64,000 nucleotides of DNA from Ancylomarina subtilis. GTDB taxonomy: Bacteria > Bacteroidota > Bacteroidia > Bacteroidales > Marinifilaceae. Positions within the stretch are counted from its first letter, which is position 1; the number at the start of each line of letters is the position of its first letter. A program made the translations under genes and the position numbers. The notes beneath the pieces are model-generated. The model was given only the letters and a program-made list of their open reading frames with translations. It searched no databases and had not been told where the DNA came from. The stretch spans positions 995,781-1,059,780 of the forward strand of contig NZ_SHKN01000001.1 of assembly GCF_004217115.1 (NCBI RefSeq). The letters are read 5' to 3'. Below, piece by piece: positions 1-64,000 of this stretch.

Positions 1-181
1 GGATCCTAATTTGATGAATCTCTAGCTCACAACCCGAATTGAATTTAATCTTAAACTCCCCATTATAGAGTTTAGCAACCTCTTTCCACATATCACGTTT
101 CGGGAAATTATCGGTATAGCCATAGGATGGTGACTGTAAGATCTCTTGAAGCAAGCTCTTTTCATCTTTTTCTTCTTTCAT
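1..181 (-). CDS. Hypothetical protein, N-terminal fragment (runs off left edge)
   Basis: About 60 residues can be read from an ATG at 179-181 down to base 1 with no stop, so this is the 5' part of a gene cut by the window edge. The visible protein starts MKEEKDEKSLLQEIL, is charged and has no signal peptide or membrane segment. I do not recognise a domain. It begins 19 bp after the stop of the alpha/beta hydrolase at 201 on the same strand, so the two are probably cotranscribed. Confidence 0.6.
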   Translation of the reverse strand, partial: MKEEKDEKSLLQEILQSPSYGYTDNFPKRDMWKEVAKLYNGEFKIKFNSGCELEIHQIRI

Positions 182-200
182 TTTATAACTTATTGGTTCT

Positions 201-1637
201 TTAATTCGTACCCAAAGAACTTATCTGCTCTTTTATCCAAACCGACATATCATTCAAAACCTCTTCAGAAATGGTTTCTTCGATTGCCTCAACTTCGTCG
301 AGATATCCGGTATGGCAATGCTGAAAGAAATGATTCAGATTTGGGTAAGATTTGATTTTGTAATTGGTTTTTCCACTCGCATTAAAGATGCGTTTAAAAC
401 CACTTAAGTTTAAATCAGCTAAAACCTGCGTATCCTTTTCTCCATTAAGAACCAAGAAGGGAGCTTTCACCTTAGGCAGATATTCTGATGGTTTATAAGC
501 AATGAAATAACGAAACCAGGGGATCATCATCATCTTATAACGCGCTAATGCAGGTTTCGTATCAATGGTTTCAAAACCATCTACCGTCTTCATGTCAAAA
601 TAGTCCTTTACTTCAGCATCCTGATTTGCAATCCAGGGACCAATCAAAGCTTGCTTAATACTAAGCTCAGCCCGCTTGTCATCCTCCTGGTGCATGATAA
701 TATTCAGGGCTCTCTTCTCGAAAGAGATAATACTGTCAACCGTTACAGTAGGCAGACTGCGTATTAAGGATTTCTTTATTTGTGAACTGATAATTCGATC
801 GCCGGATACACCCACTCCAGCCAGGGAAACGATAAAAGCCAAATCGTTCCGTTTCGATCCAATAATAGACGCAATCAGACCGCCTTCGCTGTGACCGATC
901 AAACCAATATTCTGCAAATCCACATCGGATCTGCTTTGCAAATACTTAATTCCCGCAACAACATCCATAGCAAAATCATAAGATGTGGCATTTTTCAATG
1001 TCTCCCGACCTGTGCTGGCGCCCACACCTCTGTCATCTACTCGCAATACAGCAATTCCTTGTCGGGTGAGATAATCAGCAATCACTAAAAAGGGTTTATG
1101 TCCCATTATGGACTCATCTCTATCCTGCTGTCCGCTACCTGTAATCAAAATAGCCACAGGATGTTTACCTGCTTTTTTAGGAATCGTCAGCGTCCCTGCC
1201 AATTGTATACTTTTATCAAAATTGAAATAAGATACCGCCTCTTGTTTATAAGTTAGAGGTCCTCGGGGATTCTGAGGTCTTTTAAGTTCGATTTTCTTTC
1301 TCAGTTTCAAAGGAAAGCTTTGACCCGACTGCAACCAATTGCCTTCAATCAAAGTATCGCCCTGATATTCGCCAATAAACTGCGCATGAAGCATACCCGA
1401 AAACGAAATCCGAAGGCTATCACCCTCAATCATGCATTCAGAGGATACGTAATCCTTCAGCCCTTGCATGGGCACATCAAGCAGACAGGTATCCTGATCG
1501 AGTTTAAAAATTAATTTCAGCTCAAAACCTTGAACGAGCAAAGCGCCCTCCCATTTTGCAGGTTCCCTTTTTGTTGATGCCAGACTCGAAATTGAAAAGC
1601 TAAGGACTAATGTTATAAAAATAAGCAGCTGTTTCAT
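201..1637 (-). CDS. Secreted alpha/beta-fold hydrolase
   Basis: A 478-residue protein with an N-terminal signal peptide (hydrophobic stretch at residues 4-20), so it probably acts in the periplasm or at the cell surface. The first ~120 residues are a beta-rich region. The hydrolase domain follows: an oxyanion-type ITGSGQQDRDE segment near 165, the nucleophile elbow GHSEGG (Ser near 250), an acid in LNGEKD near 400, and a C-terminal LNHFFQ histidine. The layout matches serine hydrolases often annotated as dienelactone hydrolase or prolyl-oligopeptidase-like. The substrate cannot be told. A small hairpin (ACCTGTC/GACAGGT, 1656-1675) lies just upstream of the start. Confidence 0.85.
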   Translation of the reverse strand: MKQLLIFITLVLSFSISSLASTKREPAKWEGALLVQGFELKLIFKLDQDTCLLDVPMQGLKDYVSSECMIEGDSLRISFSGMLHAQFIGEYQGDTLIEGNWLQSGQSFPLKLRKKIELKRPQNPRGPLTYKQEAVSYFNFDKSIQLAGTLTIPKKAGKHPVAILITGSGQQDRDESIMGHKPFLVIADYLTRQGIAVLRVDDRGVGASTGRETLKNATSYDFAMDVVAGIKYLQSRSDVDLQNIGLIGHSEGGLIASIIGSKRNDLAFIVSLAGVGVSGDRIISSQIKKSLIRSLPTVTVDSIISFEKRALNIIMHQEDDKRAELSIKQALIGPWIANQDAEVKDYFDMKTVDGFETIDTKPALARYKMMMIPWFRYFIAYKPSEYLPKVKAPFLVLNGEKDTQVLADLNLSGFKRIFNASGKTNYKIKSYPNLNHFFQHCHTGYLDEVEAIEETISEEVLNDMSVWIKEQISSLGTN

Positions 1638-1763
1638 CTTTTGTTTCTTTGTTCTACCTGTCCCGACCGACAGGTTTATATTTTGTTATTGAATCTTATT
1701 CTTTAAATGCCGACCACTTTTCTCCACCTCTTGGTTTCTGAACGGAGACAATTAACTCCAACA

Positions 1764-1942
1764 CCACCCCGCCAAGCAGAGCTTGGCACCCCTCCTCTGC
1801 CGGAGGGGAAACTTATTGACAGCTCCAAATTTTTCTCCTCTTGGTTACAAAGGAAACAATCAACTCTACAGCTTCATTATAAAGACAAGCCTTTCCCCTC
1901 CTTTACAAGGAGGAGTACCCGAACGCGTTCGGGGAGGTGGTT
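1764..1942. repeat. Interspersed palindromic element, copy 1
   Basis: First of four copies of a ~180-225 bp element that starts CCACCCCG and ends GGAGGTGGTT. The two ends are imperfect inverted repeats, and each end holds two small hairpins. The left end has CCAAGCAGAGCTTGG and CCCCTCC...GGAGGGG. The right end has CCTCCTTTACAAGGAGG and the perfect palindrome CCCGAACGCGTTCGGG. No convincing gene lies in it. It resembles a non-autonomous MITE-like or REP-like element; the class is inference. Other copies are at 3177, 54474 and 56992. Confidence 0.8.
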
Positions 1943-1961
1943 CAACTTTAAACTCCAATGA

Positions 1962-2171
1962 CTATTTGAACAGATGATTCGTTTTACGATTCACATTTCG
2001 ATTTTGTATTCGTATCACCACATAATTTCCCAATGCGGCTATTGATGTTCCAATGATGGTATAATAAATATTGATATCAACCTTCATCAACGAATACATT
2101 TCCAGTCCTCGCATAACAATCAATATAATTATGGAGACGATAAAATACCACAAGTTTAATTTCTTGTTCAT
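1962..2171 (-). CDS. Small membrane protein, 69 aa
   Basis: Unrecognised small protein with two predicted membrane segments (residues ~8-24 and ~36-55) and a basic, Asn-rich tail. It is the last gene of a run of small minus-strand genes (3083 to 1962), 27 bp after its upstream neighbour, and its coding end abuts the palindromic element at 1764-1942. No function can be given. Confidence 0.55.
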   Translation of the reverse strand: MNKKLNLWYFIVSIIILIVMRGLEMYSLMKVDINIYYTIIGTSIAALGNYVVIRIQNRNVNRKTNHLFK

Positions 2172-2198
2172 ACTAATCCTTTTTTATCTTAAAATCAA

Positions 2199-2390
2199 TT
2201 AAGCTTGCTTTGGCTTCTTCCTAAACAAGGTTACTATTAAAATACCAAATCCAGCCCCATACAATATTCCGTTATAGAGATCAACAAGTTCCATATCAAG
2301 ACGATCATGATCACCGTCCTTTAAAATACTGATTAATACAGCGGACATGACTAATAGGCATGCTACGATTATTGTATTTCTTTTACTCAT
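2199..2390 (-). CDS. Small membrane protein, 63 aa (paralogue of its upstream neighbour)
   Basis: Two hydrophobic segments flank a short charged loop (KDGDHDRLDMELVDLYNG). The loop and second helix follow the pattern D-x-E-L-...-Y-G-x-x-x-G-x-G-x-G-I, which is also present in the 76-aa protein encoded immediately upstream, so the pair arose by tandem duplication. The start overlaps the upstream stop by 4 bp (2387-2390), which suggests translational coupling. Function unknown. Confidence 0.65.
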   Translation of the reverse strand: MSKRNTIIVACLLVMSAVLISILKDGDHDRLDMELVDLYNGILYGAGFGILIVTLFRKKPKQA

Positions 2391-2617
2391 CTCTTTTTAT
2401 TTTGAGAGATGTTAATTGGTTCTGTTCTAACTTGATTATTTACATTTCGTAAAATATTCCCCAAAAAGATTCCAATTCCTGAACCCAGAAATGCACCATA
2501 AAGAAAATTTATTAATTCACCATCCAATAGGGTATTCCCATCAATTCTTAGAATTTCAATCAAGAGCGATACTCCAATCAGAACTGCCGAAACAAAAAGT
2601 GCTTTCTTTTTAGTCAT
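2387..2617 (-). CDS. Small membrane protein, 76 aa (paralogue of its downstream neighbour)
   Basis: Two predicted membrane helices (residues ~6-22 and ~36-58) separated by RIDGNTLLDGELINFLYG, with a polar C-terminal tail. The LDGELINFLYGAFLGSGIGI block aligns with the 63-aa protein downstream. The 4-bp overlap with that gene indicates one transcript. The lipoprotein gene at 2643-3083 precedes it by 25 bp. I do not recognise the family. Confidence 0.65.
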   Translation of the reverse strand: MTKKKALFVSAVLIGVSLLIEILRIDGNTLLDGELINFLYGAFLGSGIGIFLGNILRNVNNQVRTEPINISQNKKR

Positions 2618-2642
2618 TCCTCAATTATTTATAATTCTTTAT

Positions 2643-3083
2643 TCAAATAGAATAGATCCCCGTATCAGGATTCAGGCTGTATTCAGCATTATCTATTTCT
2701 ATTTTCTTATATCTGGTAAATGAACAACAGTCTTCACTGAGTCTTTCAGCATCCACATATAAATCGAATATGTTTTCAGAGCCGATATTTATTCTGTAAT
2801 TCACAATTTCGGTTTGCCAGCCAATTGTATATATTTCAATCAAATTGATGTTATTTTCATCTATAAAATTGAATTCAACCCGATGGTCTGAGGCATCTAA
2901 AATTTCAATATCATCAGGCTTGAACCTACCACTTGTAAACACATTTTCACCTGTACCCTTATCAGTCAGGTTAAATGCAAAATAATTGGGAGGCGTAAAA
3001 CAGGCTCCACATTCTTCTTCATAAGAACAAGCTGTCATCATGAAAATGATAAGAATTAAAAAGGAGATCATTCGATTTTTCAT
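2643..3083 (-). CDS. Hypothetical lipoprotein, 146 aa
   Basis: The N-terminus is a type II signal peptide with a lipobox ending in Cys-19 (FMMTAC), so the mature protein is probably a lipid-anchored envelope protein of ~127 residues. Additional cysteines (EECGAC, EDCCS) could form disulfides or bind metal. The rest looks beta-rich. No family recognised. It heads the small-membrane-protein run that continues to 1962. Confidence 0.65.
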   Translation of the reverse strand: MKNRMISFLILIIFMMTACSYEEECGACFTPPNYFAFNLTDKGTGENVFTSGRFKPDDIEILDASDHRVEFNFIDENNINLIEIYTIGWQTEIVNYRINIGSENIFDLYVDAERLSEDCCSFTRYKKIEIDNAEYSLNPDTGIYSI

Positions 3084-3176
3084 GGCTCTATTATTTAAGT
3101 CAATGTATTATTTCAATCAAATTAACAACACTCTGTCAAACATCTCAATTCATCAGGAGGGGATAATGATTTGTAC

Positions 3177-3359
3177 CATCCCGTCAAGCAGAGCTTGCCA
3201 CCCCTCCTCTGCGGGAGGGGAAACTTATTAGCCGTTCTAAGTTCTTTCTCCTCTTGATTCCCTAATGGAGACAATCAACTCTACAGCTTCATTATAAAAA
3301 CAAGCCTTTCTCATCCTTTACAAGGAGGAGTACCCGAACGCGTTCGGGGGAGGTGGTTC
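3177..3359. repeat. Interspersed palindromic element, copy 2
   Basis: Second copy of the CCACCCCG...GGAGGTGGTT element. Its right hairpin (CCCGAACGCGTTCGGG) is identical to copy 1. The left hairpin keeps the core CAAGCAGAGCTTG, while the flanking bases differ. The middle segment (CAATCAACTCTACAGCTTC) is also shared with copy 1. It lies between the lipoprotein gene and the next upstream gene, and brackets the small-membrane-protein run together with copy 1. Confidence 0.8.
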
Positions 3360-3460
3360 TAACTCACCGCTTTTCTTCTCCTACTCAGATTTAACATGAA
3401 AATAGCTCCATAGATTAAAACCTAAGCCAAACACTTTTATCCTGTGAATCAAGACTATTT

Positions 3461-3703
3461 TCAAACTGAATAATCAGAATCAACGGATTCATCTTCTTTC
3501 TTCCATGCAAGGAGACATATACCTCCCCAAATAATAAGAACAAGGAAAATTCCAACAAACAATAAACTCTCAGCCTCATCCATAGACAAACCCATAATTA
3601 CGAAAAGGTACAGAGCCCACAACGAATCAAGCACAAGCTGACCAAGCCAGTAAGCTATTTTGCCTTTTCTACTTAATCTTTTTAAGAACAACTTATCTAA
3701 CAT
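3461..3703 (-). CDS. Small membrane protein, 80 aa
   Basis: Two membrane segments (about residues 20-38 and 48-67) follow a basic N-terminus, and the tail is acidic (KKEDESVDSDYSV). Unrecognised. A clear Bacteroidota-type promoter sits 45 bp upstream (3748-3776), which makes translation from this start plausible. Confidence 0.55.
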   Translation of the reverse strand: MLDKLFLKRLSRKGKIAYWLGQLVLDSLWALYLFVIMGLSMDEAESLLFVGIFLVLIIWGGICLLAWKKEDESVDSDYSV

Positions 3704-3747
3704 GATAATATATTTAAATTAATCGTACTCATAGAATCACAACTCAC

Positions 3748-3845
3748 CAAATTTATGAAAATTAGAAAGCAAACAATAAATCAGGATAAAGTAAAACTCA
3801 AGTCATACATAAAATAGAATAAATCTATACAATTATACTTCGACA
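3748..3845 (-). promoter_or_regulatory. Promoter module A (TTG-N18-TAAATTTG with conserved upstream region)
   Basis: Read on the minus strand: TTG at 3776-3774, 18-nt spacer, TAAATTTG at 3755-3748, a full match to the Bacteroidota -33/-7 consensus. The ~70 bp upstream (containing TTCTATTTTATGT and TATAGATTTATTC) recur at modules B, C and D in this window with the same spacing. It would transcribe the 80-aa gene ending at 3461. Confidence 0.65.
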
Positions 3846-3982
3846 AGATCTCAACTACACTCGATATGGCAGCTTGGTAACCGTACTCGATGCAATGGCT
3901 CAATAGTTCACTCATGCTCTATTCAGTCTTTTCTATCTCTTGAAAGCTAAATCTTTTATGGATATAAAACTAAAGGACGGGC

Positions 3983-4118
3983 TGAGGAAGCAGAAAAGGA
4001 AACGATTTCTCCTCTTGTTGCAAGTCCAAAGTCTACTTTAAGCCCCTTCGGGGTTTGGGGTCTATGTTTAACGCCTGGCATAAAAAAGCTGTGGCACTCC
4101 TACCACAGCTTAGTCCTG
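3983..4118. repeat. Duplicated terminator-containing intergenic repeat, copy 1
   Basis: About 135 bp that recur at 6448-6582 with high identity (shared runs include TGTTGCAAGTCCAAAGTCTA and GCTGTGGCACTCCTACCACA). Each copy holds a GCCCC/GGGGC hairpin and a terminator hairpin, and lies upstream of a module A/B-type promoter on the minus strand. The unit therefore looks like a duplicated terminator-plus-promoter segment. Confidence 0.75.
4082..4111 (-). terminator. Rho-independent terminator of the HAD phosphatase gene
   Basis: Stem AAGCTGTGG / CCACAGCTT with an 8-nt loop, followed on the minus strand by a T-run (TTTTTTA). It sits ~130 bp after the stop at 4240. Confidence 0.8.
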
Positions 4119-4239
4119 ACTTCTTTAAAATTCAAGCTTTCGTAGAGCTTAAGCTTAATGTTTTACAAAAAACATATTTGCTTTATGCAACAGTTGCAAA
4201 TAAGACGTCCTGTTTTTGTTTTATTTTCTTACAAGACAT

Positions 4240-5298
4240 CTATTTTATAAATACTGAATTATATTTAAAACACTCACTCATATTTGCTATGTACCAGCCT
4301 TGTTTATTCATAATTTCTTTAAAAATATCAAAACTCCAATTCTGTGAACAATAAGGTTCCTGATTCCAATTTTCACATACTTTGTAACTAGTTTTATAGG
4401 CGGGATACGCTTCTTCCATTGAATCTGAATCGTGGTTAATCAGAACACAAAGTGTAGGGTGCTTTGTATTCGATGAAGTAAGCGAGAACATGTCAAAATC
4501 ATTGACCGTATTACCAAAAGCAAGTATCGGCTTTTTGCCTATACGGTTGTATATATTAATCGCTTTACCTGATGATACATTTGAAAGAAAATTTTCAGAA
4601 TCAATATAGAACTCGGGACCTTTGCCTTTTAAATGGGTAATGGTTTTGTATTTTTGTAGTGACCCAATAATGTGAGATGGAGGCAATTGATTGAGTGTTT
4701 CTACATTTTTCACAATCCCCCAAATAAACTGTTGTGATGAGCCTGAAACAATATAGATCTGAAATTTATTCACTAGCAAATAGTGAATGAGTTCGATCAT
4801 AGGTTGGTAAAACTGCTTACTCAACACCCGATCTTCCGGATTTTCTTTTGGTATGCAGGAATTGACAATGGTCCTGGTATTTCTGGTCGTTAAAGCGACA
4901 ATTGAATCAGAAACAATGCTACCGGGTAAATATCCATTAAAGGCATTGAGGACTGCACCCTGCAGTTGTTTGACACTATCACTACAGTTGGGAATTCGTC
5001 CAAATGCAAGGTCATATGCAAAATACAGTTCCATTGAAAAAGGACGTTCACAGGCAAGCGTTCCATCCATATCAAATACAGCAATTCGATCGTCTTCAGG
5101 TACAGCATCAGAACCTGAGCCCGTAACTTTTTTCACATAATCCACAAGGATATTTATTGAAAACGTCGTATCAATCCTGGTCTCATTCCACGAAGAAAGA
5201 TATTTCTTTATTGTTTTTTTATTTTCACTATGTCCAGGGTTTGAACTACTGACAAGTGTTGAAATAGCAATAAGAACAAAAAGAATATTTTTTTTCAT
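4240..5298 (-). CDS. Secreted HAD-family phosphatase (phosphoserine-phosphatase-like)
   Basis: About 352 residues from the ATG at 5298, chosen because it gives a proper signal peptide (MKKNILFVLIAISTLVSSS). A longer in-frame start at 5364 would bury this signal. HAD motifs are in order: motif I FDMDGTL (nucleophile Asp) near residue 73, motif II VSGSS near 190, and motif III FGNTVNDFDMF with the metal-binding aspartates near 265. A helical cap lies between motifs I and II. It is predicted to dephosphorylate small molecules in the periplasm; the substrate is unknown. A terminator follows at 4082-4111. Confidence 0.8.
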   Translation of the reverse strand: MKKNILFVLIAISTLVSSSNPGHSENKKTIKKYLSSWNETRIDTTFSINILVDYVKKVTGSGSDAVPEDDRIAVFDMDGTLACERPFSMELYFAYDLAFGRIPNCSDSVKQLQGAVLNAFNGYLPGSIVSDSIVALTTRNTRTIVNSCIPKENPEDRVLSKQFYQPMIELIHYLLVNKFQIYIVSGSSQQFIWGIVKNVETLNQLPPSHIIGSLQKYKTITHLKGKGPEFYIDSENFLSNVSSGKAINIYNRIGKKPILAFGNTVNDFDMFSLTSSNTKHPTLCVLINHDSDSMEEAYPAYKTSYKVCENWNQEPYCSQNWSFDIFKEIMNKQGWYIANMSECFKYNSVFIK

Positions 5299-5440
5299 AA
5301 TTCCGAATTTTAGTGAACTATTGTTTAATTGTAATTTAAAACGCAACAACAAATTAAGCTGCATACCTAGAACAGGTCATTAAGATTCCCTTTCTTTTGT
5401 TTATATTATTCACACTCTCTTTTTCACTTTCGAACAGACA

Positions 5441-6172
5441 TTATTGAAAGTCAGCAGCTTTTTCTTTCTTATCGTCTGATGTATTTTGCAAGCCGCTAAT
5501 TTTATCGAAAGTTGATATAAACTCTGGTTCTATTTTTTCCCATCTGGCTAAGGCCTCAGGGTATCCCAAATTTAAATAGAAACAATGTTCCTTAGCTAAA
5601 CCAGCCCCCCCGCTATTATCCGATTCATCATTCCAACTATCTGCATAAGCTTTAACATTTTTCAAACCTCCAAGACGGTTTTCAGCAAGCCATGTAACGA
5701 TATCTCCCATTGGTTTAATCTCCGGAATATTCTCATCAATGCTAAAAACAGTATTACTTGATTGATGTAACATGACATAGAAACCATAATCTGCTCCCCA
5801 AGGGTTTGATCCAATTACGATATAGTCTTTCATTGATGTACTTGGACAATTGTTATCACTAAAAATACCAGGCCACCAATCCGGATCATCCATTATGGTA
5901 TTCATACTTGACTTATCAAATCTCACCCATGTATCTATAGTCGAAAGAGTTGCTTCGGGACAAAAATCAAGATTGCATCCAGCTGGAATGTTTAATGCGC
6001 TGTAAATGCGAATTAATTCTTTAAGCCTGGGTTGAAGTATAACATCTTCTTTAATCTGGAAAGCTTCAATTTGTTCTGCACTTGCTCCCGGTACCAACAT
6101 AAATGAAAACGGAGACCAAAATGAGATTAGCTCATCCCATGCTTGTTTAGGTGTTGTTAAATTTTTATTCAT
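5441..6172 (-). CDS. SUKH / SMI1-KNR4-like protein
   Basis: A 243-residue soluble protein with the SUKH pattern: an N-terminal helix, PGASAEQIEAFQIKE, LPRLKELIRIYSALN-like helix, and the WFGFxVML-type core GADYGFYVMLHQSSNTVFSIDENIP followed by MGDIVTWLAEN. The tail is polar (SDDKKEKAADFQ). SUKH proteins are often immunity proteins of polymorphic toxins, but no toxin gene is adjacent, so it may be a solitary cell-physiology member. It is read from promoter module B (6343-6371), with a predicted leader of ~165 nt. Confidence 0.7.
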   Translation of the reverse strand: MNKNLTTPKQAWDELISFWSPFSFMLVPGASAEQIEAFQIKEDVILQPRLKELIRIYSALNIPAGCNLDFCPEATLSTIDTWVRFDKSSMNTIMDDPDWWPGIFSDNNCPSTSMKDYIVIGSNPWGADYGFYVMLHQSSNTVFSIDENIPEIKPMGDIVTWLAENRLGGLKNVKAYADSWNDESDNSGGAGLAKEHCFYLNLGYPEALARWEKIEPEFISTFDKISGLQNTSDDKKEKAADFQ

Positions 6173-6342
6173 TATAGAAAATTTTAATATTAAAAAAAGG
6201 GAATCTCCTCATATAAAACCACCACATATTACCTTAACCGGTATGTATACCCACCTATCACATTCATCTCATCTACCAAACACAAAGGTTTTTACTCAAA
6301 AACAAAAATCAATCAAAAACAAGTATTGTATTTAAAGTCTAT

Positions 6343-6432
6343 TAAATTTATGAAAAACAAATAGCATACAATGAATTAATACACAGTAAAATAGATGGAA
6401 TACATAAAATAGAATAAGTCTATATAATTATG
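6343..6432 (-). promoter_or_regulatory. Promoter module B
   Basis: Minus strand: TTG (6371-6369), 18-nt spacer, TAAATTTA (6350-6343). The upstream block with TTCTATTTTATGT and ATAATTATATAGA matches module A. It directly abuts repeat copy 2 at 6448-6582. It should drive the SUKH gene. Confidence 0.6.
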
Positions 6433-6447
6433 ATACTTCGACAAGAT

Positions 6448-6582
6448 CAGGAAACAGAAGAGGAAACGATTTCTCCTTTTGTTGCAAGTCCAAAGTCTAC
6501 TTTAAGCCCCTTCAGGGGCTTGGAGTCTATGTTTAATGCCCATTAAAAAAAGCTGTGGCACTCCTACCACAGCTTAGTCCTG
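6448..6582. repeat. Duplicated terminator-containing intergenic repeat, copy 2
   Basis: Second copy of the ~135 bp segment at 3983-4118. Its GC hairpin has complementary changes (AAGCCCCTTCAGGGGCTT versus AAGCCCCTTCGGGGTTT), which keep base pairing. Confidence 0.75.
6545..6575 (-). terminator. Terminator of the helical CarboxypepD_reg-like gene 1
   Basis: Stem AAGCTGTGG / CCACAGCTT, loop CACTCCTA, then TTTTTTT on the minus strand, ~65 bp after the stop at 6640. Confidence 0.8.
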
Positions 6583-6639
6583 TTCGTTTTATCAGAATAG
6601 ACCACCAGCGTAATAAAACAAACAGATTTCTCTTAAAAT

Positions 6640-7566
6640 TTATTCAACTGGCAAAGTAATCTCTAAAGGAATAGCCTCCATTTTTAAATTCAACCTCCTT
6701 TTTTCCGAAGCATATCGCCTAATCGGAACATAAAGCGTTTTATAGTTGATGTTCTCAATTATGAGTCGCTGCTCGCCCGCAGGGAAAGATTTAAATCTAA
6801 AGGTCCCTTTATTGGTAATATCAGTCTCCATATCAAGTCCTTCAACCTTTACAGAACCTAATGAAACAGGCTGATTTGTTGCCTGATCGGTTAAATACCC
6901 AATCAGATCGTAAGAATGGTGAACACCTTTGGCTTTTTGTCGTGTCGCAAAATAATGGTTGACAAATTCAGGCTCGGTTGCGCGTAAGTTTTCGATACTG
7001 CGATCGAGCTCTTTGCTCAATAGGCTATTGGTCTCTTTCATGAGCTCGGCAAAACTCTCCTGCGCTTGTTTCATATCTTTCTTCATCAGAATCTGATCCG
7101 AACGGCTTTGTGTAAAAGCATTAAAAACAGACTCCAGGTTTGCCAGGCTGGCTTCGGTAATTGAAAAAGCTGCCAATTCGGTCAGGTTTGCCTTAGCTAG
7201 TTCAATACACTGATCGGTAAATGCAATCAGATCAACTTCTTTATCACGTTGTAATTTCGATTTTGAGGTATTCACCAAAACCAACATTTTTACATCCTGT
7301 TTGCTATTGGCAAAGCAAACCAGCGCATTGGAAAAAGGATAAAGCTGATCAATTAATGTCTTTTTTAAACTCGCCTTTACCTCGGTTAACCAAACTGTGG
7401 GTTGGTCAATTTTTTCCCTCAGGCTCAAAAGCCTGCTTAAGGAAATTCCAAACCTATCGGCTTGCGCTTTAGTTGTCACATTGGTTTCGTACCGAGACTT
7501 ATTCTCAATCAACGTCTTATTCGTTTCCGCATAAGAATCCAGCTTTAAATTGTTATACGTATTCAT
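6640..7566 (-). CDS. Helical protein with C-terminal CarboxypepD_reg-like domain, paralogue 1
   Basis: 308 residues, no signal peptide. Residues 1-215 are predicted almost all-helical. Residues ~220-300 form a CarboxypepD_reg-like beta-sandwich: IGYLTDQATNQPVSLGSVKVEG, TDITNKGTFRFKSFPAGEQRLIIENINYK. A paralogue at 48373-49293 has the same architecture and aligns best around LxRSxENLxxxxPEFxxxYxxxxxxE...IGxxxDxxTxxPV. This beta domain is normally seen on secreted proteins, so a version without an export signal is odd. The gene sits ~700 nt downstream of a promoter shared with paralogue 2 and with the 41-46 kb cluster, and its leader holds a 21-bp repeat array. Function unknown. Confidence 0.75.
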   Translation of the reverse strand: MNTYNNLKLDSYAETNKTLIENKSRYETNVTTKAQADRFGISLSRLLSLREKIDQPTVWLTEVKASLKKTLIDQLYPFSNALVCFANSKQDVKMLVLVNTSKSKLQRDKEVDLIAFTDQCIELAKANLTELAAFSITEASLANLESVFNAFTQSRSDQILMKKDMKQAQESFAELMKETNSLLSKELDRSIENLRATEPEFVNHYFATRQKAKGVHHSYDLIGYLTDQATNQPVSLGSVKVEGLDMETDITNKGTFRFKSFPAGEQRLIIENINYKTLYVPIRRYASEKRRLNLKMEAIPLEITLPVE

Positions 7567-7758
7567 CTCAAAGTGTTTTGTGCCGTAAAATTCAATAGAA
7601 TAAACACCTCTTTTGGGGATTGAATCTCACTGCTGATTCATAATAGAAAAAATTAATTTGTATTGATTGTTCATGTATGGGAATTGTGTTCAGATTCTCC
7701 ACAGAAGCCTTTTATTCAGAAGATTTTATGTGTTTCATAGTTTATAAACATCCGATAT

Positions 7759-8073
7759 TTTCCAAAAGATTTAACATGTATTGAAAACCATTTAGTTCAC
7801 ATTGAATCCTATTCTGCATGCTTCGAAAGTCATTTTGCTGTTAATGAAACTGATTTTCATCTTTTCAAAAATCATTTTCTTGCTTTCGAATCTGATTTTC
7901 ATCTTCCCGAAAAGCATTTAGCTGCTTTCGAATTGCTTTTTATACCCATCGAATTTGATTTTGCTTTTTTCGAATAGCATTTAGCAGCCTTCGAATTCAA
8001 TTTCGTTCTCGTTGCAAAGCTTAAAGCTCTTTCTGAATTGCATTTTGTTTTTTCTGAAAAGCATCAAGCAGCT
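7759..8073. repeat. 21-bp degenerate tandem array 1
   Basis: Fourteen clear consecutive units of exactly 21 bp (7780-8073), plus one weaker unit at 7759-7779, with no insertion or deletion. Plus-strand units follow TTCGAA-4 variable bases-ATTT-GC-rich end; GAA at unit positions 4-6 is the best-conserved part. On the minus strand (the direction of the downstream gene) the units read as heptads near S-S-K-M-x-F-E, e.g. KMKIRFE, SKKMIFE, KMKISFI, NSKMTFE. Three of the 14 clear units have TAA in the Lys position, each followed directly by ATG. It lies in the leader of the gene starting at 7566. Confidence 0.85.
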
Positions 8074-8231
8074 TATGTACGCTTTATAGCAATCATCTCG
8101 TTAAAATAAGCCTTAGAAATATTGCTGACAACGAACATTGTCGAGGGGAGTGACTCAGCAAATTGGAAATACTTTGAATAGCGTTTCTAAAGTATTTAGA
8201 GAGCAACTTACAGAACAAAACTTCATCTTAT

Positions 8232-8305
8232 AATCTGCAAGCAAGTCCGCCATGGTGGTTGAATTGTAGATCTAAGTTAAAGAATAATTTCTTTAAACTC
8301 CAAAT
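8232..8305. repeat. ~75-bp segment with a partial copy at 17358-17430
   Basis: ATCTGCAAGCAAGTCCGC is identical at 8232-8249 and 17358-17375, and is followed in both places by GAATT..., TTAA... and CTTTAAA-CTC blocks. Here the segment overlaps the promoter of the 7566 gene. Confidence 0.55.
8272..8304 (-). promoter_or_regulatory. Shared-class promoter 1 (TTTGGAGTTTAAAG ... TAACTTAG)
   Basis: Minus strand: TTTG at 8304-8301, 21-nt spacer, TAACTTAG at 8279-8272. The extended string TTTGGAGTTTAAAG and the spacer length are the same at 46203-46235 and 49959-49991. The predicted transcript would have a ~700-nt leader containing array 1 before the start codon at 7566. Confidence 0.6.
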
Positions 8306-8610
8306 AAAAATGACTCTTAACATCAAAAATGTGTCATTTATCACACAAAAGCACCTATTCAGAACAAAGCCAATAGGCAGATTTTACGAGGGATTTCCAA
8401 ATAAACTGGATGCTATCATTATTTTTTCACCCCATACACAATTGTTAATACCCAAAGCTAAGAATAAAGACAAAAACCATTATTAAAGACTGAATTGATG
8501 GTGTATAGAGGAATCAAAATCCAATTAATACGGGAGAATTATTTTGCTCCTTTATAAAAAGGCAAAACAATTTGGCTAAAAAACACCCGCTATGTATGCA
8601 AAAACAAATT

Positions 8611-8640
8611 TTGTCCCAGCTCGCTGTTTTCGTAAATTTA
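8611..8640 (+). promoter_or_regulatory. Predicted promoter of the slipin gene
   Basis: TTG at 8611-8613, 19-nt spacer, TAAATTTA at 8633-8640, matching the Bacteroidota -33/-7 form. It lies ~55 bp before the start at 8696. Confidence 0.5.
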
Positions 8641-8695
8641 TAGTAGCAAACTTAACTCTTACAATAAGATTATCAATCATTTAAAAACAAGCCTT

Positions 8696-9439
8696 ATGAA
8701 TGCTCTATTACTTTTCAGCCTTGCTTTTATTGTATTTTTATTAAGTGGTATCCGAATCATTTTCGAATACAAAAGAGCTTTGAAATTCCGATTTGGGAAA
8801 TACGTCAAGCTACTTAAACCAGGCTTCAGGTGGGTGATCCCTCTGGTTGAAACCATTCAAATTGTTGACATCCGTGTGATTACCATTAACATCGATTCAC
8901 AGGAAGTGATGACCGAAGACAATGTACCTTGCAGTATAGATGGGGTTGTTTTTTTTAAGATTGATGATCCCGAAAAAGCCGTATTGGAAGTTGAAGAATT
9001 CAAATTTGCCATTATGCAGCTGGCTCAGGCCGCCCTAAGAGATGTGTGTGGAAAGGTTGAACTCGATACGATTCTATCGAAACGAGAGGAAATGGGGAAA
9101 AACATTAAACACATTGTTGAACAGGAAACTCAGGCATGGGGTATTATCATTATCGACGTGAAGATTAAAGATATTCAGTTGCCTGAAAACATGAAACGGA
9201 TGATGGCCAATCAGGCTGAAGCCGAACGCTCACGCAGAGCTCGAATTATTCTTGCTCTGGCCGAGGAACAAGCTGCTGAAAATTTATTGGCCGCTGGTAA
9301 ACTCATCGACAAATCACCTTCAGCTATTAAACTAAGGCTTTATCAAACCCTGGCCAATATTGCCTCTGAAAAGAACTCAACCATTCTTTTCCCATTCCCG
9401 GAGGAGGTTTTGCCAAGGAATACAAAAAAGGAGGAATAG
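8696..9439 (+). CDS. Slipin / stomatin-like SPFH-domain membrane protein
   Basis: 247 residues. One N-terminal membrane segment (LLLFSLAFIVFLLSGIRIIF) is followed by EYKRALKFRFGKYVKLLKPGFRWVIPLVE, the typical SPFH entry, and a Band 7 domain to about residue 180. A helical tail contains the EAERSRRARIILALAEEQAAENLLAAG segment characteristic of stomatins. Such proteins oligomerise on the inner membrane and organise microdomains. Slipins are often paired with an NfeD gene; none is next to it here. Hairpins follow at 9481-9508 and 9531-9575. Confidence 0.9.
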   Translation: MNALLLFSLAFIVFLLSGIRIIFEYKRALKFRFGKYVKLLKPGFRWVIPLVETIQIVDIRVITINIDSQEVMTEDNVPCSIDGVVFFKIDDPEKAVLEVEEFKFAIMQLAQAALRDVCGKVELDTILSKREEMGKNIKHIVEQETQAWGIIIIDVKIKDIQLPENMKRMMANQAEAERSRRARIILALAEEQAAENLLAAGKLIDKSPSAIKLRLYQTLANIASEKNSTILFPFPEEVLPRNTKKEE

Positions 9440-9530
9440 GTGGTATTTGCTCGTACCTCAAATTAATATGACTTTCCAGGAAACTCATAAGCCCCTTCAT
9501 GAGTTTGGGTGAAGAATGTAAACAAAACGA

Positions 9531-9575
9531 GACCTGACAGGTTTATAAGCAAGACGCAAATAAACCTGTCAGGTC
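9531..9575. repeat. Long perfect inverted repeat (16-bp stem)
   Basis: GACCTGACAGGTTTAT and its exact complement ATAAACCTGTCAGGTC are separated by 13 nt. It lies between the convergent slipin and HAD genes. There is no T-run, so it is either an atypical transcript end structure or a repeat remnant. A shorter related ACCTGTC/GACAGGT hairpin is at 1656-1675. Confidence 0.7.
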
Positions 9576-9689
9576 TGTGGTAAACATGGTTGAAACAGAA
9601 AAAAGCCACTCACAGACTGCAAGTGGTTTGTATTTTGTTTTTATGAATCTATAGGCGTTTTCGAATTTCAAGTCGTTATCTCTTCCCTC

Positions 9690-10493
9690 TTAAACCAGAA
9701 TATATTTTTCGACCACCTCGGCAACACCATGATTATTATTGGAGGCCACAATAAGATCAGCTCGATCGCGAAGTTCTGGAGTCACATTATCGACCCAAAC
9801 GCCCAAGCCGGCATATTCGACCATGCTTAAGTCGTTGCCAGCATTGCCTACAGCGATAATCTCCTCACGGCTAATACCTAGCTTCTCAGCCAAACGGGCA
9901 ATACTTGCTGCCTTATCAATTCCCTGTGGCATCACCTCAAGGAAAAAAGGTTTCGAAAGAGCGACACTCTCATTAGGTTTCTCTTTCTTCAATTTGGCTT
10001 CAATAGTTTTCAGATATTCAGGTTCCTGCAACAACAGACATTTAATTGCCGATCCGGTCACAGCGGTCTTAAAGCAGTCAACTTTATTGAATTTCATCTG
10101 CGTTAGCTCAACCTCCACATCGATGTATTTCGAGATGGATTCACTGATGATGCTATCGGAAGTATAGGTAATGATATCCACATTATTCGCCATACTAAAA
10201 TCGTGCAAACTGTGTATTTGCTCTTGAGAAAGGCTCTGCTCAAAAATATTTGCCTGCTGAGTTAAATCGGTAATCACCGCCCCATTGTATGAAATGATAT
10301 AGGAACCGTATTTTTTTAAATCGAGCTCCTCGGCATACTGAAGCATAGCAGGCGTTGGACGTCCTGAAGCCAAAACGACATAAACACCCTGCTCCTGTGC
10401 TTTCATGAGCATTTCTTTGTTTCTATCTGATATGCTGTGATCGTCACGCAAAAGCGTATCGTCAAGATCAAGCACTAACATTTTATATTTCAT
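9690..10493 (-). CDS. Cof-type HAD-IIB family hydrolase
   Basis: About 267 residues from MKYKMLVLDLDDTLL (ATG at 10493); an in-frame ATG nine codons upstream (10520) is possible. HAD motif I is LDLDDTLL. Motif II is VVLASGRP, with the typical IIB cap following (YIISYNGAVITD). Conserved Lys and motif III/IV are at ...GIDKAASIARLAEKLGI...VGNAGNDLSMVEYAGLGVWVDN. Cof-type proteins are cytosolic phosphatases acting on sugar phosphates, FMN or related metabolites. The substrate is not evident. It is a single-gene unit. Confidence 0.9.
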   Translation of the reverse strand: MKYKMLVLDLDDTLLRDDHSISDRNKEMLMKAQEQGVYVVLASGRPTPAMLQYAEELDLKKYGSYIISYNGAVITDLTQQANIFEQSLSQEQIHSLHDFSMANNVDIITYTSDSIISESISKYIDVEVELTQMKFNKVDCFKTAVTGSAIKCLLLQEPEYLKTIEAKLKKEKPNESVALSKPFFLEVMPQGIDKAASIARLAEKLGISREEIIAVGNAGNDLSMVEYAGLGVWVDNVTPELRDRADLIVASNNNHGVAEVVEKYILV

Positions 10494-11128
10494 CTGTTTA
10501 CAATTGTCTGTTTTTGCCACATGCCACTCAGCATGAGCCTATCATCCTACCCCTGTATATAAAACTTACCTGTCATGACCGTTTCATCTGTCCTGAAAAC
10601 ATTATGAATGATCACAGGCAATCCTGACCTATGAATATAGACCGTCATGATTCTGTCTGATAAAATTCCGGGAATGGCTCCTTTTATCTCACTATTCTCC
10701 TCTCTCCTTCACAAATCCACTCTTCTCTTATTGGGGAAACTGATTTTAGAGATCGCAACCCATTTTCTTGAGATATGGAGCCTTGAGGCTTTCAATTTTC
10801 AGCCTGCGAAAGTATAAACAAATATCGATTTAGCGGCAAGAACAACTGTTCTATTTGCAAATCAGGGCGTAAAATAAAAAAGGTGCAGCCTTTCGACCAC
10901 ACCCGACCTATTTTAACCCCATTAAAATAGATACAAAAAATCCTTATCTCGCTTAATGATGCATTGTTTAAATACATCGACACGAAAAACATTTTTTTAA
11001 TAAATCCTTGTCGTTTTGGACAAAAACAAATACAAGTATTTTTAACTTTAGGTTAGATGAAAGAATTGCACAAAGGTTGCGTTAGGATCTAAAAAAATAT
11101 ATATATTTTTTTTAGCTATGACTCATAA
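10494..11128. other. Intergenic region without a recognised gene
   Basis: About 630 bp between the HAD gene start and the kinase gene end. It holds one terminator (10876-10904) and CCTGTCATGA-like words near 10570-10640. Short reading frames here overlap the terminator and look random. Confidence 0.5.
10876..10904 (-). terminator. Putative terminator downstream of the NtrY/NtrC pair
   Basis: Minus strand GGTGTGGTC-GAAA-GGCTGCACC followed by TTTTTTA. The stem has three G-U pairs. It lies ~225 bp after the kinase stop. Confidence 0.6.
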
Positions 11129-12475
11129 TCAATTATACGACGGAAAGTTGAGTTCAACCTTGCAGCCTTCACCATAAACAGACTCCAACGAAATTTTAGC
11201 CTGATGCAAACGCATAATTTGTCGGGTAATACTCAAACCAATACCCGAACCATTCTCTCGTGTCGTGAAAAAGGGCACAAAAATATTTTTGATATCATCT
11301 GCTTTTATTCCTACACCATTATCAATGATTTTTATCAGGGTATTTCCCTCATTGGCTCTGCTGGCAAGCACCTGTAGAATCCCCCTATCGGTAATGGCAT
11401 GTTGCGCATTCTGAATCAAATTGACCAAAACCTGAACCATGAGTTTTTCATCAGCCTCTATTAACAGATCATCTTCTTCGATAGAAAAGTGGTAATCAAT
11501 TTTTGTATCATCATCCAGGGCGAGCAAAGCCTTAACATGCTCAAACAGATGTTTTAGACTGACCCTTTTTAATTGGGGTTTTGGTATTCGGGTGAGTTGA
11601 CGGTAGTTATCTACAAAGTGCATCAAGCCCTCTCCTTGTTCCTGAATCACTTGTAAACCCAGTCGGGTTTTAGACAGGTTTTTCTCTCCTATCACACTTT
11701 CAGCATCAATCTGAGAATACGTTTGAACAAGTGTTTCTGAAAGTGAAGTTAAAGGCGCAATGGAATTCATAATCTCATGCGTCAGGACGGATATTAAACG
11801 CTGCCAGGACTCCAGCTCTGTGGCATCCATTTCACTTTTAATATCAGTGAAAGAAAGCAATTTCCAGTTTTCATTACCGAGCTTGATACAGGTACAGGAT
11901 ACAAGCAAATGCAAGGTTCTTTGTTTGACTTGCGTTTTTAAGACCCGACTCTCACCCGCTTTTATCCTCTGAAAAAGTTCAACCAAATTGGGATCCGTTT
12001 TCAATAAGGCTTTTATACTCACCAAATGATGTACTCCCAATAACTCCCTCCCCTTTCGGTTGATCCCCTCAACCATGCCCTGAGAATTAAAAGTCAGGAT
12101 GCCCACGGCTGCATTCTCTATAATGGCATCACTTACAATCTCCTTCTGTTGGTATTTCATGCGAAGGTCTTTAATAATCTGATTCACCCCTTGCATGCTT
12201 TCTCGCAAAGCATCAAAGGATTTTCCTTCACCATAATGCTGCAGGTTGAGTGCCGTTTCATCATTTTTAACCGCCAGAAAAAATTGACTCAGTAATCGAT
12301 TCGTTGAATTCAGATCGTGTAGCATACGGTAAAACAAATAAAGAATCAGAGCCATAGGGGCAAGAGCTAAAAGTGGGTAAACACTCACCCACAACAACCA
12401 GCCCATAGAAACAGAAAGAAGCACAATCAAACTGAGTTTCAATATTAATCGCACAAAGAGTTTCTTATAAATCAT
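11129..12475 (-). CDS. NtrY-type membrane sensor histidine kinase
   Basis: 448 residues. Two N-terminal membrane helices (about 10-30 and 32-50) with almost no periplasmic loop. A PAS domain follows around 110-200 (ENAAVGILTFNSQGMVEGINRKGRELLGV). Then come the HisKA box LTHEIMNSIAPL (phospho-His near 232), N box LVNLIQNAQHAI, G1 IIDNGVGI, F box FFTTRENGSGIGLS and the terminal G2. It overlaps the upstream regulator gene by 11 bp, so both come from one mRNA. It presumably phosphorylates that regulator in response to an intramembrane or cytosolic cue. Confidence 0.9.
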   Translation of the reverse strand: MIYKKLFVRLILKLSLIVLLSVSMGWLLWVSVYPLLALAPMALILYLFYRMLHDLNSTNRLLSQFFLAVKNDETALNLQHYGEGKSFDALRESMQGVNQIIKDLRMKYQQKEIVSDAIIENAAVGILTFNSQGMVEGINRKGRELLGVHHLVSIKALLKTDPNLVELFQRIKAGESRVLKTQVKQRTLHLLVSCTCIKLGNENWKLLSFTDIKSEMDATELESWQRLISVLTHEIMNSIAPLTSLSETLVQTYSQIDAESVIGEKNLSKTRLGLQVIQEQGEGLMHFVDNYRQLTRIPKPQLKRVSLKHLFEHVKALLALDDDTKIDYHFSIEEDDLLIEADEKLMVQVLVNLIQNAQHAITDRGILQVLASRANEGNTLIKIIDNGVGIKADDIKNIFVPFFTTRENGSGIGLSITRQIMRLHQAKISLESVYGEGCKVELNFPSYN

Positions 12476-13829
12476 ACTTCTTTAGTTTATTATAGAGTGT
12501 CGGACGGGTCACACCCAATTCATTTGCAATACGACTCATATTCCCCTCGTGATGCTCCAGGGCCAAAGCAATGATTTCCTTTTCCATATCAGCCAGACTG
12601 GTTGCTTTGTATTTCCCATTCCCCTTAGGGACTTGATGAAAAAGGAACTCATCTGCCATCAGTTTGTTGTTATCAGTAAGAATCACGGCCTTCTCTATGG
12701 TATGCTGCAATTCTCTCACATTACCCGGCCAGTTATATTGTATCAGCTTATCCAGAGTCTTTGACGAAAAGCACAGTTTAGGTTTGTCGTACTTTTGAGC
12801 ATACTTACGCAGATAAAACTCAGCCAAAACGGCAATATCTTCTCCCCGTTTGCGCAATGGCGGCACATCAATATGTATGGTATTGATTCGATAGAGTAAA
12901 TCTTCACGAAATTCCCCCTCGGCAACCATTTGTATCAGGTTTTTATTCGTGGCACAAACCAAACGAATATCAATCTCTCTGATTTGATTATCCCCCAAAC
13001 GAATCAGTTGACGGGTTTGCAAAACGGACAGGAGTTTTGCTTGCATAGGCAAAGACAAATTACCAATCTCATCGAGAAAAAGGGTGCCACCCGAAGCCAA
13101 TTCGAATCGGCCTGACTTATCGGCTTTAGCATCAGTAAAAGCACCTTTGACATGCCCAAACAGCTCACTCTCGAATAAGGATTCGGATACGGCGCCCATA
13201 TCAACTGTAATCAGTGCAGCCTCCCGCCTTGCTGACTGGGCATGAATTTCACGAGCGATCAGCTCTTTTCCTGTGCCATTCTCACCCAATATGAGAACAT
13301 TTACATCAGTAGTCGCAACTTTTTGTATAATCCTGTTTAAATTGAGCATAACCTTTGATCGCCCTATCATTTGAGTTTCACTCCGATTCAACACCTGGGT
13401 TAAACTTTGCTTCTCACCTTCCAGCCGATCAATCTTCTGTTTTGATTGCCGCAACTGAATAGCTGTTTGGATGGTCGTAATCAATTTTCTGTTATCCCAG
13501 GGTTTCAAAACAAAGTCCACAGCCCCTAACTTAATGGCTTTAACGGCCAGTTCCACATCGCCATATGCTGTCAATAGAATAATACTGAGCTTGGGATCGT
13601 GTTCCACTATTTTAGTCAACCAATAAATGCCTTCGTTACCCGTATTCACGCCTGCCGAAAAGTTCATATCCAACACCACGACATCAATCGCATGATTCTC
13701 CAGTGTACTCAACAGACAATTGGGATTAGATAAGGTGATCACCTCATCAAACTCATCCTGAAGCAGGAGTTGCAAGGCCACCAGGACGGATTTTTGATCA
13801 TCAACAACTAAGATTTTTCCAGTAGACAT
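12465..13829 (-). CDS. NtrC-family sigma-54 response regulator
   Basis: 454 residues in three parts. A receiver domain occupies 1-120 (acceptor Asp in VVVLDMNF near 53). An AAA+ sigma-54 activator domain spans ~155-380, with Walker A GENGTGKE, the sigma-54 contact loop as GAFTDA rather than GAFTGA, Walker B GGTLFLDEIG and the R-finger region. A Fis-type HTH ends the protein (MSRIANELGVTRPTLYNKLKKYDL). It overlaps the kinase gene and is divergent from the ABC transporter operon, whose upstream region carries a -24/-12-like site, so that operon is the likely target. Confidence 0.92.
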   Translation of the reverse strand: MSTGKILVVDDQKSVLVALQLLLQDEFDEVITLSNPNCLLSTLENHAIDVVVLDMNFSAGVNTGNEGIYWLTKIVEHDPKLSIILLTAYGDVELAVKAIKLGAVDFVLKPWDNRKLITTIQTAIQLRQSKQKIDRLEGEKQSLTQVLNRSETQMIGRSKVMLNLNRIIQKVATTDVNVLILGENGTGKELIAREIHAQSARREAALITVDMGAVSESLFESELFGHVKGAFTDAKADKSGRFELASGGTLFLDEIGNLSLPMQAKLLSVLQTRQLIRLGDNQIREIDIRLVCATNKNLIQMVAEGEFREDLLYRINTIHIDVPPLRKRGEDIAVLAEFYLRKYAQKYDKPKLCFSSKTLDKLIQYNWPGNVRELQHTIEKAVILTDNNKLMADEFLFHQVPKGNGKYKATSLADMEKEIIALALEHHEGNMSRIANELGVTRPTLYNKLKKYDL

Positions 13830-13850
13830 AATTTCATAACTTTAGCTCAT

Positions 13851-13881
13851 CAAATGTAAAAATAAGAAGCAAACCAGTCAA
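13851..13881 (-). promoter_or_regulatory. Predicted promoter of the NtrC/NtrY operon
   Basis: Minus strand TTG (13881-13879), 20-nt spacer, TACATTTG (13858-13851), a full match to TAnnTTTG, 22 bp before the start codon at 13829. Confidence 0.55.
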
Positions 13882-13989
13882 CATAGTGTAAAATATTCTT
13901 ACAGTCATTTTCATTTTTTTTACAATTGAAAAGCACTGTTCCAGAGATTTAGAACAACAAAACCCTGATTCTCTACACATAAACTCTTG

Positions 13990-14005
13990 TGGCATACCGA
14001 TTGAT
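13990..14005 (+). promoter_or_regulatory. Probable sigma-54 (-24/-12) promoter of the ABC operon
   Basis: TGGCATACCGATTGAT aligns with the consensus TGGCACG-N4-TTGCW: GG and TTG are at the required spacing, and the -12 GC is GA. Transcription would begin near 14017, ~80 nt before the ABC ATPase start at 14095. The adjacent divergent gene encodes a sigma-54 activator, which supports the call. Confidence 0.55.
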
Positions 14006-14094
14006 TATCGATTTAGAACATAACGACAAGATCAATATCAAAAACTTGATCTGTATGAAATCAATAAAACAATCGTATCACAAAAATTATTGGC

Positions 14095-14793
14095 ATGATA
14101 AAAATTGAAAACCTAAGCAAAAGATTCCGAACCGAAGATGTTGAGACTACCGCACTCAATCAAATTAATATTGAAATAAAAGAAGGTGAATTTGTTGCCA
14201 TTATGGGACCCTCGGGTTGTGGCAAATCAACCCTACTTAATATTTTAGGTATGCTTGATAGTCCAACTTCAGGAAACTATTATTTTAACAAGCAGGAAGT
14301 CGGCAATCAAAAGGAAAGTCAACGCAATGCCATACGTAAAGGCAATATCAATTTTGTATTTCAAAGCTTTAACCTGATTGATGAGCTGAACGTTTTTCGC
14401 AATGTGGAGTTGCCTCTCAACTACCTTAATGTAAGTAAGGCTGATAAAAAGGCCAGAGTCTTAGAAGTTCTCGACCGCATGAAAATTGGGCATCGCAAGC
14501 ACCATTACCCACAACAACTCTCAGGTGGACAACAACAGCGTGTAGCTATTGCCCGTGCCGTATCAGCCAACCCCAAACTTCTGCTTGCCGATGAGCCTAC
14601 AGGTAATCTGGATTCTAAAACCGGGCTGGAAGTGATGAATCTACTCACCGAGCTCAATAGCGAAGGAACAACCATTGTGATGGTCACCCACTCTGAGCGA
14701 GATGCTGAATTTGCTCACCGCGTTATTCGCCTGTTTGATGGTGAAGTGATGACAGAAAAAACCGCCAAAGAATTCGCTACGATTAATTACTAA
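14095..14793 (+). CDS. ABC transporter ATP-binding protein (MacB/LolD type)
   Basis: 232 residues with all ABC ATPase motifs: Walker [10 protein letters not shown] near 38-46, Q-loop FQSFNL, signature [14 protein letters not shown], Walker [14 protein letters not shown], and the switch His in MVTHSE. The sequence is closest to ATPases of the type VII (MacB/LolD/FtsE) group, which drive mechanotransmission rather than ordinary import. The permease gene follows after 16 bp. The operon is divergent from the NtrC gene. Confidence 0.93.
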
Positions 14794-14809
14794 GCTAACA
14801 CCAGAACCC

Positions 14810-17242
14810 ATGATATTGAATCAAATTCTCAAGAATAAAAAATGGTATGGCATCAACACCCTAGGTATAGGACTTGCTTTTGCTGTTGCCCTTATCATAT
14901 TCACCCACGTAAAAAAAGAACTCTCCTACGATAACTTCCACTCAAAGGCGGATGATATTTATCGTATCACAACCGAAGATCAACAATTAGAAGGACAACC
15001 ACCAACATCGGGTATAGATGGGAAATTAATCCTTCCTCTTTATACAAATTTTCCTGACATTAAAGAAGTGGTTCGTCTTATTCACCCGGACAATACAGTT
15101 ATAACTGCGGACAAAAATAATTTTTCAAGCAACCAGCTTTTTTTCACCAATAGCCAATTCTTCAAAGTTTTCGATTATAAATTATTACGAGGAAACAGAA
15201 CAAGTTTATTTAATCAACCCAATCAGGTGGTTATTAGTAAAAAGACAGCACTGGCTTATTTTGGTACAGAAGAAGCTATCGGTAAAGAAATTAGTATTCA
15301 AGTCCAATACTTGTATTCAAAATCGGGCAATTATACCGTTGCTGGTGTTATGGATGACTTTCCAGAAAACTCACATTTTAAAGCAGATCTGTTATTTTCT
15401 ATAAATAATAATGAGGATATCAACCAATTTCATACCTATACATATCTCTTATTACAAAAAGAACGAAACCTAAACTCTCTAAAGAGTTTAATAAATGCAT
15501 ACTGGAAGAAGAATACCAAGGACGGAGAACCTGATCCAATTTCTCAACTCATGCCCCTAAGAGATATTCACCTGTACAGTCACAATGCTGATGAGATGAG
15601 TACAAATGGTAGTATGACCTCCCTGATCATCTTAATTGCAGGTGCTTTGATTGTTTTTCTGATCGCCTTTATCAACTATACCAATTTAAATTACGTGCAG
15701 TTTATTACAGATCTCAAAGATTTTAAAGTCCGGATGATCAATGGCGCTTCCTTAGTCGATTTGGGTCAGATCATTTTTATTCGATCACTTATTCCCATCA
15801 GTTTTGCCATTCTTTTTGGTGGACTATTGGCTTATAATTTCGATACCATAAGTGCATCATCCTTTAATCTGGACATCTCAGCTTTCGATTTACTATGGAT
15901 AAGCCTCATCTTTTATCTGATCTTTGCCTTGGCTTCACTATTACCATTGGCAACAACAAAAGTATCTAAAGACTTGGCTCGTTCACCTTATCAGGGATCT
16001 AAGAAGTTTGTAGCTTCACTCCTTTTCCAGTTTATGCTATCCATTGCTGCCATTATCACAACTATTGTCCTGCATAAACAAATCAATTTGGTGAATAACC
16101 TGCATCCCGGAGATGAGAAATCTGCTATTGTTGTTATGACGGATGTTCCCTATCATATGATTGCCAAATTCGAAGTTTTAAAGGAATCCTTTTTAAAACA
16201 TTCCGAAATCCGAAATGTAAGTGCCGCCTTCTACAAACCCGGGCTTAACATACCTTTTTCTTATCCCTTTGAGATGGAAGGCGCTGATAAAACTGTCGAA
16301 AAGAAACTCAATATGTTTTCCATTGAAGAAGATTTTTTCAAGCTGTTTAATATCAAACCACTGGCAGGCTCATTAGATATGGGTATTACTTCATCAATAC
16401 CATGGGAAAATATTGCCCTTAGAATACACGATCAAAACCCAAACAAAGATGAATTTATAAAAAATCTTAACAATTATACCAAAGAGCATGGTGGCTTTCA
16501 GGAAAAATATATTTTAAATCAGTCAGCATTAAAAGTGCTAGGCATTCAGAACCCTGAAGATGCCATCGGAAAATCTTTTCAATTCAATTTTATGGCTCCG
16601 GAACTGTTTCAAAAAGGTAAGGTGATTGCAGTGATTGGGGACTTGCACTATGGTGACATGTTTTCCAAGGAAGAGCCTATGGTTTTAGCTTCAAAAAATC
16701 TATTCAACAGTACCTTTATTGCAAAGATTGATCCCCGTAGAAAAGCTGAAGCACTTCAATCATTAAAAACAGAATGGGAAACTCTGTCACCTGATCATCC
16801 TTTCAGATATGAGTTTGTTGACGATTTGTATGAACAGATTTATTTTAACCAATACAAAGAGATGAAAGCTTTAACTCTGTTCTCCATCCTATCGATTGTT
16901 CTATCTGTATTGGGTATGTTTGCTTTGTCTTCATTTAGCATTCAACACAAAACCAAAGAGATTGGTATCAGAAAAGCCAATGGATCCACTTCTTTAGAAA
17001 TTCTGACCTTATTGATAAGAGAATACACACAGTGGGTTGTTGTCGCCTTTCTGATTGCTTGCCCCATTGCCTATTATATCGCAAGAGATTGGCTGAGCAA
17101 CTTTGCATATCATATTGAACTAAGCTGGTGGATATTTGTAGTATCCGGTGTTATGGCATTAATCATTGCTATACTAACGGTCAGCTGGCAAACCTGGAAA
17201 GCCGCTACACAGAATCCTGTGGAAGCACTTAAGTACGAGTAA
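14810..17242 (+). CDS. MacB/FtsX-family ABC permease
   Basis: 810 residues. The N-terminal membrane helix (~15-32) carries a LSYDNFHSKADDIYRIT block typical of Bacteroidota MacB-like permeases. A periplasmic MacB_PCD domain follows, then three helices (~280-390), a fourth near 405-425, a second periplasmic domain, and three C-terminal helices (~680-800) with the FtsX signature KTKEIGIRKANG. The total is roughly eight helices with two extracytoplasmic domains. It works with the upstream ATPase, probably in efflux of an antimicrobial or in envelope maintenance. No membrane-fusion protein gene is in the operon. Confidence 0.9.
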   Translation: MILNQILKNKKWYGINTLGIGLAFAVALIIFTHVKKELSYDNFHSKADDIYRITTEDQQLEGQPPTSGIDGKLILPLYTNFPDIKEVVRLIHPDNTVITADKNNFSSNQLFFTNSQFFKVFDYKLLRGNRTSLFNQPNQVVISKKTALAYFGTEEAIGKEISIQVQYLYSKSGNYTVAGVMDDFPENSHFKADLLFSINNNEDINQFHTYTYLLLQKERNLNSLKSLINAYWKKNTKDGEPDPISQLMPLRDIHLYSHNADEMSTNGSMTSLIILIAGALIVFLIAFINYTNLNYVQFITDLKDFKVRMINGASLVDLGQIIFIRSLIPISFAILFGGLLAYNFDTISASSFNLDISAFDLLWISLIFYLIFALASLLPLATTKVSKDLARSPYQGSKKFVASLLFQFMLSIAAIITTIVLHKQINLVNNLHPGDEKSAIVVMTDVPYHMIAKFEVLKESFLKHSEIRNVSAAFYKPGLNIPFSYPFEMEGADKTVEKKLNMFSIEEDFFKLFNIKPLAGSLDMGITSSIPWENIALRIHDQNPNKDEFIKNLNNYTKEHGGFQEKYILNQSALKVLGIQNPEDAIGKSFQFNFMAPELFQKGKVIAVIGDLHYGDMFSKEEPMVLASKNLFNSTFIAKIDPRRKAEALQSLKTEWETLSPDHPFRYEFVDDLYEQIYFNQYKEMKALTLFSILSIVLSVLGMFALSSFSIQHKTKEIGIRKANGSTSLEILTLLIREYTQWVVVAFLIACPIAYYIARDWLSNFAYHIELSWWIFVVSGVMALIIAILTVSWQTWKAATQNPVEALKYE

Positions 17243-17270
17243 ATAAAAAACCGTTTCCTATTTACTTGCA

Positions 17271-17303
17271 AAGAAGACTTCCTCATTCCTGGGAAGTCTT
17301 CTT
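17271..17303 (+). terminator. Hairpin after the ABC permease gene
   Basis: Perfect 12-bp stem AAGAAGACTTCC / GGAAGTCTTCTT, 9-nt loop, followed by a weak T-rich stretch (ACTATTTT). Confidence 0.65.
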
Positions 17304-17437
17304 ACTATTTTAGCCAGAAACAATTTACTTATTTAAATTCCATTTTGTCTTTTCTATCTGCAAGCAAGTCCGCTGTATAAAGTTTGAATTTCCTTTAACT
17401 TAATTATCTTTAAAGCTCATTCAAATATTCAATTCTC

Positions 17438-18271
17438 ATGAAAAGATTAGGTCTTATTTTCTTTTTACTTCTACTAATATGTACTTCATGTCAGAAAAAG
17501 AAAGGGGATTGGTTCACCGTGGAGAAACTGGATAATAAAACTTATCGCATTAGGGAAAATCAGAGTAGTCAAGGCAATAGCTCCTACCTTATTATTGGCG
17601 ATAAGGAAGCCCTACTCTTCGATTCAGGGTCAGGAGAAAATAAGACCGGGGACATAAAATTACTAGTCGATTCTTTAGCCGGAGAGCCGGTTACTTTATT
17701 GCATTCCCACTTTCATTTCGACCACATTGGGAATAGTAAAGCTTTTCCAGATGTTGCCCTACCCAATCTGCCAGATCTTCAAGATCGCCTGGGTGAAGAT
17801 TCTTGCATTCATATCAGAGAACAGGAAAGTTTAATACCCCAAACTTGCATCTTAAAAATAAGAACGCAGTATCCCATAAATACAGAATTTAATCTGGGGA
17901 ACAGAAAAATCAGCATTTATCATACGCCCGGTCATTCTCCCTGGTCTTTCACAATTGTTGATAAAAGAGGCAAATATCTCTTTGTTGGCGATTTAGCTTA
18001 CAAAGGTCTTTTATTGGTTAATGATCTTGATGAATATCAAAATAGCCTTAGTCAGCTGATTCAGACTTGTGATTCATCCTATCAAATTCTTGCAGCACAT
18101 GGAAATGAAGATCTGCTCTATTCGGATTTGGATAAAATCAGACTCGCTCTAAAAGCATTTCAGAACAAGAGACCAGCACCTAAAAAGGAAATCAATCTAT
18201 TGGGCAATAGAAAAAAGATGTATGTTATTGATGGAATTCCATTTATTTATGATAAAACGGTGAATTATTAA
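17438..18271 (+). CDS. MBL-fold metallo-hydrolase lipoprotein
   Basis: 277 residues with a lipoprotein signal peptide (LLLLICTSC, lipid Cys near 18). The metallo-beta-lactamase metal ligands are visible: HSHFHFDHIG (HxHxDH), a His in YHTPGHSPWS and an Asp in FVGDLAYKG, with a late His in AAHGNED. It is a lipid-anchored envelope hydrolase; family members include lactonases, thioesterases and phosphodiesterases. It lies downstream of the ABC operon but after a terminator and 195 bp, so it is probably separate. Confidence 0.85.
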   Translation: MKRLGLIFFLLLLICTSCQKKKGDWFTVEKLDNKTYRIRENQSSQGNSSYLIIGDKEALLFDSGSGENKTGDIKLLVDSLAGEPVTLLHSHFHFDHIGNSKAFPDVALPNLPDLQDRLGEDSCIHIREQESLIPQTCILKIRTQYPINTEFNLGNRKISIYHTPGHSPWSFTIVDKRGKYLFVGDLAYKGLLLVNDLDEYQNSLSQLIQTCDSSYQILAAHGNEDLLYSDLDKIRLALKAFQNKRPAPKKEINLLGNRKKMYVIDGIPFIYDKTVNY

Positions 18272-18485
18272 AAAATTTTAATTTCAATTCCTCCTATGAT
18301 CTAGAAGAGACTTAAACAGGTATTGAATTCAATTCCTAAAAGATGACATCTATATTGAGGTTTCAGTCTATCTGAAAAAGAAGAAAGATTATTCATAGAG
18401 TTATAGGTGAATCCACACAAAGAAAATGAAATTCAAATCTTTAGATTAAAGGTTTAGTCACTTCAACACACACGATCTTTTGTAT

Positions 18486-18527
18486 CAAAAAAGGAGGTTG
18501 CTTTAAAAACAACCTCCTTATTTTTTT
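18486..18527. terminator. Bidirectional terminator between convergent genes
   Basis: AAGGAGGTTG / CAACCTCCTT stem with A-run before and T-run after (TATTTTTTT), so it can end both the MBL gene (plus) and the PQQ-like gene (minus). Confidence 0.85.
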
Positions 18528-18539
18528 GTAGTTATATTC

Positions 18540-20414
18540 TTATAACTGATATGATCGAATTAAGTGATTCTTCTCATTTACGACAATGACATTATCCACT
18601 TCATCAATTAAGTAATTGGGCGTCTTATCCAATAATTCAATTTGTAAGTCCGTAGCTCCAGTCTTTTTATTTACCTTATAAATAAAATGTTGGTTTGGTG
18701 CATTCTTATTCTTCACCTTAGTAACAATGAACTTATGGCTCTTTATTGATTTTGAATTGGAGTATCTGGTTTTTGTTATTTCAATAACCGGTACCATATC
18801 ACCACTTGTACTTTCTAAATACAAACCTCCTTGAACAGTCGTTTCTGATGTCCCATCAGTTTGATCTGCTGAGGTACGGTAAGCCCCATTGGATAATGAA
18901 GAAAGCATTTCTATATTATCAAGGTTTCCTTGAATATCAAAATCTACACCAGCTATAAACAAACCCAATTGAGCAGCATTCTTTAAACCACCCAAATCAG
19001 ATGCAGGCTCAAAGTACTTTGTATATTTCACTTTCCCAGATGGCTCCAGTAAAGAAACATGTTGTCCAGTCTGTAACAGATATCCTGACCCATCAATGTA
19101 TTCAGCCATTAGGGGTGTCTTCCTTTTTACATTTTCAAGTTCGACATCCTCAGCAAAAAGTTCTATTTGACCTGACTTCAAATCAAACTTATATCCCTTT
19201 TTATTCTCAAACAAAATAACTTTATCTTCGGTCTCGTCATATGTTACAGCCGGAATTGCTTTAAATTTCACATCTCTTTTCCAAACATCCTTCCCTTTTT
19301 CAAAATCTAAAATATTTGAACGCTCTGTCGAAATATATAAAACGCCCTTTTCAGTTGGTGTTACATAGTAAGAATAACCTTTTACCTTACTCTCCCATAT
19401 TCTCTTTCCACTTTTATCAACCAAACAAATTGAACCTTCCTTTTCATTTTTACCAACTGCAATAAATCCTTTATCGTGAGCGATAACTTCCTCTAGAAAA
19501 TCAATTTTAAAACTCTTTTTCCATTTAAAATCATTGGTTTTGGGATCAATAATATTAAAGCCTTCAGTCTCTACAAGAATTAAATTATCTTCATTATCTG
19601 GTCTTACATCAACAAGTGTTCCTTTTAACTTTAATTTTCCTGGTGTGATATCCTCACCATTAGCAGGATTAAGAACTTTGAGTTTTTTTGATTTCTTCAC
19701 GCCAACATACAAACTGTTATTTATATCAGAAAAAACCAATGCATTGATCTTTTTGTTAGCTTCATATTGCCATACCACCTCACCACTGGTCGAGTTAATG
19801 GTATATATTTCATTATTAATACCTAAAATAATATTATTATCTTGATTAAAGAATGGACCATGATTAACAAAAGAACGTTTTGTGTATTTATTCATTAAAC
19901 CTTTAGATTCACCCAGACTGGCTATCCAATCCATTTTCCATGTTTTAAGACTAAAACACATCATTTTACGTAGATTTCCTTTAAGTAACTCAAATAAAAT
20001 AATTCCCTTATTAGGAATTAATGTGAAATCCTTGATTCTATACTGTTCATCTTTCGTATCAAATAAAATATCTCCATTACTTGAATTAATAAGAAGACCT
20101 CTCATCTTTCCAACAACAGGTACATATTCTACATAGATTATTGGAAGTCCATCAATATTCATATAACTGTTCTTATCCACGGCCTTTAATTCAGTATTCT
20201 GCCATACGATTTCACCAGTTTTATTATTCATTGCTAGCAATCCTTTAGCGCCAGACGCAATAATAAGACCATCATTGGATTGTTTGATCCATCCAACTTC
20301 ATAAAGGGCTTCTTTCAGATCAACTTCCCACATTTTATTTTGTGAATAAGCTGGTTTAACTAATAAAAGACTTACAACTGTTAAGACAAAAAGTCTCATC
20401 ATTGATTTATACAT
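18540..20414 (-). CDS. Secreted PQQ-like beta-propeller protein
   Basis: 624 residues with a signal peptide (MMRLFVLTVVSLLLVKPAYSQ). Repeated W-containing blades of the form GxIVWQN, GEVVWQYEANKK, KRIWESKVKG and KDVWKRDVKF mark a PQQ-binding-like propeller across ~25-450. The last ~150 residues are different and contain a glycine-rich stretch. No dehydrogenase metal site is visible, so it is more likely a scaffold or sensor than an enzyme. It is a single transcription unit. Confidence 0.75.
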   Translation of the reverse strand: MYKSMMRLFVLTVVSLLLVKPAYSQNKMWEVDLKEALYEVGWIKQSNDGLIIASGAKGLLAMNNKTGEIVWQNTELKAVDKNSYMNIDGLPIIYVEYVPVVGKMRGLLINSSNGDILFDTKDEQYRIKDFTLIPNKGIILFELLKGNLRKMMCFSLKTWKMDWIASLGESKGLMNKYTKRSFVNHGPFFNQDNNIILGINNEIYTINSTSGEVVWQYEANKKINALVFSDINNSLYVGVKKSKKLKVLNPANGEDITPGKLKLKGTLVDVRPDNEDNLILVETEGFNIIDPKTNDFKWKKSFKIDFLEEVIAHDKGFIAVGKNEKEGSICLVDKSGKRIWESKVKGYSYYVTPTEKGVLYISTERSNILDFEKGKDVWKRDVKFKAIPAVTYDETEDKVILFENKKGYKFDLKSGQIELFAEDVELENVKRKTPLMAEYIDGSGYLLQTGQHVSLLEPSGKVKYTKYFEPASDLGGLKNAAQLGLFIAGVDFDIQGNLDNIEMLSSLSNGAYRTSADQTDGTSETTVQGGLYLESTSGDMVPVIEITKTRYSNSKSIKSHKFIVTKVKNKNAPNQHFIYKVNKKTGATDLQIELLDKTPNYLIDEVDNVIVVNEKNHLIRSYQL

Positions 20415-21077
20415 AGTATTAGGGTTTTGGTTAGTTTCACTTGAAAATAGTCACGAATACAAAAATCATTCAAAATATATTTATTCAATTTGACTGTTAA
20501 ATAATATTTTCATCTGGATATTTGACACCACAGACAAAAACCTATTAAACAAAGAATTAAATCATCACAAACAAGATTAATCAACGATTAAAAACGTAAC
20601 TTTAAACAAGTAGACATTAATAATAATTACAGATTTATTTAAATTTCATTATAAAAACACAAACTTAACAATGTTTTAAAATTATAAGCCTCAAAAATTA
20701 TAATTATAGTAATAAATAACTAAGATTTACAGAAATACTAAAAAATATACTGTAAATAGGCCCAGAATCCGGATTAAATAAAATAATAATTACGCACTTA
20801 TAACTTGCACTGCAAAGAACAATAACATATAAAACGATAAATTTTACGTATTATTTAATTGAGGCTTGTGAATTAATTTTTAAAATCAAACTCAAGTATT
20901 AGAATGAAGACAAGACATAGATAGGCATGATTTATAGTAGGGATTTGTTCTATAAAAAGACACTCAAATATGCAGAGACAGATGTATTAATTCTGCTAAT
21001 AAAATATCCCAATCAGAACATTCTATCAAAGATCATTTTACATTATGTTTTTTTCAGAAACTTTTGGGGAGTGTTTC
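20415..21077. other. Very AT-rich intergenic region
   Basis: About 660 bp, strongly AT-rich, with no credible gene on either strand. It should hold the promoter of the PQQ-like gene at its left side. A 61-codon plus-strand frame at 20927 has no visible homology or start context and is not called. Confidence 0.5.
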
Positions 21078-21524
21078 TTATTTTTCACCTATTAGTGATT
21101 CTACCATCTTAATGGAATCTGAAATACAGGTAGAACATACATTTTTCTTCAAATCCATATCCTTGAATCGGTTTTCGCCCTCTTCAGTCTTAAAATCACA
21201 ATCTAAAAGTGCCTTACAATCCAAAGAACCATGAAGCGCTTTGAAATCGACTGAAAATTTTTGAATCATCTCATTGGTAGCATTTCTGGCTTCTATATTT
21301 TCAAAATGCTTCTGGCTGTTGTAAATGCCCAAAGCCATAAATGATCCGGTAACAGCACCACAAGTTTTCTGAAGCTTGCCCATACCGCCACCAAAACCAC
21401 TTGCAATAGATAATGCAAAACCTGGATCAAAATTTAAGTGTTCGGCATATGCTGTCAATACGGATTGCGCACAATTCATCCCATTATAAAACGAGTGTAT
21501 GGCTTTTTCTTCAATTTCTTTCAT
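21078..21524 (-). CDS. C_GCAxxG_C_C family redox protein
   Basis: 148 residues. The family signature is present: FYNGMNCAQSVL (first Cys), FGGGMGKLQKTCGAVTGSFMALG, then Cys in CKALLDCDF and NVCSTCISD. Members are cytoplasmic proteins with conserved cysteines, thought to be redox-active or metal-binding; the exact activity is unknown. The upstream neighbour on the same strand is the iron-sulfur CDGSH-GltB fusion, which suggests a shared redox context, although a terminator (21623-21655) separates them. Confidence 0.85.
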   Translation of the reverse strand: MKEIEEKAIHSFYNGMNCAQSVLTAYAEHLNFDPGFALSIASGFGGGMGKLQKTCGAVTGSFMALGIYNSQKHFENIEARNATNEMIQKFSVDFKALHGSLDCKALLDCDFKTEEGENRFKDMDLKKNVCSTCISDSIKMVESLIGEK

Positions 21525-21622
21525 CAGATGATTTTTTTACTTACAAGGGATTAAATGCTTCCTAATATAGTTATGGGAAACAAGATAATGACAAATATAA
21601 CACTATTACGATCCCAAAAGCA

Positions 21623-21655
21623 AAAGAGGAGGCAAACAACAAGCACCTCCTCTTT
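21623..21655 (-). terminator. Terminator of the CDGSH-GltB gene
   Basis: AAAGAGGAGG / CCTCCTCTTT stem, followed on the minus strand by TTTT, ~23 bp after the stop at 21678. Confidence 0.8.
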
Positions 21656-21677
21656 AATTTATTTTTAAATCTATGAT

Positions 21678-23198
21678 TCATCTGATACCCCCATATTTGA
21701 TTCCGGTCAAGTCAGCCATCTCCTTTTTCCATGTCGTAATATCATTCTCATTAAACTGATTCAGGTGATGGTGCCCACAAGCCCTTGCCATAACCTTCAT
21801 CAATTGAGTTGAAGCTGTGAAAAAATTAAACAATTGTTGAGCTGACTTATCCACATTTATCAATTTCCGTAATTCCGGATTTTGAGTTGCAACACCCGCG
21901 GGACAGTTGTTGGTATGACACATTCGCGCGGCAACACAACCAATGGATTGGATAGCAGAATTGGCCAAAGCGATACCATCCGCTCCCAGCGCCATTGCTT
22001 TAATAAAATCATCAGGAACTCGAAGCCCTCCTGTAACAATCAGAGTCACATCCTTTTTGTTTCGTTGATCAAGATATTTCCGTGCTCGAGCCAAAGCTGG
22101 AATCGTAGGTACAGAAATATTATTGCGAAAGATTAAAGGTGCTGCTCCGGTTCCTCCTCCTCTTCCGTCAAGAATAATATAATCGGCAGAGGCATCCAGC
22201 GCAAATTGAATATCCTCTTCGATGTGATTGGCTGACAACTTAAAACCTATTGGAATACCACCCGTTACCTCTCTAACCTTATTCGCAAAATTCTTAAAAT
22301 CTTCAACCGTATGCAGATCTTCAAATGTTGGAGGTGAAACAGCAGGAGTGCCTTCTTTCAAATTTCTAACCTGGGCAATCTTCCCTACTACTTTATTGGC
22401 TGGCAAATGTCCACCCGTTCCAGTTTTGGCGCCTTGCCCTCCTTTAAAATGAAAGGCTTGTACACGCTTTAATTTATCCCATTCAAAACCAAACTTAGCC
22501 GAAGCGTATTCATAAAAATAATGGCTGTTTGCATGCTGCTCTTCATCCTGCATACCACCCTCACCTGAACAAATTCCTGTCCCTGCTAATTCGGCTCCTT
22601 TGGACAATGCAATTTTAGCTTCTTCAGACAAAGCTCCAAAGCTCATATCAGAAACAAAAAGGGGGATTGCTAAACGCAAAGGTTTTTTCGCATTAGGACC
22701 TATAACAAGTTCTGTTCCCACAGGAACATCCTCCATCAGTGGTTTTGTTGCAAGTTGAGCCACCAGGATTTGAATATCTTTCCATTGAGGTAAACTGGGA
22801 CCGGGGACCCCCATTGCATCGACTTCACCATGAGATCCCATTTTCGACAAACCATCTCTAGCCAATGCTTTAATATGAGCTAAACTTGGTTCCTCTTTTG
22901 TCGGTTCAATATATGAAGCTTCAGGAATTTTAGATTTTATCTCCACCTCCTCTAATGTCTTGTGCGTTCCATCGCAGTAAGGCAAATTTTTGCTTTGTTT
23001 ACACATACACAAATAAGCTTCACCTGATTCTTTAGCTGTAAATGCTATAGGTTTAAAATCGGTTGTTCGATGTGAACCATCACAAAAGGGTTGTCCCTTA
23101 GATTCACCACACGCACAAAAATAATGTTCTTCACCTTTCTGTAATTCAACAACAATAGGTTTTTTGCCTGCTCTCTTGGGTACACTCATTTGATTCAT
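21678..23198 (-). CDS. Two-CDGSH / FMN-binding glutamate-synthase-like fusion protein
   Basis: About 506 residues from the ATG at 23198; a longer frame begins with TTG at 23222. Two N-terminal CDGSH [2Fe-2S] modules: CACGESKGQPFCDGSH (~25-41) and CMCKQSKNLPYCDGTH (~64-80), each with the C-x-C...C-x3-H ligands. From ~120 on it is the GltS FMN/synthase domain: PLFVSDMSFGALS, GTGICSGEGGM, KGGQGAKTGTGGHLP, GGGTGAAP, TGGLRVPDDFIKAMALGADGIALA, and the Cys cluster CHTNNCPAGVATQ. No glutaminase domain is present, so it may use another partner. Cytosolic. Confidence 0.92.
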   Translation of the reverse strand: MNQMSVPKRAGKKPIVVELQKGEEHYFCACGESKGQPFCDGSHRTTDFKPIAFTAKESGEAYLCMCKQSKNLPYCDGTHKTLEEVEIKSKIPEASYIEPTKEEPSLAHIKALARDGLSKMGSHGEVDAMGVPGPSLPQWKDIQILVAQLATKPLMEDVPVGTELVIGPNAKKPLRLAIPLFVSDMSFGALSEEAKIALSKGAELAGTGICSGEGGMQDEEQHANSHYFYEYASAKFGFEWDKLKRVQAFHFKGGQGAKTGTGGHLPANKVVGKIAQVRNLKEGTPAVSPPTFEDLHTVEDFKNFANKVREVTGGIPIGFKLSANHIEEDIQFALDASADYIILDGRGGGTGAAPLIFRNNISVPTIPALARARKYLDQRNKKDVTLIVTGGLRVPDDFIKAMALGADGIALANSAIQSIGCVAARMCHTNNCPAGVATQNPELRKLINVDKSAQQLFNFFTASTQLMKVMARACGHHHLNQFNENDITTWKKEMADLTGIKYGGIR

Positions 23199-23278
23199 TT
23201 TTAGATTAGAATTACTCCTCAATTTAAAAACTTATATCAAGTATTCATAATATTAAAAACCTATTTTAAGCAAGAGTT

Positions 23279-23312
23279 AAAAAAAAGAGCTGCAATTTTA
23301 GAATTGCAGCTC
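23279..23312 (-). terminator. Terminator of the TonB-dependent receptor gene
   Basis: GAGCTGCAAT / ATTGCAGCTC stem with a TTTTTTTT run on the minus strand, ~85 bp after the stop at 23399. Confidence 0.85.
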
Positions 23313-23398
23313 CTTCTGATAAATATCGATTTTTCGATTTGAACGATTAAGTTTTACCGATCATTGTTGTATAATAAAACAGTCTTTGGGATACATAT

Positions 23399-26221
23399 TT
23401 AAATTTTAAATCCAAGTCTTGCAAAATAATATCCCCCATTTGCTCCAAACTGACTGACAATACGCGAATACTTAAAACGACCTTCGCTTTGATATTCTTC
23501 CCTATTTTCATCCGGATAGACATTAAAAATATTGTTGGCTCCGATAGTCAGACTCAAATAATCCGTTATATGATATCCCAAACTCAAATCAGTCACAATT
23601 TTTTCAGAGTACGTCTGATCAACAGGTGATTCCTCAGTTCCTTGTCTATCTGTTACCGAACCGAAACGTACATTATTCAACTGAGTAAAGAAGCGTTTAT
23701 AGGAATAGCTAATTCCAAGATTAATCTTACTCTTAGGAGTCGCTGTCTCCAGACGTGCCGTTTCTTCCCGACTAAAAAATTCCTCCTTGCTGGCTTTTAA
23801 GCTGCTTGGAATGTGTACATCAGTCACACGGGTTTCATTAAAATTGGCCGCTAAAGTAAGAGCCAGTCGATTCTCACCAAAGCTTTTACGATAAGACAAA
23901 ATCAAATCTAAACCTTTGGTTCGGGTATCAACGGTATTGGCAAACAATTGAGCTTCACCTGCATTAACCGAACTCAGAATCTGGTACAATTCTGGTTCCT
24001 TCGCCTCGTCTGCACTCACATTACCTGAAAGTAAAATTCGATTGTTCACATCTATCCAATAACCATCCAAAGTCAGGTCAAGGCCTCTGGCAAGTTTCCA
24101 TATTAAACCCGTGCTGTAATTAACCGAACTCTCATTTTTCAATGCAGGAACACCAATCAACTTAGCCACCCGACTATCGTTTCTGAAGGTCCCAACCTCA
24201 GAACTCACAACCTCACCATTTCTTTGAGTGAATAGTGTTGCTGTATTATTAAAGAAACGCTGTTGAAGCGAGGGAGCTCTGAATCCTGTACTAAATGCTC
24301 CACGCACAGCGAAATTAGGGCTAAGCTGATAACGAGAAGCAATTTTCCCATTAAAAGTCTGTCCAAAATCAGTATAATCCTCAAATCTTCCTGCAAGAGA
24401 AATAAAGAAATTTTTCGTAAAGTTCAGTTCCAAATCTGCGTAAAGAGCAATATTTGAACGAGACTCATCCACCTCATTCTTAGGCTGAAACCCTGGGAAT
24501 ACCTGAGCGCCACCCGGTCGTCCGTAGAAAACATTCGTTGTCTTATTCTCATTCAGATAGTTTACACCATCAAATTCTTCAATCACCTGTACATTACCAT
24601 AATTACGATACGAAGCTTCTTCCCCAGCACTCACCCTATAAATTTCATTTCGGTATTCGGCTCCCAATGCCAGATTCAGACCTTGCAGAATATCATCAAA
24701 ATAGCGATCGAAATCCAGATTAATTGTATTCTGCGTCAATTGAAAACGCCCCGCATCAAAGCTTGTAGGCGATGTAGTCCCCATAGATGCATTCAGGGTG
24801 TTTCCAATGATAAATCGGAAAGAATTGGTGCCATAGGTGTTCGATAAATCCACATGCCAATTCCCTACTTCTCCGCGAATACCTGCAGATAAAGAAGCAT
24901 CAATAATTCTGGCATTAATTTCGGGCAGAAAACCCTTCGGGTAAATTGTACTCACATTTCTCGATTGATTAGGCAAACGATAATACCCCGTTGAGTTTCC
25001 CCGACGGGAATTGATTCCTCCAAAGACATATAATTCTTGCTTATCATTCAAAGGAATCCCCGAATTAAGAAACAAGGCTGCATTCGCGGCTTCTGAATCA
25101 CCTGCTTTAAGACTGAATCGTCTGCGTCCGCCATTCTTAGTAATTAAAGCCTCCTCTTCCTCAGTCGTTAAATTATTAGTGATGGCATTTTGTGTATTAA
25201 TACTGGCAGCCTCCTCAGCAGATAAAGTCGTTCCAGACTGGAATGGACTCAAATCGCCTTCCTGAAAATCTTCACTAAATATTCCTTTTCCATCAGTTTT
25301 GTACACCGCACCCGTATACAAAGCCGCTCTATCGGTATGCCCTCTTTTCTGATACTGCCCGGTAAGATTAATGAAACCCGATTCTCCTACTTTAATACCA
25401 TAATTGGAATTAATTTGTACTTGCTTGCCATCGCCTTCATAGGTCTGACCCGTATTGATAGAAGCAATCACCGTGTCAGTATTTTTTTTAAGAACAATAT
25501 TAATAACACCAGCAATGGCATCAGACCCATATTGAGCAGCAGCACCATCTCTTAACACTTCGATGCGCTCTATAGTTGCTGTAGGAATTGTGTTTAAATC
25601 AATCCCCGAAGAACCACGCCCCGCAGTAAGCGTATTGTTCACAAGTGAAGACGAATGTCGACGTTTCCCATTAATCAGAACCAACACGTGGTCTATCCCC
25701 AGCCCTCTTAATGAAGCAGGATCAACATGATCCGTTCCATCCTGAACCGTGTATCGATTCGAAGAAAAGGAAGGAGCTACATAATTCAAAATCTGACTCA
25801 ATTCCAATTGGGCAGACTGCTGAACCACTGCTTCAAGTGGAATAATATCGACCGGCGTAGGCGTTTCGATTACTGATCGGTTTCGATTACGACTCCCCAC
25901 AATTGTGACCTCGTTTAAACCAACCTGTTCCGGACTCAGACCTACTTTAAGAATAGTCTGATTTCCGAGTTCAACCTGTTTTGTCTGATAGCCCACAAAC
26001 CTTAATTCAACTAAGGGATATTTCCGATCGATCCCCAACTGAAATTTTCCCTCCTGGTTGGTAATGGTTCCAAGTGTTGTCCCCGGAATCACAACACTTA
26101 CTCCTGGCAAAACTTCTCCTGTTTGAGCATCAGTAACTGCTCCTGAAATGGCTTTTTTTTGTGCTAATACAGATCCTGACAGGATCAATATATATAGTAA
26201 TGGTAATATTAACTTCTTCAT
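23399..26221 (-). CDS. TonB-dependent outer-membrane receptor
   Basis: 940 residues. Signal peptide (MKKLILPLLYILILSGSVLAQ), then a CarboxypepD_reg-like domain (~22-105: ISGAVTDAQTGEVLPGVSVVIPGTTLGTITNQEGKFQL), a plug domain (~120-250: TPTPVDIIPLEAVV...ASLRGLGIDHVLVLINGKRR...IERIEVLRDGAAAQYGSDAIAGVINI), and a 22-strand-type barrel ending in the aromatic Y-F-A-R-L-G-F-K-I. No SusD-like gene is adjacent, so glycan uptake of the SusCD type is unlikely; metal chelate or another small ligand is possible. Terminator at 23279-23312. Confidence 0.93.
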   Translation of the reverse strand: MKKLILPLLYILILSGSVLAQKKAISGAVTDAQTGEVLPGVSVVIPGTTLGTITNQEGKFQLGIDRKYPLVELRFVGYQTKQVELGNQTILKVGLSPEQVGLNEVTIVGSRNRNRSVIETPTPVDIIPLEAVVQQSAQLELSQILNYVAPSFSSNRYTVQDGTDHVDPASLRGLGIDHVLVLINGKRRHSSSLVNNTLTAGRGSSGIDLNTIPTATIERIEVLRDGAAAQYGSDAIAGVINIVLKKNTDTVIASINTGQTYEGDGKQVQINSNYGIKVGESGFINLTGQYQKRGHTDRAALYTGAVYKTDGKGIFSEDFQEGDLSPFQSGTTLSAEEAASINTQNAITNNLTTEEEEALITKNGGRRRFSLKAGDSEAANAALFLNSGIPLNDKQELYVFGGINSRRGNSTGYYRLPNQSRNVSTIYPKGFLPEINARIIDASLSAGIRGEVGNWHVDLSNTYGTNSFRFIIGNTLNASMGTTSPTSFDAGRFQLTQNTINLDFDRYFDDILQGLNLALGAEYRNEIYRVSAGEEASYRNYGNVQVIEEFDGVNYLNENKTTNVFYGRPGGAQVFPGFQPKNEVDESRSNIALYADLELNFTKNFFISLAGRFEDYTDFGQTFNGKIASRYQLSPNFAVRGAFSTGFRAPSLQQRFFNNTATLFTQRNGEVVSSEVGTFRNDSRVAKLIGVPALKNESSVNYSTGLIWKLARGLDLTLDGYWIDVNNRILLSGNVSADEAKEPELYQILSSVNAGEAQLFANTVDTRTKGLDLILSYRKSFGENRLALTLAANFNETRVTDVHIPSSLKASKEEFFSREETARLETATPKSKINLGISYSYKRFFTQLNNVRFGSVTDRQGTEESPVDQTYSEKIVTDLSLGYHITDYLSLTIGANNIFNVYPDENREEYQSEGRFKYSRIVSQFGANGGYYFARLGFKI

Positions 26222-26346
26222 TTTTTTATATTTTCAGTCAATAAGTCTCCAAAGCTTTTTGAATAATATGACTTGTTTTATAATATTTCTTTTTGATAGT
26301 CTTTTAAAAGACCAAGATCTTATTTCATAAATAATGGATAAATGTC

Positions 26347-26487
26347 TCACATCCGAACCAAACACATCATATCCATACAAGCTACAAATACCCAACTAAT
26401 ACCATAAGCAACTCGTTTTTTCCACTGATGCCTGTTCCCATCCCAGGAATCTAAAACACCGACTGTTTCTTTTCTTTCCTTAAACAT
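26347..26487 (-). CDS. Small hydrophobic protein, 46 aa
   Basis: ATG at 26485-26487 to TGA at 26347. The N-terminal half is charged (MFKERKETVGVLDSWDGNRHQWKK) and is followed by a single hydrophobic helix (VAYGISWVFVACMDMMCLV). The composition is typical of a real single-pass micro-protein rather than random frame, but I know no family. It sits between the NhaC-family transporter (upstream) and the TonB receptor (downstream) on the same strand. Confidence 0.5.
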   Translation of the reverse strand: MFKERKETVGVLDSWDGNRHQWKKRVAYGISWVFVACMDMMCLVRM

Positions 26488-26676
26488 GATTTTGATTTAT
26501 GAATGCACTTTATTTAGTTCTCAATAAATGTGATTTATCTATATCGGACAATTGATAAAAAACGATCAATTACCGACCTATTATTCATTTAAAACAAAGC
26601 ATAACAATCCTATTATCTGTTCGTTCACACGACAAACAGACTGAGATTCAAGCCTCACTAAATTTTAATGAAAAAC

Positions 26677-27999
26677 CTACATTCGCTTTTTAATAATGCG
26701 ATCCCAAAAAGGAGAATAAATGGCCAATAAACTAAAGCCTAGCAACACTAAAAGGTAATGCACATTGGGTACCAATTCCCAATAAGTCAATCTACCGGAT
26801 GTAAATCCCAAAAGAATCAGAACCTGTGCGCCATAAGGCAAAATTCCTTGTGAGATACAGGAAAAAATATCGATCAGTGCTGCTGTTTTCCGCTTGTCAA
26901 TACGATACGTTTCACTTATTTGTTTAGCTATGGGCCCTGTTATAATGATGGAAACGGTATTGTTAGCTATAGAAAAATCCGTGAGAGAAACTAAGGCGCC
27001 AATCCCCAATTGAGCTGACTTACGTCCTCGAACACAGGCTTCAACACTCTTCAATAGGTAGTTAATACCGCCAGCTTCCCTGACAAGTGCAGCCAAACCT
27101 CCTGTTAGCATCGAGAGTAAGAAAATCTCTGACATATTATTAAATCCCTCGTATACACGCTTTCCGAGTTCCAAAAAACCAAAATGACCTGTAGCCATAC
27201 CAATTATCCCGGCTGAAATACATCCCAAAGTTAAAACGGTAAAGACATTAACACCCGTTATTGCAAGAATTAGAACCAAAATATATGGTAAGATTGACAA
27301 CAGAGAATAGTCTGCAGGTATTAATGGTATTGAATGCTTTACAGGTGCAATATTGCCTACATAAAAGAGTATTATTAAGCATAACAGAGCTGCTGGTACA
27401 GCAATATAAAGGTTAACTCTGAATTTGTCTTTCATCTTACAACCCTGTGTTTGTGTGGCCGCAATGGTCGTATCTGAAATCACTGACAGATTATCGCCAA
27501 ACATGGCGCCTCCCAAAAGACTGCCCATTAAAAGTGAAAGCGACACCCCACTACTCTCGGCTAAACCAACGGCAATGGGTCCTAAAGCGACAATTGCCCC
27601 CACAGAAGTTCCCGTTGAAATTGAAAGAAATGAAGCCAGAAGAAAGACTCCTACCGCCAGATACTGAGAAGGAATAAAACTCAAACCCAGATTCACTGTA
27701 GATTCAACCCCTCCCATAGCACCAGTTACAGAGGCAAATGCTCCAGCCAAAAGATAAATCAAACACATGGTCAAAATCTTCTGTTCACCACAGCCTTTGA
27801 GCAGCGTATTGAATTTTTCATCACTTGTGCCTTTCAAAAATAAAAAGGCAGTTATAATACCTAGAAATACAGATATGGGTGAAGGAATCGCATAGAAATC
27901 TTCCAAAAGAATCCCGGCTCCCAAAAAAGTAAATATAAATACAGCAAAAGGTAGCAAAGCTATCCCATTACTTGGTTTAATGCTCTGGTTCGTAATCAT
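26677..27999 (-). CDS. NhaC-family Na+/H+ antiporter-like transporter, riboswitch-controlled (MetT-like)
   Basis: 440 residues, about eleven membrane helices and no signal peptide. NhaC-type motifs: FLSISTGTSVGAIVALGPIAVGLAE, LLMGSLLGGAMFGDNLSVISDTTIAATQTQG, SLTDFSIANNTVSIIITGPIAK. Its leader carries a SAM-I riboswitch (28369-28462). SAM- or Met-regulated NhaC-family members have been proposed as methionine transporters (MetT), so methionine uptake is more likely here than pH homeostasis. The link rests on the riboswitch, 370 nt upstream, with a short Met/Cys-rich reading frame in between. Confidence 0.85.
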   Translation of the reverse strand: MITNQSIKPSNGIALLPFAVFIFTFLGAGILLEDFYAIPSPISVFLGIITAFLFLKGTSDEKFNTLLKGCGEQKILTMCLIYLLAGAFASVTGAMGGVESTVNLGLSFIPSQYLAVGVFLLASFLSISTGTSVGAIVALGPIAVGLAESSGVSLSLLMGSLLGGAMFGDNLSVISDTTIAATQTQGCKMKDKFRVNLYIAVPAALLCLIILFYVGNIAPVKHSIPLIPADYSLLSILPYILVLILAITGVNVFTVLTLGCISAGIIGMATGHFGFLELGKRVYEGFNNMSEIFLLSMLTGGLAALVREAGGINYLLKSVEACVRGRKSAQLGIGALVSLTDFSIANNTVSIIITGPIAKQISETYRIDKRKTAALIDIFSCISQGILPYGAQVLILLGFTSGRLTYWELVPNVHYLLVLLGFSLLAIYSPFWDRIIKKRM

Positions 28000-28113
28000 G
28001 GTACTGAAATAAAGTATATGGTATGACTAATTGTTAATGATAAGCTGAAAGGGGAGTCCCTAATTTCCGGAGGTCTTCTAATGTTTGATTTTCTATCCTG
28101 CTTTAACAAACCA

Positions 28114-28136
28114 GTTGCTGTAAGAAGTACAGTAAC
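28114..28136 (-). promoter_or_regulatory. Hairpin in the transporter leader
   Basis: Minus strand GTTACTGTA-CTTCT-TACAGCAAC, a 9-bp stem with one mismatch, between the leader reading frame and the transporter start. It may be part of the expression platform. No T-run follows. Confidence 0.4.
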
Positions 28137-28227
28137 AAGGTCTGATATCAGAGAATAAAATCAAAAAAGAGTAATGAAGGTCAAAACATAAAATGTCTGA
28201 CAATATGATTCCGGTAAAAAAACGGGT

Positions 28228-28344
28228 TTAACACATCCGCATACACATTCGCATACAAAGCATAAAAAAGGCTTCGTTAGGAATTAACTTCCCCAATAAG
28301 GGAATTAAGAATGGGTGTTCGAAATTGCAGAAAGTATTGTTCAT
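28228..28344 (-). CDS. Met/Cys-rich leader peptide, 38 aa
   Basis: ATG at 28342-28344, stop TAA at 28228-28230. It starts ~25 nt after the 3' side of the SAM riboswitch. The first part is MNNTFCNFEHPFLIPLLGK. The last eleven residues are MLCMRMCMRMC, encoded partly by a tandem 12-bp repeat (TATGCGRATGTG). Six Met and four Cys codons cluster just before the stop (start Met not counted). Either a small protein directly controlled by the riboswitch or a methionine-sensing attenuator peptide. Not verified by homology. Confidence 0.45.
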   Translation of the reverse strand: MNNTFCNFEHPFLIPLLGKLIPNEAFFMLCMRMCMRMC

Positions 28345-28368
28345 TTCTAATTTAATTTATATTCTCCA

Positions 28369-28462
28369 TAACTATTGGATCAGGACTTAGCACCTTAACT
28401 GGTGTCAGGTTGCTAGAGTTTCATCGAGCCTGTCTCTCCACTCTTCTGTATAAATCAACTAT
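28369..28462 (-). ncRNA. SAM-I (S-box) riboswitch
   Basis: The minus strand shows the S-box core in order: AGAGTGGAGAGACAGGC, GCTCGATGAAACTCTAGCAA, CCTGACACCAG and AAGGTGCTAAGTCC. These are the conserved GATGAAA / GCAACC / AAGGTGCTAA elements of the SAM-I aptamer. SAM binding should lower expression of the downstream NhaC-family transporter and of the leader reading frame at 28228-28344. In Bacteroidota control is often at translation; no clear intrinsic terminator follows the aptamer. Confidence 0.88.
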
Positions 28463-28762
28463 TTCTAATTGAAATTGACGCTGCAAACATAGAGAGCTTT
28501 TTTTATCTTTCCAAGCCCTCTTTAAGTACAAAATCAAAAATACATCTCTTATGTTTAAATTATATTTCGGGTTTATGTTTTTTTAAACGAACAAACAAAT
28601 CCTCATACTGAGCTGATTTTAAACAACTAACAAAACACAAATAATACGTCAAAATAAATACCCGAAGGTCTTTATTTTTTCTTGAAAGTTTTTTGAAACA
28701 AAACTAAGAAAACCAATTTCATGTTTAAAACATGACATCTTTCACTACATATGTATGAAAAA

Positions 28763-28792
28763 TAAAAAAGGTGCAGCCCCAAGACTGCACCT
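28763..28792 (-). terminator. Terminator of clpB
   Basis: AGGTGCAG / CTGCACCT stem with a TTTTTTA run on the minus strand, ~40 bp after the stop at 28832. Confidence 0.85.
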
Positions 28793-28831
28793 AATTCTAA
28801 AATATAAACCTCAAACTTACTAAGCCCTATT

Positions 28832-31423
28832 TTATGACTGATTTTTAAAAACCAGCTTTTCCCCCTCCAGTTCAATCGAGATAGTATTCTCAGAAATCAG
28901 TCTTCCCGACAAGATCTCTTTGGATAGCGGATTGAGAATCATTCGCTGAATAACACGCTTGATGGGTCTGGCTCCAAACTGAGGCTCAAAACCAACATCA
29001 GCCAAATGAGAAATAACATCTGCTGACACTTCCAGTTGAATATCCTTTTTAGCCAGCATGCTTTTTAAAGCACCAATCTGAAGCTCTACAATTTGTTTAA
29101 CTTCCTCAATATTAAGAGGCGTAAACATCACGGTTTCGTCAATCCGATTCAAAAATTCCGGACGAACCGTTTGTTTCAACAGTTTTAGTACTTCAATTTT
29201 AGTTTCATCCAACACGGCCATCCGCTTATTCATATCGATATTCTCCAATTTATCCTGAATAATATGGGCTCCCATATTCGATGTCATAATAATGATGGTA
29301 TTTCTAAAATCCGCCACTCGGCCCTTATTATCCGTTAATCGACCTTCGTCTAAAACTTGCAACAGAATATTAAAGGTATCCGGATGTGCTTTCTCAATTT
29401 CATCCAAGAGCACAACTGAGTAAGGCTTGCGTCTGACGGCTTCAGTTAATTGTCCTCCCTCGTCATAGCCCACGTATCCCGGAGGAGCCCCAACCAAACG
29501 GCTTACCGCATGACGCTCCTGATATTCACTCATATCAATACGAGTCAAAGCATTTGCATCGTTGAAAAGGTACTCGGCCAAAGTCTTAGCCAACTCCGTT
29601 TTTCCAACACCTGTTGTTCCCAAAAACAAGAAACTTCCAATGGGGCGACGACTGTCCTGCAAATCGGCACGCGAACGACGGACTGCATCTGCCACAAGTT
29701 CAATCGCCTCATCTTGCCCGACCACACTCTTATGCAGCTCATCTTCCAAATACAAGAGCTTCTCTCTATCGCTACGCAACATTTTTGAAACGGGTATGCC
29801 CGTCCATTTTGCCACCACCTCAGCAATATCTTCGCTGGTCACTTCTTCTTTGATTAAAGCCGTCTCCTGATTGGCAACCAATTCATTTTGAAGTTGATTC
29901 AACAGTTCTTCATCTTCTTTAATCTTGCCATATCTAAGCTCAGCAACCAAACCGAAATCACCATCACGTTCAGCTCGGTCAGCCTTCTGTTTGTGATCTT
30001 CAATCTGCGCCTTTACCGATTGCACTTTTTCCACCAAATCTTTTTCCAAACGCCACTTGGCATAAATACCTTCCCGACTTTCCTTAACATCAGCCAGTTC
30101 CTTTTTTATCTGTGAAATCTTTGCCTTATCCTTATCGCGCTTGATGGCTTCCAACTCAATCTCGTATTGCATAATCTTACGATCAAGCACATCCAACTCC
30201 TCGGGTTTGGAATCGATTTCCATACGCAATTTTGCTGCCGATTCATCCATCAAGTCAATCGCCTTATCGGGTAGAAAACGATCGGTTATATAGCGTTGTG
30301 AAAGTTCGACTGCCGCGATCACAGCACTATCCTGAATCCTCACTTTATGATGACTCTCATACTTATCCTTAATACCACGAAGTATCGAAATGGCACTTTC
30401 CCTATTGGGTTCACTAATCATCACTTTCTGAAAACGACGTTCAAGCGCCTTATCTTTCTCAAAATATTTCTGATACTCATCCAGTGTGGTTGCTCCAATC
30501 GCACGAAGCTCGCCACGCGCCAAAGCGGGTTTTAAAATATTGGCTGCATCCATGGCACCCTGACCACCACCAGCACCAACAAGGGTGTGAATTTCATCGA
30601 TAAACAGGACAATTTTTCCGTCTTCAGCAACCACCTCTTTTACTACAGCCTTAAGCCTTTCTTCGAATTCACCTTTATACTTGGCTCCGGCAATTAGAGC
30701 TCCCATATCCAGAGAATAAATAATCTTATCCTTCAGGTTGTCGGGGATATCCCCCTTCACCAAACGATGGGCCAAACCTTCAGCAATGGCTGTTTTTCCT
30801 GTACCAGGCTCACCAATCAGCATGGGGTTATTCTTCGTTCTTCGCGATAAAATTTGCAAGATTCTACGAATCTCCTCATCCCGACCAATTACAGGATCCA
30901 ATTTACCATCATTGGCCAGCTTATTCAAATTACGTGCATACTTGTCAAGAGAATTATAACTATCCTCCTGCGATTGCGAGGTCACATTCTTCCCCTTACG
31001 CAATTCATTAATAGCCCCAGAAAGATTGCTTTCAGTTAAACCATTATCTTTCATCAAACGTGAAATCGCATCCTTAGCCTTTAGCATGGCGATTAACAAA
31101 TGTTCGATTGAGACGTACTCATCTTTCATTTTTTTTGCAATGTTTGCCGCATCGTTCAATGTGTTTACCGAATCACGCGACAACATAATTTCACCTCCCT
31201 GAACTTTGGCAAAGCTTTGAATAATATGATCAATTGTTTTTTGAAAAATCTCCGCATTGATGCCAATCTTTTTTAAAATAAAAGGCAAAACATTTTCATC
31301 AAGTTCGAAAATGGCTTTTAAGATATGAGCGTTCTCTATTTGTGGATTTTCAAAACCCTGAGCTATTTGTTGAGCATATTGTATCGCTTCCTGCGATTTT
31401 ATGGTGTAGTTATTAAAATTCAT
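28832..31423 (-). CDS. clpB: ATP-dependent chaperone ClpB
   Basis: 863 residues, full length for ClpB. A double Clp-N domain (1-145) comes first. NBD1 has Walker A GEPGTGKTA and Walker B IVLFIDEIHTLVGAGG, and a middle coiled-coil region spans ~405-525 (long Lys/Glu helix with RLEKDLVEKVQSVKAQI). NBD2 has Walker A GTTGVGKTELA and Walker B SVVLLDEIEKAHPD, with sensor 2 GARPIKRVIQRMI. The intact middle domain separates it from ClpA/ClpC. It rescues aggregated proteins together with the DnaK system; a CbpA-type J protein is encoded at 47 kb in this window. Confidence 0.97.
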   Translation of the reverse strand: MNFNNYTIKSQEAIQYAQQIAQGFENPQIENAHILKAIFELDENVLPFILKKIGINAEIFQKTIDHIIQSFAKVQGGEIMLSRDSVNTLNDAANIAKKMKDEYVSIEHLLIAMLKAKDAISRLMKDNGLTESNLSGAINELRKGKNVTSQSQEDSYNSLDKYARNLNKLANDGKLDPVIGRDEEIRRILQILSRRTKNNPMLIGEPGTGKTAIAEGLAHRLVKGDIPDNLKDKIIYSLDMGALIAGAKYKGEFEERLKAVVKEVVAEDGKIVLFIDEIHTLVGAGGGQGAMDAANILKPALARGELRAIGATTLDEYQKYFEKDKALERRFQKVMISEPNRESAISILRGIKDKYESHHKVRIQDSAVIAAVELSQRYITDRFLPDKAIDLMDESAAKLRMEIDSKPEELDVLDRKIMQYEIELEAIKRDKDKAKISQIKKELADVKESREGIYAKWRLEKDLVEKVQSVKAQIEDHKQKADRAERDGDFGLVAELRYGKIKEDEELLNQLQNELVANQETALIKEEVTSEDIAEVVAKWTGIPVSKMLRSDREKLLYLEDELHKSVVGQDEAIELVADAVRRSRADLQDSRRPIGSFLFLGTTGVGKTELAKTLAEYLFNDANALTRIDMSEYQERHAVSRLVGAPPGYVGYDEGGQLTEAVRRKPYSVVLLDEIEKAHPDTFNILLQVLDEGRLTDNKGRVADFRNTIIIMTSNMGAHIIQDKLENIDMNKRMAVLDETKIEVLKLLKQTVRPEFLNRIDETVMFTPLNIEEVKQIVELQIGALKSMLAKKDIQLEVSADVISHLADVGFEPQFGARPIKRVIQRMILNPLSKEILSGRLISENTISIELEGEKLVFKNQS

Positions 31424-31566
31424 AGTTCCTTATTTTGATTATTTATAAGTCGACTCATAGTATTCAAAACACATACCCTTTCATGTATTAAGTCAAATTG
31501 ACAGAAATTGGAATCAAGCATCTGACATAATAACACTATTAAATTATTCAAAACTGCTTTTTAGAC

Positions 31567-31594
31567 AAAAAAAGTGCAGCCCCAAGGCTACACT
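31567..31594 (-). terminator. Terminator of the VOC-family gene
   Basis: AGTGTAGCC-TTGG-GGCTGCACT (one G-U pair) followed by TTTTTT on the minus strand. Confidence 0.8.
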
Positions 31595-31629
31595 CAAACG
31601 ATCAATTCAAAACATCAATCTAAGCATTG

Positions 31630-32061
31630 TTAATGTGCTTCATCAAAGCTCACCATCCACTGTATACCAAACTGATCGGTAAACATACCAAAATAAGATC
31701 CCCAGAACGTTTTATCCATAGACATAATCACCTTCCCATCTTTGGACAGCTTATTATAAAAATTATCTGCAGCCTCCTTACTATCCGCTGCAATTGAAAT
31801 AGAAAAATTATTCCCGGCTTTAAACTGACTCGCCCACTCTCCGCCAGTATCACTTCCCATCAGCACTGTTTCTTTGCTAATAGGCAGTGAAACATGCATA
31901 ATCTTATTCTTGTCCTTATCGGAAATTGGACATTTAGGATCTGCAGGCATATCGGCAAATTTTGCCACATGAGAAAAATCACCACCAAAAACCGATTTAT
32001 AAAAATTAAAGGCTTCTTCGCAATTCCCATTAAAAGTCAGATAAGTGTTAATTGTTGTCAT
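31630..32061 (-). CDS. VOC-superfamily protein (PhnB/YjdN-like)
   Basis: 143 residues with the PhnB-like pattern: TYLTFNGNCEEAFNFYKSVFGGDF at the start, IMHVSLPISKETVLMGSD in the middle, and KLSKDGKVIMSMDKTFWGSYFGMFTDQFGIQWMVSF at the end. These glyoxalase-fold proteins often lack obvious metal ligands and have no settled function. Cytosolic. A single gene with its own terminator. Confidence 0.88.
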   Translation of the reverse strand: MTTINTYLTFNGNCEEAFNFYKSVFGGDFSHVAKFADMPADPKCPISDKDKNKIMHVSLPISKETVLMGSDTGGEWASQFKAGNNFSISIAADSKEAADNFYNKLSKDGKVIMSMDKTFWGSYFGMFTDQFGIQWMVSFDEAH

Positions 32062-32224
32062 TTTTGAATAATTTAAAAACGAATTTATATAAAATGGTTG
32101 TTTAGAATCTTTATTATAGTCTATCGCAGTTTGACCAACAGAATATCAATTTATGAAAATTTTGAACAGGAAGCAATATTATTCGGACACAGACCTCTTT
32201 TATACATCAAAACTAATAATCAAT

Positions 32225-32254
32225 AAAAAAAGCTGCCCCTAAACGAGACAGCTT
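32225..32254 (-). terminator. Terminator of the secreted 32-kb gene
   Basis: GAAGCTG / CAGCTTTTTTT hairpin on the minus strand, ~25 bp after the stop at 32280. Confidence 0.65.
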
Positions 32255-32279
32255 CACAGACTTCGAATCTTATATTTTA

Positions 32280-32816
32280 TTATTTTTTCTTGGTAAGCTT
32301 ATTTACACCAAAACAGGTATAATCTTTCTTTGGAAATGACACTTCAAAACTTGTTTCAATCTGATTATCAGAAAGAATTTTAACCGTCCAACGTGCTTTT
32401 CCACCCGGAACAAAGTTCTCGATCACTTCGGTATCGAAAACCAATAGCGAATCATTCGATAATGAATCGTTTAAAACGTATTGATTGACGTAGCCTTCAT
32501 TATTAAATTGCCGATAAACAATAACATCCCGACTCTTATCATACGAAATAAAACCTCTGTCAATATGATGCTCACCTTCAGGATTGCGTTCAGTAGGATC
32601 AAACCTGGATTCATTTTTTATTTCAAGATATTGGCCTCCCATCACCAACTGACAGCTGGATTCAATTTGAGATTTATTATTGCCAAAGCCACTGCCCGTT
32701 CCCGACCAATCTCCGACCATAGCTTTTAACCTGACAAAATGATTTGTTTGTCCAAAACTATGACAACAAGCCAATAACAATCCAACAAAAATAAGGGATA
32801 ATTTTTTCATATTCAT
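32280..32816 (-). CDS. Secreted DUF1579-like / lipocalin-like protein
   Basis: 178 residues from the ATG at 32816 (a second ATG at 32810 is equally good). A frame extension to 32867 would add 17 residues before the signal peptide and is not used. Signal peptide KKLSLIFVGLLLACCHSFGQ. The mature domain has the pattern LKAMVGDWSGTGSGFG...VMGGQYLEIKNESRF...GFISYDKSRDVIVYRQFNNEG, typical of DUF1579-like beta barrels. Periplasmic, function unknown. Confidence 0.7.
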   Translation of the reverse strand: MNMKKLSLIFVGLLLACCHSFGQTNHFVRLKAMVGDWSGTGSGFGNNKSQIESSCQLVMGGQYLEIKNESRFDPTERNPEGEHHIDRGFISYDKSRDVIVYRQFNNEGYVNQYVLNDSLSNDSLLVFDTEVIENFVPGGKARWTVKILSDNQIETSFEVSFPKKDYTCFGVNKLTKKK

Positions 32817-33005
32817 CTGTAATAGGTTTTCAATCGTAAGAGTTAGATATTTAGTTAAATCGACCAAATATATAAAATCCGAGCGAAGACACCACCTCTA
32901 ATAAACTTAAAATGCACGGGAGGCTTCTTAAAAGAAAAATTAAAAATAAAAGCCAAAGTTTTTCAACTTCAGCCTCCATGCAAACTTGTAGTTAAATTGA
33001 TTATT

Positions 33006-35021
33006 TTATTTTGAACCTATTTTATATCGATTAAAGCATCTGTTTATCAAGAATAATAACTCGTCTTTTAATATGGGTTTCGCTATATAGTCGTTACATC
33101 CAACTTCAATCGACTTTTCTCTATCGCCTATTAGCCCTAGAGCTGTTTGAGCAATAATGATCACATCCTGATTGGTTTTTCTGATCTCACGAGTAGTATC
33201 ATAGCCATCCAGCAGCGGCATTTTCATATCCATTAATATTAAATCAAGATGCGGATTCGCATTAAAAAGATTAAGTGCTTCTATCCCATTTTTAGCAAAG
33301 ATTATATCCTTACAAATCTGTTTGATCTGTGTTGCCATTAAATTTCTAGACACCTTATCATCATCAACGATCAATACATTTAATTTTTCATTTTCAAAAG
33401 TTGAACGATCAGTCAGTGGAGTAAGTTTGTAATCATTCGTGTCATCTGCTTTTACATTGCAAGGTAAACTAAAATAGAAAATTGATCCTTTTCCGAGTTC
33501 ACTCTCCAACCAGATTTTCCCACCAAGCATTTCAACATATGCCTTAGAAATCGATAAACCCAAACCTGTTCCTTCAAAGGCTCTTTGGTTACCTATATCT
33601 GCCTGAATGAACCGATCAAAAATTGCTTTTTGTCTTTTGGGATGTATGCCAATTCCTGAATCCTTCACACAAAATACAAAACAGTCTTCTTTCTTCTCAA
33701 CCTGAATTTCAACATAGCCCTTAGAGGTATATTTAATGGCATTATTAACCAGATTCATCAAAATAGCAAGCAATTTTTCCTTATCGGTATTGGACTGAAT
33801 TTCTTCTAAAGGCAATAATTTACTTAAGCTAAATTGTAAATTTTTCTCATCCGCATTAGACTTAAAAAAAGAATAGACATCATGAATTAATGCATTGATA
33901 TTAATTGGGGAAATTGTGATTTCCATTTGCCCGGATTCAATCTTCGAAATATCAATCAAATCATTAATGACTGCCAGCATACGCGCACCACTTTTTTCTA
34001 TCAATTCGATATATTCCTGTTGCTCACTCGCACCAAGCATAGGCCTTTTTAAAAGGTTGGTAAAACCCAAGATACCATTCATTGGCGTCCGAATCTCGTG
34101 ACTCATATTGGCAAGAAAGGCCGATTTTAATCGATCACTTTCTTCGGCTCTTTCTTTTGCAATCATTAACGCCTTTTCTGCCTCTTTTCTCTCTGTTATA
34201 TCTTCATGTGTCACAACGATATATTCAACCTCTCCTTTTTTATTATGAAGGGGATATATGCTTGACGACAACCATTTGTCACAATTTCTATCAATACCAT
34301 TAAACTGACTTTTAAGTCTGAACAGATACTCAGGAACAATAATGGTTTCTCCTTGATAAGCTCTAAGAATGTATTCTTTCATTCCCATTTCCCGGACATC
34401 TTCACTTTCTAAAACATTAAACTGATTAATGGTTTCGGCAGCTTCAACACCCCAAAATTTCTCATAAGCTTTATTTACAATTACTTGACAGCCGTTTCTA
34501 TCATAAACTTCCATTATTCTGGGAGACTCTTGCATCAAAAGAGAAAGTCTGAATTCACTCTCTCTTAACTTGTCTTCAGCCAACTCTCTTCTTTTTATTT
34601 CATTAGCTTGAATCAATACCCTGCCCAGGTAATTGACTGTATTTTGTAACTCTTTTACGAAAAAATGATCAAAAGCCTTATTGCGTCCTAAAATCAACAT
34701 ACCATAGCCATGCAGACAAAAGCTATAATAATAATGATCGTTTAAAACATATTTTGGACACTCTTGTCCCGGGTCAATATCCAAAGAGCAAAAATAAGCC
34801 AATACACTGGCCCACTCATCAGATTGACTCGCAACAATAGGAATAGTCATCAACTCGCATAAGCCTTCATTGTCTTTTTTTAAAACACCAGCAAGAAAAC
34901 AATTAAGTTTTCGCAAATAAAGCGGCATCGTTTTTTTAAGAATCAATTCTTCCTCCTTTTCGAAGCTAATACTGAAAACCAATTCCAAAAGTATCTCAGC
35001 TTGTAAACATTTCTCTACCAT
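33006..35021 (-). CDS. PAS hybrid sensor histidine kinase with receiver domain
   Basis: 671 residues, no membrane helix, so cytosolic. A GAF-like N-terminal region (~20-145) is followed by PAS/PAC (~150-280: [46 protein letters not shown]), His[21 protein letters not shown], and HATPase ([33 protein letters not shown]). A C-terminal REC domain spans ~550-665 ([13 protein letters not shown], acceptor Asp in [14 protein letters not shown]). It overlaps the upstream FIST gene by 7 bp. With no output domain, it must signal to a separate phosphotransfer protein. Confidence 0.93.
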
Positions 35022-36124
35022 ATCCCAATTGCTATAGTCTTGTTGTAAATTTCCAAAAAAGAATCCCCCTCATTTGCTATTTCACCCAGGCTTAGAATAC
35101 CCGAAACCTTTTTATTCTCCGATAGGATTCCCAATTCCATTCCATAGGTTTCATTCATGAACAAAACACGCGAAATACAATCGATGCAAAAAAGAGCATC
35201 ATGATCCATCTCATTTTGAAGATTGGATAAGGCCAAATCTTTTGCATTTGAAGCCCCCTCAAGAAGCGATTCCAAATCACCATTCAGTATTTTAATGTAT
35301 TCTCCTTCGCGTATCTCATCAATCAGCTGAAGCCCCTCAGATGTGAGCCAAATGGGATCTCTCACAATCATTTCTGCATCAAGCTTCTCTATACCTAAAG
35401 GATAGGATTTTGCTATCTCATAGAAATTATCTGCCGTTATTTTTTTGCCCGAGTGAGCTTCAACAAAAGTTTTGTAAACCTCAACAGCAGGTTCCCAATT
35501 AATCGTTTGAACCAAATTATGATCTGTCTGAGTAATCTTTAAAACATCCGAGATGGCTTTCCAACCATGGGCAACACCCAAAGTCATTTTTTTATCAGCC
35601 CATCCGATGACTGCTGCGTTAGCATGTATACCTTCGTTGGAGATAATACATGGTAATGATTCAAAACTCAAAGAGCCTGCCCCACCTCCCACATAACTGG
35701 TATTCATTCCAAAGAAATCAAATAGGGATTCAATAAAACTGACCTTATGTGAACTCAAGGCATCTACAAAAACAAATAACGAACTTTGACTCGCTAATGA
35801 ATCCACTTGAACATCCTTTAATTGCTTCAAAAAATCCTCAGAGTTTTCATTTAAATCAAAAAGCTGGGTTTTTATCTCAAAAGACAAAGGAAGTAATAGG
35901 ACGCCACTGTTTTTACGCTCACCTTCAAAAATCAATTCAGGAAAGACACCTCCGATAAAAGGCTTTTTTATTTCGTTCAGTATAGGGGCTAAAAGATCTT
36001 TGGTATAATGATCGGCATCTGCCATCAAGAACAGAACCGCCTTAGTCTGTTTTTCCTGTTCCAATTCACGAATAGTGTGCTCCAGATTTACTAAATCATG
36101 AGCATGAATATAAATTGATCTCAT
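35015..36124 (-). CDS. FIST-domain sensory protein
   Basis: 369 residues with FIST_N (~25-215: [64 protein letters not shown]) and FIST_C (~220-355, with [24 protein letters not shown]). FIST proteins are thought to bind small ligands such as amino acids and feed kinases. The stop overlaps the start of the hybrid kinase gene, so the pair forms a two-gene signalling unit. No signal peptide, so the ligand is sensed in the cytosol. Confidence 0.9.
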
Positions 36125-36287
36125 ATCTAATACAATCAGTTAATTCTATAGGCTCAAAATAAGGACTCACCCTTAAAATTAACAATAAATATTTAAGATC
36201 AAAAGTTTAAACAACATTATAGCAAAGCTTTACAAAAACAGATAATTTTCATAAAGGATAAAAACCCAGTTTTATCAGACAATCTTT

Positions 36288-37589
36288 TCAGATCTGTTTT
36301 ATTTGATTCGTAAGCATTTTAGCGAGATTAAAAAACAATTCAACGCTTGGCAATAAGGCTCGTTCATCGATATCAAAATCAGGGGTGTGATGTTGCAAAC
36401 ACTTCGTGTTTAAGGAAGCTCCAACACCTATAAAACAAGCTTTCCCTCCCCTGTTCTGCACCTGATGCATCAGTGAGGTAAAATCTTCACTCCCCCGATT
36501 GACCTCATCCGACAAAACAATATCAGAAAAAAACGAAATCTTTTCAGCCTCTGATTTAATGCATTCAGCAAGTGCACTATCGCCCACAGCTCCTGAAGCT
36601 TGCCCCTGCTTAAGAATCTCAAAGCGACAATTCTGCTGACGGGCAGATGAAGCTATAATTTCCTGAGCCTCCTTAAACAATAGACTTTCTCGTTCCTGAT
36701 TATTAGCCCGCAATTCAAGCTCCAGACTTGCTTTGTCAGCTATAATATTTCGAGCAGTTCCACCTTCCACTCGCCCAACATTGACTCGACTGAAACCCTC
36801 ACCCTGATATTGTATCGCATGCAAGCCTACAATGCAGTTTGCTGCAGCCAATATGGCATTATTCCCTTTTTCGGGACAAATACCAGCATGAGCCGCTTGC
36901 CCATAAAAAATAACATCCAGCTTATCGGTCGCTGCGGTTCCATTCTGGGAACAGACCAGTTTTCCCAAAGGCATATTACTCCACAAGTGAGCAGCCAGAA
37001 GGTAGTCCACATCTTTTAGAAAACCCGATTTCACAATAGCAGCAGCCCCTCTAACCCCCTCTTCGGCGGGTTGGAATAACAATATAATTTTTCCTTTAAT
37101 CTGATCTGAATGCGTACCAAGGTAATGTGCAACTCCCAAGCCAATAGCCGAATGGGCATCGTGTCCGCAAGCATGCATGACAGCACAATTCTCAGACACA
37201 AAGCCCTTATCAAAGGGGATGTGATTCTCTGTCATCGCCTCTTCTATGGGCAAAGCATCCATATCAAAACGAAGAGCAATAGTAGGTCCCTCACCACAAT
37301 CGAGTATGCCCGCAACCGCTGTACAATGATTGGCAAAGGGTTTCAGCTTTTCTGTACCATAGAGCTGTTCTGCCCTTTCAAAAGCAAGTTTATTCTCCTG
37401 CTCCGAAGGCAAACCCATCAGGCCAGAAGCCTGCATCACTTCGGCCCCCTTTTTTACCTCAAATCCCAGTGCCTCTAATTCATCAGCAATAAAAGCTGCG
37501 GTGGCATATTCGAGCCAAGCCAATTCAGGCTGCAAATGAAAATGCCTGCGGTAGGCAATCGTTTTTTTCTCAATAGACTTATTTATCAT
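36288..37589 (-). CDS. M20-family amidohydrolase (AbgA/IAA-amino acid hydrolase type)
   Basis: 433 residues. Metal-binding and catalytic signatures of M20D: RFDMDALPIEE, MHACGHDAHSAIGLGVA (His/Asp ligands), LLFQPAEEGVRGA (Glu pair), and a late QHHTPDFDID histidine. A dimerisation insert is between. It hydrolyses an amide bond of an N-acyl or N-aminobenzoyl amino acid in the cytosol. The insertion near residues 50-85 fits AbgA-type members. A 163-bp gap separates it from the FIST gene downstream. Confidence 0.88.
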   Translation of the reverse strand: MINKSIEKKTIAYRRHFHLQPELAWLEYATAAFIADELEALGFEVKKGAEVMQASGLMGLPSEQENKLAFERAEQLYGTEKLKPFANHCTAVAGILDCGEGPTIALRFDMDALPIEEAMTENHIPFDKGFVSENCAVMHACGHDAHSAIGLGVAHYLGTHSDQIKGKIILLFQPAEEGVRGAAAIVKSGFLKDVDYLLAAHLWSNMPLGKLVCSQNGTAATDKLDVIFYGQAAHAGICPEKGNNAILAAANCIVGLHAIQYQGEGFSRVNVGRVEGGTARNIIADKASLELELRANNQERESLLFKEAQEIIASSARQQNCRFEILKQGQASGAVGDSALAECIKSEAEKISFFSDIVLSDEVNRGSEDFTSLMHQVQNRGGKACFIGVGASLNTKCLQHHTPDFDIDERALLPSVELFFNLAKMLTNQIKQI

Positions 37590-37638
37590 CCCAAATTATT
37601 CTTTACAGTACAAAATAAAGCAATAATTCAATAACGAC

Positions 37639-39525
37639 TTACTCAATTATCAATCGTCTTGATTTTGGATATTTCACAGAATATCTTAATTCCAGTTCTT
37701 TTTTCTTCGTCGGTTCTAAGCTAAATTCCCACTTTATTTCGCCCTGCTCTTTATCCTGCTTAGCACCACTTATCTTTTGAATTTCAACCTCAATTTCTTC
37801 GAGTTGAGAAACAGGAACCTGATCGAGTACAATCATCTGAATAGTTTGACTCTTGTTATTCTTGATAGTTGTTCTCCATGCACGAGCTTCTTCCTTTTTT
37901 GAGCCAATAAATTGTCTGGTGGTAAAATCTTTTAATTTCTCACGCTTAATACTTACATTCTTATCGCTTCCCATTGAAATTTGCAAAGTATCTGATGCAT
38001 TTTGAATATCTAAAAGTGTTTTCCCAACAAAAGTTCCTTCGAAAAAGATATTCGCTTCCCCTTCGAGCAATTTGTATTTTCCCCATTCATTGATATTTGC
38101 TATCAAGAAAGCATCCTGATTAATTTTAGGAATACAGAAATACTGATAAGATGCTGGCAGTTCATAAACAGCCATATCAACCGAATAATTTTTATTATCA
38201 GATTTCACAGAATAAGGTGTTTGAATCTCAAACTCGACGTTCATTTGTTTTTCCCTAGTCTGAAAAGGAATAGAAAGACTTGAGTTGCTTCTGCTTTTAA
38301 CTCTTTCTTTTTTCTTTATATTTACACCAGCAACCTGACCTTGAAGTGCTCTCAAATTTCGCTTAGAAACGCCATATCCCGTAACAACAACCTCATCCAT
38401 ACCAACATTCTCTGTCTCTAGAGTGACATTCATTACCGAACTGCTTACAGCTAAGGTTTGAGATTTCATACCAACAAAAGAATAAGTCAATTGATTTGAA
38501 TTGGCAGGAAGCGTGATGGAATATCTTCCATTGATATCCGTCACAGCTCCGATTGTTGAACCAACAACAAAAACACTTACACCTGGAAGAGCCAAACCAT
38601 CATCAGCGGAAACAACTTGCCCACTAACCAAATTGATCGATCTGTTATATACAGGAGGATGCGAATTGTAATCTAAAAAATAAGGTTTCAGCTCCGGGGC
38701 CACACCTGAGATCTTTGGATTTGATGAAGAAAACTTAAGTTTCACATTATTCCAGGCCACCTTGGTATCTTGTCGAAGATTTGCCTTGTAAATCAACTCT
38801 AGTGGTTCATTGATGTTTTTAGCACGTATGTCATAGGATGGAAACCACCCCGCATTCCCAACAAAGTACGACAGTTCAAATTTTGAAATCGTTTTTGATT
38901 TTGCTTCTACTTTTACCACAATTTCACCATTGGCATAGATTTTTTTACTACTAATCGTTTTCAATTGATTCTCAAGACCTGAGCGTTTCTTCATCAATTC
39001 AGATTGGGTATTTTCCCTTTCAATCTTCTTCAATTTCAAAGCTGTTAACTTCGTACTATAAAAATCAGAGGCTTCTTTCAAATTAGCCATACTAACCTGA
39101 TTGTACTTACCACTTATGGCACAATTCTCTTTTAATAAGCTCAGTTCTTCATTGATAATAGACATGTAGACTTCTTCCAACCTCAACTGTTTATTTAAAT
39201 CCTTAAGCTTCGATTCAATAGCTATAATCTCCTTGGGTTTATCAAGCTTATCAATAAAATTTTGCTGATGATTTACCGACAAAACAGTTACATCACCAAT
39301 AGCTTTTACCTGTACACTTTTTGCATCAATAAAAGGTGACAGGTTTACGAACGTTAAAAGAGTGACTCCTGGCATCAGTTCAACTGATTTTTCACGAGAA
39401 AGCTGAGCTCCCTCAATAAATACAGTCGCAGCCTTAACCTCTGTTTTAACTTCTTTCTTATTAAATTCACTTGCATATGTATGACCAAATAGCAAGCACA
39501 AAACAATTAAATTAAACACTTTCAT
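37639..39525 (-). CDS. MuiA-family (DUF4139) protein with inserted CarboxypepD_reg-like domain
   Basis: 628 residues, signal peptide (MKVFNLIVLCLLFGHTYAS). DUF4140 region at ~27-125 (VKAATVFIEGAQLSREKSVELMPG), a coiled coil ~90-195, then DUF4139 (~205 to the end: LSYFVGNAGWFPSYDIRAKN...KLEVELRYSVKYPK type). Around 300-410 the DUF4139 domain is interrupted by a CarboxypepD_reg-like module (VSGQVVSADDGLALPGVSVFVVGSTIGAVTDINGRYSI) plus a plug-like tail (MDEVVVTGYGVSKRNLRALQGQVAGV), as found at the start of TonB receptors. Periplasmic; function unknown. Confidence 0.87.
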   Translation of the reverse strand: MKVFNLIVLCLLFGHTYASEFNKKEVKTEVKAATVFIEGAQLSREKSVELMPGVTLLTFVNLSPFIDAKSVQVKAIGDVTVLSVNHQQNFIDKLDKPKEIIAIESKLKDLNKQLRLEEVYMSIINEELSLLKENCAISGKYNQVSMANLKEASDFYSTKLTALKLKKIERENTQSELMKKRSGLENQLKTISSKKIYANGEIVVKVEAKSKTISKFELSYFVGNAGWFPSYDIRAKNINEPLELIYKANLRQDTKVAWNNVKLKFSSSNPKISGVAPELKPYFLDYNSHPPVYNRSINLVSGQVVSADDGLALPGVSVFVVGSTIGAVTDINGRYSITLPANSNQLTYSFVGMKSQTLAVSSSVMNVTLETENVGMDEVVVTGYGVSKRNLRALQGQVAGVNIKKKERVKSRSNSSLSIPFQTREKQMNVEFEIQTPYSVKSDNKNYSVDMAVYELPASYQYFCIPKINQDAFLIANINEWGKYKLLEGEANIFFEGTFVGKTLLDIQNASDTLQISMGSDKNVSIKREKLKDFTTRQFIGSKKEEARAWRTTIKNNKSQTIQMIVLDQVPVSQLEEIEVEIQKISGAKQDKEQGEIKWEFSLEPTKKKELELRYSVKYPKSRRLIIE

Positions 39526-39756
39526 TCCTAATCAATTTATAGTCAATATTCTTTATTAGCAAAATCATCCCATCAAACAAATTCACCCCTCATACTCCTC
39601 CCTTGGGTTCCTGATCGCGTTGCCCGAGCTTACAAAAGGAAGTCGAAAGAAAGAATGAGTGCCTGAGACACGAAGGCAAGCAGATTCTGTTAATCTGATA
39701 TTTTCATCAAACTAACAGGCCTCCTTTATCTTTAAAACTTCTTGTAAAAACTCAAA

Positions 39757-40011
39757 CTAACTTGATGAAACAGATCGATACTCAATCTCCTTATATATAG
39801 CCCTAAGGTCTTTACAACCCATCACAAACAAAGGAAACAGAGCTATTGGAACGAACAGTAAAGGCGTGAAACCAGTAGTAAAATACATAAAAGTTGTCAG
39901 CACAATAAGCAAACTCAAGAGCACGGCAAATATGGTGAGAAGCATAATGTAAGTTCTCTTCTTAAGTTTGAGTCTTTCCAAACTCAAAGCAGCTAGCTTG
40001 TCTTGTTTCAT
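39757..40011 (-). CDS. Small two-helix membrane protein, 84 aa
   Basis: From the ATG at 40011 (MKQDKLAALSLERLKLKKRTYIMLL); a longer frame to 40059 adds 16 residues without support. Two membrane helices (~23-45 and ~50-68) follow a basic helix. Unrecognised family. Confidence 0.6.
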   Translation of the reverse strand: MKQDKLAALSLERLKLKKRTYIMLLTIFAVLLSLLIVLTTFMYFTTGFTPLLFVPIALFPLFVMGCKDLRAIYKEIEYRSVSSS

Positions 40012-40134
40012 TATTTTAGGTTTTAATATGTGGTTAGGTTTTAACGGATGAGAAATCAAGATGCCCCAATCTCTCTCATTTCAAATCTTCTAAATTACAA
40101 CGCCTTACAGGATACAAAACACTCATACCAGCCT

Positions 40135-40488
40135 TTATTTCTTTATGCCCGACTTCAATAATTTAATTTTAATGGGCTCAAGATAAACCAGGCAACCCTT
40201 AGGCATTTTTAAGAGTTCAGGTTCAATCAACTGATAAAAGGTCTCAAGCATTTCCGTTTCATCAACCATTTCAATCATTATGGGCAATTTCTCGGTCAGT
40301 TCCCAAAACTTTGAAGAGCTAATATGGGTGCTGCTTAATCCGTACCCCATAACACCACGATACACGGTTACTCCGGATATCCCTTTCTCCTTTGCCAGAT
40401 ACACAATGTGTTCATAAAGCAATTTCATTCCCATTTTGTCTGTCGAACTTGCGTATATTTTTAAAACGCTATAATCTTTTGACTCCAT
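40135..40488 (-). CDS. DUF190 family protein
   Basis: 117 residues. The family pattern is KIYASSTDKMGMKLLYEHIVYLAKEKGISGVTVYRGVMGYGLSSTHIS, followed by ELTEKLPIMIEMVDETEMLETFYQLIEPEL. DUF190 proteins have a PII-like (GlnB-like) fold and are commonly linked to crcB. It starts 1 bp after the crcB stop, so the two are cotranscribed and DUF190 probably modulates or supports fluoride export. Confidence 0.92.
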   Translation of the reverse strand: MESKDYSVLKIYASSTDKMGMKLLYEHIVYLAKEKGISGVTVYRGVMGYGLSSTHISSSKFWELTEKLPIMIEMVDETEMLETFYQLIEPELLKMPKGCLVYLEPIKIKLLKSGIKK

Positions 40489-40489
40489 A

Positions 40490-40867
40490 TTACAATAAGT
40501 TTGATGTGATGAAACCCAGATAAACGGCTAGAAAACCGAATAAAATACTCAGAGCCGTATATAAAAACACCGAGAGAAATTGCCCGTTATGCATCAACAT
40601 GAGATTCTCACTGGTGAAACTTGAAAATGTTGTAAACCCACCACAAAGGCCAACCATTAATAATAACCTGAGATCTGCGGTCAGAATGGTACTCTTATCT
40701 GAAATACCCATTAAAAGACCGATAATAAAACTCCCCAGCACATTCACACTAAGGGTTCCAATGGGAATGGCAAAAAAAGCAATATTGAGATTCAGCCTTG
40801 AAAGAAAATATCTTGCAACACTTCCAACAAACCCTCCGATTCCAATTAACAAGATGTTCTTAATCAT
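40490..40867 (-). CDS. crcB: Fluoride exporter CrcB (Fluc)
   Basis: 125 residues, four membrane helices. Signature residues: GGFVGSVARYFLSR (N-terminal GGxxGAxxRY motif), TLSVNVLGSFIIGLLMG (TLxVNxxGSFxxG), and the GLCGGFTTFSSFTSE channel motif with its two Phe. It works as a dual-topology dimer in the inner membrane. No fluoride riboswitch (crcB motif) was found in the 165-nt leader; transcription is instead predicted from promoter module C. Confidence 0.95.
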   Translation of the reverse strand: MIKNILLIGIGGFVGSVARYFLSRLNLNIAFFAIPIGTLSVNVLGSFIIGLLMGISDKSTILTADLRLLLMVGLCGGFTTFSSFTSENLMLMHNGQFLSVFLYTALSILFGFLAVYLGFITSNLL

Positions 40868-41035
40868 GATATATTTGAGTTTTTTATAAACAGCTGCAAT
40901 AAAGGTGTCATTTTACATGAGATCGTTTTTAATTTTCAAATTCTACTGTTGATACAACACAAACTTCTTAAAAGATACACATAGAACGATTGCCGACGTT
41001 CACAGTCAGACAAATTGCTTCGAATTACAGCATTC

Positions 41036-41128
41036 CTAAATTAATAAAATTCAAAAGCAAACAATAAATTAAAGCTGAGTAAAATATACAAGAAACATAA
41101 AATAGAACCCTTCTATATAATTATGACT
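41036..41128 (-). promoter_or_regulatory. Promoter module C (crcB-DUF190 operon)
   Basis: Minus strand TTG (41064-41062), 18-nt spacer, TAATTTAG (41043-41036). Upstream bases include TTCTATTTTATGT and ATAATTATATAGA as in modules A and B. It precedes the CrcB start by ~165 bp. Confidence 0.6.
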
Positions 41129-41252
41129 AACAGAAGAATCGACACAAAAATGAAAGGAATCAAAGGTGAATTTCTAAAACATAAGACGTTCCATACTCAA
41201 GCACATTTCGACGAGGCTCAATGCCCAATAAATCGGACAAAAAACAGCACAT

Positions 41253-41283
41253 AAAAAAGGTGCGGGACTCCCCCCACACCTTT
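41253..41283 (-). terminator. Terminator of the 41-46 kb cluster
   Basis: Minus strand AAAGGTGTGGGGG-GAGT-CCCGCACCTTTTTT, ~90 bp after the stop of the last cluster gene at 41372. Confidence 0.8.
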
Positions 41284-41371
41284 AGTTTCTCCATCAAAAT
41301 CCCTCTCACCGGACTTGCTTCAAACTTGTTTTTAAACCTTAAGCCCAAGGGATCTTATCAATTATAACAGA

Positions 41372-42382
41372 TCAAATACACTGAGTCATTTCCCTTTTGG
41401 AGTCCGTATGAATTTCATGCGCTTGTTTATTCAGCAACGAAACAATAAGAGCGACGGCTACACCCGCATTGTGTGCACCCGAAACATTTTGAGCATACAC
41501 TTTGGGATTCACATCAGTCGCAAACATCTTGTAGCGATCAACCTCTCCACTCACAAAAATGAAGGGTGGTTTGTGTTTCTTAAGGTGATCTTTTGCAGCC
41601 TTATAAATCAGACAATGGGTTGTCTCCAATGAAACCCCGTTGGGGTCATGAGGATAGTGAGCCGCGAAGGCCGCACCGGTTTCTCCATCCTTTTGGGCAT
41701 ATAGGCTATAATCGGTTACATTCACATCACCCAAGGCAACAAAATCTTTATCTACATAAACCTGCTGACCCTCCAATGCAGGATTGGTGGGAGGACAAAG
41801 CATTAATTGACTGTAATCTGTAAAATCCACAGCCTTCAGCTGATCAATAAAAGTGGTCGATCCTGATTCCATAATTTTATCCCAGGAATGACATTGGTAA
41901 TGGCTCTTTGATTGATCATCGCCACCATTGTGCATAAACACCCGACTCCCAATCACCACCGAACCATTAATATTGGACGATTTAAAAACGGGATTATGGG
42001 CCAGCCCCGGACCTGAAGAGGCCGTTCCTACTGCAACAACCAATTCAATTTTCTTTTCTATGTCGTACTTAAAAATGATAGGCAGAAGCTTCATTTTTTC
42101 TTCCGAACTCGATTGGAATTCCTCAGGGCTGCAACTCAACAAATCGGATATACACCAAACTTCAATTGTTTTGAAATCTGTATCCAAAACCAATCTTGGA
42201 AGAGTATCCTCAGCACGAGTAGATTTCACGGGTCCGTAGGAAGGATAAGTCAGGCAAGTTAGCCGGGCATCCAACTCGATACCACATTGTTCGTTGATAT
42301 ATTTGTTGGTCAACACCCAACAAACCGGATCACACTCCCAGTACTTATTGACAACGATAATAACTCTTGTTTTTTTGCTCAT
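41372..42382 (-). CDS. Nucleoside-phosphorylase-fold protein (cluster gene 4)
   Basis: 336 residues, no signal peptide. Several stretches match the PNP/UDP phosphorylase superfamily: VVAVGTASSGPG (phosphate/nucleoside loop, ~113-124), SLETTHCLIYKAAK, FIFVSGEVDRYKMF (the 'IRGISD' position), and NVSGAHNAGVAVALIVSLL (final helix). The N-terminal ~110 residues are unusual and Cys-rich (KYWECDPVCWVLTNKY). It may cleave or only bind a nucleoside-like molecule. It is the last gene of the 45.7-41.4 kb run, 48 bp after its neighbour, ahead of a good terminator. Confidence 0.65.
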   Translation of the reverse strand: MSKKTRVIIVVNKYWECDPVCWVLTNKYINEQCGIELDARLTCLTYPSYGPVKSTRAEDTLPRLVLDTDFKTIEVWCISDLLSCSPEEFQSSSEEKMKLLPIIFKYDIEKKIELVVAVGTASSGPGLAHNPVFKSSNINGSVVIGSRVFMHNGGDDQSKSHYQCHSWDKIMESGSTTFIDQLKAVDFTDYSQLMLCPPTNPALEGQQVYVDKDFVALGDVNVTDYSLYAQKDGETGAAFAAHYPHDPNGVSLETTHCLIYKAAKDHLKKHKPPFIFVSGEVDRYKMFATDVNPKVYAQNVSGAHNAGVAVALIVSLLNKQAHEIHTDSKREMTQCI

Positions 42383-42430
42383 AATAATTGAATAATAGAT
42401 GTAATAGAAATACGATAGTTTAAGATAATT

Positions 42431-43492
42431 TTAAGGCGCATCAACTTTGGGAGATAAGGGAATCACCTCGCTAACCCATGCAATGATCTGTATGGAAGGC
42501 TTATGGGACGCAGGCCCTGACATCAGAAAAGGCCCCAAATAGGCCGTATCGCTACTGGCCAACGACTTATCCATAATCGTTTTATCATCCTGGTGCCAGT
42601 TGGCATTCAATTTAACGTCTCTGGCAATCAGCATGCCTGTAGGAATCAGAGGAAAGGCTCCCTCGTTTACCTTAGATGAACCCGAAGAACAAAAACCGGC
42701 CTGCTGACCTGACAAGTACCACTGATTCATTTTAAACAAAAGAAGATTAAACCAGGGGCGTCGAAACTCAACAAAAAGGTATTTCATGTCGAGGGATTCA
42801 ATTTTCGTTTCAGGGTTCATTGCCTGAGTTGTTTGCCCTCCCAAATTCCATTGCAGCTTTTCTTTTCCTTGAATCGTTCCAAAAAGACCATTCTCAGAAC
42901 TGTTGTTTAGATCAACCGACACCTCACTAAAACGGCTAATATCAGCCGTCGCCCAATCTTCAGGACTGGCATAAACAGGTCTCCAATCACCGGAGGTGCC
43001 ATCCATATCCTGAAAATATTCTTCTTCGAATTGTTTTTTGGCATTGGCGATCACACCACTGACAAAGGGGTCGTTTCTCAGAATGGTGGCCCCATTCAGA
43101 AAATTGGCATACAACATTTCGGTTGAATATGAGGATGCAAAATAATTCGGATCGAATTTTGGAACCGGATCAACCAATTGTCGAAAAGCAAACAGGGGTT
43201 TCAAATCGCCATTGGGATTGGAACCGGATCTCGCGTCTTTATAAGCATCAGGATCAAGACTAACGGGCAGTTGATTCAATTGAAAAATGGGTTTGTTTTG
43301 CGGCTGGACATCAAGTACATTGCCAGCCAGGGAAGGATTTCCGATCAAGGAGGAAGCCTGCTGAAAACCTGAGGCAAACTGGTTGCCGGAAAAGCTCAGA
43401 CCTGCTTTTTCAGCTGATCTCAAATCGGCGGTCTCGAATTCGCTCGCTCTGGGTATTTTGACTGAATTGGCTATTGCTTTTATTAAATCCAT
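42431..43492 (-). CDS. Unknown protein with the shared 'WFN-LIPTG' C-terminal domain (cluster gene 3)
   Basis: 353 residues, no signal peptide or membrane helix. Residues ~1-160 are low in recognisable features. From ~230 it shares a domain with the 472-aa neighbour: RPWFNLLLFKMNQWYLSG, FPLIPTGMLIARDVKL, QDDKTIMDKSLAS, YLGPFLMSGP, and IQIIAWVSEVIPLSP. This domain is not one I can name. The internal SANWG-type beta segment seen in the neighbour is shorter here. Probably cytosolic. A terminator-like hairpin (43564-43592) lies between the two paralogues. Confidence 0.7.
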   Translation of the reverse strand: MDLIKAIANSVKIPRASEFETADLRSAEKAGLSFSGNQFASGFQQASSLIGNPSLAGNVLDVQPQNKPIFQLNQLPVSLDPDAYKDARSGSNPNGDLKPLFAFRQLVDPVPKFDPNYFASSYSTEMLYANFLNGATILRNDPFVSGVIANAKKQFEEEYFQDMDGTSGDWRPVYASPEDWATADISRFSEVSVDLNNSSENGLFGTIQGKEKLQWNLGGQTTQAMNPETKIESLDMKYLFVEFRRPWFNLLLFKMNQWYLSGQQAGFCSSGSSKVNEGAFPLIPTGMLIARDVKLNANWHQDDKTIMDKSLASSDTAYLGPFLMSGPASHKPSIQIIAWVSEVIPLSPKVDAP

Positions 43493-43563
43493 CGTCTTTT
43501 TTCTAAATCATTACAAGCTGTAAACAAGCTTTTCAAACTTTACTCTCATAAGGCAGGTTTAAT

Positions 43564-43592
43564 AAGAGGTGAGCTACAGACTCACCTCTTTT
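43564..43592 (-). terminator. Internal hairpin between the two cluster paralogues
   Basis: Perfect AAGAGGTGAG / CTCACCTCTT stem, 7-nt loop. The T-run on the minus strand is weak (TTATTAAA), so it may only attenuate transcription into the downstream two genes. Confidence 0.6.
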
Positions 43593-43608
43593 GATCTATC
43601 AAGGGGAA

Positions 43609-45027
43609 TTAAAATAATTTTGCTTCGCCTTGTTGATTGGCACTTTCAAGTTGTTTTGCAGCTTCCGGTGGACTATAAGGCATGATGCTATTGATCCATC
43701 CAATCAACTGAAGTCCTGGCAACTCAAGTGTTCCCCCATCAAATTTCGCCTGGAAATTGCTTTTCGACGAACTATGAGAATAACTTCCGCTCACACTGAA
43801 TGGTCCCCATCCGCCTGAAGCTTTGGTCGAAATTGATTTCGCAATAAAGCTTTTATCTTCAGAAGAAAAATCGGCTGTAATTTTCACATTACGAGCAATA
43901 ATAAAACCGGTTGGAATTAATGGCATAATCCCCAATAGGTTTTCAATTTGAGCATTTGAAATGCCACCCTTCTCAATACCATTCACAAACCAATCCTTCA
44001 TTTTCAGAATCAATGGATTGAACCATGAACGCTTAATGGTTACATTAATCAGTTCGGCTTCCAGTGTTAAATTTTCAGCATCCATATGCGATCGCTGCTC
44101 TTCTGAACTTCCGGAAACACCACCTGAAGCATGCCACAAGCCCCAGCTTCCACTAGCTTCTGACGCATATTGAGTCGCAGAACTACTGGCTGTTTTATTT
44201 AAATAAGAGCTTTTGAATGTTAGTTTTGAAGCCTTACAGCTGTCATCGTACCAATTGGTAGGCAAGGCATACGAAGGCAGCCATGGGTTGCCACCAGGTG
44301 TAGATGGTGCCATTTGATGCTGTTCATTAATCATCTTAATGCTTTCAGCAATTACATATTTAACCGCATCGTTGATGGTAGACACAAGGGCATTCTGAGC
44401 CTCTTCAACTTCGGCTTTGCTTGCACGAACCCACTTGTTCCATGCCTGATCCAGAGTCAGCTGCAGCCCGGGTGCAACAGCATTCCAAGCTCTTTGATCT
44501 TCTTTTTTGTCCAAATCGTAACCATCATAAGCCGTACGATATCCACCAACAGCCGTAATATAAGCCGCTTGTGCCTCATCGTAAGCATCAGCCTCAGGAC
44601 TGGGTTCGGTCACAGTTTTAACCCCACTCATTGTCTTCTTCTCAACTTCCACATTAAGGAAATTGAAAGCCTGCTGATAGAGTTTCTGCTGGTCGGGATT
44701 GGGTTTACTATCCGAGTTCGCACCTCGAACGATAGTCCCGTATACATCCGATATTTTTTGACCCGAATCGCTCCACATGGCATCGGTGTTTGGCAAAGCA
44801 TCTACCATCGCCGAAAAGAGTTCAGCTTTGGTTAAACTTCCATTGGGATTTCCCGGATTCATCATATCCACAAAATCATCAGGATTGATGACAATATTCT
44901 TTGCAAATTGAATAAAGGTTGTATCCTTATGCCAGGAAGCAACCTTACCATCAGGCGAGTATGTGATGGCATCAAAAAGACGATCGTATAAACTTTCAAG
45001 AACTTGTTTTTCTTTATCAGGTGTCAT
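43609..45027 (-). CDS. Unknown protein with the shared 'WFN-LIPTG' C-terminal domain (cluster gene 2)
   Basis: 472 residues, no signal peptide. The N-terminal ~240 residues are helical (MTPDKEKQVLESLYDRLFDAITYSPDG ... LDQAWNKWVRASKAEVEEAQNALVSTINDAVKYV). The C-terminal half is Ser/Gly-rich and probably beta: SGSWGLWHASGGVSGSSEEQRSH, RSWFNPLILKMKDWFVNG, MPLIPTGFIIARNVKI, SEDKSFIAKSI, GGWGPFSVSGSYSHSSSKS, LQLIGWINSIMPYSPPE. The two GxWGxxxxSGxxS strips are an internal duplication. The 353-aa neighbour shares the C-terminal domain. No known family recognised; the gene appears intact. Confidence 0.72.
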   Translation of the reverse strand: MTPDKEKQVLESLYDRLFDAITYSPDGKVASWHKDTTFIQFAKNIVINPDDFVDMMNPGNPNGSLTKAELFSAMVDALPNTDAMWSDSGQKISDVYGTIVRGANSDSKPNPDQQKLYQQAFNFLNVEVEKKTMSGVKTVTEPSPEADAYDEAQAAYITAVGGYRTAYDGYDLDKKEDQRAWNAVAPGLQLTLDQAWNKWVRASKAEVEEAQNALVSTINDAVKYVIAESIKMINEQHQMAPSTPGGNPWLPSYALPTNWYDDSCKASKLTFKSSYLNKTASSSATQYASEASGSWGLWHASGGVSGSSEEQRSHMDAENLTLEAELINVTIKRSWFNPLILKMKDWFVNGIEKGGISNAQIENLLGIMPLIPTGFIIARNVKITADFSSEDKSFIAKSISTKASGGWGPFSVSGSYSHSSSKSNFQAKFDGGTLELPGLQLIGWINSIMPYSPPEAAKQLESANQQGEAKLF

Positions 45028-45232
45028 AATTTCAATTTTAATAGATTAAATGAATTAATTAAATCAGGCCTAAAGGGACAGCTACATGATAAAAAACCTC
45101 TGCATGTACTATATCAATCATGCCCCTTTGCAAATCAGCTACGAAACCTCATTGCTTCGGTATAATCATCCGATTTTTTCGTAGGAAAAGACCTGAGAAT
45201 GCTCCGGGAAACGCCGGAATATAAACCTTCAA

Positions 45233-45709
45233 CTAGTGTTGTTTCGCCATCTGATTGGTCAAGCTTCTCGCTTCAGCCCAATTGATTTGACCCGAGTTCG
45301 CTCCAATAACAACATCATTACCTAAATTGGTTCTAAAATGCCAGTGCGGTTCAATTGCAGCAGGATGAACCAAAGGCCAGCTTAAGCAAATCTGAGTAAA
45401 TTTATCGCCTCCATTTTGTGTGTGGAAAATTTGAATGGCTTCTTTAATTCCAATTTTATAGTCGTCAAACGCCACAATTCCAAGCGGACACATAACCGGT
45501 TGTGCCATTGTTGTTCCCATCAAAGGCGCCTGAGCGGAATAATAAGAATAACAGTCCCCATCCTTTGAACGCAAAACAATATCCCAACCTAAAATGTCAC
45601 TTAGATCTGCCCCCATACCGTGCTTAATACGAGCTGTTTTTCTTAATAGGCCATTAAAATTGACACCAGTTTCTTTTTTAGCGCTAGCTAGTAATTCTGA
45701 AATTTTCAT
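45233..45709 (-). CDS. Unknown 158-aa protein (cluster gene 1)
   Basis: Soluble, no signal peptide. Starts MKISELLASAKKETGVNFNGLLRK. The core has GWDIVLRSKDGDCYSYYSAQAP, MCPLGIVAFDDYKIGIKEAIQIFHTQNGGDKFTQICLSWPLVHPAAIEPHWHFRTNLGNDVVIGANSG, which looks like an alternating strand/helix fold with a conserved-looking PHWHFR strip. No family recognised. First gene of the cluster, ~485 nt downstream of a promoter of the same design as those of the two helical CarboxypepD_reg-like genes. Confidence 0.68.
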   Translation of the reverse strand: MKISELLASAKKETGVNFNGLLRKTARIKHGMGADLSDILGWDIVLRSKDGDCYSYYSAQAPLMGTTMAQPVMCPLGIVAFDDYKIGIKEAIQIFHTQNGGDKFTQICLSWPLVHPAAIEPHWHFRTNLGNDVVIGANSGQINWAEARSLTNQMAKQH

Positions 45710-45820
45710 AATTTTGTTTTTAATTTTATTTTAAAATTGAGTACGGCATAGGCGACTGCTCACATGATATGGATACTTAATTCGCACTTAAAACCTATAT
45801 CTTGTGATATTCGCTTATGC

Positions 45821-46003
45821 TTAAGCTTTAGTCACTTGACCTCCTTCCTTTTTTAAATCTCTATTCATTAAACGATTCTTTTTTATATCTCTTATTTTAA
45901 GGGGTTTTAACTCAAATCGGCAACATAAAACCGATAATGCATTCGTGTTTAAAATTGAATCTCTATAAAACATATCAATTACTACAAAAAAGTTATACGG
46001 CAT
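45821..46003 (-). CDS. Possible 60-aa leader-encoded protein
   Basis: An ATG-started frame within the predicted leader of the cluster, in the same direction: MPYNFFVVIDMFYRDSILN..., with a basic C-terminal half (KIRDIKKNRLMNRDLKKEGG). It ends 111 bp before cluster gene 1. It may be a real small gene of the operon or chance; no homology can be seen. Confidence 0.3.
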   Translation of the reverse strand: MPYNFFVVIDMFYRDSILNTNALSVLCCRFELKPLKIRDIKKNRLMNRDLKKEGGQVTKA

Positions 46004-46011
46004 GACTTAGA

Positions 46012-46034
46012 CCTTGATTTAAAATCGAGGTCAT
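46012..46034 (-). promoter_or_regulatory. Hairpin in the cluster leader
   Basis: Minus strand GACCTCGATTTT-AAATCAAGGTC, an imperfect ~10-bp stem in the 5' leader, immediately after the segment shared with the leader of the 49293 gene. Confidence 0.4.
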
Positions 46035-46202
46035 CTGTGAAGAAAAAGGGAGAATCTTATTTCTTCTTTTTGGTGGGATCGTTAAAATAAACCTGCTGTA
46101 CCTTTATAAAACCAACACATAAAGCTTTTATAAGAACAACCGTTATTTTTGATTCAATTCAATAATTCAAACAGCTAAAAAGCTGTATATCATATTCTAA
46201 AA

Positions 46203-46235
46203 TAAAGTTAAAGAAAAAAAACTTTAAACTCCAAA
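46203..46235 (-). promoter_or_regulatory. Shared-class promoter 3 (cluster promoter)
   Basis: Minus strand TTTG (46235-46232), 21-nt spacer, TAACTTTA (46210-46203), with the extended TTTGGAGTTTAAAG. The downstream segment 46050-46200 also aligns with 49796-49950 (shared CTTATTTC...TTTTTGGTGGGAT and TTATAAG blocks), which shows common descent of the two leaders. Confidence 0.6.
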
Positions 46236-46801
46236 TCGACTAAACATTAACCACTGAAATTCGGTCACTTATCAATGAAAAAACAACATTCACGACACAT
46301 TAGATGTATTGATTTTACTACAGACTCACTCTATTTTCGAACAGAACGATTTTTTTTTATATCAGGATGTATTTCTTTATTTCGTATTGAAACTCACTAT
46401 TCGAAAACGAATATTTATCCGGATTTAACAATTCAATTGGATGGGGTCTATTCAATAACAAGAAGGCCCTAAATGTCTTCACTGGAATTTCTCATGGGAT
46501 TGACACTAAAATGTTTGGCTGTAGTCTATTCGTGGAAGGCTTATTTATGATCGGCTCAAAAGATGGCCCCTTTTAAGCCATATTCGTTTTACGAAAGCTT
46601 CAGAAAGAACGGGACGTTGAGAACTTGGTGCGATATTCTGAAAAAACGATTCGCACCCCAAGGCTTTATAAGTCATCAGATAATAAAACAAGAGGGCAAA
46701 CAAGACGCCAGGACATACACCAGTTCCCTCAGGAGCCTTTCCCGGAATTGCTCCCCTTATGCTCCTGCAGAAGTTTGGAGCAAACCGACAACAAATTTGA
46801 C
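46236..46801. other. Intergenic region without a supported gene
   Basis: Two short plus-strand frames (46275-46472 and 46563-46805) lack recognisable domains and start context. The segment 46480-46800 is richer in GC than its surroundings and may be a gene remnant, but I cannot assign it. Confidence 0.4.
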
Positions 46802-47095
46802 TTAATCGTTTTCATAAAGTCTTAATCTGTTTCTCAAAGCATTTAATTCGTCTCTCAATGCCTTTTCTTTCTCTAAAAGATTAAATACGACATCGATGCC
46901 TTCAATATTAACGTTTAGCTCGTGATGCAAACGGATCATTTTTTCGAGGTCACTTATTTGGTCCTGATGTATAAATTGATCTTGTTCAATGATTACAATT
47001 TGAATCAGTCCTGTTTGGTACAAAGCATCAATAAATGAAAATTCAATCTCGTAGTGCGAACAAAGGGTGGTTATTTCAATTAAATTCTTTTCCAT
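46802..47095 (-). CDS. cbpM: Chaperone modulator CbpM
   Basis: 97 residues with the CbpM/MerR-like pattern: an N-terminal wHTH (LIEITTLCSHYEIEFSFIDALYQTGLIQIVIIEQDQFIHQDQISDLEKMIRLHHELNVNIEGIDVVFNLLEK) and a short coiled coil (EKALRDELNALRNRLRLYE). It begins 1 bp after the cbpA stop and should bind the J-domain of CbpA and restrain it. Confidence 0.88.
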   Translation of the reverse strand: MEKNLIEITTLCSHYEIEFSFIDALYQTGLIQIVIIEQDQFIHQDQISDLEKMIRLHHELNVNIEGIDVVFNLLEKEKALRDELNALRNRLRLYEND

Positions 47096-47096
47096 A

Positions 47097-47984
47097 TTAG
47101 CCTATTTTTTGTAATTCTTTAAATAGCTCCTTTTCTTTCTCGCTCAGGTTTGTAGGAATCTTAATCAGGTAGGTGATTATGAGATCGCCAAATTCGCCCT
47201 CCTTCTTATAAACAGGAAAGCCCTTCCCTTTCAACTTTACTTTAGTTTCGTTTTGTGTTTCAGGTGCTATTTTTAGTTTCACTTTGCCATCAAAAGTATC
47301 CACCATAATCTCGCCGCCTAAAAGTGACGTGTACAGGTTTAGATAAACATTTAAATATAAATTATTACCATCCCGTTTAAATTGTGTCCGATTGATAATG
47401 ATAAACTTAATGTACAGATCGCCATTGGGTCCGCCATTCAATCCCTGGCCTCCCTTTCCTTTTATTTTAATCACCTGACCATTCTCCACACCTGCGGGTA
47501 TGGTCAGCCGTATATTGTTATCATTTACAGTTAATACCCGCTTATGCGTTGTATAAACGTCTTTTAAATCCAAATGCAATTCGGCATGATAATCCTGACC
47601 TTTAAATTTGGGATAATGAGCCTGCCTGTAAGAAGATCGTTTTCCTCCAAACATAGACTCAAAAAAATCCGAATATTCCTGACCTGAAAACCCTTGCTGA
47701 GCAAATCCATGCTGAGACTGTTGTTGCCTTTGATATTGGGCTTTTTCATATTCCTCACCCTGTTTCCAATCCTTACCATACTTATCATATTTATTGCGAT
47801 TTTCGGGCACGCTCAACACTTGGTAGGCTTCATTTATTTCTTTGAATTTGATCTCAGCTTCCTTATTGTCGGGGTTTAAATCCGGATGATATTTCCGGGC
47901 GAGTTTTCGATAGGCCGCTTTAATTTCCTTTACACTTGCGGTTTTCGAAACGCCCAAAATCTTATAATAATCTATAAATGCCAT
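47097..47984 (-). CDS. cbpA: CbpA-type DnaJ co-chaperone
   Basis: 295 residues. J-domain 1-70 with the HPD motif ([20 protein letters not shown]), a Gln/Gly linker ([30 protein letters not shown]), then the DnaJ C-terminal beta domains ([68 protein letters not shown]). It lacks the Cys-rich zinc finger of DnaJ, which identifies the CbpA type. Cotranscribed with cbpM. Transcription is predicted from promoter module D, with a ~170-nt leader. Confidence 0.93.
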
Positions 47985-48159
47985 TAAATTATTTTTAGTT
48001 TATTTTTATTGGGCATACAGGTCTTTTTAAGGACCATGCACTTTCTTTTTATAATGCTATCAATCTATAAGCAACACAAGAAAATCACCGAACAAGCACC
48101 TTCAAGTTTTCCCATAATCAATAGGGTCCCCACTGATATCTCAACTTACAGATTACAAC

Positions 48160-48250
48160 TTAAATTACAAAATTTTAAAAGCAAACAATCAATCGAACTA
48201 TCGCAAAATCAGAAACATATCTAAAATAGAACCCATCTACATAATTAGGA
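48160..48250 (-). promoter_or_regulatory. Promoter module D (cbpA-cbpM)
   Basis: Minus strand TTG (48188-48186), 18-nt spacer, TAATTTAA (48167-48160). Upstream bases include TTCTATTTTAGAT and TAATTATGTAGA, close to modules A-C. Confidence 0.55.
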
Positions 48251-48267
48251 ATCCTTAATGAGAGGCA

Positions 48268-48302
48268 TAAAAAAGGTGTGATTTTCTCCAATCACACCTT
48301 TT
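48268..48302 (-). terminator. Terminator of the helical CarboxypepD_reg-like gene 2
   Basis: AAGGTGTGAT / ATCACACCTT stem with TTTTTTA after it on the minus strand, ~70 bp after the stop at 48373. Confidence 0.85.
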
Positions 48303-48372
48303 ACTGATATGTAAATGCCAATCCCACCAAAGAATCAAACATTTACACAAGCTATCGTCACCCCCAAAAAAA

Positions 48373-49293
48373 TCAGAGGTGATCAATAGATGCCGGTTCC
48401 AGAAACACATCCAGACGATCGGTCACACCAAAATTGTGAACCAGTGTAATGATCTGGCTTTTATAATTGGTTGCACTAAATTCAATTGGAAAAGTCCCGG
48501 CATCGAGATGTGAAATGCGAAAACCACCTTCTGCACCTCTTATGCTATGCACAATCTCAGCCTCTGGAATCAAAACCCGGGCATTCGGAACGGGTTTTCT
48601 GGTCCGACTATCCTTCACCGACCCGATTAGGGCCATTTTTCTACTTGCGATGCGTTCCCGTCGGACCGCCTGCAAATAAGCGGCATAAACTTCAGGATCG
48701 GATAACTTGAAGAAACTCTCCATCAGTTTATTCAACTGATCGATCTGTAAACGATCTATTTCCTTAGCCAGACTTTCGATTGTGAGCGTGGCACTTTCCT
48801 TTTTCTTAATCATCTCCTGAGGCAAAGCCATATATGACTCCAGAGCCGAACAATTGTCCTTTAACAACTGAAGCATTTCAGCACTAATGCCCATCTCTGC
48901 CAGGCTTTCAGTATTCATATCACAGTACTCAATAATACTAACTGCCTTATGCTTTATGTTCAGAAACGACATCCGCAGCAATTTTTTATAGGTACTCTTG
49001 TAGTTCTCAATATCATTCAACTGATTCTTATTTAAACAGTTGGTATAAATCAGGTTCATAATACTGATTAAACTATGAGCCAAATTTTCTCGTCGCTGTG
49101 TTTTGGCAAGGGTGTATCCCCTGTTATCGGCTGTTTGAATCAAAATAGCTTCATTAAGATCGACTCCCAACTTCAACAACTTGCCTATAAGCGTCCAAAC
49201 CAATGGGATCGCCTCTAATTTTGACTTAAATTCTGTTACAAAATCATTAAACTGGTACAACATTTTTTGTACGGGTATAAATTTCTTATTCAT
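48373..49293 (-). CDS. Helical protein with C-terminal CarboxypepD_reg-like domain, paralogue 2
   Basis: 306 residues, no signal peptide. Residues ~1-220 are helical. Residues ~222-300 carry the beta domain: ALIGSVKDSRTRKPVPNARVLIPE, IRGAEGGFRISHLDAGTFPIEFSATNYKSQIITL. It is the paralogue of the 6640-7566 protein (same length, same two-part layout, matching junction). The promoter class and the presence of a 21-bp array in the leader are also shared, although the array consensus differs. Function unknown; a cytosolic location is predicted, which is unusual for this beta domain. Confidence 0.75.
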   Translation of the reverse strand: MNKKFIPVQKMLYQFNDFVTEFKSKLEAIPLVWTLIGKLLKLGVDLNEAILIQTADNRGYTLAKTQRRENLAHSLISIMNLIYTNCLNKNQLNDIENYKSTYKKLLRMSFLNIKHKAVSIIEYCDMNTESLAEMGISAEMLQLLKDNCSALESYMALPQEMIKKKESATLTIESLAKEIDRLQIDQLNKLMESFFKLSDPEVYAAYLQAVRRERIASRKMALIGSVKDSRTRKPVPNARVLIPEAEIVHSIRGAEGGFRISHLDAGTFPIEFSATNYKSQIITLVHNFGVTDRLDVFLEPASIDHL

Positions 49294-49460
49294 AACTTCA
49301 GATTTAAAAGATTAATAATTAGTCTATCACATTTCGCAAAAATGCTTATAAACCGAGCTCTCTTAAACTTCAAAATTGTATACGCTTAATCCTTTCCATC
49401 ATTCTAAACAAAAAACAGAATACTTATAATTTAAAGGTTGAACAATCTAACCAATCAATT

Positions 49461-49796
49461 TCTGTGTCATAAACACAGGCCTCTGTGTTGCCATCGCCAT
49501 AAGCCATATTATCCTCACCGCCATCTGTTTCGCAACCCCGGGCATTTCTATCATCAAACCTAGAGGTTTATGCACCAACACCACAGTCTATGTCATCAAC
49601 ACAAAGGCCTGTGCGACCTACTCGAAACACGAATGAAAAGATTTGATTTTCTGTGTTATAAACGTCCTATTTTATGTCAGAATCATTTTTATCAATGTTA
49701 AAAACAACTTCCTCTATCGAGGAAATAAAAACAAACAAATTAACAACATCAGATTCTGAGTCGAAATCAGAAACCTCCGTTTAGAAATAAAAGGCG
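49461..49796. repeat. 21-bp degenerate tandem array 2
   Basis: Sixteen consecutive 21-bp windows with no indel. The strongest units are at 49461, 49482, 49587, 49650 and 49755; others are decayed. The consensus is TCTGTGTCAT followed by AAACACAGGCC. On the minus strand (sense of the gene at 49293) it reads as heptads near (N/R)-x-V-F-M-T-Q, with Gln CAG changed to TAG or TAA in several units. The last unit overlaps the segment shared with the leader of the 41-46 kb cluster. Confidence 0.75.
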
Positions 49797-49958
49797 TCTT
49801 ATTTCCAATTTTTGGTGGGATTGTTAAATTATAAGTATACCGATTACTTAAAATCAATATAAAAAGCTCTTCCGGAAGAAACTTTTAGAGAATTAATAGC
49901 TCTTATAAGTCAAACTTATGATTCAGATACTTAATAAGCTATGGATCATTTTCTACAA

Positions 49959-49991
49959 CAAAGTTAAATAAATTATTCTTTAAGCTCCAAA
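49959..49991 (-). promoter_or_regulatory. Shared-class promoter 2
   Basis: Minus strand TTTG (49991-49988), 21-nt spacer, TAACTTTG (49966-49959), a full match to TAnnTTTG, with the extended TTTGGAGCTTAAAG. The predicted leader of ~660 nt contains array 2 and ends at the start codon at 49293. Confidence 0.65.
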
Positions 49992-50271
49992 CCAAAAATT
50001 CACTTGTCAGGAAAAAAAGCTCATTCATCAACTAAAAACATGCATTAAAGTATGTTTCAACCCTCTGATTTTATTGAGATTCCCGAACAATTAAGAATCT
50101 GTTATTTGCGTATCAAATAATTTCAAAAAATATTCACACTCCATTTCAATCCTGATCTTTTTCCCTAAACATCAGCTAAACAGAACACTATTCGAAAACG
50201 AAGATATCTTATTGTTTTATAGTTTTCACACCTAAAATGAGCCAAAGATAGGGAGCTGATGAGTGGGCATT

Positions 50272-50301
50272 AAAAAACCCAAAGCTGACGAGCTTTGGGT
50301 T
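50272..50301 (-). terminator. Terminator of the transglutaminase-like gene
   Basis: Perfect AACCCAAAGCT / AGCTTTGGGTT stem, GACG (or CGTC) loop, TTTTTTA on the minus strand. Confidence 0.9.
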
Positions 50302-50382
50302 ATTTCTTTGAGGTTTGCGGTAATTGGTAGAGGGCACTTGCCCTGCCATTACTTAAAACAAAATATTGAGCATTAGTGCTTA

Positions 50383-51513
50383 TTATTCAGGTTTAGCCCA
50401 AAATAGATCAGAATTATTTGTCTTATAATTCACAAATTTCACACCTGTCTTATTATTTGTAAATTCACTTTTTTGCGGATTTTGCTCAATCCCATCTAAA
50501 GGCAAAAGTTCAATATATGTGATCTCTTTTCCACTTTCCGAAGTTTCAGTATTATAACCACTTATTAATGGAACTTGAAGTCTGTAAAGGTTTTTAGCCA
50601 TATAAAATTCTAAATAATGTTCTTTTGACTGTAAGTTCGTTCTATTCCAGTTTGCATCAGCATTCAGAACTAATGGTAGCCCTTGGATTAGTCTTTCCCT
50701 GACTTCTTGAATACCAAGCAAATTCCCTTTTTCGTCCATTACATACGCATCAAATGTTGGATCAATCCAAATCCATTTGTTCAACTCTGTGCTGTAAACC
50801 ATATTTATTACGTGGCAATCATTAAATTTAGTTTCTCTAGGCATACAGGTGATATACCTTGATTTAATTCCCATAGATAAATAGCATTCATTGAGCATTG
50901 TTGCCATCATTCTACAGTTTATTCCGCGATTTTCAATTTTACAAGCATTCACTAATTCAATAGCATTCTTATTCTTTGGATTATAGCTATTTCCATCGTG
51001 TTTTACGATATTATGAACCCAATGCAAAAGATTAAAAATCTGTAAAAGTTCACTTCCATTTCCTGCTATCGAGTCTAATTTTAAGGTTTCCCGAGTTTTA
51101 ATAAGATTTGAATTATCCTGAGATTGGTATGTAAATTCGGGAATATAGCGATTATCTGAATTATTATATTCGCTCGCTTTTCTTAATACTTCTAATTTTG
51201 ATGGCTCCCAAACTATTCGAGTTCTTGCCGAATCTTTCTCATTAAGTAAAATAACAAAATCATATTGTTGGTTAGGTTCAATATCAAATGAGATTGAATC
51301 GATATCTGTATAAAAGGTTACCTTTTTTGCTGACGTCGTATAAATATCCGGATTAGCATCTGGTGCAATTCTCCAAGCATTTTTTTTCAGAGTATTGCCA
51401 TCTTTAATATCAACTTGTGGTGAGTTTGCTTTTACAGTCTTCAGTTCACTTTGTGCAACTATTGCTTGTGTTGAAATCACTAGCACAATAAGGATTAGGA
51501 TTTTAAGTTTCAT
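50383..51513 (-). CDS. Secreted transglutaminase-like domain protein
   Basis: 376 residues, signal peptide (MKLKILILIVLVISTQAIVAQ). A transglutaminase-like core spans ~165-260: NLLHWVHNIVKHDG, ENRGINCRMMATMLNECYLSMGIKSRYITCMP (catalytic Cys in GINCR), DCHVINMVYSTELNKWIWIDPTFDAYV (His and Asp). An N-terminal beta region and a C-terminal extension flank it. It is probably a periplasmic or surface peptidase-like or inactive member. It is the last gene of the cassette-like run, with its own strong terminator. Confidence 0.85.
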   Translation of the reverse strand: MKLKILILIVLVISTQAIVAQSELKTVKANSPQVDIKDGNTLKKNAWRIAPDANPDIYTTSAKKVTFYTDIDSISFDIEPNQQYDFVILLNEKDSARTRIVWEPSKLEVLRKASEYNNSDNRYIPEFTYQSQDNSNLIKTRETLKLDSIAGNGSELLQIFNLLHWVHNIVKHDGNSYNPKNKNAIELVNACKIENRGINCRMMATMLNECYLSMGIKSRYITCMPRETKFNDCHVINMVYSTELNKWIWIDPTFDAYVMDEKGNLLGIQEVRERLIQGLPLVLNADANWNRTNLQSKEHYLEFYMAKNLYRLQVPLISGYNTETSESGKEITYIELLPLDGIEQNPQKSEFTNNKTGVKFVNYKTNNSDLFWAKPE

Positions 51514-51519
51514 AGTTTA

Positions 51520-51750
51520 TATTTCATTATTTGTAAAAGGTTAGTGCTGTATTACCAACAACCAAAGGGAGCTCACGAAACGAAATGAGTAAACCGTTAA
51601 AGAAGTAAGCCGCATATATTTGTTTATATTTTGAACAAACCAATTTAATTGGCTTGCTGGTGTTTATTAATTGAACTAAACTTTCAAACTGCTCATCAAC
51701 GCCCATGAAATTTAGCTTTTGTTGGCAATAGTATTTTATCCCTCTCAAGA
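51520..51750. repeat. Cassette-boundary fold-back element 1
   Basis: Ends TATTGCCAACAA and TTGTTGGTAATA are inverted copies, and the centre has CCAATTAAATTGG. Similar architecture at 52405-52620 and 53375-53580. A 73-codon frame spans it but is probably not a gene. It resembles attC-like fold-back sites between gene cassettes; the identity is inference and canonical RYYYAAC/GTTRRRY cores are not exact. Confidence 0.45.
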
Positions 51751-52404
51751 AATAAGTATAGCATTTAACTTTTCACCTTTTGAATTCAATATATATTCAT
51801 AAGGTTCTTGCTCAGATAAACTTCTCAAACTAACCTCACCAGAACTAGTAACTTGTCTAATTTGTATTAGACCAGCGCTCAACAAACTACCACTGTACTC
51901 ATTAGATAAAGTTTGTCCAGAATTAAAAATGCACAAGTTCATTAAATCTGGTAAATATGACCGATTAACAATTTGAGAGAATTCTATAAATTCTTCTAAT
52001 TCAATAAAACCACTAATAAATGATTTAAAAATTTTGGCAATTATTTCTGGTTTATCCGAGTCGTCAATCTTATTAATTATTTCGAGTAAACTTTCCCCTA
52101 TTCTATTTTGATACTTTTTGTCATTATCAATTTTAGATCTCATTTCAGCTTTCTCTTTTTCAGAAAGATTGCCAAGTTCATTTATGAATTTCAATAATTT
52201 TTGGATGAATAAATGATCAGAGATACTATTCGTAATTTTGTAAATACTTTTTAAAGTACCTATAATAGGAATCTGATCAATAGTATCATTTTCAATTATC
52301 GCATCTAAAGTTAATTCCCCCATTTCAGAGATAATGTCTTTAGCTCCATTATCACTTATCGTCTCCATAAGAGAGTTTTCTATGGTCATTAGTTCTTTTG
52401 TCAT
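51745..52404 (-). CDS. Unknown cassette protein, 219 aa
   Basis: Started at the ATG at 52404 (MTKELMTIENSLMETISDNG) because the longer frame to 52482 runs into the fold-back boundary element. The protein is soluble and mostly helical: TIDQIPIIGTLKSIYKITNSISDHLFIQKLLKFINELGNLSEKEKAEMRSKI and IIAKIFKSFISGFIELEEFIEF. The C-terminal part (IQIRQVTSSGEVSLRSLSEQEPYEYILNSKGEKL) looks like a small winged-helix. Similar proteins occur in accessory regions, but I know no assigned function. Confidence 0.65.
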   Translation of the reverse strand: MTKELMTIENSLMETISDNGAKDIISEMGELTLDAIIENDTIDQIPIIGTLKSIYKITNSISDHLFIQKLLKFINELGNLSEKEKAEMRSKIDNDKKYQNRIGESLLEIINKIDDSDKPEIIAKIFKSFISGFIELEEFIEFSQIVNRSYLPDLMNLCIFNSGQTLSNEYSGSLLSAGLIQIRQVTSSGEVSLRSLSEQEPYEYILNSKGEKLNAILIS

Positions 52405-52620
52405 TTTTATATTATTGCCAACGGGCTTGCGAAGTTTTGTGGGCTTTCGAAACAATTCACTTTCAAATCCGCACTTAGCCAAAACTTTTATTTACATTAA
52501 TTCAAATTATAAATTGACAAATCAAAGATTTGGCGGTGTTGCAACGAAGAACTGCGATTGATTTACCCGCTAACCCCGCATTACATATAACTTTTGTTGT
52601 AAACAGTGTTTTATAATTTC
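52405..52620. repeat. Cassette-boundary fold-back element 2
   Basis: Minus strand contains CACCGCCAAATCTTTGATTTG and GTTTTGGCTAAGTGC, which also occur (with changes) in element 3 as CTCCGCCAAATCTGCGATTTG and ATTTGGCTCAGTGC. It is flanked by GTTGGCAATA next to the downstream start. Confidence 0.5.
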
Positions 52621-52679
52621 TTCTATATTTCTATTAATTTCATAAATGTAACTCTTATTCAATTTCAAGAATTATTCTT

Positions 52680-53345
52680 TCAAAACTCACCAAACTTGTA
52701 TATTAAAAGTAATATAATTCCGTAAAATAATATTAAATTAAGAATAACATAAGTAATGCGCTTTAGTTTACTCATATCGAATGCTCTTGAATTCCAAATA
52801 ATAATCAGTAAATGGTATGGAATGAAAAAAAATTGTTCAATAAAATTAGAGGTGTTTAATAAATTTAAGGTTATAGATATTGGAACAAATACTATAGTCC
52901 ATAAACTTACATTGTAAATATTTAAAACCAGATGTTCGTATAAGTTCCTTTTATATTTAAAAAAGGTTATGAAACTTAAAAAAGTTAATATGAAAATATT
53001 AAAAGAGAGAAGAATAAATTGAGTGGAAGCCTTACTTGTGATACTAACTCCTAAAAAATCCTTAGCGAAAATATAATGTAATAAAATGAATAAGGATGCC
53101 ATTGTGAAGAATTTTCCAGGACTGTAATAAAATTTCCGAAATCCATTCCAATAGTTTAAAACTAATGTTTTGGGTTGGCTTAATCCGATTCGAATATTTC
53201 GGAAAAAAGATTTTTCTAATGAAAAAATACTACCAAATAAATCTCCTAAAAATGTTATGAAATTAATTCTACCACCATTATAATATTGTCCACACTTTGA
53301 GCAATATTTATCATTTATTTCACTTGAACATACAGAACATTTCAT
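52680..53345 (-). CDS. DUF3667-like zinc-ribbon membrane protein
   Basis: 221 residues. An N-terminal zinc ribbon (MKCSVCSSEINDKYCSKCGQ) is followed by a cytosolic segment with RIGLSQPKTLVLNYWNGFRKFYYSPGKFFTMASL, the DUF3667 pattern, and about five membrane helices (~80-215). It is unusually AT-rich, consistent with an acquired cassette. Function unknown. The start is 30 bp from fold-back element 3. Confidence 0.8.
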   Translation of the reverse strand: MKCSVCSSEINDKYCSKCGQYYNGGRINFITFLGDLFGSIFSLEKSFFRNIRIGLSQPKTLVLNYWNGFRKFYYSPGKFFTMASLFILLHYIFAKDFLGVSITSKASTQFILLSFNIFILTFLSFITFFKYKRNLYEHLVLNIYNVSLWTIVFVPISITLNLLNTSNFIEQFFFIPYHLLIIIWNSRAFDMSKLKRITYVILNLILFYGIILLLIYKFGEF

Positions 53346-53374
53346 ATTCTCTGAGGTTTTATTTGTGGTGTGTG

Positions 53375-53580
53375 TTAACGTTCAGTATAAAAAATCGTAA
53401 GTGATTTTGAAGCTCTTACCTGTCAAGTTGCACTGAGCCAAATTTGCGTTTTGACACAAATTTAAAGTTTTAAAACAAACCGTCAAATCGCAGATTTGGC
53501 GGAGTTGATTAAATGTGCAAATATTCCGTAAACCACTGAGCCACTTATGTTTTTTATACATTGTTGGCATTAGTTATTCC
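53375..53580. repeat. Cassette-boundary fold-back element 3
   Basis: The ends pair over ~30 nt: TGCCAACAATGTATAAAAAA with CATAAGTGG on one side, and TCACTTACGATTTTTTATAC with GTTAAC on the other (minus strand). The centre has CCAAATCTGCGATTTGACGG. This is the clearest of the three elements. Confidence 0.6.
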
Positions 53581-54212
53581 TCAGTCAGTAATTTTTTTAA
53601 CTCTTTCAAAACTCGTAGTGACTTACCTTCAAACTTATCTTCTTTTCCGACCGACATTTGCTCATATACATCTAACGCCCAACTTGAATAAGTTCCAAAA
53701 TCCTTCGTTCTTAACAATCCTTTTATCGTAAAAATATTTATCACGGGTGGAGCAAAAACAAAACTGCTCAAATCTTCTTTTTTGAGCGAATCAATCTGTT
53801 CATTTACCTTCTTTAGTGTATTATAAGAGTCAAAAAAAGAAACAATATCGTTAGTGTAAGACTCCGTAATCCAATCTTTAATTTTATCTAAATCTGATAC
53901 ATTTACAATTTCATAATCACTTATATAATCTTGTCTTTTAGAACTTGTATGAATGGTTTTTAATTCATACCCTAAATCATGTTGTTTATATAAATCAGAA
54001 AGAATATCTTCCACTTCAAGAAATCTCACAGAACCTGACATAACTCCAACGAATTTAAAACCTTCATATGTTCTAGTCGTTGTGAAATTAATGCTGAGAA
54101 TTTTATCATCAAGTTTCTTCTCTAGCCATATTGAACTATTTCCTTGGTTACAAGGAGTCCAGTCAGAATCGAATAGTTTTGCCAATTCTATAATTAATTC
54201 TTTTCCTTTCAT
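53574..54212 (-). CDS. Unknown cassette protein, 212 aa
   Basis: Soluble, no signal peptide: MKGKELIIELAKLFDSDWTPCNQGNSSIWLEKKLDDKILSINFTTTR at the start, a central helical part (SLKKEDLSSFVFAPPVINIFTIKGLL) and a C-terminal helix (KSLRVLKELKKLLTEE). No family recognised. It is the first gene of the cassette-like run and has a module E promoter ~160 bp upstream. Confidence 0.65.
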   Translation of the reverse strand: MKGKELIIELAKLFDSDWTPCNQGNSSIWLEKKLDDKILSINFTTTRTYEGFKFVGVMSGSVRFLEVEDILSDLYKQHDLGYELKTIHTSSKRQDYISDYEIVNVSDLDKIKDWITESYTNDIVSFFDSYNTLKKVNEQIDSLKKEDLSSFVFAPPVINIFTIKGLLRTKDFGTYSSWALDVYEQMSVGKEDKFEGKSLRVLKELKKLLTEE

Positions 54213-54372
54213 AAACTTCTAATCATTAACCAATCTGTAATTTGAATTGGGTCTGTTTTAATTAATGCCAACTTGTTTATATATTCACAAAACCTGACAT
54301 TTATTTCCGTATAAAGAATCTATTGTACAGGTTTATGTTATTCTATTATTTTTCAATAAAAATAGAATCTAT

Positions 54373-54462
54373 CAAATTTATGAAAACAATTGTATAAACA
54401 GTATTCTCAATTAAAGCAAAATGATAAGCTGGCGTTAAATAGAAAGAATAAAATTAAGTTAA
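54373..54462 (-). promoter_or_regulatory. Promoter module E
   Basis: Minus strand CTG (54401-54399), 18-nt spacer, TAAATTTG (54380-54373), a full -7 match. The upstream bases match module F at 56883 almost exactly. Confidence 0.5.
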
Positions 54463-54790
54463 GGCATGTGTCTCCACCCCGCCTTGCTGCGCAAGCCACC
54501 CCTCCTCATAAAGGAAGGGAAACTGTTAGTTAATCAAATCATATTATTTCTTTATAATTCCACTCCTCTTCAATAAACTCAGAAATCAAGAAGGAAAACT
54601 CTTAGCTGATTTTGAGTGAGTTTGCAATAAATTAAAAAGCTCTTCTTTCTCCTCCTTTTCAAGGAGGAGTACCCAAACTTGTTTTGGAGAGGTGGTTAGA
54701 ATTGAGAAAGGTTTTGAAGACTAAGGAAACTGATAGAGAATTTTATTAACCTGATTCAAGTTTGGTAAAAAACAAGTACCAGTCATACCC
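54373..54790. repeat. Long direct repeat, copy 1 (contains palindromic element copy 3 at 54474-54698)
   Basis: About 400 bp nearly identical to 56883-57310. It contains promoter module E and the third palindromic element. The left hairpin is CTTGCTGCGCAAG and the right one CCAAACTTGTTTTGG. Compared with copies 1 and 2, both hairpins have changed sequence but kept pairing. No gene inside. Confidence 0.85.
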
Positions 54791-54956
54791 TGATATCTAA
54801 ACCTTACTTACAATCAGAACATTATATTCAATTTGCCACCTATTTCTTCTCTCCTTCTACAGGTTCAGGAAGCAATTCGGCGAGCATTAGGGCACCCTAT
54901 ATTTCGCCAAGCTCAATACAGAGGCACGTGTTAGAGCCCGCAAATATGCTCTCCCA

Positions 54957-56747
54957 CTAGTTTTGTATCATCTGACTTATTAGTGAAACACTAAAAATAC
55001 TCAACAGGAACCAGCCTAGAAATCCTTCGATTATGGTTATGTATCGCGAGGCTCCCTTTACAGGTATTGCTCCAAAACCAAGTGTAGAAAAAGAATTAAT
55101 GCTAAGCGTAATGGAATTGAGCGCACGAATTATTCCAAGGTAAATCAGGTAGATCAAGACAGAAATGACCACTGTAAGCCCCACAAACACTTTGCGTGCA
55201 GATTTAAGATCGATCCATCGCCCTTGTAGCAGTTCCGTTCTTCGGTAGATAAAGCTTACAAGTTTGTATTTGATTACTGAAAACAGATACAAAGGCTTTC
55301 CCAACAAAACAATAAACAATGGGACAAGCGCCTTGTTCTCTTTCATTTCTTTTTTATATTCGGCAAAGGTTTTAAATTCCTCTATATAATTCTCGGTATA
55401 AAAATCTTCCAGGCGTTGTTCCGAGCTGAAATATTGCATAATGGTTCTATGCTTTTTAATCAAAAAGGCTCTATTTATACCATCCCAATCGCTGTAAAAA
55501 AAGAAATACACTGCAGCGAAAATAAGAATAACCCACATTGAAATAATCAAGGATTGTACCGGATTGGTTCCATATTCTGAAAAATATTTCAGGAATTGGT
55601 TAAATCGCCAATTGAACCACTTATTAGTACTTCGATCCAATTGGTACAAATGGTGATATTTAGCCGTTTCCATATCCTTCAACTGTTTATAACAGGCGTT
55701 GGCCGATTCCATATCCCCCTGGGTTCGGTACATCGAATAAAACTTTCGATAGGAGTTGTTTAATTCATTGAAATAGTAAATATTGGAAATTAAGGTGTCT
55801 GTTTTATGGGTTAAGGGTGCTTGCTCATAATTCCGATACAATCCAAGACCTACCGAATCGATTTGGCACCAATTAAAAGAGGTATTGTCTTTAGGAAGAT
55901 TGAACTGATGCATTCCAAAGGGTTGCTTAAACTTACAGTTGCGAACGGTAAGATTTTCCTTTACTGAACAGGCTGTAAAGTCCAAAATACTGTTGGAAAA
56001 ATCGATCCCTTGAAAGTGAATAACATCATATTTCCCACCTTTAAAATATAGTATTGGCATCACTTCAGTGGGCAATATTTTGCAATTGTACAAAGCAAAC
56101 GAATTTATCTTCTTTTCATTCTGGCTAATCCTAAAAAGAAACTGATAAGTTTGATTTTCTTCTTCAAATCCGTAACGTTTTTGTATAATCCTATGGTCGG
56201 TATAGAGTGAGCAATTACTGAATAAAAGAACGCTAATTTGTAATTCAAGCACGACAGTTCTTTGAAGTATAGAGCAATAACTAAATTCTATGGTTCCCAA
56301 ATTTGAATGCATAAAATCCAGCCCTTGCTTAAATGTGCAATTGTAAAAAATGAGTTGAGAAGCTCCCTCGCAATAATAAAAAGTGATATTATTCTGAAAA
56401 ATTAGGTTTCTAACTTGACAGGTTTTGTTATTCGGTAATTTGCAATTCTTAATTGCAATTGTTGGCAATATCGTTTTTACACTTTTTTTGTCCTTATCTG
56501 TTGGCTTAGTGTATCTGGATAGCATAGGAGCATACAAAGAATCTTGTGTCGCATCATAAAAGATTTCGGTATCTTCTAACTCATATGCCTCGTCTTTACA
56601 CTTTTCCATTTCCTTTACCCATTCGCTGATGGATATTTTTCTTTTGTATGTGTTCTGAGAAAATAAGTGAGTGCTAAGGGCGACATTACATAAGAGAATT
56701 AGGAAGATAATTTTTGTTGCCTTATTTATTCTATTCATACCATTCAT
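54957..56747 (-). CDS. Pentapeptide-like repeat / two-helix ion-channel fusion
   Basis: 596 residues. Signal peptide (ATKIIFLILLCNVALSTHLFSQ). Residues ~85-320 contain irregular F-x-N/S-C-x-F/L strips (IAIKNCKL, LIFYNCTF, IEFSYCSI, LLFSNCSL, FALYNCKI, LDFTACSV, LTVRNCKF), i.e. a right-handed pentapeptide-like solenoid. The C-terminal part has helices at ~400-425 and ~520-545 and a pore-loop region NSITLSINSFSTLGFGAIPVKGASRYITIIEGFLGWFLLS, which resembles the Ion_trans_2 filter, with TLGFGAIP in place of TVGYGD. Probably an ion channel with an extracytoplasmic solenoid. It has a module F promoter (56883). Confidence 0.7.
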   Translation of the reverse strand: MNGMNRINKATKIIFLILLCNVALSTHLFSQNTYKRKISISEWVKEMEKCKDEAYELEDTEIFYDATQDSLYAPMLSRYTKPTDKDKKSVKTILPTIAIKNCKLPNNKTCQVRNLIFQNNITFYYCEGASQLIFYNCTFKQGLDFMHSNLGTIEFSYCSILQRTVVLELQISVLLFSNCSLYTDHRIIQKRYGFEEENQTYQFLFRISQNEKKINSFALYNCKILPTEVMPILYFKGGKYDVIHFQGIDFSNSILDFTACSVKENLTVRNCKFKQPFGMHQFNLPKDNTSFNWCQIDSVGLGLYRNYEQAPLTHKTDTLISNIYYFNELNNSYRKFYSMYRTQGDMESANACYKQLKDMETAKYHHLYQLDRSTNKWFNWRFNQFLKYFSEYGTNPVQSLIISMWVILIFAAVYFFFYSDWDGINRAFLIKKHRTIMQYFSSEQRLEDFYTENYIEEFKTFAEYKKEMKENKALVPLFIVLLGKPLYLFSVIKYKLVSFIYRRTELLQGRWIDLKSARKVFVGLTVVISVLIYLIYLGIIRALNSITLSINSFSTLGFGAIPVKGASRYITIIEGFLGWFLLSIFSVSLISQMIQN

Positions 56748-56882
56748 CTTTATTTGCTACAAGGGTTATGTAAGTTGCTATGCCCTTACAACTCCCTATC
56801 TATTTAAATATCAAAAACCTAAGTGTCGGTAATATATAACGCTCAAAACCAATAAAACGGCTTACATTTTTGCAAGAGGAGA

Positions 56883-56975
56883 TAAATTTATGAAAACAAT
56901 TGTATAAACAGTATTCCCAATTAAAGTAAAATGATAAACTGACATTAAATAGAAAGAATAAAATTAAGTTAAGGC
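56883..56975 (-). promoter_or_regulatory. Promoter module F
   Basis: Minus strand TAAATTTA at 56890-56883 with an 18-nt-spaced CTG upstream, as in module E. It should transcribe the pentapeptide/channel gene ~140 bp downstream. Confidence 0.45.
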
Positions 56976-57310
56976 TTGTGTGTGTGAAGCACCACCCCGT
57001 CGAGTAAACTCGCCACCCCTCCTCATAAAGGAGGGGAAACTGTTAGCTAAATCGAATCTTATTATTTCTTTATAATTCCACTCCTCTTCAATAAACTCAG
57101 AAATCGAGAAGGAAAACTCTTAGCTGATTTTGAGTGAGTTTGCAATAAATTAAAAAGCTCTTCTTTCTCCTCCTTTTCAAGGAGAAGTACCCAAACTTGT
57201 TTTGGGAAGGTGGTTAGAATTGAGAAAGGTTTTGAAGACTAAGGAAACTGATAGAGAATTTTATTAACCTGATTCAAGTTTGGTAAAATACGGGTTCCAT
57301 TCATAGCCTG
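56883..57310. repeat. Long direct repeat, copy 2 (contains palindromic element copy 4 at 56992-57217)
   Basis: Near-identical to 54373-54790. The left hairpin differs completely (CGAGTAAACTCG versus CTTGCTGCGCAAG) while everything around it is conserved. Promoter module F (TAAATTTA at 56883-56890) lies at its left end. Confidence 0.85.
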
Positions 57311-57565
57311 ATATTTACAGCTTACTTATAATCAGAGCATGACTATTCAATTCGCCACCCATTTCTCATTTTTGGAGATCGCAAACTACCGGAAAGACAA
57401 AAGATAGCACGATTACAGCTTATTGAAGATGCGTTTTTCTATTTACTGATAATATTCACCTATCTACAGATAATAAATAACTCTCTACTGATTTTTTTAA
57501 CGAAACGATCAATTCATTTTTAAGTTTATGTTATGAAATGTTTATTAACCTAATCCCCCTTAATT

Positions 57566-60520
57566 ATGAAAAAATGTTTTACTCTTATTTTTATTTTTGC
57601 ATTTATCTGTCATTCGACCTATGCGCAAGAAATCGAAAAACAGAAACTTGACAGAAACGGTCACCCAACATTTATTAAATTCAACACTCAAGGCAAAACG
57701 AAAGCTGCTTCCAATACAGAAACGAAAGCCGTATTGTCTGGTTTGTTTAATATGTCAACAAATGATGCGTATAAATCGTTAAGATCAGAAAATGATCGCA
57801 ATGGCTATACTCATGAGAGATTCCAACAATATCATAAGGGAATCAAAGTAGAAAATGGTATTTATATCGTTCATAGTCGTAATAAACTCATCGAATCGTT
57901 AAATGGTAACTATAAATTAATCAATGAGATTAACACGACGCCTACTCTCACCGTAAATGATGCCCGTGAAAAAGCAAAAGCTTTTGTTAACGCTGAAGAA
58001 TACATGAGCACGGACAACAAAGATTTATACACAGAACCTGAACTCGTTATTGTTGCTCATGATTACGGCAAAAATCCTAAGGCTATTCACGAAATGGTAT
58101 TGGCCTATAAAATTGATATTTATGCGACAAAACCTTTAAGTCGTGATTTTATCTATGTAAATGCACATACCGGAGAGATTGTTCATACGAATGCGCGTCT
58201 TCACCGAGCTAATGAAACCGGTTCTGGAGTCACACGCTATAGTGGAACAAAAACAATCAACACCGAAAGTTATAGTAACTATTACAGATTAAGAGATTAC
58301 ACCAGAGGTAATGGTATCGTGACTTACAACTGTAACCAGGGAACAAGTTATACAAATGCAGTCGATTTTACTGATAATGATAACAATTGGACTCAAGCTG
58401 AGTATGATAATTCGAATAAAGATAATGGTGCTTTAGATGCTCATTGGGCAGGCATGATGACCTATGATTATTTTAAAAACACATTTAATCGTAATAGTTT
58501 TGATGGTAATGGTGCGTTAATGAAAACCTATGTTCATTTCGATGTGAATTATGACAATGCCTATTGGAATGGTTCTGTTTTCACTTTTGGCGATGGAAGC
58601 TCCTTTGATATTTTAACCTCTCTAGATGTTTTTGGTCATGAATTCGGACATGCTGTTTGTTCATATACTGCTGATCTTAACTACCAAAATGAAGAAGGTG
58701 CTTTAAACGAAGCATTCAGTGACATTTGGGGTTGTGCGATTGAACACAAATATGCTCCAAACAAAGACACATGGGCAATGGGTGAAGATTTAGGTTCAGC
58801 ACTCCGCTCAATAAGTGATCCAAAATCGAAAGGTTTACCCGATACTTATCAAGGTACAAATTGGGCCCCCCTTTCAAGCAGTCCCAGCAGATATAATGAT
58901 TATGGTGGAGTTCACACAAACAATGGTCCTTTCTGCTACTGGTTTTATTTAATAAGCGAAGGTGGTTCCGGAACAAATGATAAGGGTGACGCTTATCAGG
59001 TAGCAGCTATTGGAATTGATAAAGCAGAACAAATTGCATTTCGAATTGAAAGTCAATATATGACTTCAAGCTCGAATTACGCAGATGCAAGAACATTTGC
59101 TATACAAGCAGCTCAAGATCTTTATGGAGCAGGTTCGCAGGAAGAAATTTCGGTAACCAATGCCATGTATGCTATTGGTGTTGGTACACCTTACGGTGAG
59201 ATTGATGATTCATACTGTACTTCAAAAGGTAGTGATTTTAGTTATGAGTGGATTTCGGAAGTTGCTATTGGAACAGATTCAAATTCATCTGGTGCAACGG
59301 GATATTCCGATTTTACAGATAAAATCATAACGCTTGAGCCTGGCGCAACAGTTAATTTAACTTTAACGCCTGGTTATGCCAGTACAGCATATAATGAATA
59401 CTGGAAAATCTGGATAGATTATAATAAGGACTTTACCTTTAGCGCTGACGAATTGGTATATGATGCAGGCGCTGTAAATAGTGGTGTTGTCAATGGAAGC
59501 ATGACCATAGACGCCTCTGCAAGCGGGACAACACGTATGAGAATTTCTATGAAATATAATGGAGCACAAACGACTTGTGAGACATTTAGCTATGGTGAAG
59601 TTGAAGATTACAGCGTGACATTTGGTGAACCATCAGAGGATACAGAAGCTCCAAGTGCACCTACAAACCTGACATCTTCGGATATCACAGATACATCATG
59701 CACCTTGAACTGGACAGCTTCAACAGATAATGTTGCTGTAACAAATTATCGGGTTTATCAAGATGAAAATTTAATAGCAACAACAACAAATACCACAACA
59801 AGTGTAACAGGTCTTTCAGCATCTACGACATACAGCTTTTATGTCACTGCTATAGATGCTAAAGACAATATTTCAGCTGCAAGTAATTCGTTAGATGTAA
59901 CAACGACAACAGCTAGTTCCAATAACTTAACACTAACGATTACATTCGATAAATATCCTGAAGAAACAAGCTGGGCACTAAAAGATAGTAATGGATCAAC
60001 TGTTGCTTCAGGAGGAACATATAACTCGCAAGCAGATGAATCAACTCTTGTTATTCCCATTGATGATTTAGCAGATGCATGTTATGAGTTCACTATTTCG
60101 GATGCTTACGGTGATGGTATTTGCTGTGCCTATGGAAACGGTTCATACAAACTTGAAACCAGCACAGGAACGATCTTAGCATCAGGCGGATCATTTGGAT
60201 CATCAGAGGTGACGAGTTTCTGTCTACCTGGTACAACTTACGGTATTACCGCTACGAATTCTAATATTAATAATATCGTAACAAAACCTGCTGTTAATAT
60301 ATATCCTAACCCAGCCAGCTCGTACATTAATGTACAGGTTACAAATGCTAAAACAAATGGTAGCCTTAAAATTTATAGTACAACTGGAAACTTAATAAAA
60401 GTTGTTAAGATGGAAGATAATGAGAGCACAATTAACATCTCAGAACTTCCAACGGGCTTATACCTTATCTCAGTCGAGACGAAAAAAGAGCTTATAACCA
60501 AAAAGTTTATCAAAAAATAA
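57566..60520 (+). CDS. Secreted M4 (thermolysin-like) metalloprotease with T9SS sorting domain
   Basis: 984 residues. Signal peptide (MKKCFTLIFIFAFICHSTYAQ), FTP and PepSY propeptide (~50-200), then the M4 catalytic domain with HEFGH (His358, Glu359, His362) and the third ligand Glu382 in LNEAFSD, exactly the thermolysin spacing. A GEVED domain (~580-690), a fibronectin type III domain (~700-785), a DGICCAYG-type beta domain (~790-895) and a type A T9SS C-terminal domain (~910-984, IYPNPASSYINV ... LPTGLYLISV ... KKFIKK) follow. It is secreted by the type IX system and cell-anchored or released to digest protein. The hairpin at 60610 follows. Confidence 0.96.
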   Translation: MKKCFTLIFIFAFICHSTYAQEIEKQKLDRNGHPTFIKFNTQGKTKAASNTETKAVLSGLFNMSTNDAYKSLRSENDRNGYTHERFQQYHKGIKVENGIYIVHSRNKLIESLNGNYKLINEINTTPTLTVNDAREKAKAFVNAEEYMSTDNKDLYTEPELVIVAHDYGKNPKAIHEMVLAYKIDIYATKPLSRDFIYVNAHTGEIVHTNARLHRANETGSGVTRYSGTKTINTESYSNYYRLRDYTRGNGIVTYNCNQGTSYTNAVDFTDNDNNWTQAEYDNSNKDNGALDAHWAGMMTYDYFKNTFNRNSFDGNGALMKTYVHFDVNYDNAYWNGSVFTFGDGSSFDILTSLDVFGHEFGHAVCSYTADLNYQNEEGALNEAFSDIWGCAIEHKYAPNKDTWAMGEDLGSALRSISDPKSKGLPDTYQGTNWAPLSSSPSRYNDYGGVHTNNGPFCYWFYLISEGGSGTNDKGDAYQVAAIGIDKAEQIAFRIESQYMTSSSNYADARTFAIQAAQDLYGAGSQEEISVTNAMYAIGVGTPYGEIDDSYCTSKGSDFSYEWISEVAIGTDSNSSGATGYSDFTDKIITLEPGATVNLTLTPGYASTAYNEYWKIWIDYNKDFTFSADELVYDAGAVNSGVVNGSMTIDASASGTTRMRISMKYNGAQTTCETFSYGEVEDYSVTFGEPSEDTEAPSAPTNLTSSDITDTSCTLNWTASTDNVAVTNYRVYQDENLIATTTNTTTSVTGLSASTTYSFYVTAIDAKDNISAASNSLDVTTTTASSNNLTLTITFDKYPEETSWALKDSNGSTVASGGTYNSQADESTLVIPIDDLADACYEFTISDAYGDGICCAYGNGSYKLETSTGTILASGGSFGSSEVTSFCLPGTTYGITATNSNINNIVTKPAVNIYPNPASSYINVQVTNAKTNGSLKIYSTTGNLIKVVKMEDNESTINISELPTGLYLISVETKKELITKKFIKK

Positions 60521-60609
60521 AATTTGAAAAAAAACTTAAGGCTATTTTCTTTTAAAAGTCCGATGCATATCAATTAACTCAAACCGTTTTATTTGTCTAT
60601 GCAAAAATG

Positions 60610-60640
60610 AAGAAAGTCCGGTATTGAACCGGACTTTCTT
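60610..60640 (+). terminator. Hairpin after the M4 protease gene
   Basis: Perfect 12-bp stem AAGAAAGTCCGG / CCGGACTTTCTT with a 7-nt loop, ~90 bp after the stop. The T-run is weak. Confidence 0.7.
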
Positions 60641-60805
60641 ATATGCAATAAATATCGGTTTAATGAGAAATGATTGGCAATAGCATGATGATATGAAACT
60701 CATAAAAGGCAATAATCGTTTAACGCACATTCAGCTAAAACCATTCAATGCAGTTTAACCATAACAATTAATTGACAAATATTATATTTTTACTGATTAA
60801 AAACA

Positions 60806-60813
60806 TATATTTG
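60806..60813 (+). promoter_or_regulatory. Possible -7 box of the LytTR gene
   Basis: TATATTTG matches TAnnTTTG, ~84 bp before the start at 60897. No good -33 box was seen at the usual distance. Confidence 0.3.
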
Positions 60814-60896
60814 TTGATTAATCTTAAAATCAATTGATTTCATTCGTATAAAGTTGAATTTAAGTTTACGTGTATTTCCAAACACCCAGAACCATT

Positions 60897-61613
60897 ATGA
60901 TAAAATGCATTGCTATTGATAATGAACTTTTAGCTTTAAAACAGATCGAATCTTATATCGATAAATCTCCCTTTCTTGAGAAGCTTGCAATTTATACGAG
61001 TCCTGAAAAGGCTATAGATGTTTTACAAGAAAAGCAAGTTGATTTGATGTTTATTGATATTGACATGCCCGATTTAAATGGTATCGACTTTGTTAAATTA
61101 CTTGACAATCCTCCCATGGTGATTTTCACTAGCGTAAACAGTCAGCATGCAATTGATGGGTTTCGTTTAAATGCCATTGACTATCTACTTAAGCCTTTTA
61201 ATTACTCCGAATTCTTAAAATCAGCACATAAAGCTAAAGCCAGGTTTAAAATTCATCACCCCATTACAACTCCGGATAAAACAGAAAACAATTTTCTTTT
61301 TATTAAATCGAATTACAAAACAATTAAAATTGATTTAAATCACATCAAATATATTGAGTCCATAAGCGAATACATGAAGATTCATTTAGACAACTCAACC
61401 GAAGTGATGTCGTTGTGCAGCTTAAAATCAATTGAAGATAAACTCCCTGATTACAAGTTCATGCGTATTCACAGGTCGTATATTGTGAACCTGACTAAAA
61501 TTTCTGTAATCGATCGAAACAGGATTATTTTTGATGACAAAATCTACATTTCTGTCAGCGAGAAATACAAAAGTAAATTCCAAAACTGGGTTAATGAAAA
61601 TATTCTTGTCTAA
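60897..61613 (+). CDS. LytTR-family response regulator
   Basis: 238 residues from the ATG at 60897; a GTG nine codons upstream is less likely. Receiver domain ~1-120 (MIKCIAIDNELLALKQIESYI, acceptor Asp in LMFIDIDMPDLNG, Lys in DYLLKPF) and a LytTR DNA-binding domain ~135-235 (NFLFIKSNYKTIKIDLNHIKYIESISEYMKIHL ... FMRIHRSYIVNLTKI). No partner histidine kinase is adjacent; in Bacteroidota the kinase is usually a neighbouring LytS/YehU-type gene, so this one is orphan within the window. Confidence 0.93.
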   Translation: MIKCIAIDNELLALKQIESYIDKSPFLEKLAIYTSPEKAIDVLQEKQVDLMFIDIDMPDLNGIDFVKLLDNPPMVIFTSVNSQHAIDGFRLNAIDYLLKPFNYSEFLKSAHKAKARFKIHHPITTPDKTENNFLFIKSNYKTIKIDLNHIKYIESISEYMKIHLDNSTEVMSLCSLKSIEDKLPDYKFMRIHRSYIVNLTKISVIDRNRIIFDDKIYISVSEKYKSKFQNWVNENILV

Positions 61614-61874
61614 ACTTTAACACGCCTTTGTTTTTATACAAAAAACAATTTTGTCCTGGATGAAATAAGAATTCGTTTGATTAATAAATCAGCAAACAAG
61701 CCATACAATTACCATATTTAATCAGTAAGAATCTGCGTCAAACTCTTACTTTAACCTTTACTCTTTAATTTTATTTTAGTCTTGATAAAGCTTTATCCTT
61801 GATTTTCCTTTCCCCTTTACCCCCATTCTCCATCTAATGTATTAATTTTACTGATTATCATTTTTCACAATCAG

Positions 61875-64000
61875 ATGGCAGAGAACAAAGAGCTGAAACT
61901 GGCTTACGACTATATAGAGAACACCAACACCAATATTTTTCTCACAGGAAAAGCCGGGACGGGTAAAACCACTTTTTTGCACCGCCTGCGTCAGGAATCG
62001 CTCAAACGCATGATTGTGGTTGCCCCTACGGGTGTGGCTGCTATTAATGCGGGCGGGGTTACGGTTCACTCTTTCTTTCAGTTGGGATTCAGTCCCATTA
62101 TTCCCGAAGATGAATACACCAATAAGGGGGAACAAGCACCGGAAAAACGATTCAACAAAACCAAGATCGATATTATCAAGTCTCTCGATTTATTGGTGAT
62201 TGATGAGATTTCGATGGTTCGTGCCGACTTGTTGGATGGGATTGATTCGGTACTGCGTCGATATCGCAGATCGAAACTGCCCTTTGGCGGTGTTCAACTG
62301 CTGATGATTGGCGATTTGCAACAACTACCACCCGTGGTGAAACAGGAGGAATGGTCAATACTGAGTCGTTTTTACGAAACCGAGTTCTTTTTCAGTTCGC
62401 GTGCCTTGAAAAAATCACCTCATATCTGTATCGAACTCAAACATATTTATCGTCAGAAAGACGAAACCTTTATTCGTATTCTCAACGAAATACGCAACAA
62501 CCAACTCTCTGATCAGTCGCGCCGCAGGCTGAATGCCAATTACAAACCCGATTTCGATCCGGACGATAAGGATGCCTATATTACACTGAGTACGCACAAC
62601 CGTAAGGCTGAGGAAATCAACGAGATTAAACTGGAAAAGCTTGAAACTGACAAAAAAAGTTTTACGGCCAGTATAGATGGCCAATTTCCTGACTATTCCT
62701 TCCCTACCCTGGAAGAACTGGAACTCAAGAAAGGGGCTCAGGTGATGTTTGTGAAAAACGATTCGCAGTCAGCCAAACGGTTTTATAACGGCAAAATTGG
62801 AGTGATTACCTTTATGGATAAGGATAGCATCAGCGTAAAATGTGAGGGCGACGAGGATGTGATTGAGGTTGAGAAGGAAACCTGGCAGAATATAAAATTC
62901 AATATTAACGAAGAAAGCAAGGAGATTGAGGAAGAAGTGATTGGCTCCTTCACACAATTCCCTTTGAAATTGGCCTGGGCCATCACCATTCACAAATCGC
63001 AGGGTCTCACTTTTGAGAAAGCCATTATCGATGCCGCTTCGGCCTTTGCACACGGACAGGTCTATGTAGCCCTGTCGCGCTGCAAATCGCTTGAAGGCAT
63101 GGTGCTGAAAACACGCATCAATCCTCAGGGCATTATCTGCGACAGCTCGGTAGCCAGTTTTAATAAGGCCATGCAAGAGAATCCGCCCAAACAGGAAGAC
63201 CTATATAAAGCCAAGCGCGACTATCAGCTCTCTCTGCTCAAGGAACTCTTCGATATGGATTTGGTTTACCATTATTGTTATCGACTGAATAAAGTATTTG
63301 AGGCTTACCCCACCACTTCTCAGGGCGATTGCAAGGAAAAACTGAAGGCCGTCATCGATCAGATTAAACCCGAGCTGGTTAAGGTTGGGCAACAATTCGC
63401 CAATCAATTGTTTCAGATGTTTGGCGATTCAGCCAATCTGGAAAACGACAAGCTTTTTCAGGAACGTCTGAACAAGGCTTGCCAATATTTTATTCCCAAG
63501 CTTGAACTCTATATTCTTGAACCCGTTCATCAGGGCTATTTCGATACCGATAATCAGGCTTTGGAGAAAACAGTGAAAGAACTGCGTCTTCGAATTGTGG
63601 AATTAACGCGTGTGAAACTGGCCTGTATGCTTTACTGTCAGCATGGTTTTGTTTTAAAAGATTTCTTGGAACTTAAGGCCAAAGAGCATCTTAAAACCAT
63701 CAGCTTCAAACGCATGCCAAAGCAAGAGGATTACTCGGCTGTTGTGGACTATCCAGAACTTTTCAAACAGCTTAAAGATTGGCGATATGCCAAAGCCGAT
63801 GCCCAGAATACAGGCGTGGCTTCCATCATCAGTCTGAAGGTGATGGTTCAGATCTGCAACAGTCTGCCTCAAAATAAAATGGCTTTTAAGAAGATTAAAG
63901 GCATGGGCCCTAAAAAGATTGACGAATTTGGACTGGAACTTTTGAAACTGGTAGATGCTTTCAAAAAGGAAAACAATCTGTCGCAGACTCCCGATATATT
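61875..64000 (+). CDS. PIF1-family DNA helicase with C-terminal HRDC-like region (cut by right edge)
   Basis: Open from ATG 61875 to the end of the window with no stop (~708 residues visible). Superfamily 1 motifs: Walker A NIFLTGKAGTGKTTFL, APTGVAAINAGGVTVHSFFQ (PIF1 motif), Walker B LLVIDEISMVRADLLD, motif III LMIGDLQQLPPVV, and motifs V/VI LAWAITIHKSQGLTFEKAIID ... VYVALSRCKS. The region after ~430 ends in a helix-hairpin-helix strip, NKMAFKKIKGMGPKKIDEFGLELLKLVDAF, typical of an HRDC/RecQ-like tail. It is richer in GC than its neighbours. Confidence 0.92.
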   Translation, partial: MAENKELKLAYDYIENTNTNIFLTGKAGTGKTTFLHRLRQESLKRMIVVAPTGVAAINAGGVTVHSFFQLGFSPIIPEDEYTNKGEQAPEKRFNKTKIDIIKSLDLLVIDEISMVRADLLDGIDSVLRRYRRSKLPFGGVQLLMIGDLQQLPPVVKQEEWSILSRFYETEFFFSSRALKKSPHICIELKHIYRQKDETFIRILNEIRNNQLSDQSRRRLNANYKPDFDPDDKDAYITLSTHNRKAEEINEIKLEKLETDKKSFTASIDGQFPDYSFPTLEELELKKGAQVMFVKNDSQSAKRFYNGKIGVITFMDKDSISVKCEGDEDVIEVEKETWQNIKFNINEESKEIEEEVIGSFTQFPLKLAWAITIHKSQGLTFEKAIIDAASAFAHGQVYVALSRCKSLEGMVLKTRINPQGIICDSSVASFNKAMQENPPKQEDLYKAKRDYQLSLLKELFDMDLVYHYCYRLNKVFEAYPTTSQGDCKEKLKAVIDQIKPELVKVGQQFANQLFQMFGDSANLENDKLFQERLNKACQYFIPKLELYILEPVHQGYFDTDNQALEKTVKELRLRIVELTRVKLACMLYCQHGFVLKDFLELKAKEHLKTISFKRMPKQEDYSAVVDYPELFKQLKDWRYAKADAQNTGVASIISLKVMVQICNSLPQNKMAFKKIKGMGPKKIDEFGLELLKLVDAFKKENNLSQTPDI

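Follow-up and report, generated by a model that had tools for sequence, protein, structure and literature searches.

Tandem arrays with a period of about 21 bp accompany a family of helical-protein genes in Bacteroidota

Why would a tandem array keep an exact step over many units while the letters of these units drift apart, and what has the adjoining gene to do with it? The locus that raises this question lies in a stretch of 64,000 nt from Ancylomarina subtilis (contig NZ_SHKN01000001.1, positions 995,781 to 1,059,780; in the following called the window), where 14 units precede a gene for a 308-aa protein (Table 1). A strict 21-bp register without indels had been reported for these units in an earlier note, and this was confirmed: there are zero indels across the 294 bp, and the previously given boundaries (7759–8073) agree with ours within half a unit. 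The lag identity is 0.54, 0.63 and 0.58 at lags of 21, 42 and 63 bp, respectively, versus 0.32 at lags 20 and 22; 2000 Markov shuffles, scanned over all lags of 9–70, reached 0.44 at most. The array is real and far above chance, with a superperiod of 42 bp overlying the 21-bp period. Read in the sense of the gene, it shows the three TAA-ATG junctions of the earlier note. It ends 203 bp before the ATG of the downstream gene, and TRF detects only a part of it (7846–7940).

Table 1 Features of the array locus and of a second family member in the window
Feature	Position	Strand	Basis or remark
Promoter-like motif, Bacteroidota type (TTTG, 20 bp, TTAACTTAG)	8272..8304	-	consensus match only
Conserved structured RNA-like element	8117..8241	-	between promoter-like motif and array; covariance model R1, E 1.8e-6
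21-bp array, 14 units (42-bp superperiod)	7770..8063	-	leader of the 6640..7566 gene
Possible hairpin (GCAGT...ACGGC)	7582..7633	-	between array and ATG; read from sequence, weak
308-aa protein	6640..7566	-	all-helical N-terminal domain (1-211) and C-terminal transthyretin-like / CarboxypepD_reg-like domain (219-300)
Second family member, 306 aa	48373..49293	-	profile match and ORF
Decayed or weak 21-bp array of second member	49523..49604	-	score 0.46; best lag 21 at 0.48
Promoter-like motif of second member (TTTG, 20 bp, TTAACTTTG)	49959..49991	-	read from sequence

Leader anatomy and the downstream protein

The locus anatomy in MARINIFILACEAE was compared among relatives from Ancylomarina, Marinifilum and Labilibaculum. 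In Marinifilaceae the locus begins with the promoter-like motif, followed by the structured RNA-like element, then by the array and finally by the gene. The promoter-like motif, of the general form TTTG-N19/20-TAnnTT(A/T)G, recurs at the same place upstream of the array at eight further loci (L022, L025, L071, L076, L023, L024, L072, L077). The RNA-like element that follows is 125–145 nt long across the compared loci (alignments A2 and A5). Its proposed helices are 91% paired in eight sequences (alignment A8) versus 28–44% when slid, four pairs show two-sided changes, and the covariation score lies above all 500 shuffles. Covariation among these few sequences gives the predicted structure moderate support. 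The covariance model finds the element at four of four close members in the same genome and at four of four in a second genome (G002), all within Marinifilaceae, the family for which it is documented; Rfam yielded no match above threshold. At a remnant locus syntenic with the window (L214; G004:C13, about 48163–48286), likewise found with the covariance model and adjoining a Band_7 gene, the motif and the RNA-like element are kept while array and gene are deleted. A counterpart of the possible hairpin next to the ATG, GCAGT...TACTGC, occurs at the homologous loci L025, L035, L036, L071 and L076.

The array had been placed in the leader of the gene, possibly a structured one. The label of a leader is reasonable, given that the array of Marinifilaceae is preceded by the promoter-like motif and the RNA-like element. 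The structure would belong to the upstream element and not to the array RNA, which lacks a consistent fold: a search for conserved folding of the arrays gave nothing consistent beyond column-shuffled arrays.

The C-terminal domain of the 308-aa protein matches Pfam PF13715 just under the cut-off (E 2e-7) and is the only part that matches a carboxypeptidase D domain in VIA (Z 12). An alignment-based AlphaFold model (pLDDT 88; the single-sequence model, with a pLDDT of 36, was useless) shows nine helices in residues 3–211, one of them 58 residues long, followed by a transthyretin-like beta domain. The Foldseek/VIA match list is dominated by this latter domain and barely covers the helical one. 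The helical domain gave no consistent match in Pfam, NCBIfam, PADLOC or PHROGs, and a PDB sequence search with the family profile A6 returned only designed coiled coils (E 0.02). By the sequence libraries it is an unrecognised family (family profiles A1 and A6).

Homologues of the protein are encoded in its own genome and in related genomes, again behind 21-bp arrays, of quite different sequence. Many members consist of the helical domain alone (about 215–240 aa), without the transthyretin-like domain. The members of the family are stand-alone chromosomal genes with long gaps upstream and varied neighbours, and neither tblastn searches of plasmids and phages nor a scan of viral contigs yielded relatives. 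A few neighbours are defence genes (Shedu, CBASS, CRISPR I-B), which do not amount to a defence-island pattern. At one locus (L026/L158, 6069–6716), array and helical-only protein are flanked by the cas6 and cas8b-like genes of a CRISPR operon of type I-B; at another (L118), an ORF for a DUF559-like endonuclease lies between array and family gene. Judged by eye, sequences upstream of the arrays at L043, L044 and L046 resemble attC sites of integrons (palindromes ending GTTAGC), which suggests that some modules may be gene cassettes.

Pairing of array and gene, and drift of the units

A profile search over the order, together with a helical-domain profile search over the phylum, yielded 80 distinct family members for which the upstream DNA was long enough. 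Scanning all lags and calling an array at an upstream lag identity of 0.5 or more, we found a strongly periodic stretch at 70 of the 80 members versus 3 of 565 control genes (Fisher p 1e-78). The periodic stretch at L085 is a simple AT repeat, without which 69 of the 80 remain, and the three periodic controls include one orphan array and one coding heptad stretch. The orphan (L189, 999–1112; about 360999–361112 of contig C1 in the same genome as the window) is intergenic and has about 8 units of 21 bp (GGGAATG..GAAAAC), and no family gene lies near it. In 864 kb of this genome only four arrays with a period of 15–40 bp exceeded the threshold, all of 21 bp and three of them upstream of members.

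The family occurs in several classes of Bacteroidota, and so do the arrays. Among 20 complete new loci from other classes, from AT-rich to GC-rich, 18 have a 21-bp array and a nineteenth (L103) mixes units of 20 and 21 bp. The class initially recorded as lacking an array comprised 13 members, five of which (L074, L079, L087, L088, L103) proved in the all-lag scan to have arrays with a period other than 21; at L073, L070, L031 and L033 the array is decayed or absent while the gene persists. In a tree of 80 proteins, with array states assigned before these off-21 arrays were recognised, arrays lie on both sides and losses are scattered. From sequence, array and protein form a conserved module spread over Bacteroidota, with a function that we infer below. 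Open-access searches found no description of it (subscription papers were outside their scope), and within these and the databases searched the module is without a described equivalent.

The unit length of the family arrays is 20.5–22 bp and nearly always 21, with 7–25 units (median 14) and a median of about 170 bp from array end to ATG. In all 43 arrays first tested the best lag was 21, 42 or 63, and unbiased period scans in other classes of the phylum agree with this. Clades with another period than 21 also remain close to two turns of the helix (20.5–20.7 at L103 and L054, 21.5 at L074 and L079, 22 at L087 and L088), and 20/21 or 21/22 units are mixed within one array. L074, L079, L087 and L088 form a clade in Marinifilaceae with units of 43 bp (21+22) or 22 bp. 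Between orthologues with arrays about 80–98% alike, indels within arrays measure 21, 42 or 84 bp, counting as one those gaps that the aligner split in two and that sum to 21 or 42, with the exceptions of one compensated 3/3 pair and a single base at an array edge; indels in the flanks measure 1–5 bp. Three pairs (L035/L036, L078/L073, L023/L092) were excluded from this count, as their arrays had turned over or diverged and the alignment was unreliable. Sister species differ in copy number by whole units.

Sequence identity, by comparison, is the same within the arrays as in the flanks. Below a protein identity of about 40%, units are no more alike than background, and the paralogues L112 and L123 have unrelated units at 64% protein identity. 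Recent homogenised expansions are seen at L119, L026, L036 and L081. The second harmonic of column conservation is strong (z = 6.8; separately 5.3 in Marinifilaceae and 4.9 in the rest), so that each unit has two conserved patches at a distance of 10.5 bp. The geometry of the arrays is held fixed while their sequence drifts freely. It is rare for non-coding sequence to retain its period and lose its letters across a whole phylum while remaining linked to a single family of uncharacterised proteins.

Possible roles of the array

The pairing implies one of two things: a new nucleoprotein assembly in which the DNA helix dictates the pitch, or a new partnership of RNA and protein. The best reading, which we hold tentatively and at somewhat less than an even chance, is that the array serves its cognate protein as a scaffold encoded in cis, with predicted binding sites that lie in phase. 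The module has two parts, a row of direct repeats (about 14, range 7–25) and the helical-protein gene next to it; each repeat, about two turns of DNA, would be a single site in a scaffold resembling iterons or operators. Since the two patches lie half a unit apart, both would be exposed on one face of the helix, and the protein, by itself or together with a partner, would assemble cooperatively along the row. The likeliest purpose would be self-control. The array of Marinifilaceae separates the promoter-like motif from the gene, and once occupied it would form a roadblock or silencing patch through which the protein sets its own level. Locus-specific units would keep the paralogues of one genome off each other's arrays. 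On a wider scale it is possible, rather than probable, that these are phylum-wide selfish or self-regulating modules that inherit the array geometry, whereas the sequence is free and gives each helical protein an address of its own. Genomes with several paralogues and different arrays are a natural set for studying how private recognition codes originate, and the module is directly testable in harmless, culturable marine Marinifilum and Ancylomarina.

In every clade the period comes to about two turns of the helix. This, the patch spacing of 10.5 bp and the mixed 20/21 or 21/22 units speak for a DNA scaffold and slightly favour DNA over RNA as the level at which the array would act. Against it stand the absence of a recognised DNA-binding domain from the family protein, the near-neutral helical domain (net charge −9 to +9 among members) and the purine loading of the arrays in the gene's sense, as in transcribed RNA; recognition would also have to change fast, given the unrelated units of L112 and L123. 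There is no 10.5-bp rhythm in array base composition, and phased A-tract curvature was rejected, as the A, T and W signals lack a second harmonic. The L055 array resembles the L044 and L046 units (AAAGAAATG) in reverse complement and is possibly inverted relative to its gene, an arrangement that may suit a function of the duplex; the correlation (r 0.79, versus 0.77 in an unrelated pair) is by itself not beyond chance.

Plasmid iterons and ParR-type centromeres are direct repeats of about 20–22 bp upstream of the gene of their binding protein, with a specificity that diverges between replicons. The arrays resemble them in being direct repeats of about two helical turns beside the gene of a putative binding protein; on its predicted binding to duplex DNA, the two conserved patches at 10.5 bp bear indirectly. 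They differ in being chromosomal, with several paralogues per genome and up to 25 units, and in the lack of a Rep, ParA or ParM partner and of a recognised DNA-binding domain; no replicon context with a Rep or Par NTPase was found, and no plasmid record matched.

Somewhat unlikely, as we judge the sequences, is a module at the RNA level, in which a transcribed repeat RNA (a long leader or a separate transcript) would bind and restrain the downstream protein or be assembled by it, comparable to the RNAs of type III toxin-antitoxin systems or to a ruler or scaffold RNA. The promoter-like motif and the covarying element upstream of the array would suit such a module, as would the purine fraction in the gene's sense (0.552 in the array and 0.556 in the gene, 0.507 upstream) and the scattered contexts of the stand-alone units, some of them next to Shedu, CBASS or CRISPR I-B. 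On the other hand, the arrays have no consistent fold in sense or antisense and no difference between the two, units of 20/21 and 21/22 bp are mixed within one array, and genes outlive decayed or absent arrays at the four loci named above, which a strict antitoxin would forbid.

Repeats of type III toxin-antitoxin systems (ToxIN, CptIN, TenpIN) are roughly 35–45 nt long and form a pseudoknot. Here as there, a single protein gene is immediately preceded by a tandem array, and the array by a promoter (here a promoter-like motif). The unit is half the usual ToxI length, present in 7–25 copies instead of about 3–6, shows no consistent fold beyond column-shuffled arrays, and stands before genes that persist without it. 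At the sequence level, no match of the helical protein to a ToxN-like endoribonuclease was found in Pfam or PADLOC. TRAP and other leader-array regulators bind as multimers to an array of short motifs in the transcript leader, and the TRAP sites share one motif at a period of 5–6 nt; the period of 21, the fold and the units that differ between loci set the present arrays apart. Repeat sequences that differ between loci are likewise known from type III systems (PMC8860590), so that the locus-specific units agree with the RNA reading in this respect.

A passive minisatellite, born by slippage, free of selection and with a common period owed to descent or mutational bias, is improbable and disfavoured. 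The recent homogenised expansions and the whole-unit changes of copy number between sister species are what slippage would give, but the period is kept over the phylum although the units are unrelated between clades, other array periods are nearly absent from the 864 kb, the arrays cluster upstream of one gene family, and the conserved columns form two patches.

Still less probable, indeed very unlikely, is a guide-like array of the TIGR or CRISPR kind, in which variable positions between the conserved patches would be spacers that target the protein. Arrays of TIGR-Tas systems have 5–15 dual-repeat units adjoining a helical-protein gene; their repeats agree within one locus but differ from one locus to the next (PMC12045711). 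The arrays studied here likewise adjoin a stand-alone helical-protein gene with 7–25 units, conserved within the locus, and in many of them a unit comprises two stretches that are conserved and two that vary. Their 21-bp unit does not correspond to the 36-nt processed TIGR unit with two spacers, however; many lack variable spacers altogether, with nearly identical units throughout at L119, L081 and L026, and they are chromosomal in Bacteroidota, whereas TIGR-Tas belongs to phages or CPR. A sequence search of 22 members gave no Nop domain at E up to 1, and no nuclease domain was found. As for CRISPR arrays, there is no Rfam match above threshold, and cas genes stand beside one locus only (L026/L158).

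A heptad-repeat coding sequence, eroded or living, or a chain of mini-ORFs, as proposed in the earlier note, is the least probable reading and is refuted as far as sequence can do so: the unit length of 21 is divisible by 3 and some arrays have an open frame by chance, but every one of the six frames of the window array has at least one stop, the 30 substitutions relative to the sister species Ancylomarina salipaludis (L022) are flat over the codon positions (9/10/11) and thus without third-position bias, column conservation in 54 non-redundant arrays has no 3-bp harmonic, and homologous loci show lags of 41, 43, 44 and 62 bp (43- and 44-bp repeats in one clade, 62/41/82 in other members). Coding heptads do occur elsewhere in the window, where a TRF repeat of 20/21 bp (46801–46865), unrelated to the array, lies within the gene of a CbpM-like protein.

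What the first reader, a model, noticed from the sequence alone, without database searches (positions are those of the whole stretch)
41372..45709. Unrecognised four-gene cluster: two 'WFN-LIPTG' paralogues, a 158-aa protein and a nucleoside-phosphorylase-fold protein
Four same-strand genes with no signal peptides form a run ending in a strong terminator. Two of them (472 and 353 aa) share a C-terminal domain of ~150 residues with the strips WFN-x-L-x-x-KM, PLIPTG-x-x-IAR-x-VK, GPF-x-x-SG and W-x-x-x-I-P-x-SP, which I cannot place in a known family. The fourth gene looks like a PNP/UDP-phosphorylase fold, which in other accessory systems can act on nucleotides or nucleosides. I infer a dedicated cytosolic system, possibly stress or defence related; the function is not shown by the sequence.
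Basis: partly seen in the sequence, partly recalled or inferred. Interest (0 to 1): 0.8.

Follow-up and report, generated by a model that had tools for sequence, protein, structure and literature searches.

The report
Predicted two-part membrane pore genes
A marine bacterium carries a pair of sister genes of a family that no database names; in distant bacteria the pair keeps the same order and often sits next to enzymes that cut cell walls or proteins, which suggests a new two-part pore-forming (cell-bursting or toxin) device, although this has not been tested in the laboratory.

Summary
In detail: four same-strand genes (158, 472, 353, 336 aa) in Ancylomarina (Bacteroidota), closed by a strong terminator, with a shared domain that no Pfam, NCBIfam, PHROGs, PADLOC or PDB sequence search places. 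The conserved unit is not the four genes but the 472/353 pair: A (472-like) then B (353-like), 8-116 bp apart, in 13 loci from Bacteroidota, Rhizobiales plasmids and Photobacterium. A members share two G/S-rich, aromatic-tipped inserts of near-fixed length (about 40 and 45 residues) between four long strands; in B partners these are mostly lost, shortened or replaced. Five pairs adjoin an endolysin-like wall hydrolase; in four of these genomes it is the only copy of its family over the cut-off, or nearly so. Two loci carry caspase, trypsin-like or papain-like proteases. The only full-length structural match of a low-confidence model is a bacterial gasdermin (Z 6.0). I propose a two-component giant-pore system of the MACPF/CDC/gasdermin type (probability 0.45). 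The 158- and 336-aa genes are loosely attached accessories; the claimed nucleoside-phosphorylase fold was not confirmed. New variant of a known kind, pending structure and leakage assays.

The parts
43609..45027 (-). Component A, 472 aa: N-terminal helices, helical middle (about residues 111-236) and C-terminal beta domain; predicted pore-forming member
44080..44199 (-). Insert 1 of component A (residues 277-316, 40 aa, G/S/T/A-rich, central WGLW): predicted membrane hairpin 1
43732..43866 (-). Insert 2 of component A (residues 388-432, 45 aa, central WGPF, begins with an amphipathic helix): predicted membrane hairpin 2
42431..43492 (-). Component B, 353 aa: paralogue of A without the helical middle and with both inserts shortened (34 and 34 aa)
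45233..45709 (-). 158-aa accessory protein, no family; also found next to other genes in Ancylomarina G001 and in G013
41372..42382 (-). 336-aa accessory protein, no family confirmed; conserved VNK-x-WE, SSSEEK, ETTH and DR motifs; present in sister genomes without the pair
41256..41283 (-). Terminator-like stem-loop closing the run (12 pairs, 6 G-C)
48373..49293 (-). 306-aa protein with a carboxypeptidase-regulatory-like domain; upstream neighbour of this locus in three Ancylomarina genomes (flank, not claimed as a component)

Best explanation
The 472- and 353-aa genes are components A and B of an undescribed family of two-component, giant-pore proteins that work like the MACPF/CDC/gasdermin group. 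A is kept soluble with two G/S/T/A-rich, aromatic-tipped segments packed away; on activation these unfold into two beta-hairpins per subunit and line a beta-barrel pore. B, a paralogue that has mostly lost or replaced the hairpins, recruits, caps or controls A. Where a peptidoglycan hydrolase or protease is encoded beside the pair, the pore would let the hydrolase reach the wall (holin-endolysin style), or the protease would activate the pair. Shown: the family, the A-then-B pairing, the insert asymmetry, and the hydrolase and protease neighbours. Inferred: the fold, membrane insertion, the roles of A and B, and the direction of attack (own cell or another cell). In the window no protease or hydrolase adjoins the pair; its trigger is unknown and may involve the 158- and 336-aa accessory proteins.
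For: (1) Pairing: in 13 loci (12 outside the one sister species) A is directly followed by B, gap 8-116 bp, in Bacteroidota, Rhizobiales plasmids and Photobacterium, at about 21-46% identity outside the genus. (2) Architecture: an AlphaFold2 model of A (pLDDT 59, pTM 0.56) has four long strands (267-276, 317-330, 370-387, 433-448) with low-confidence inserts between strands 1-2 and 3-4. MACPF/CDC share a twisted-sheet core with two segments that become transmembrane hairpins, and gasdermins a similar core with two shorter extension loops (PMC11952106). (3) Inserts in A: insert 2 is 45 aa in 17 of 18, insert 1 is 37-42 aa in 17 of 18. They are enriched in G/S/T/A over the rest of the protein (excess 0.16 in A, 0.06 in B, Mann-Whitney p 9e-5), carry W-G-L-W and W-G-P-F near the middle, and alternate in hydrophobicity more than control regions; in B the inserts range over 15-83 and 2-337 aa. 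(4) Structure search: bacterial gasdermin 7n52_D, Z 6.0, 180 residues aligned across model 6-450; in the 50 VIA-align rows shown it has by far the longest alignment, the others being mostly confined to the helical middle. (5) Partners: N-acetylmuramidase plus caspase and a weak trypsin-like match (L032), muramidase and a weak NlpC/P60-like protein (L033), CHAP plus peptidoglycan-binding (L036, L083), SH3 plus a sub-threshold glycoside hydrolase 19 match (L084), C70 papain-like protease (L039). In G253 and G678 the muramidase, and in G943 and G654 the CHAP gene, is the only copy found in the genome and lies beside the pair. Bacterial gasdermin operons are reported with the same partner types: caspase, trypsin, lysozyme, amidase (PMC9612521).
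Against: The model is of low confidence; Foldseek gives no PDB match at E <= 0.001, and a VIA-align Z of 6 at 5.5 A rmsd is within the range seen by chance. No MACPF signature and no N-terminal cysteine as in most bacterial gasdermins. The window's own locus has no recognisable protease or hydrolase. G/S-rich segments can be flexible linkers or fibre parts rather than membrane hairpins. The apparent repeat of insert 1 in insert 2 is hardly above a reversed-sequence control.
Confidence: 0.45

Rival explanations
1. The pair is an exported or released toxin aimed at other cells (bacterial competitors or grazing eukaryotes), like MACPF or two-component CDC-like toxins; neighbouring wall hydrolases serve release, not suicide. 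(A pore reading too, but with another target.)
For: The three Sinorhizobium paralogues begin with signal-like N termini (L013). Bacteroidota carry two-component CDC-like antibacterial toxins (PMC11952106). In Ancylomarina G001 the two outer genes bracket a radical SAM protein and a weakly PixA-like protein instead of the pair.
Against: The other A and B proteins begin without an evident signal peptide (by eye); no immunity gene or secretion system was recognised beside the pairs; some partners (caspase, trypsin-like) suit an intracellular trigger.
Confidence: 0.22
2. Cytosolic abortive-infection (anti-phage) system, with the pore as the death effector and the variable neighbours as sensors or proteases. 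(A special case of the best explanation.)
For: Rare, patchy, partly plasmid-borne occurrence; loci with Thoeris ThsB-like TIR genes (L013), restriction-modification genes (L012), DUF4062 and HSDR_N (L034) and a KAP NTPase of PADLOC group PDC-S20 (L036) within the fetched stretch.
Against: No defence gene recognised beside the window pair, the Photobacterium pair or most others; no control for how often random genes lie near such genes; none of the four window proteins matches PADLOC.
Confidence: 0.2
3. Not a pore: a two-subunit structural, binding or enzymatic protein whose G/S-rich inserts are exposed loops.
For: No confident fold match; the helical middle is large and variable; the most conserved residues (W335, S357 of the 472-aa protein) could be structural or ligand-binding.
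Against: Near-constant insert lengths, conserved aromatic tips, loss of the inserts in B, and single-copy wall hydrolases beside the pair are not expected from plain loops.
Confidence: 0.33

Closest known systems
Bacterial gasdermins (bGSDM)
   Same: Order of core strands and two inserts in the model; weak full-length structural match to 7n52; operon partners of the same kinds (caspase, trypsin-like, lysozyme or amidase) in several relatives; mostly no signal peptide.
   Different: No detectable sequence similarity in the libraries used; about 340-760 aa instead of a short single domain; no N-terminal cysteine; works as an A+B pair; no protease in the window's locus; helical middle not part of bGSDM.
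Two-component CDC-like proteins (CDCL long and short) of Bacteroidota
   Same: Two paralogous components, two inserts in a sheet core in the proposed reading, found in Bacteroidota.
   Different: Here the second component mostly lacks the inserts, whereas the pore of CDCL is built of the short component while the long one binds the membrane; no sequence match; CDCL is a toxin used against other bacteria.
MACPF proteins
   Same: Four-strand core with two inserts between strands 1-2 and 3-4 in the model.
   Different: MACPF signature absent; no Pfam match; the model is too weak to call the fold.
Phage holin-endolysin lysis cassettes
   Same: Predicted hole-former beside a wall hydrolase (muramidase, CHAP, GH19-like).
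   Different: The hole-former is a large soluble protein pair, not a small transmembrane holin; no match to PHROGs or to phage records.

Membership tests
Bacterial gasdermin | Gasdermin N-domain fold | tested here: inconclusive
   VIA-align Z 6.0, rmsd 5.5 A, 180 aligned residues with 7n52_D from a pLDDT 59 model; no Foldseek hit at E <= 0.001
Bacterial gasdermin | N-terminal cysteine (palmitoylation site, reported for the majority, PMC9612521) | tested here: not met
   No Cys in the first 10 residues of any A member except the signal-bearing L013a
Bacterial gasdermin | Adjacent activating protease | tested here: inconclusive
   Not recognised in the window; present in L032 (caspase, weak trypsin-like) and L039 (C70)
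Bacterial gasdermin | Short C-terminal inhibitory peptide removed by cleavage | not testable with these tools
   Needs a structure and a protease assay
MACPF | Signature [YW]-G-[TS]-H-[FY]-x6-G-G | tested here: not met
   Absent from the 30 family sequences scanned; no credible Pfam match in 10 members
MACPF / CDC / CDCL | Four-strand twisted sheet with two hairpin-forming inserts | tested here: inconclusive
   Strand order and insert positions fit in a low-confidence model; sequence pattern of the inserts fits
CDCL two-component toxin | Pore built of the short component, long component binds the membrane | tested here: inconclusive
   Here the shorter window partner (B) has shortened inserts and A keeps both, the reverse of CDCL; pore composition itself not tested
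PNP/UDP phosphorylase (for the 336-aa protein) | PF01048 profile match or fold | tested here: inconclusive
   No hmmscan match at E <= 1; hhalign with shallow profiles negative; pairwise scores near shuffles; fold not predicted
Known anti-phage systems | Match to PADLOC models | tested here: not met
   No match for the four window proteins at E <= 1

The most novel reading that the evidence does not exclude
A previously undescribed family of two-component giant-pore proteins, spread on chromosomes and plasmids of Bacteroidota and Proteobacteria, in which a hairpin-bearing subunit pairs with a mostly hairpin-less paralogue and cooperates with interchangeable wall hydrolases or proteases: a self-encoded holin-endolysin-like lysis device, convergent with or distantly related to gasdermins.
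Probability: 0.35. Interest if true: 0.8.

Novelty: new variant of a known kind. Interest (0 to 1): 0.62.

Why it matters
Giant pore formers (MACPF, CDC, gasdermin) are central to immunity and cell death, and their bacterial origins are an open question. A further bacterial family with a built-in two-component design and single-copy endolysin-like partners would add another branch for comparison and would make directly testable the idea that pore plus wall hydrolase forms a cell-lysis programme. If the pore reading fails, this is still an unclassified protein family with a striking conserved pair organisation.

Tried and rejected
Single-sequence AlphaFold2 of the 353-aa protein failed (pLDDT 30). 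Foldseek against PDB and viral models gave nothing at E <= 0.001; most VIA-align rows match only the helical middle and were not used. Internal duplication of the two inserts: hhalign 94.6%, E 7e-8, but the reversed control scores E 2e-6, so it is set aside as unproven. PNP fold of the 336-aa protein: not confirmed; its motifs look PNP-like by eye only. A PepSY-like reading of the 158-aa protein is by eye only, with no family match. Phage origin: no match in phage records or in viral contigs with three pattern sets. The Trypco2 hit of one member (E 0.48) was discarded as chance. A Bacteroidota -33/-7 promoter pattern has no match upstream of the run. A PF01048 hit at E 0.057 in G000 (L065) was not pursued.

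Full report
What is there. The window is from Ancylomarina (Marinifilaceae, Bacteroidota): the sister genome carrying the same run is A. salipaludis. Four same-strand genes of 158, 472, 353 and 336 aa stand at the stated coordinates, followed by a 12-pair terminator-like hairpin. None matches Pfam, NCBIfam, PHROGs or PADLOC at E <= 1; profile searches of PDB sequences with family alignments also give only chance hits.

The conserved unit is the pair. Searches with the 472-aa protein and a family profile find the family in about 1-2% of sampled Bacteroidia and Bacteroidota genomes (4 of 395; 8 of 395), on Rhizobiales plasmids, in Photobacterium alginatilyticum and in proteobacterial MAGs. In 13 loci the 472-like gene (A) is directly followed by the 353-like gene (B) at 8-116 bp; Sinorhizobium has three copies in a row. 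Single copies also exist (L012, L037, L044, L045, L046). A proteins are as little as 23% identical to the window's, B proteins as little as 21%.

The 158- and 336-aa genes are accessories. In Ancylomarina G005 the 336-aa homologue (77%) sits between the same upstream 306-aa neighbour (61%) and the same downstream small protein (73%), but without the 158-472-353 block. In Ancylomarina G001 the 158- and 336-aa homologues (76% and 69%) bracket a radical SAM/SPASM protein and a protein with a weak, sub-threshold PixA match (E 0.027) instead of the pair. A distant 158-aa homologue in G013 is beside an unrelated 441-aa protein. So the outer genes and the pair can be separated, and the central slot appears exchangeable; this rests on two cases. 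The nucleoside-phosphorylase reading of the 336-aa protein was not confirmed.

Anatomy of the pair. An eight-sequence AlphaFold2 model of the 472-aa protein is of low confidence (pLDDT 59, pTM 0.56) but gives a clear order: N-terminal helices, a helical middle, then four long strands at 267-276, 317-330, 370-387 and 433-448 with poorly modelled inserts after strands 1 and 3. In 18 A sequences insert 2 is 45 residues in 17 and insert 1 is 37-42 in 17; both carry a conserved aromatic tip (WGLW, WGPF) near the middle, are rich in G, S, T and A, and show above-shuffle alternation of hydrophobicity (mean z 0.7 and 1.0 against -0.3 to -0.8 in control regions). In B partners the inserts are shortened (34 and 34 in the window), missing, or replaced by unrelated sequence of up to 337 residues, although L011b and L013b keep an insert 2 of about normal length. 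Enrichment of G/S/T/A differs between A and B (p 9e-5). A and B were assigned by gene position and profile score and the sequences are related, so this test is not fully independent. A suspected internal repeat of the two inserts did not clearly beat its reversed control.

Structure comparison. Foldseek finds nothing at E <= 0.001. Among the 50 VIA-align rows shown, nearly all cover mainly the helical middle; one, the Runella bacterial gasdermin 7n52_D, aligns 180 residues over the whole model at Z 6.0 and 5.5 A. The tool's own notes say that Z under 8 can be chance, so this is a lead, not proof. It agrees with the strand-insert pattern of the model.

Neighbours. Five pairs adjoin, directly or within three genes, an endolysin-like hydrolase: N-acetylmuramidase with a peptidoglycan-binding domain (L032; L033, with a weak NlpC/P60-like protein), CHAP with a peptidoglycan-binding domain (L036, L083), and SH3 with a sub-threshold GH19 match (L084). 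G253 and G678 have one muramidase each, the one by the pair; G654 and G943 have one CHAP gene each, again the one by the pair. Elsewhere the families are rare: G620 has two muramidases away from its pair, and G381, G678 and G253 have CHAP matches away from theirs. Four such coincidences are very unlikely by chance (inference from genome size) and involve at least two enzyme types. L032 also has a caspase (E 4e-31) and a weak trypsin-like match, and L039 a C70 papain-like protease. A review of bacterial gasdermin operons lists the same partner kinds and points to the holin-endolysin analogy (PMC9612521). Some loci lie near defence genes (L012, L013, L034, L036), without a control. The Sinorhizobium copies begin with signal-like sequences, which argues that at least some members act outside the cytosol.

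Reading. The most economical explanation is a two-component giant-pore device in which A inserts two hairpins and B assists or restrains it, coupled in different genomes to a wall hydrolase or a protease. Shown: the family, the pairing and its order, the insert asymmetry, the partner genes. Inferred: the fold, membrane insertion, division of labour and target. In the window the partner enzyme is missing, so how this copy is triggered is unknown. I put 0.45 on the pore reading, split between self-lysis or defence and attack on other cells (so the confidences of the rivals overlap with it), and 0.33 on a non-pore function. Membership in bGSDM, MACPF or CDCL is not claimed: a typical feature was not met or stayed inconclusive for each. 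It may still work like them.

Noticed in passing
window 46802-47984: A DnaJ-type chaperone (CbpA-like) and a MerR_2 (CbpM-like) gene lie between the 306-aa gene and the cluster in the window but not in A. salipaludis (L040), so this locus has rearranged recently.
   Followed up: partly
L054:5343-8762: In Ancylomarina G001 the 158- and 336-aa homologues bracket a radical SAM/SPASM protein and a protein with a weak PixA (inclusion body protein) match, as if the central genes were exchanged.
   Followed up: partly
L013:1742-11529: Sinorhizobium meliloti plasmid with a radical SAM gene followed by three family members, all with signal-like N termini, about 4 kb from two ThsB-like TIR genes.
   Followed up: partly
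L047:4500-6416: A broken remnant of the 336-aa family (including an N-terminal VNKSWE motif in another frame) lies upstream of an S8 peptidase gene on a Bradyrhizobium plasmid.
   Followed up: partly
L037:7592-9754: A lone 720-aa family member with two strongly serine-rich inserts and no B partner, between transporter and peroxiredoxin-like genes.
   Followed up: no
L060:6993-8896: A distant 158-aa homologue (173 aa) beside a 441-aa protein of no Pfam family that looks lipid-binding (TULIP-like) by eye.
   Followed up: no
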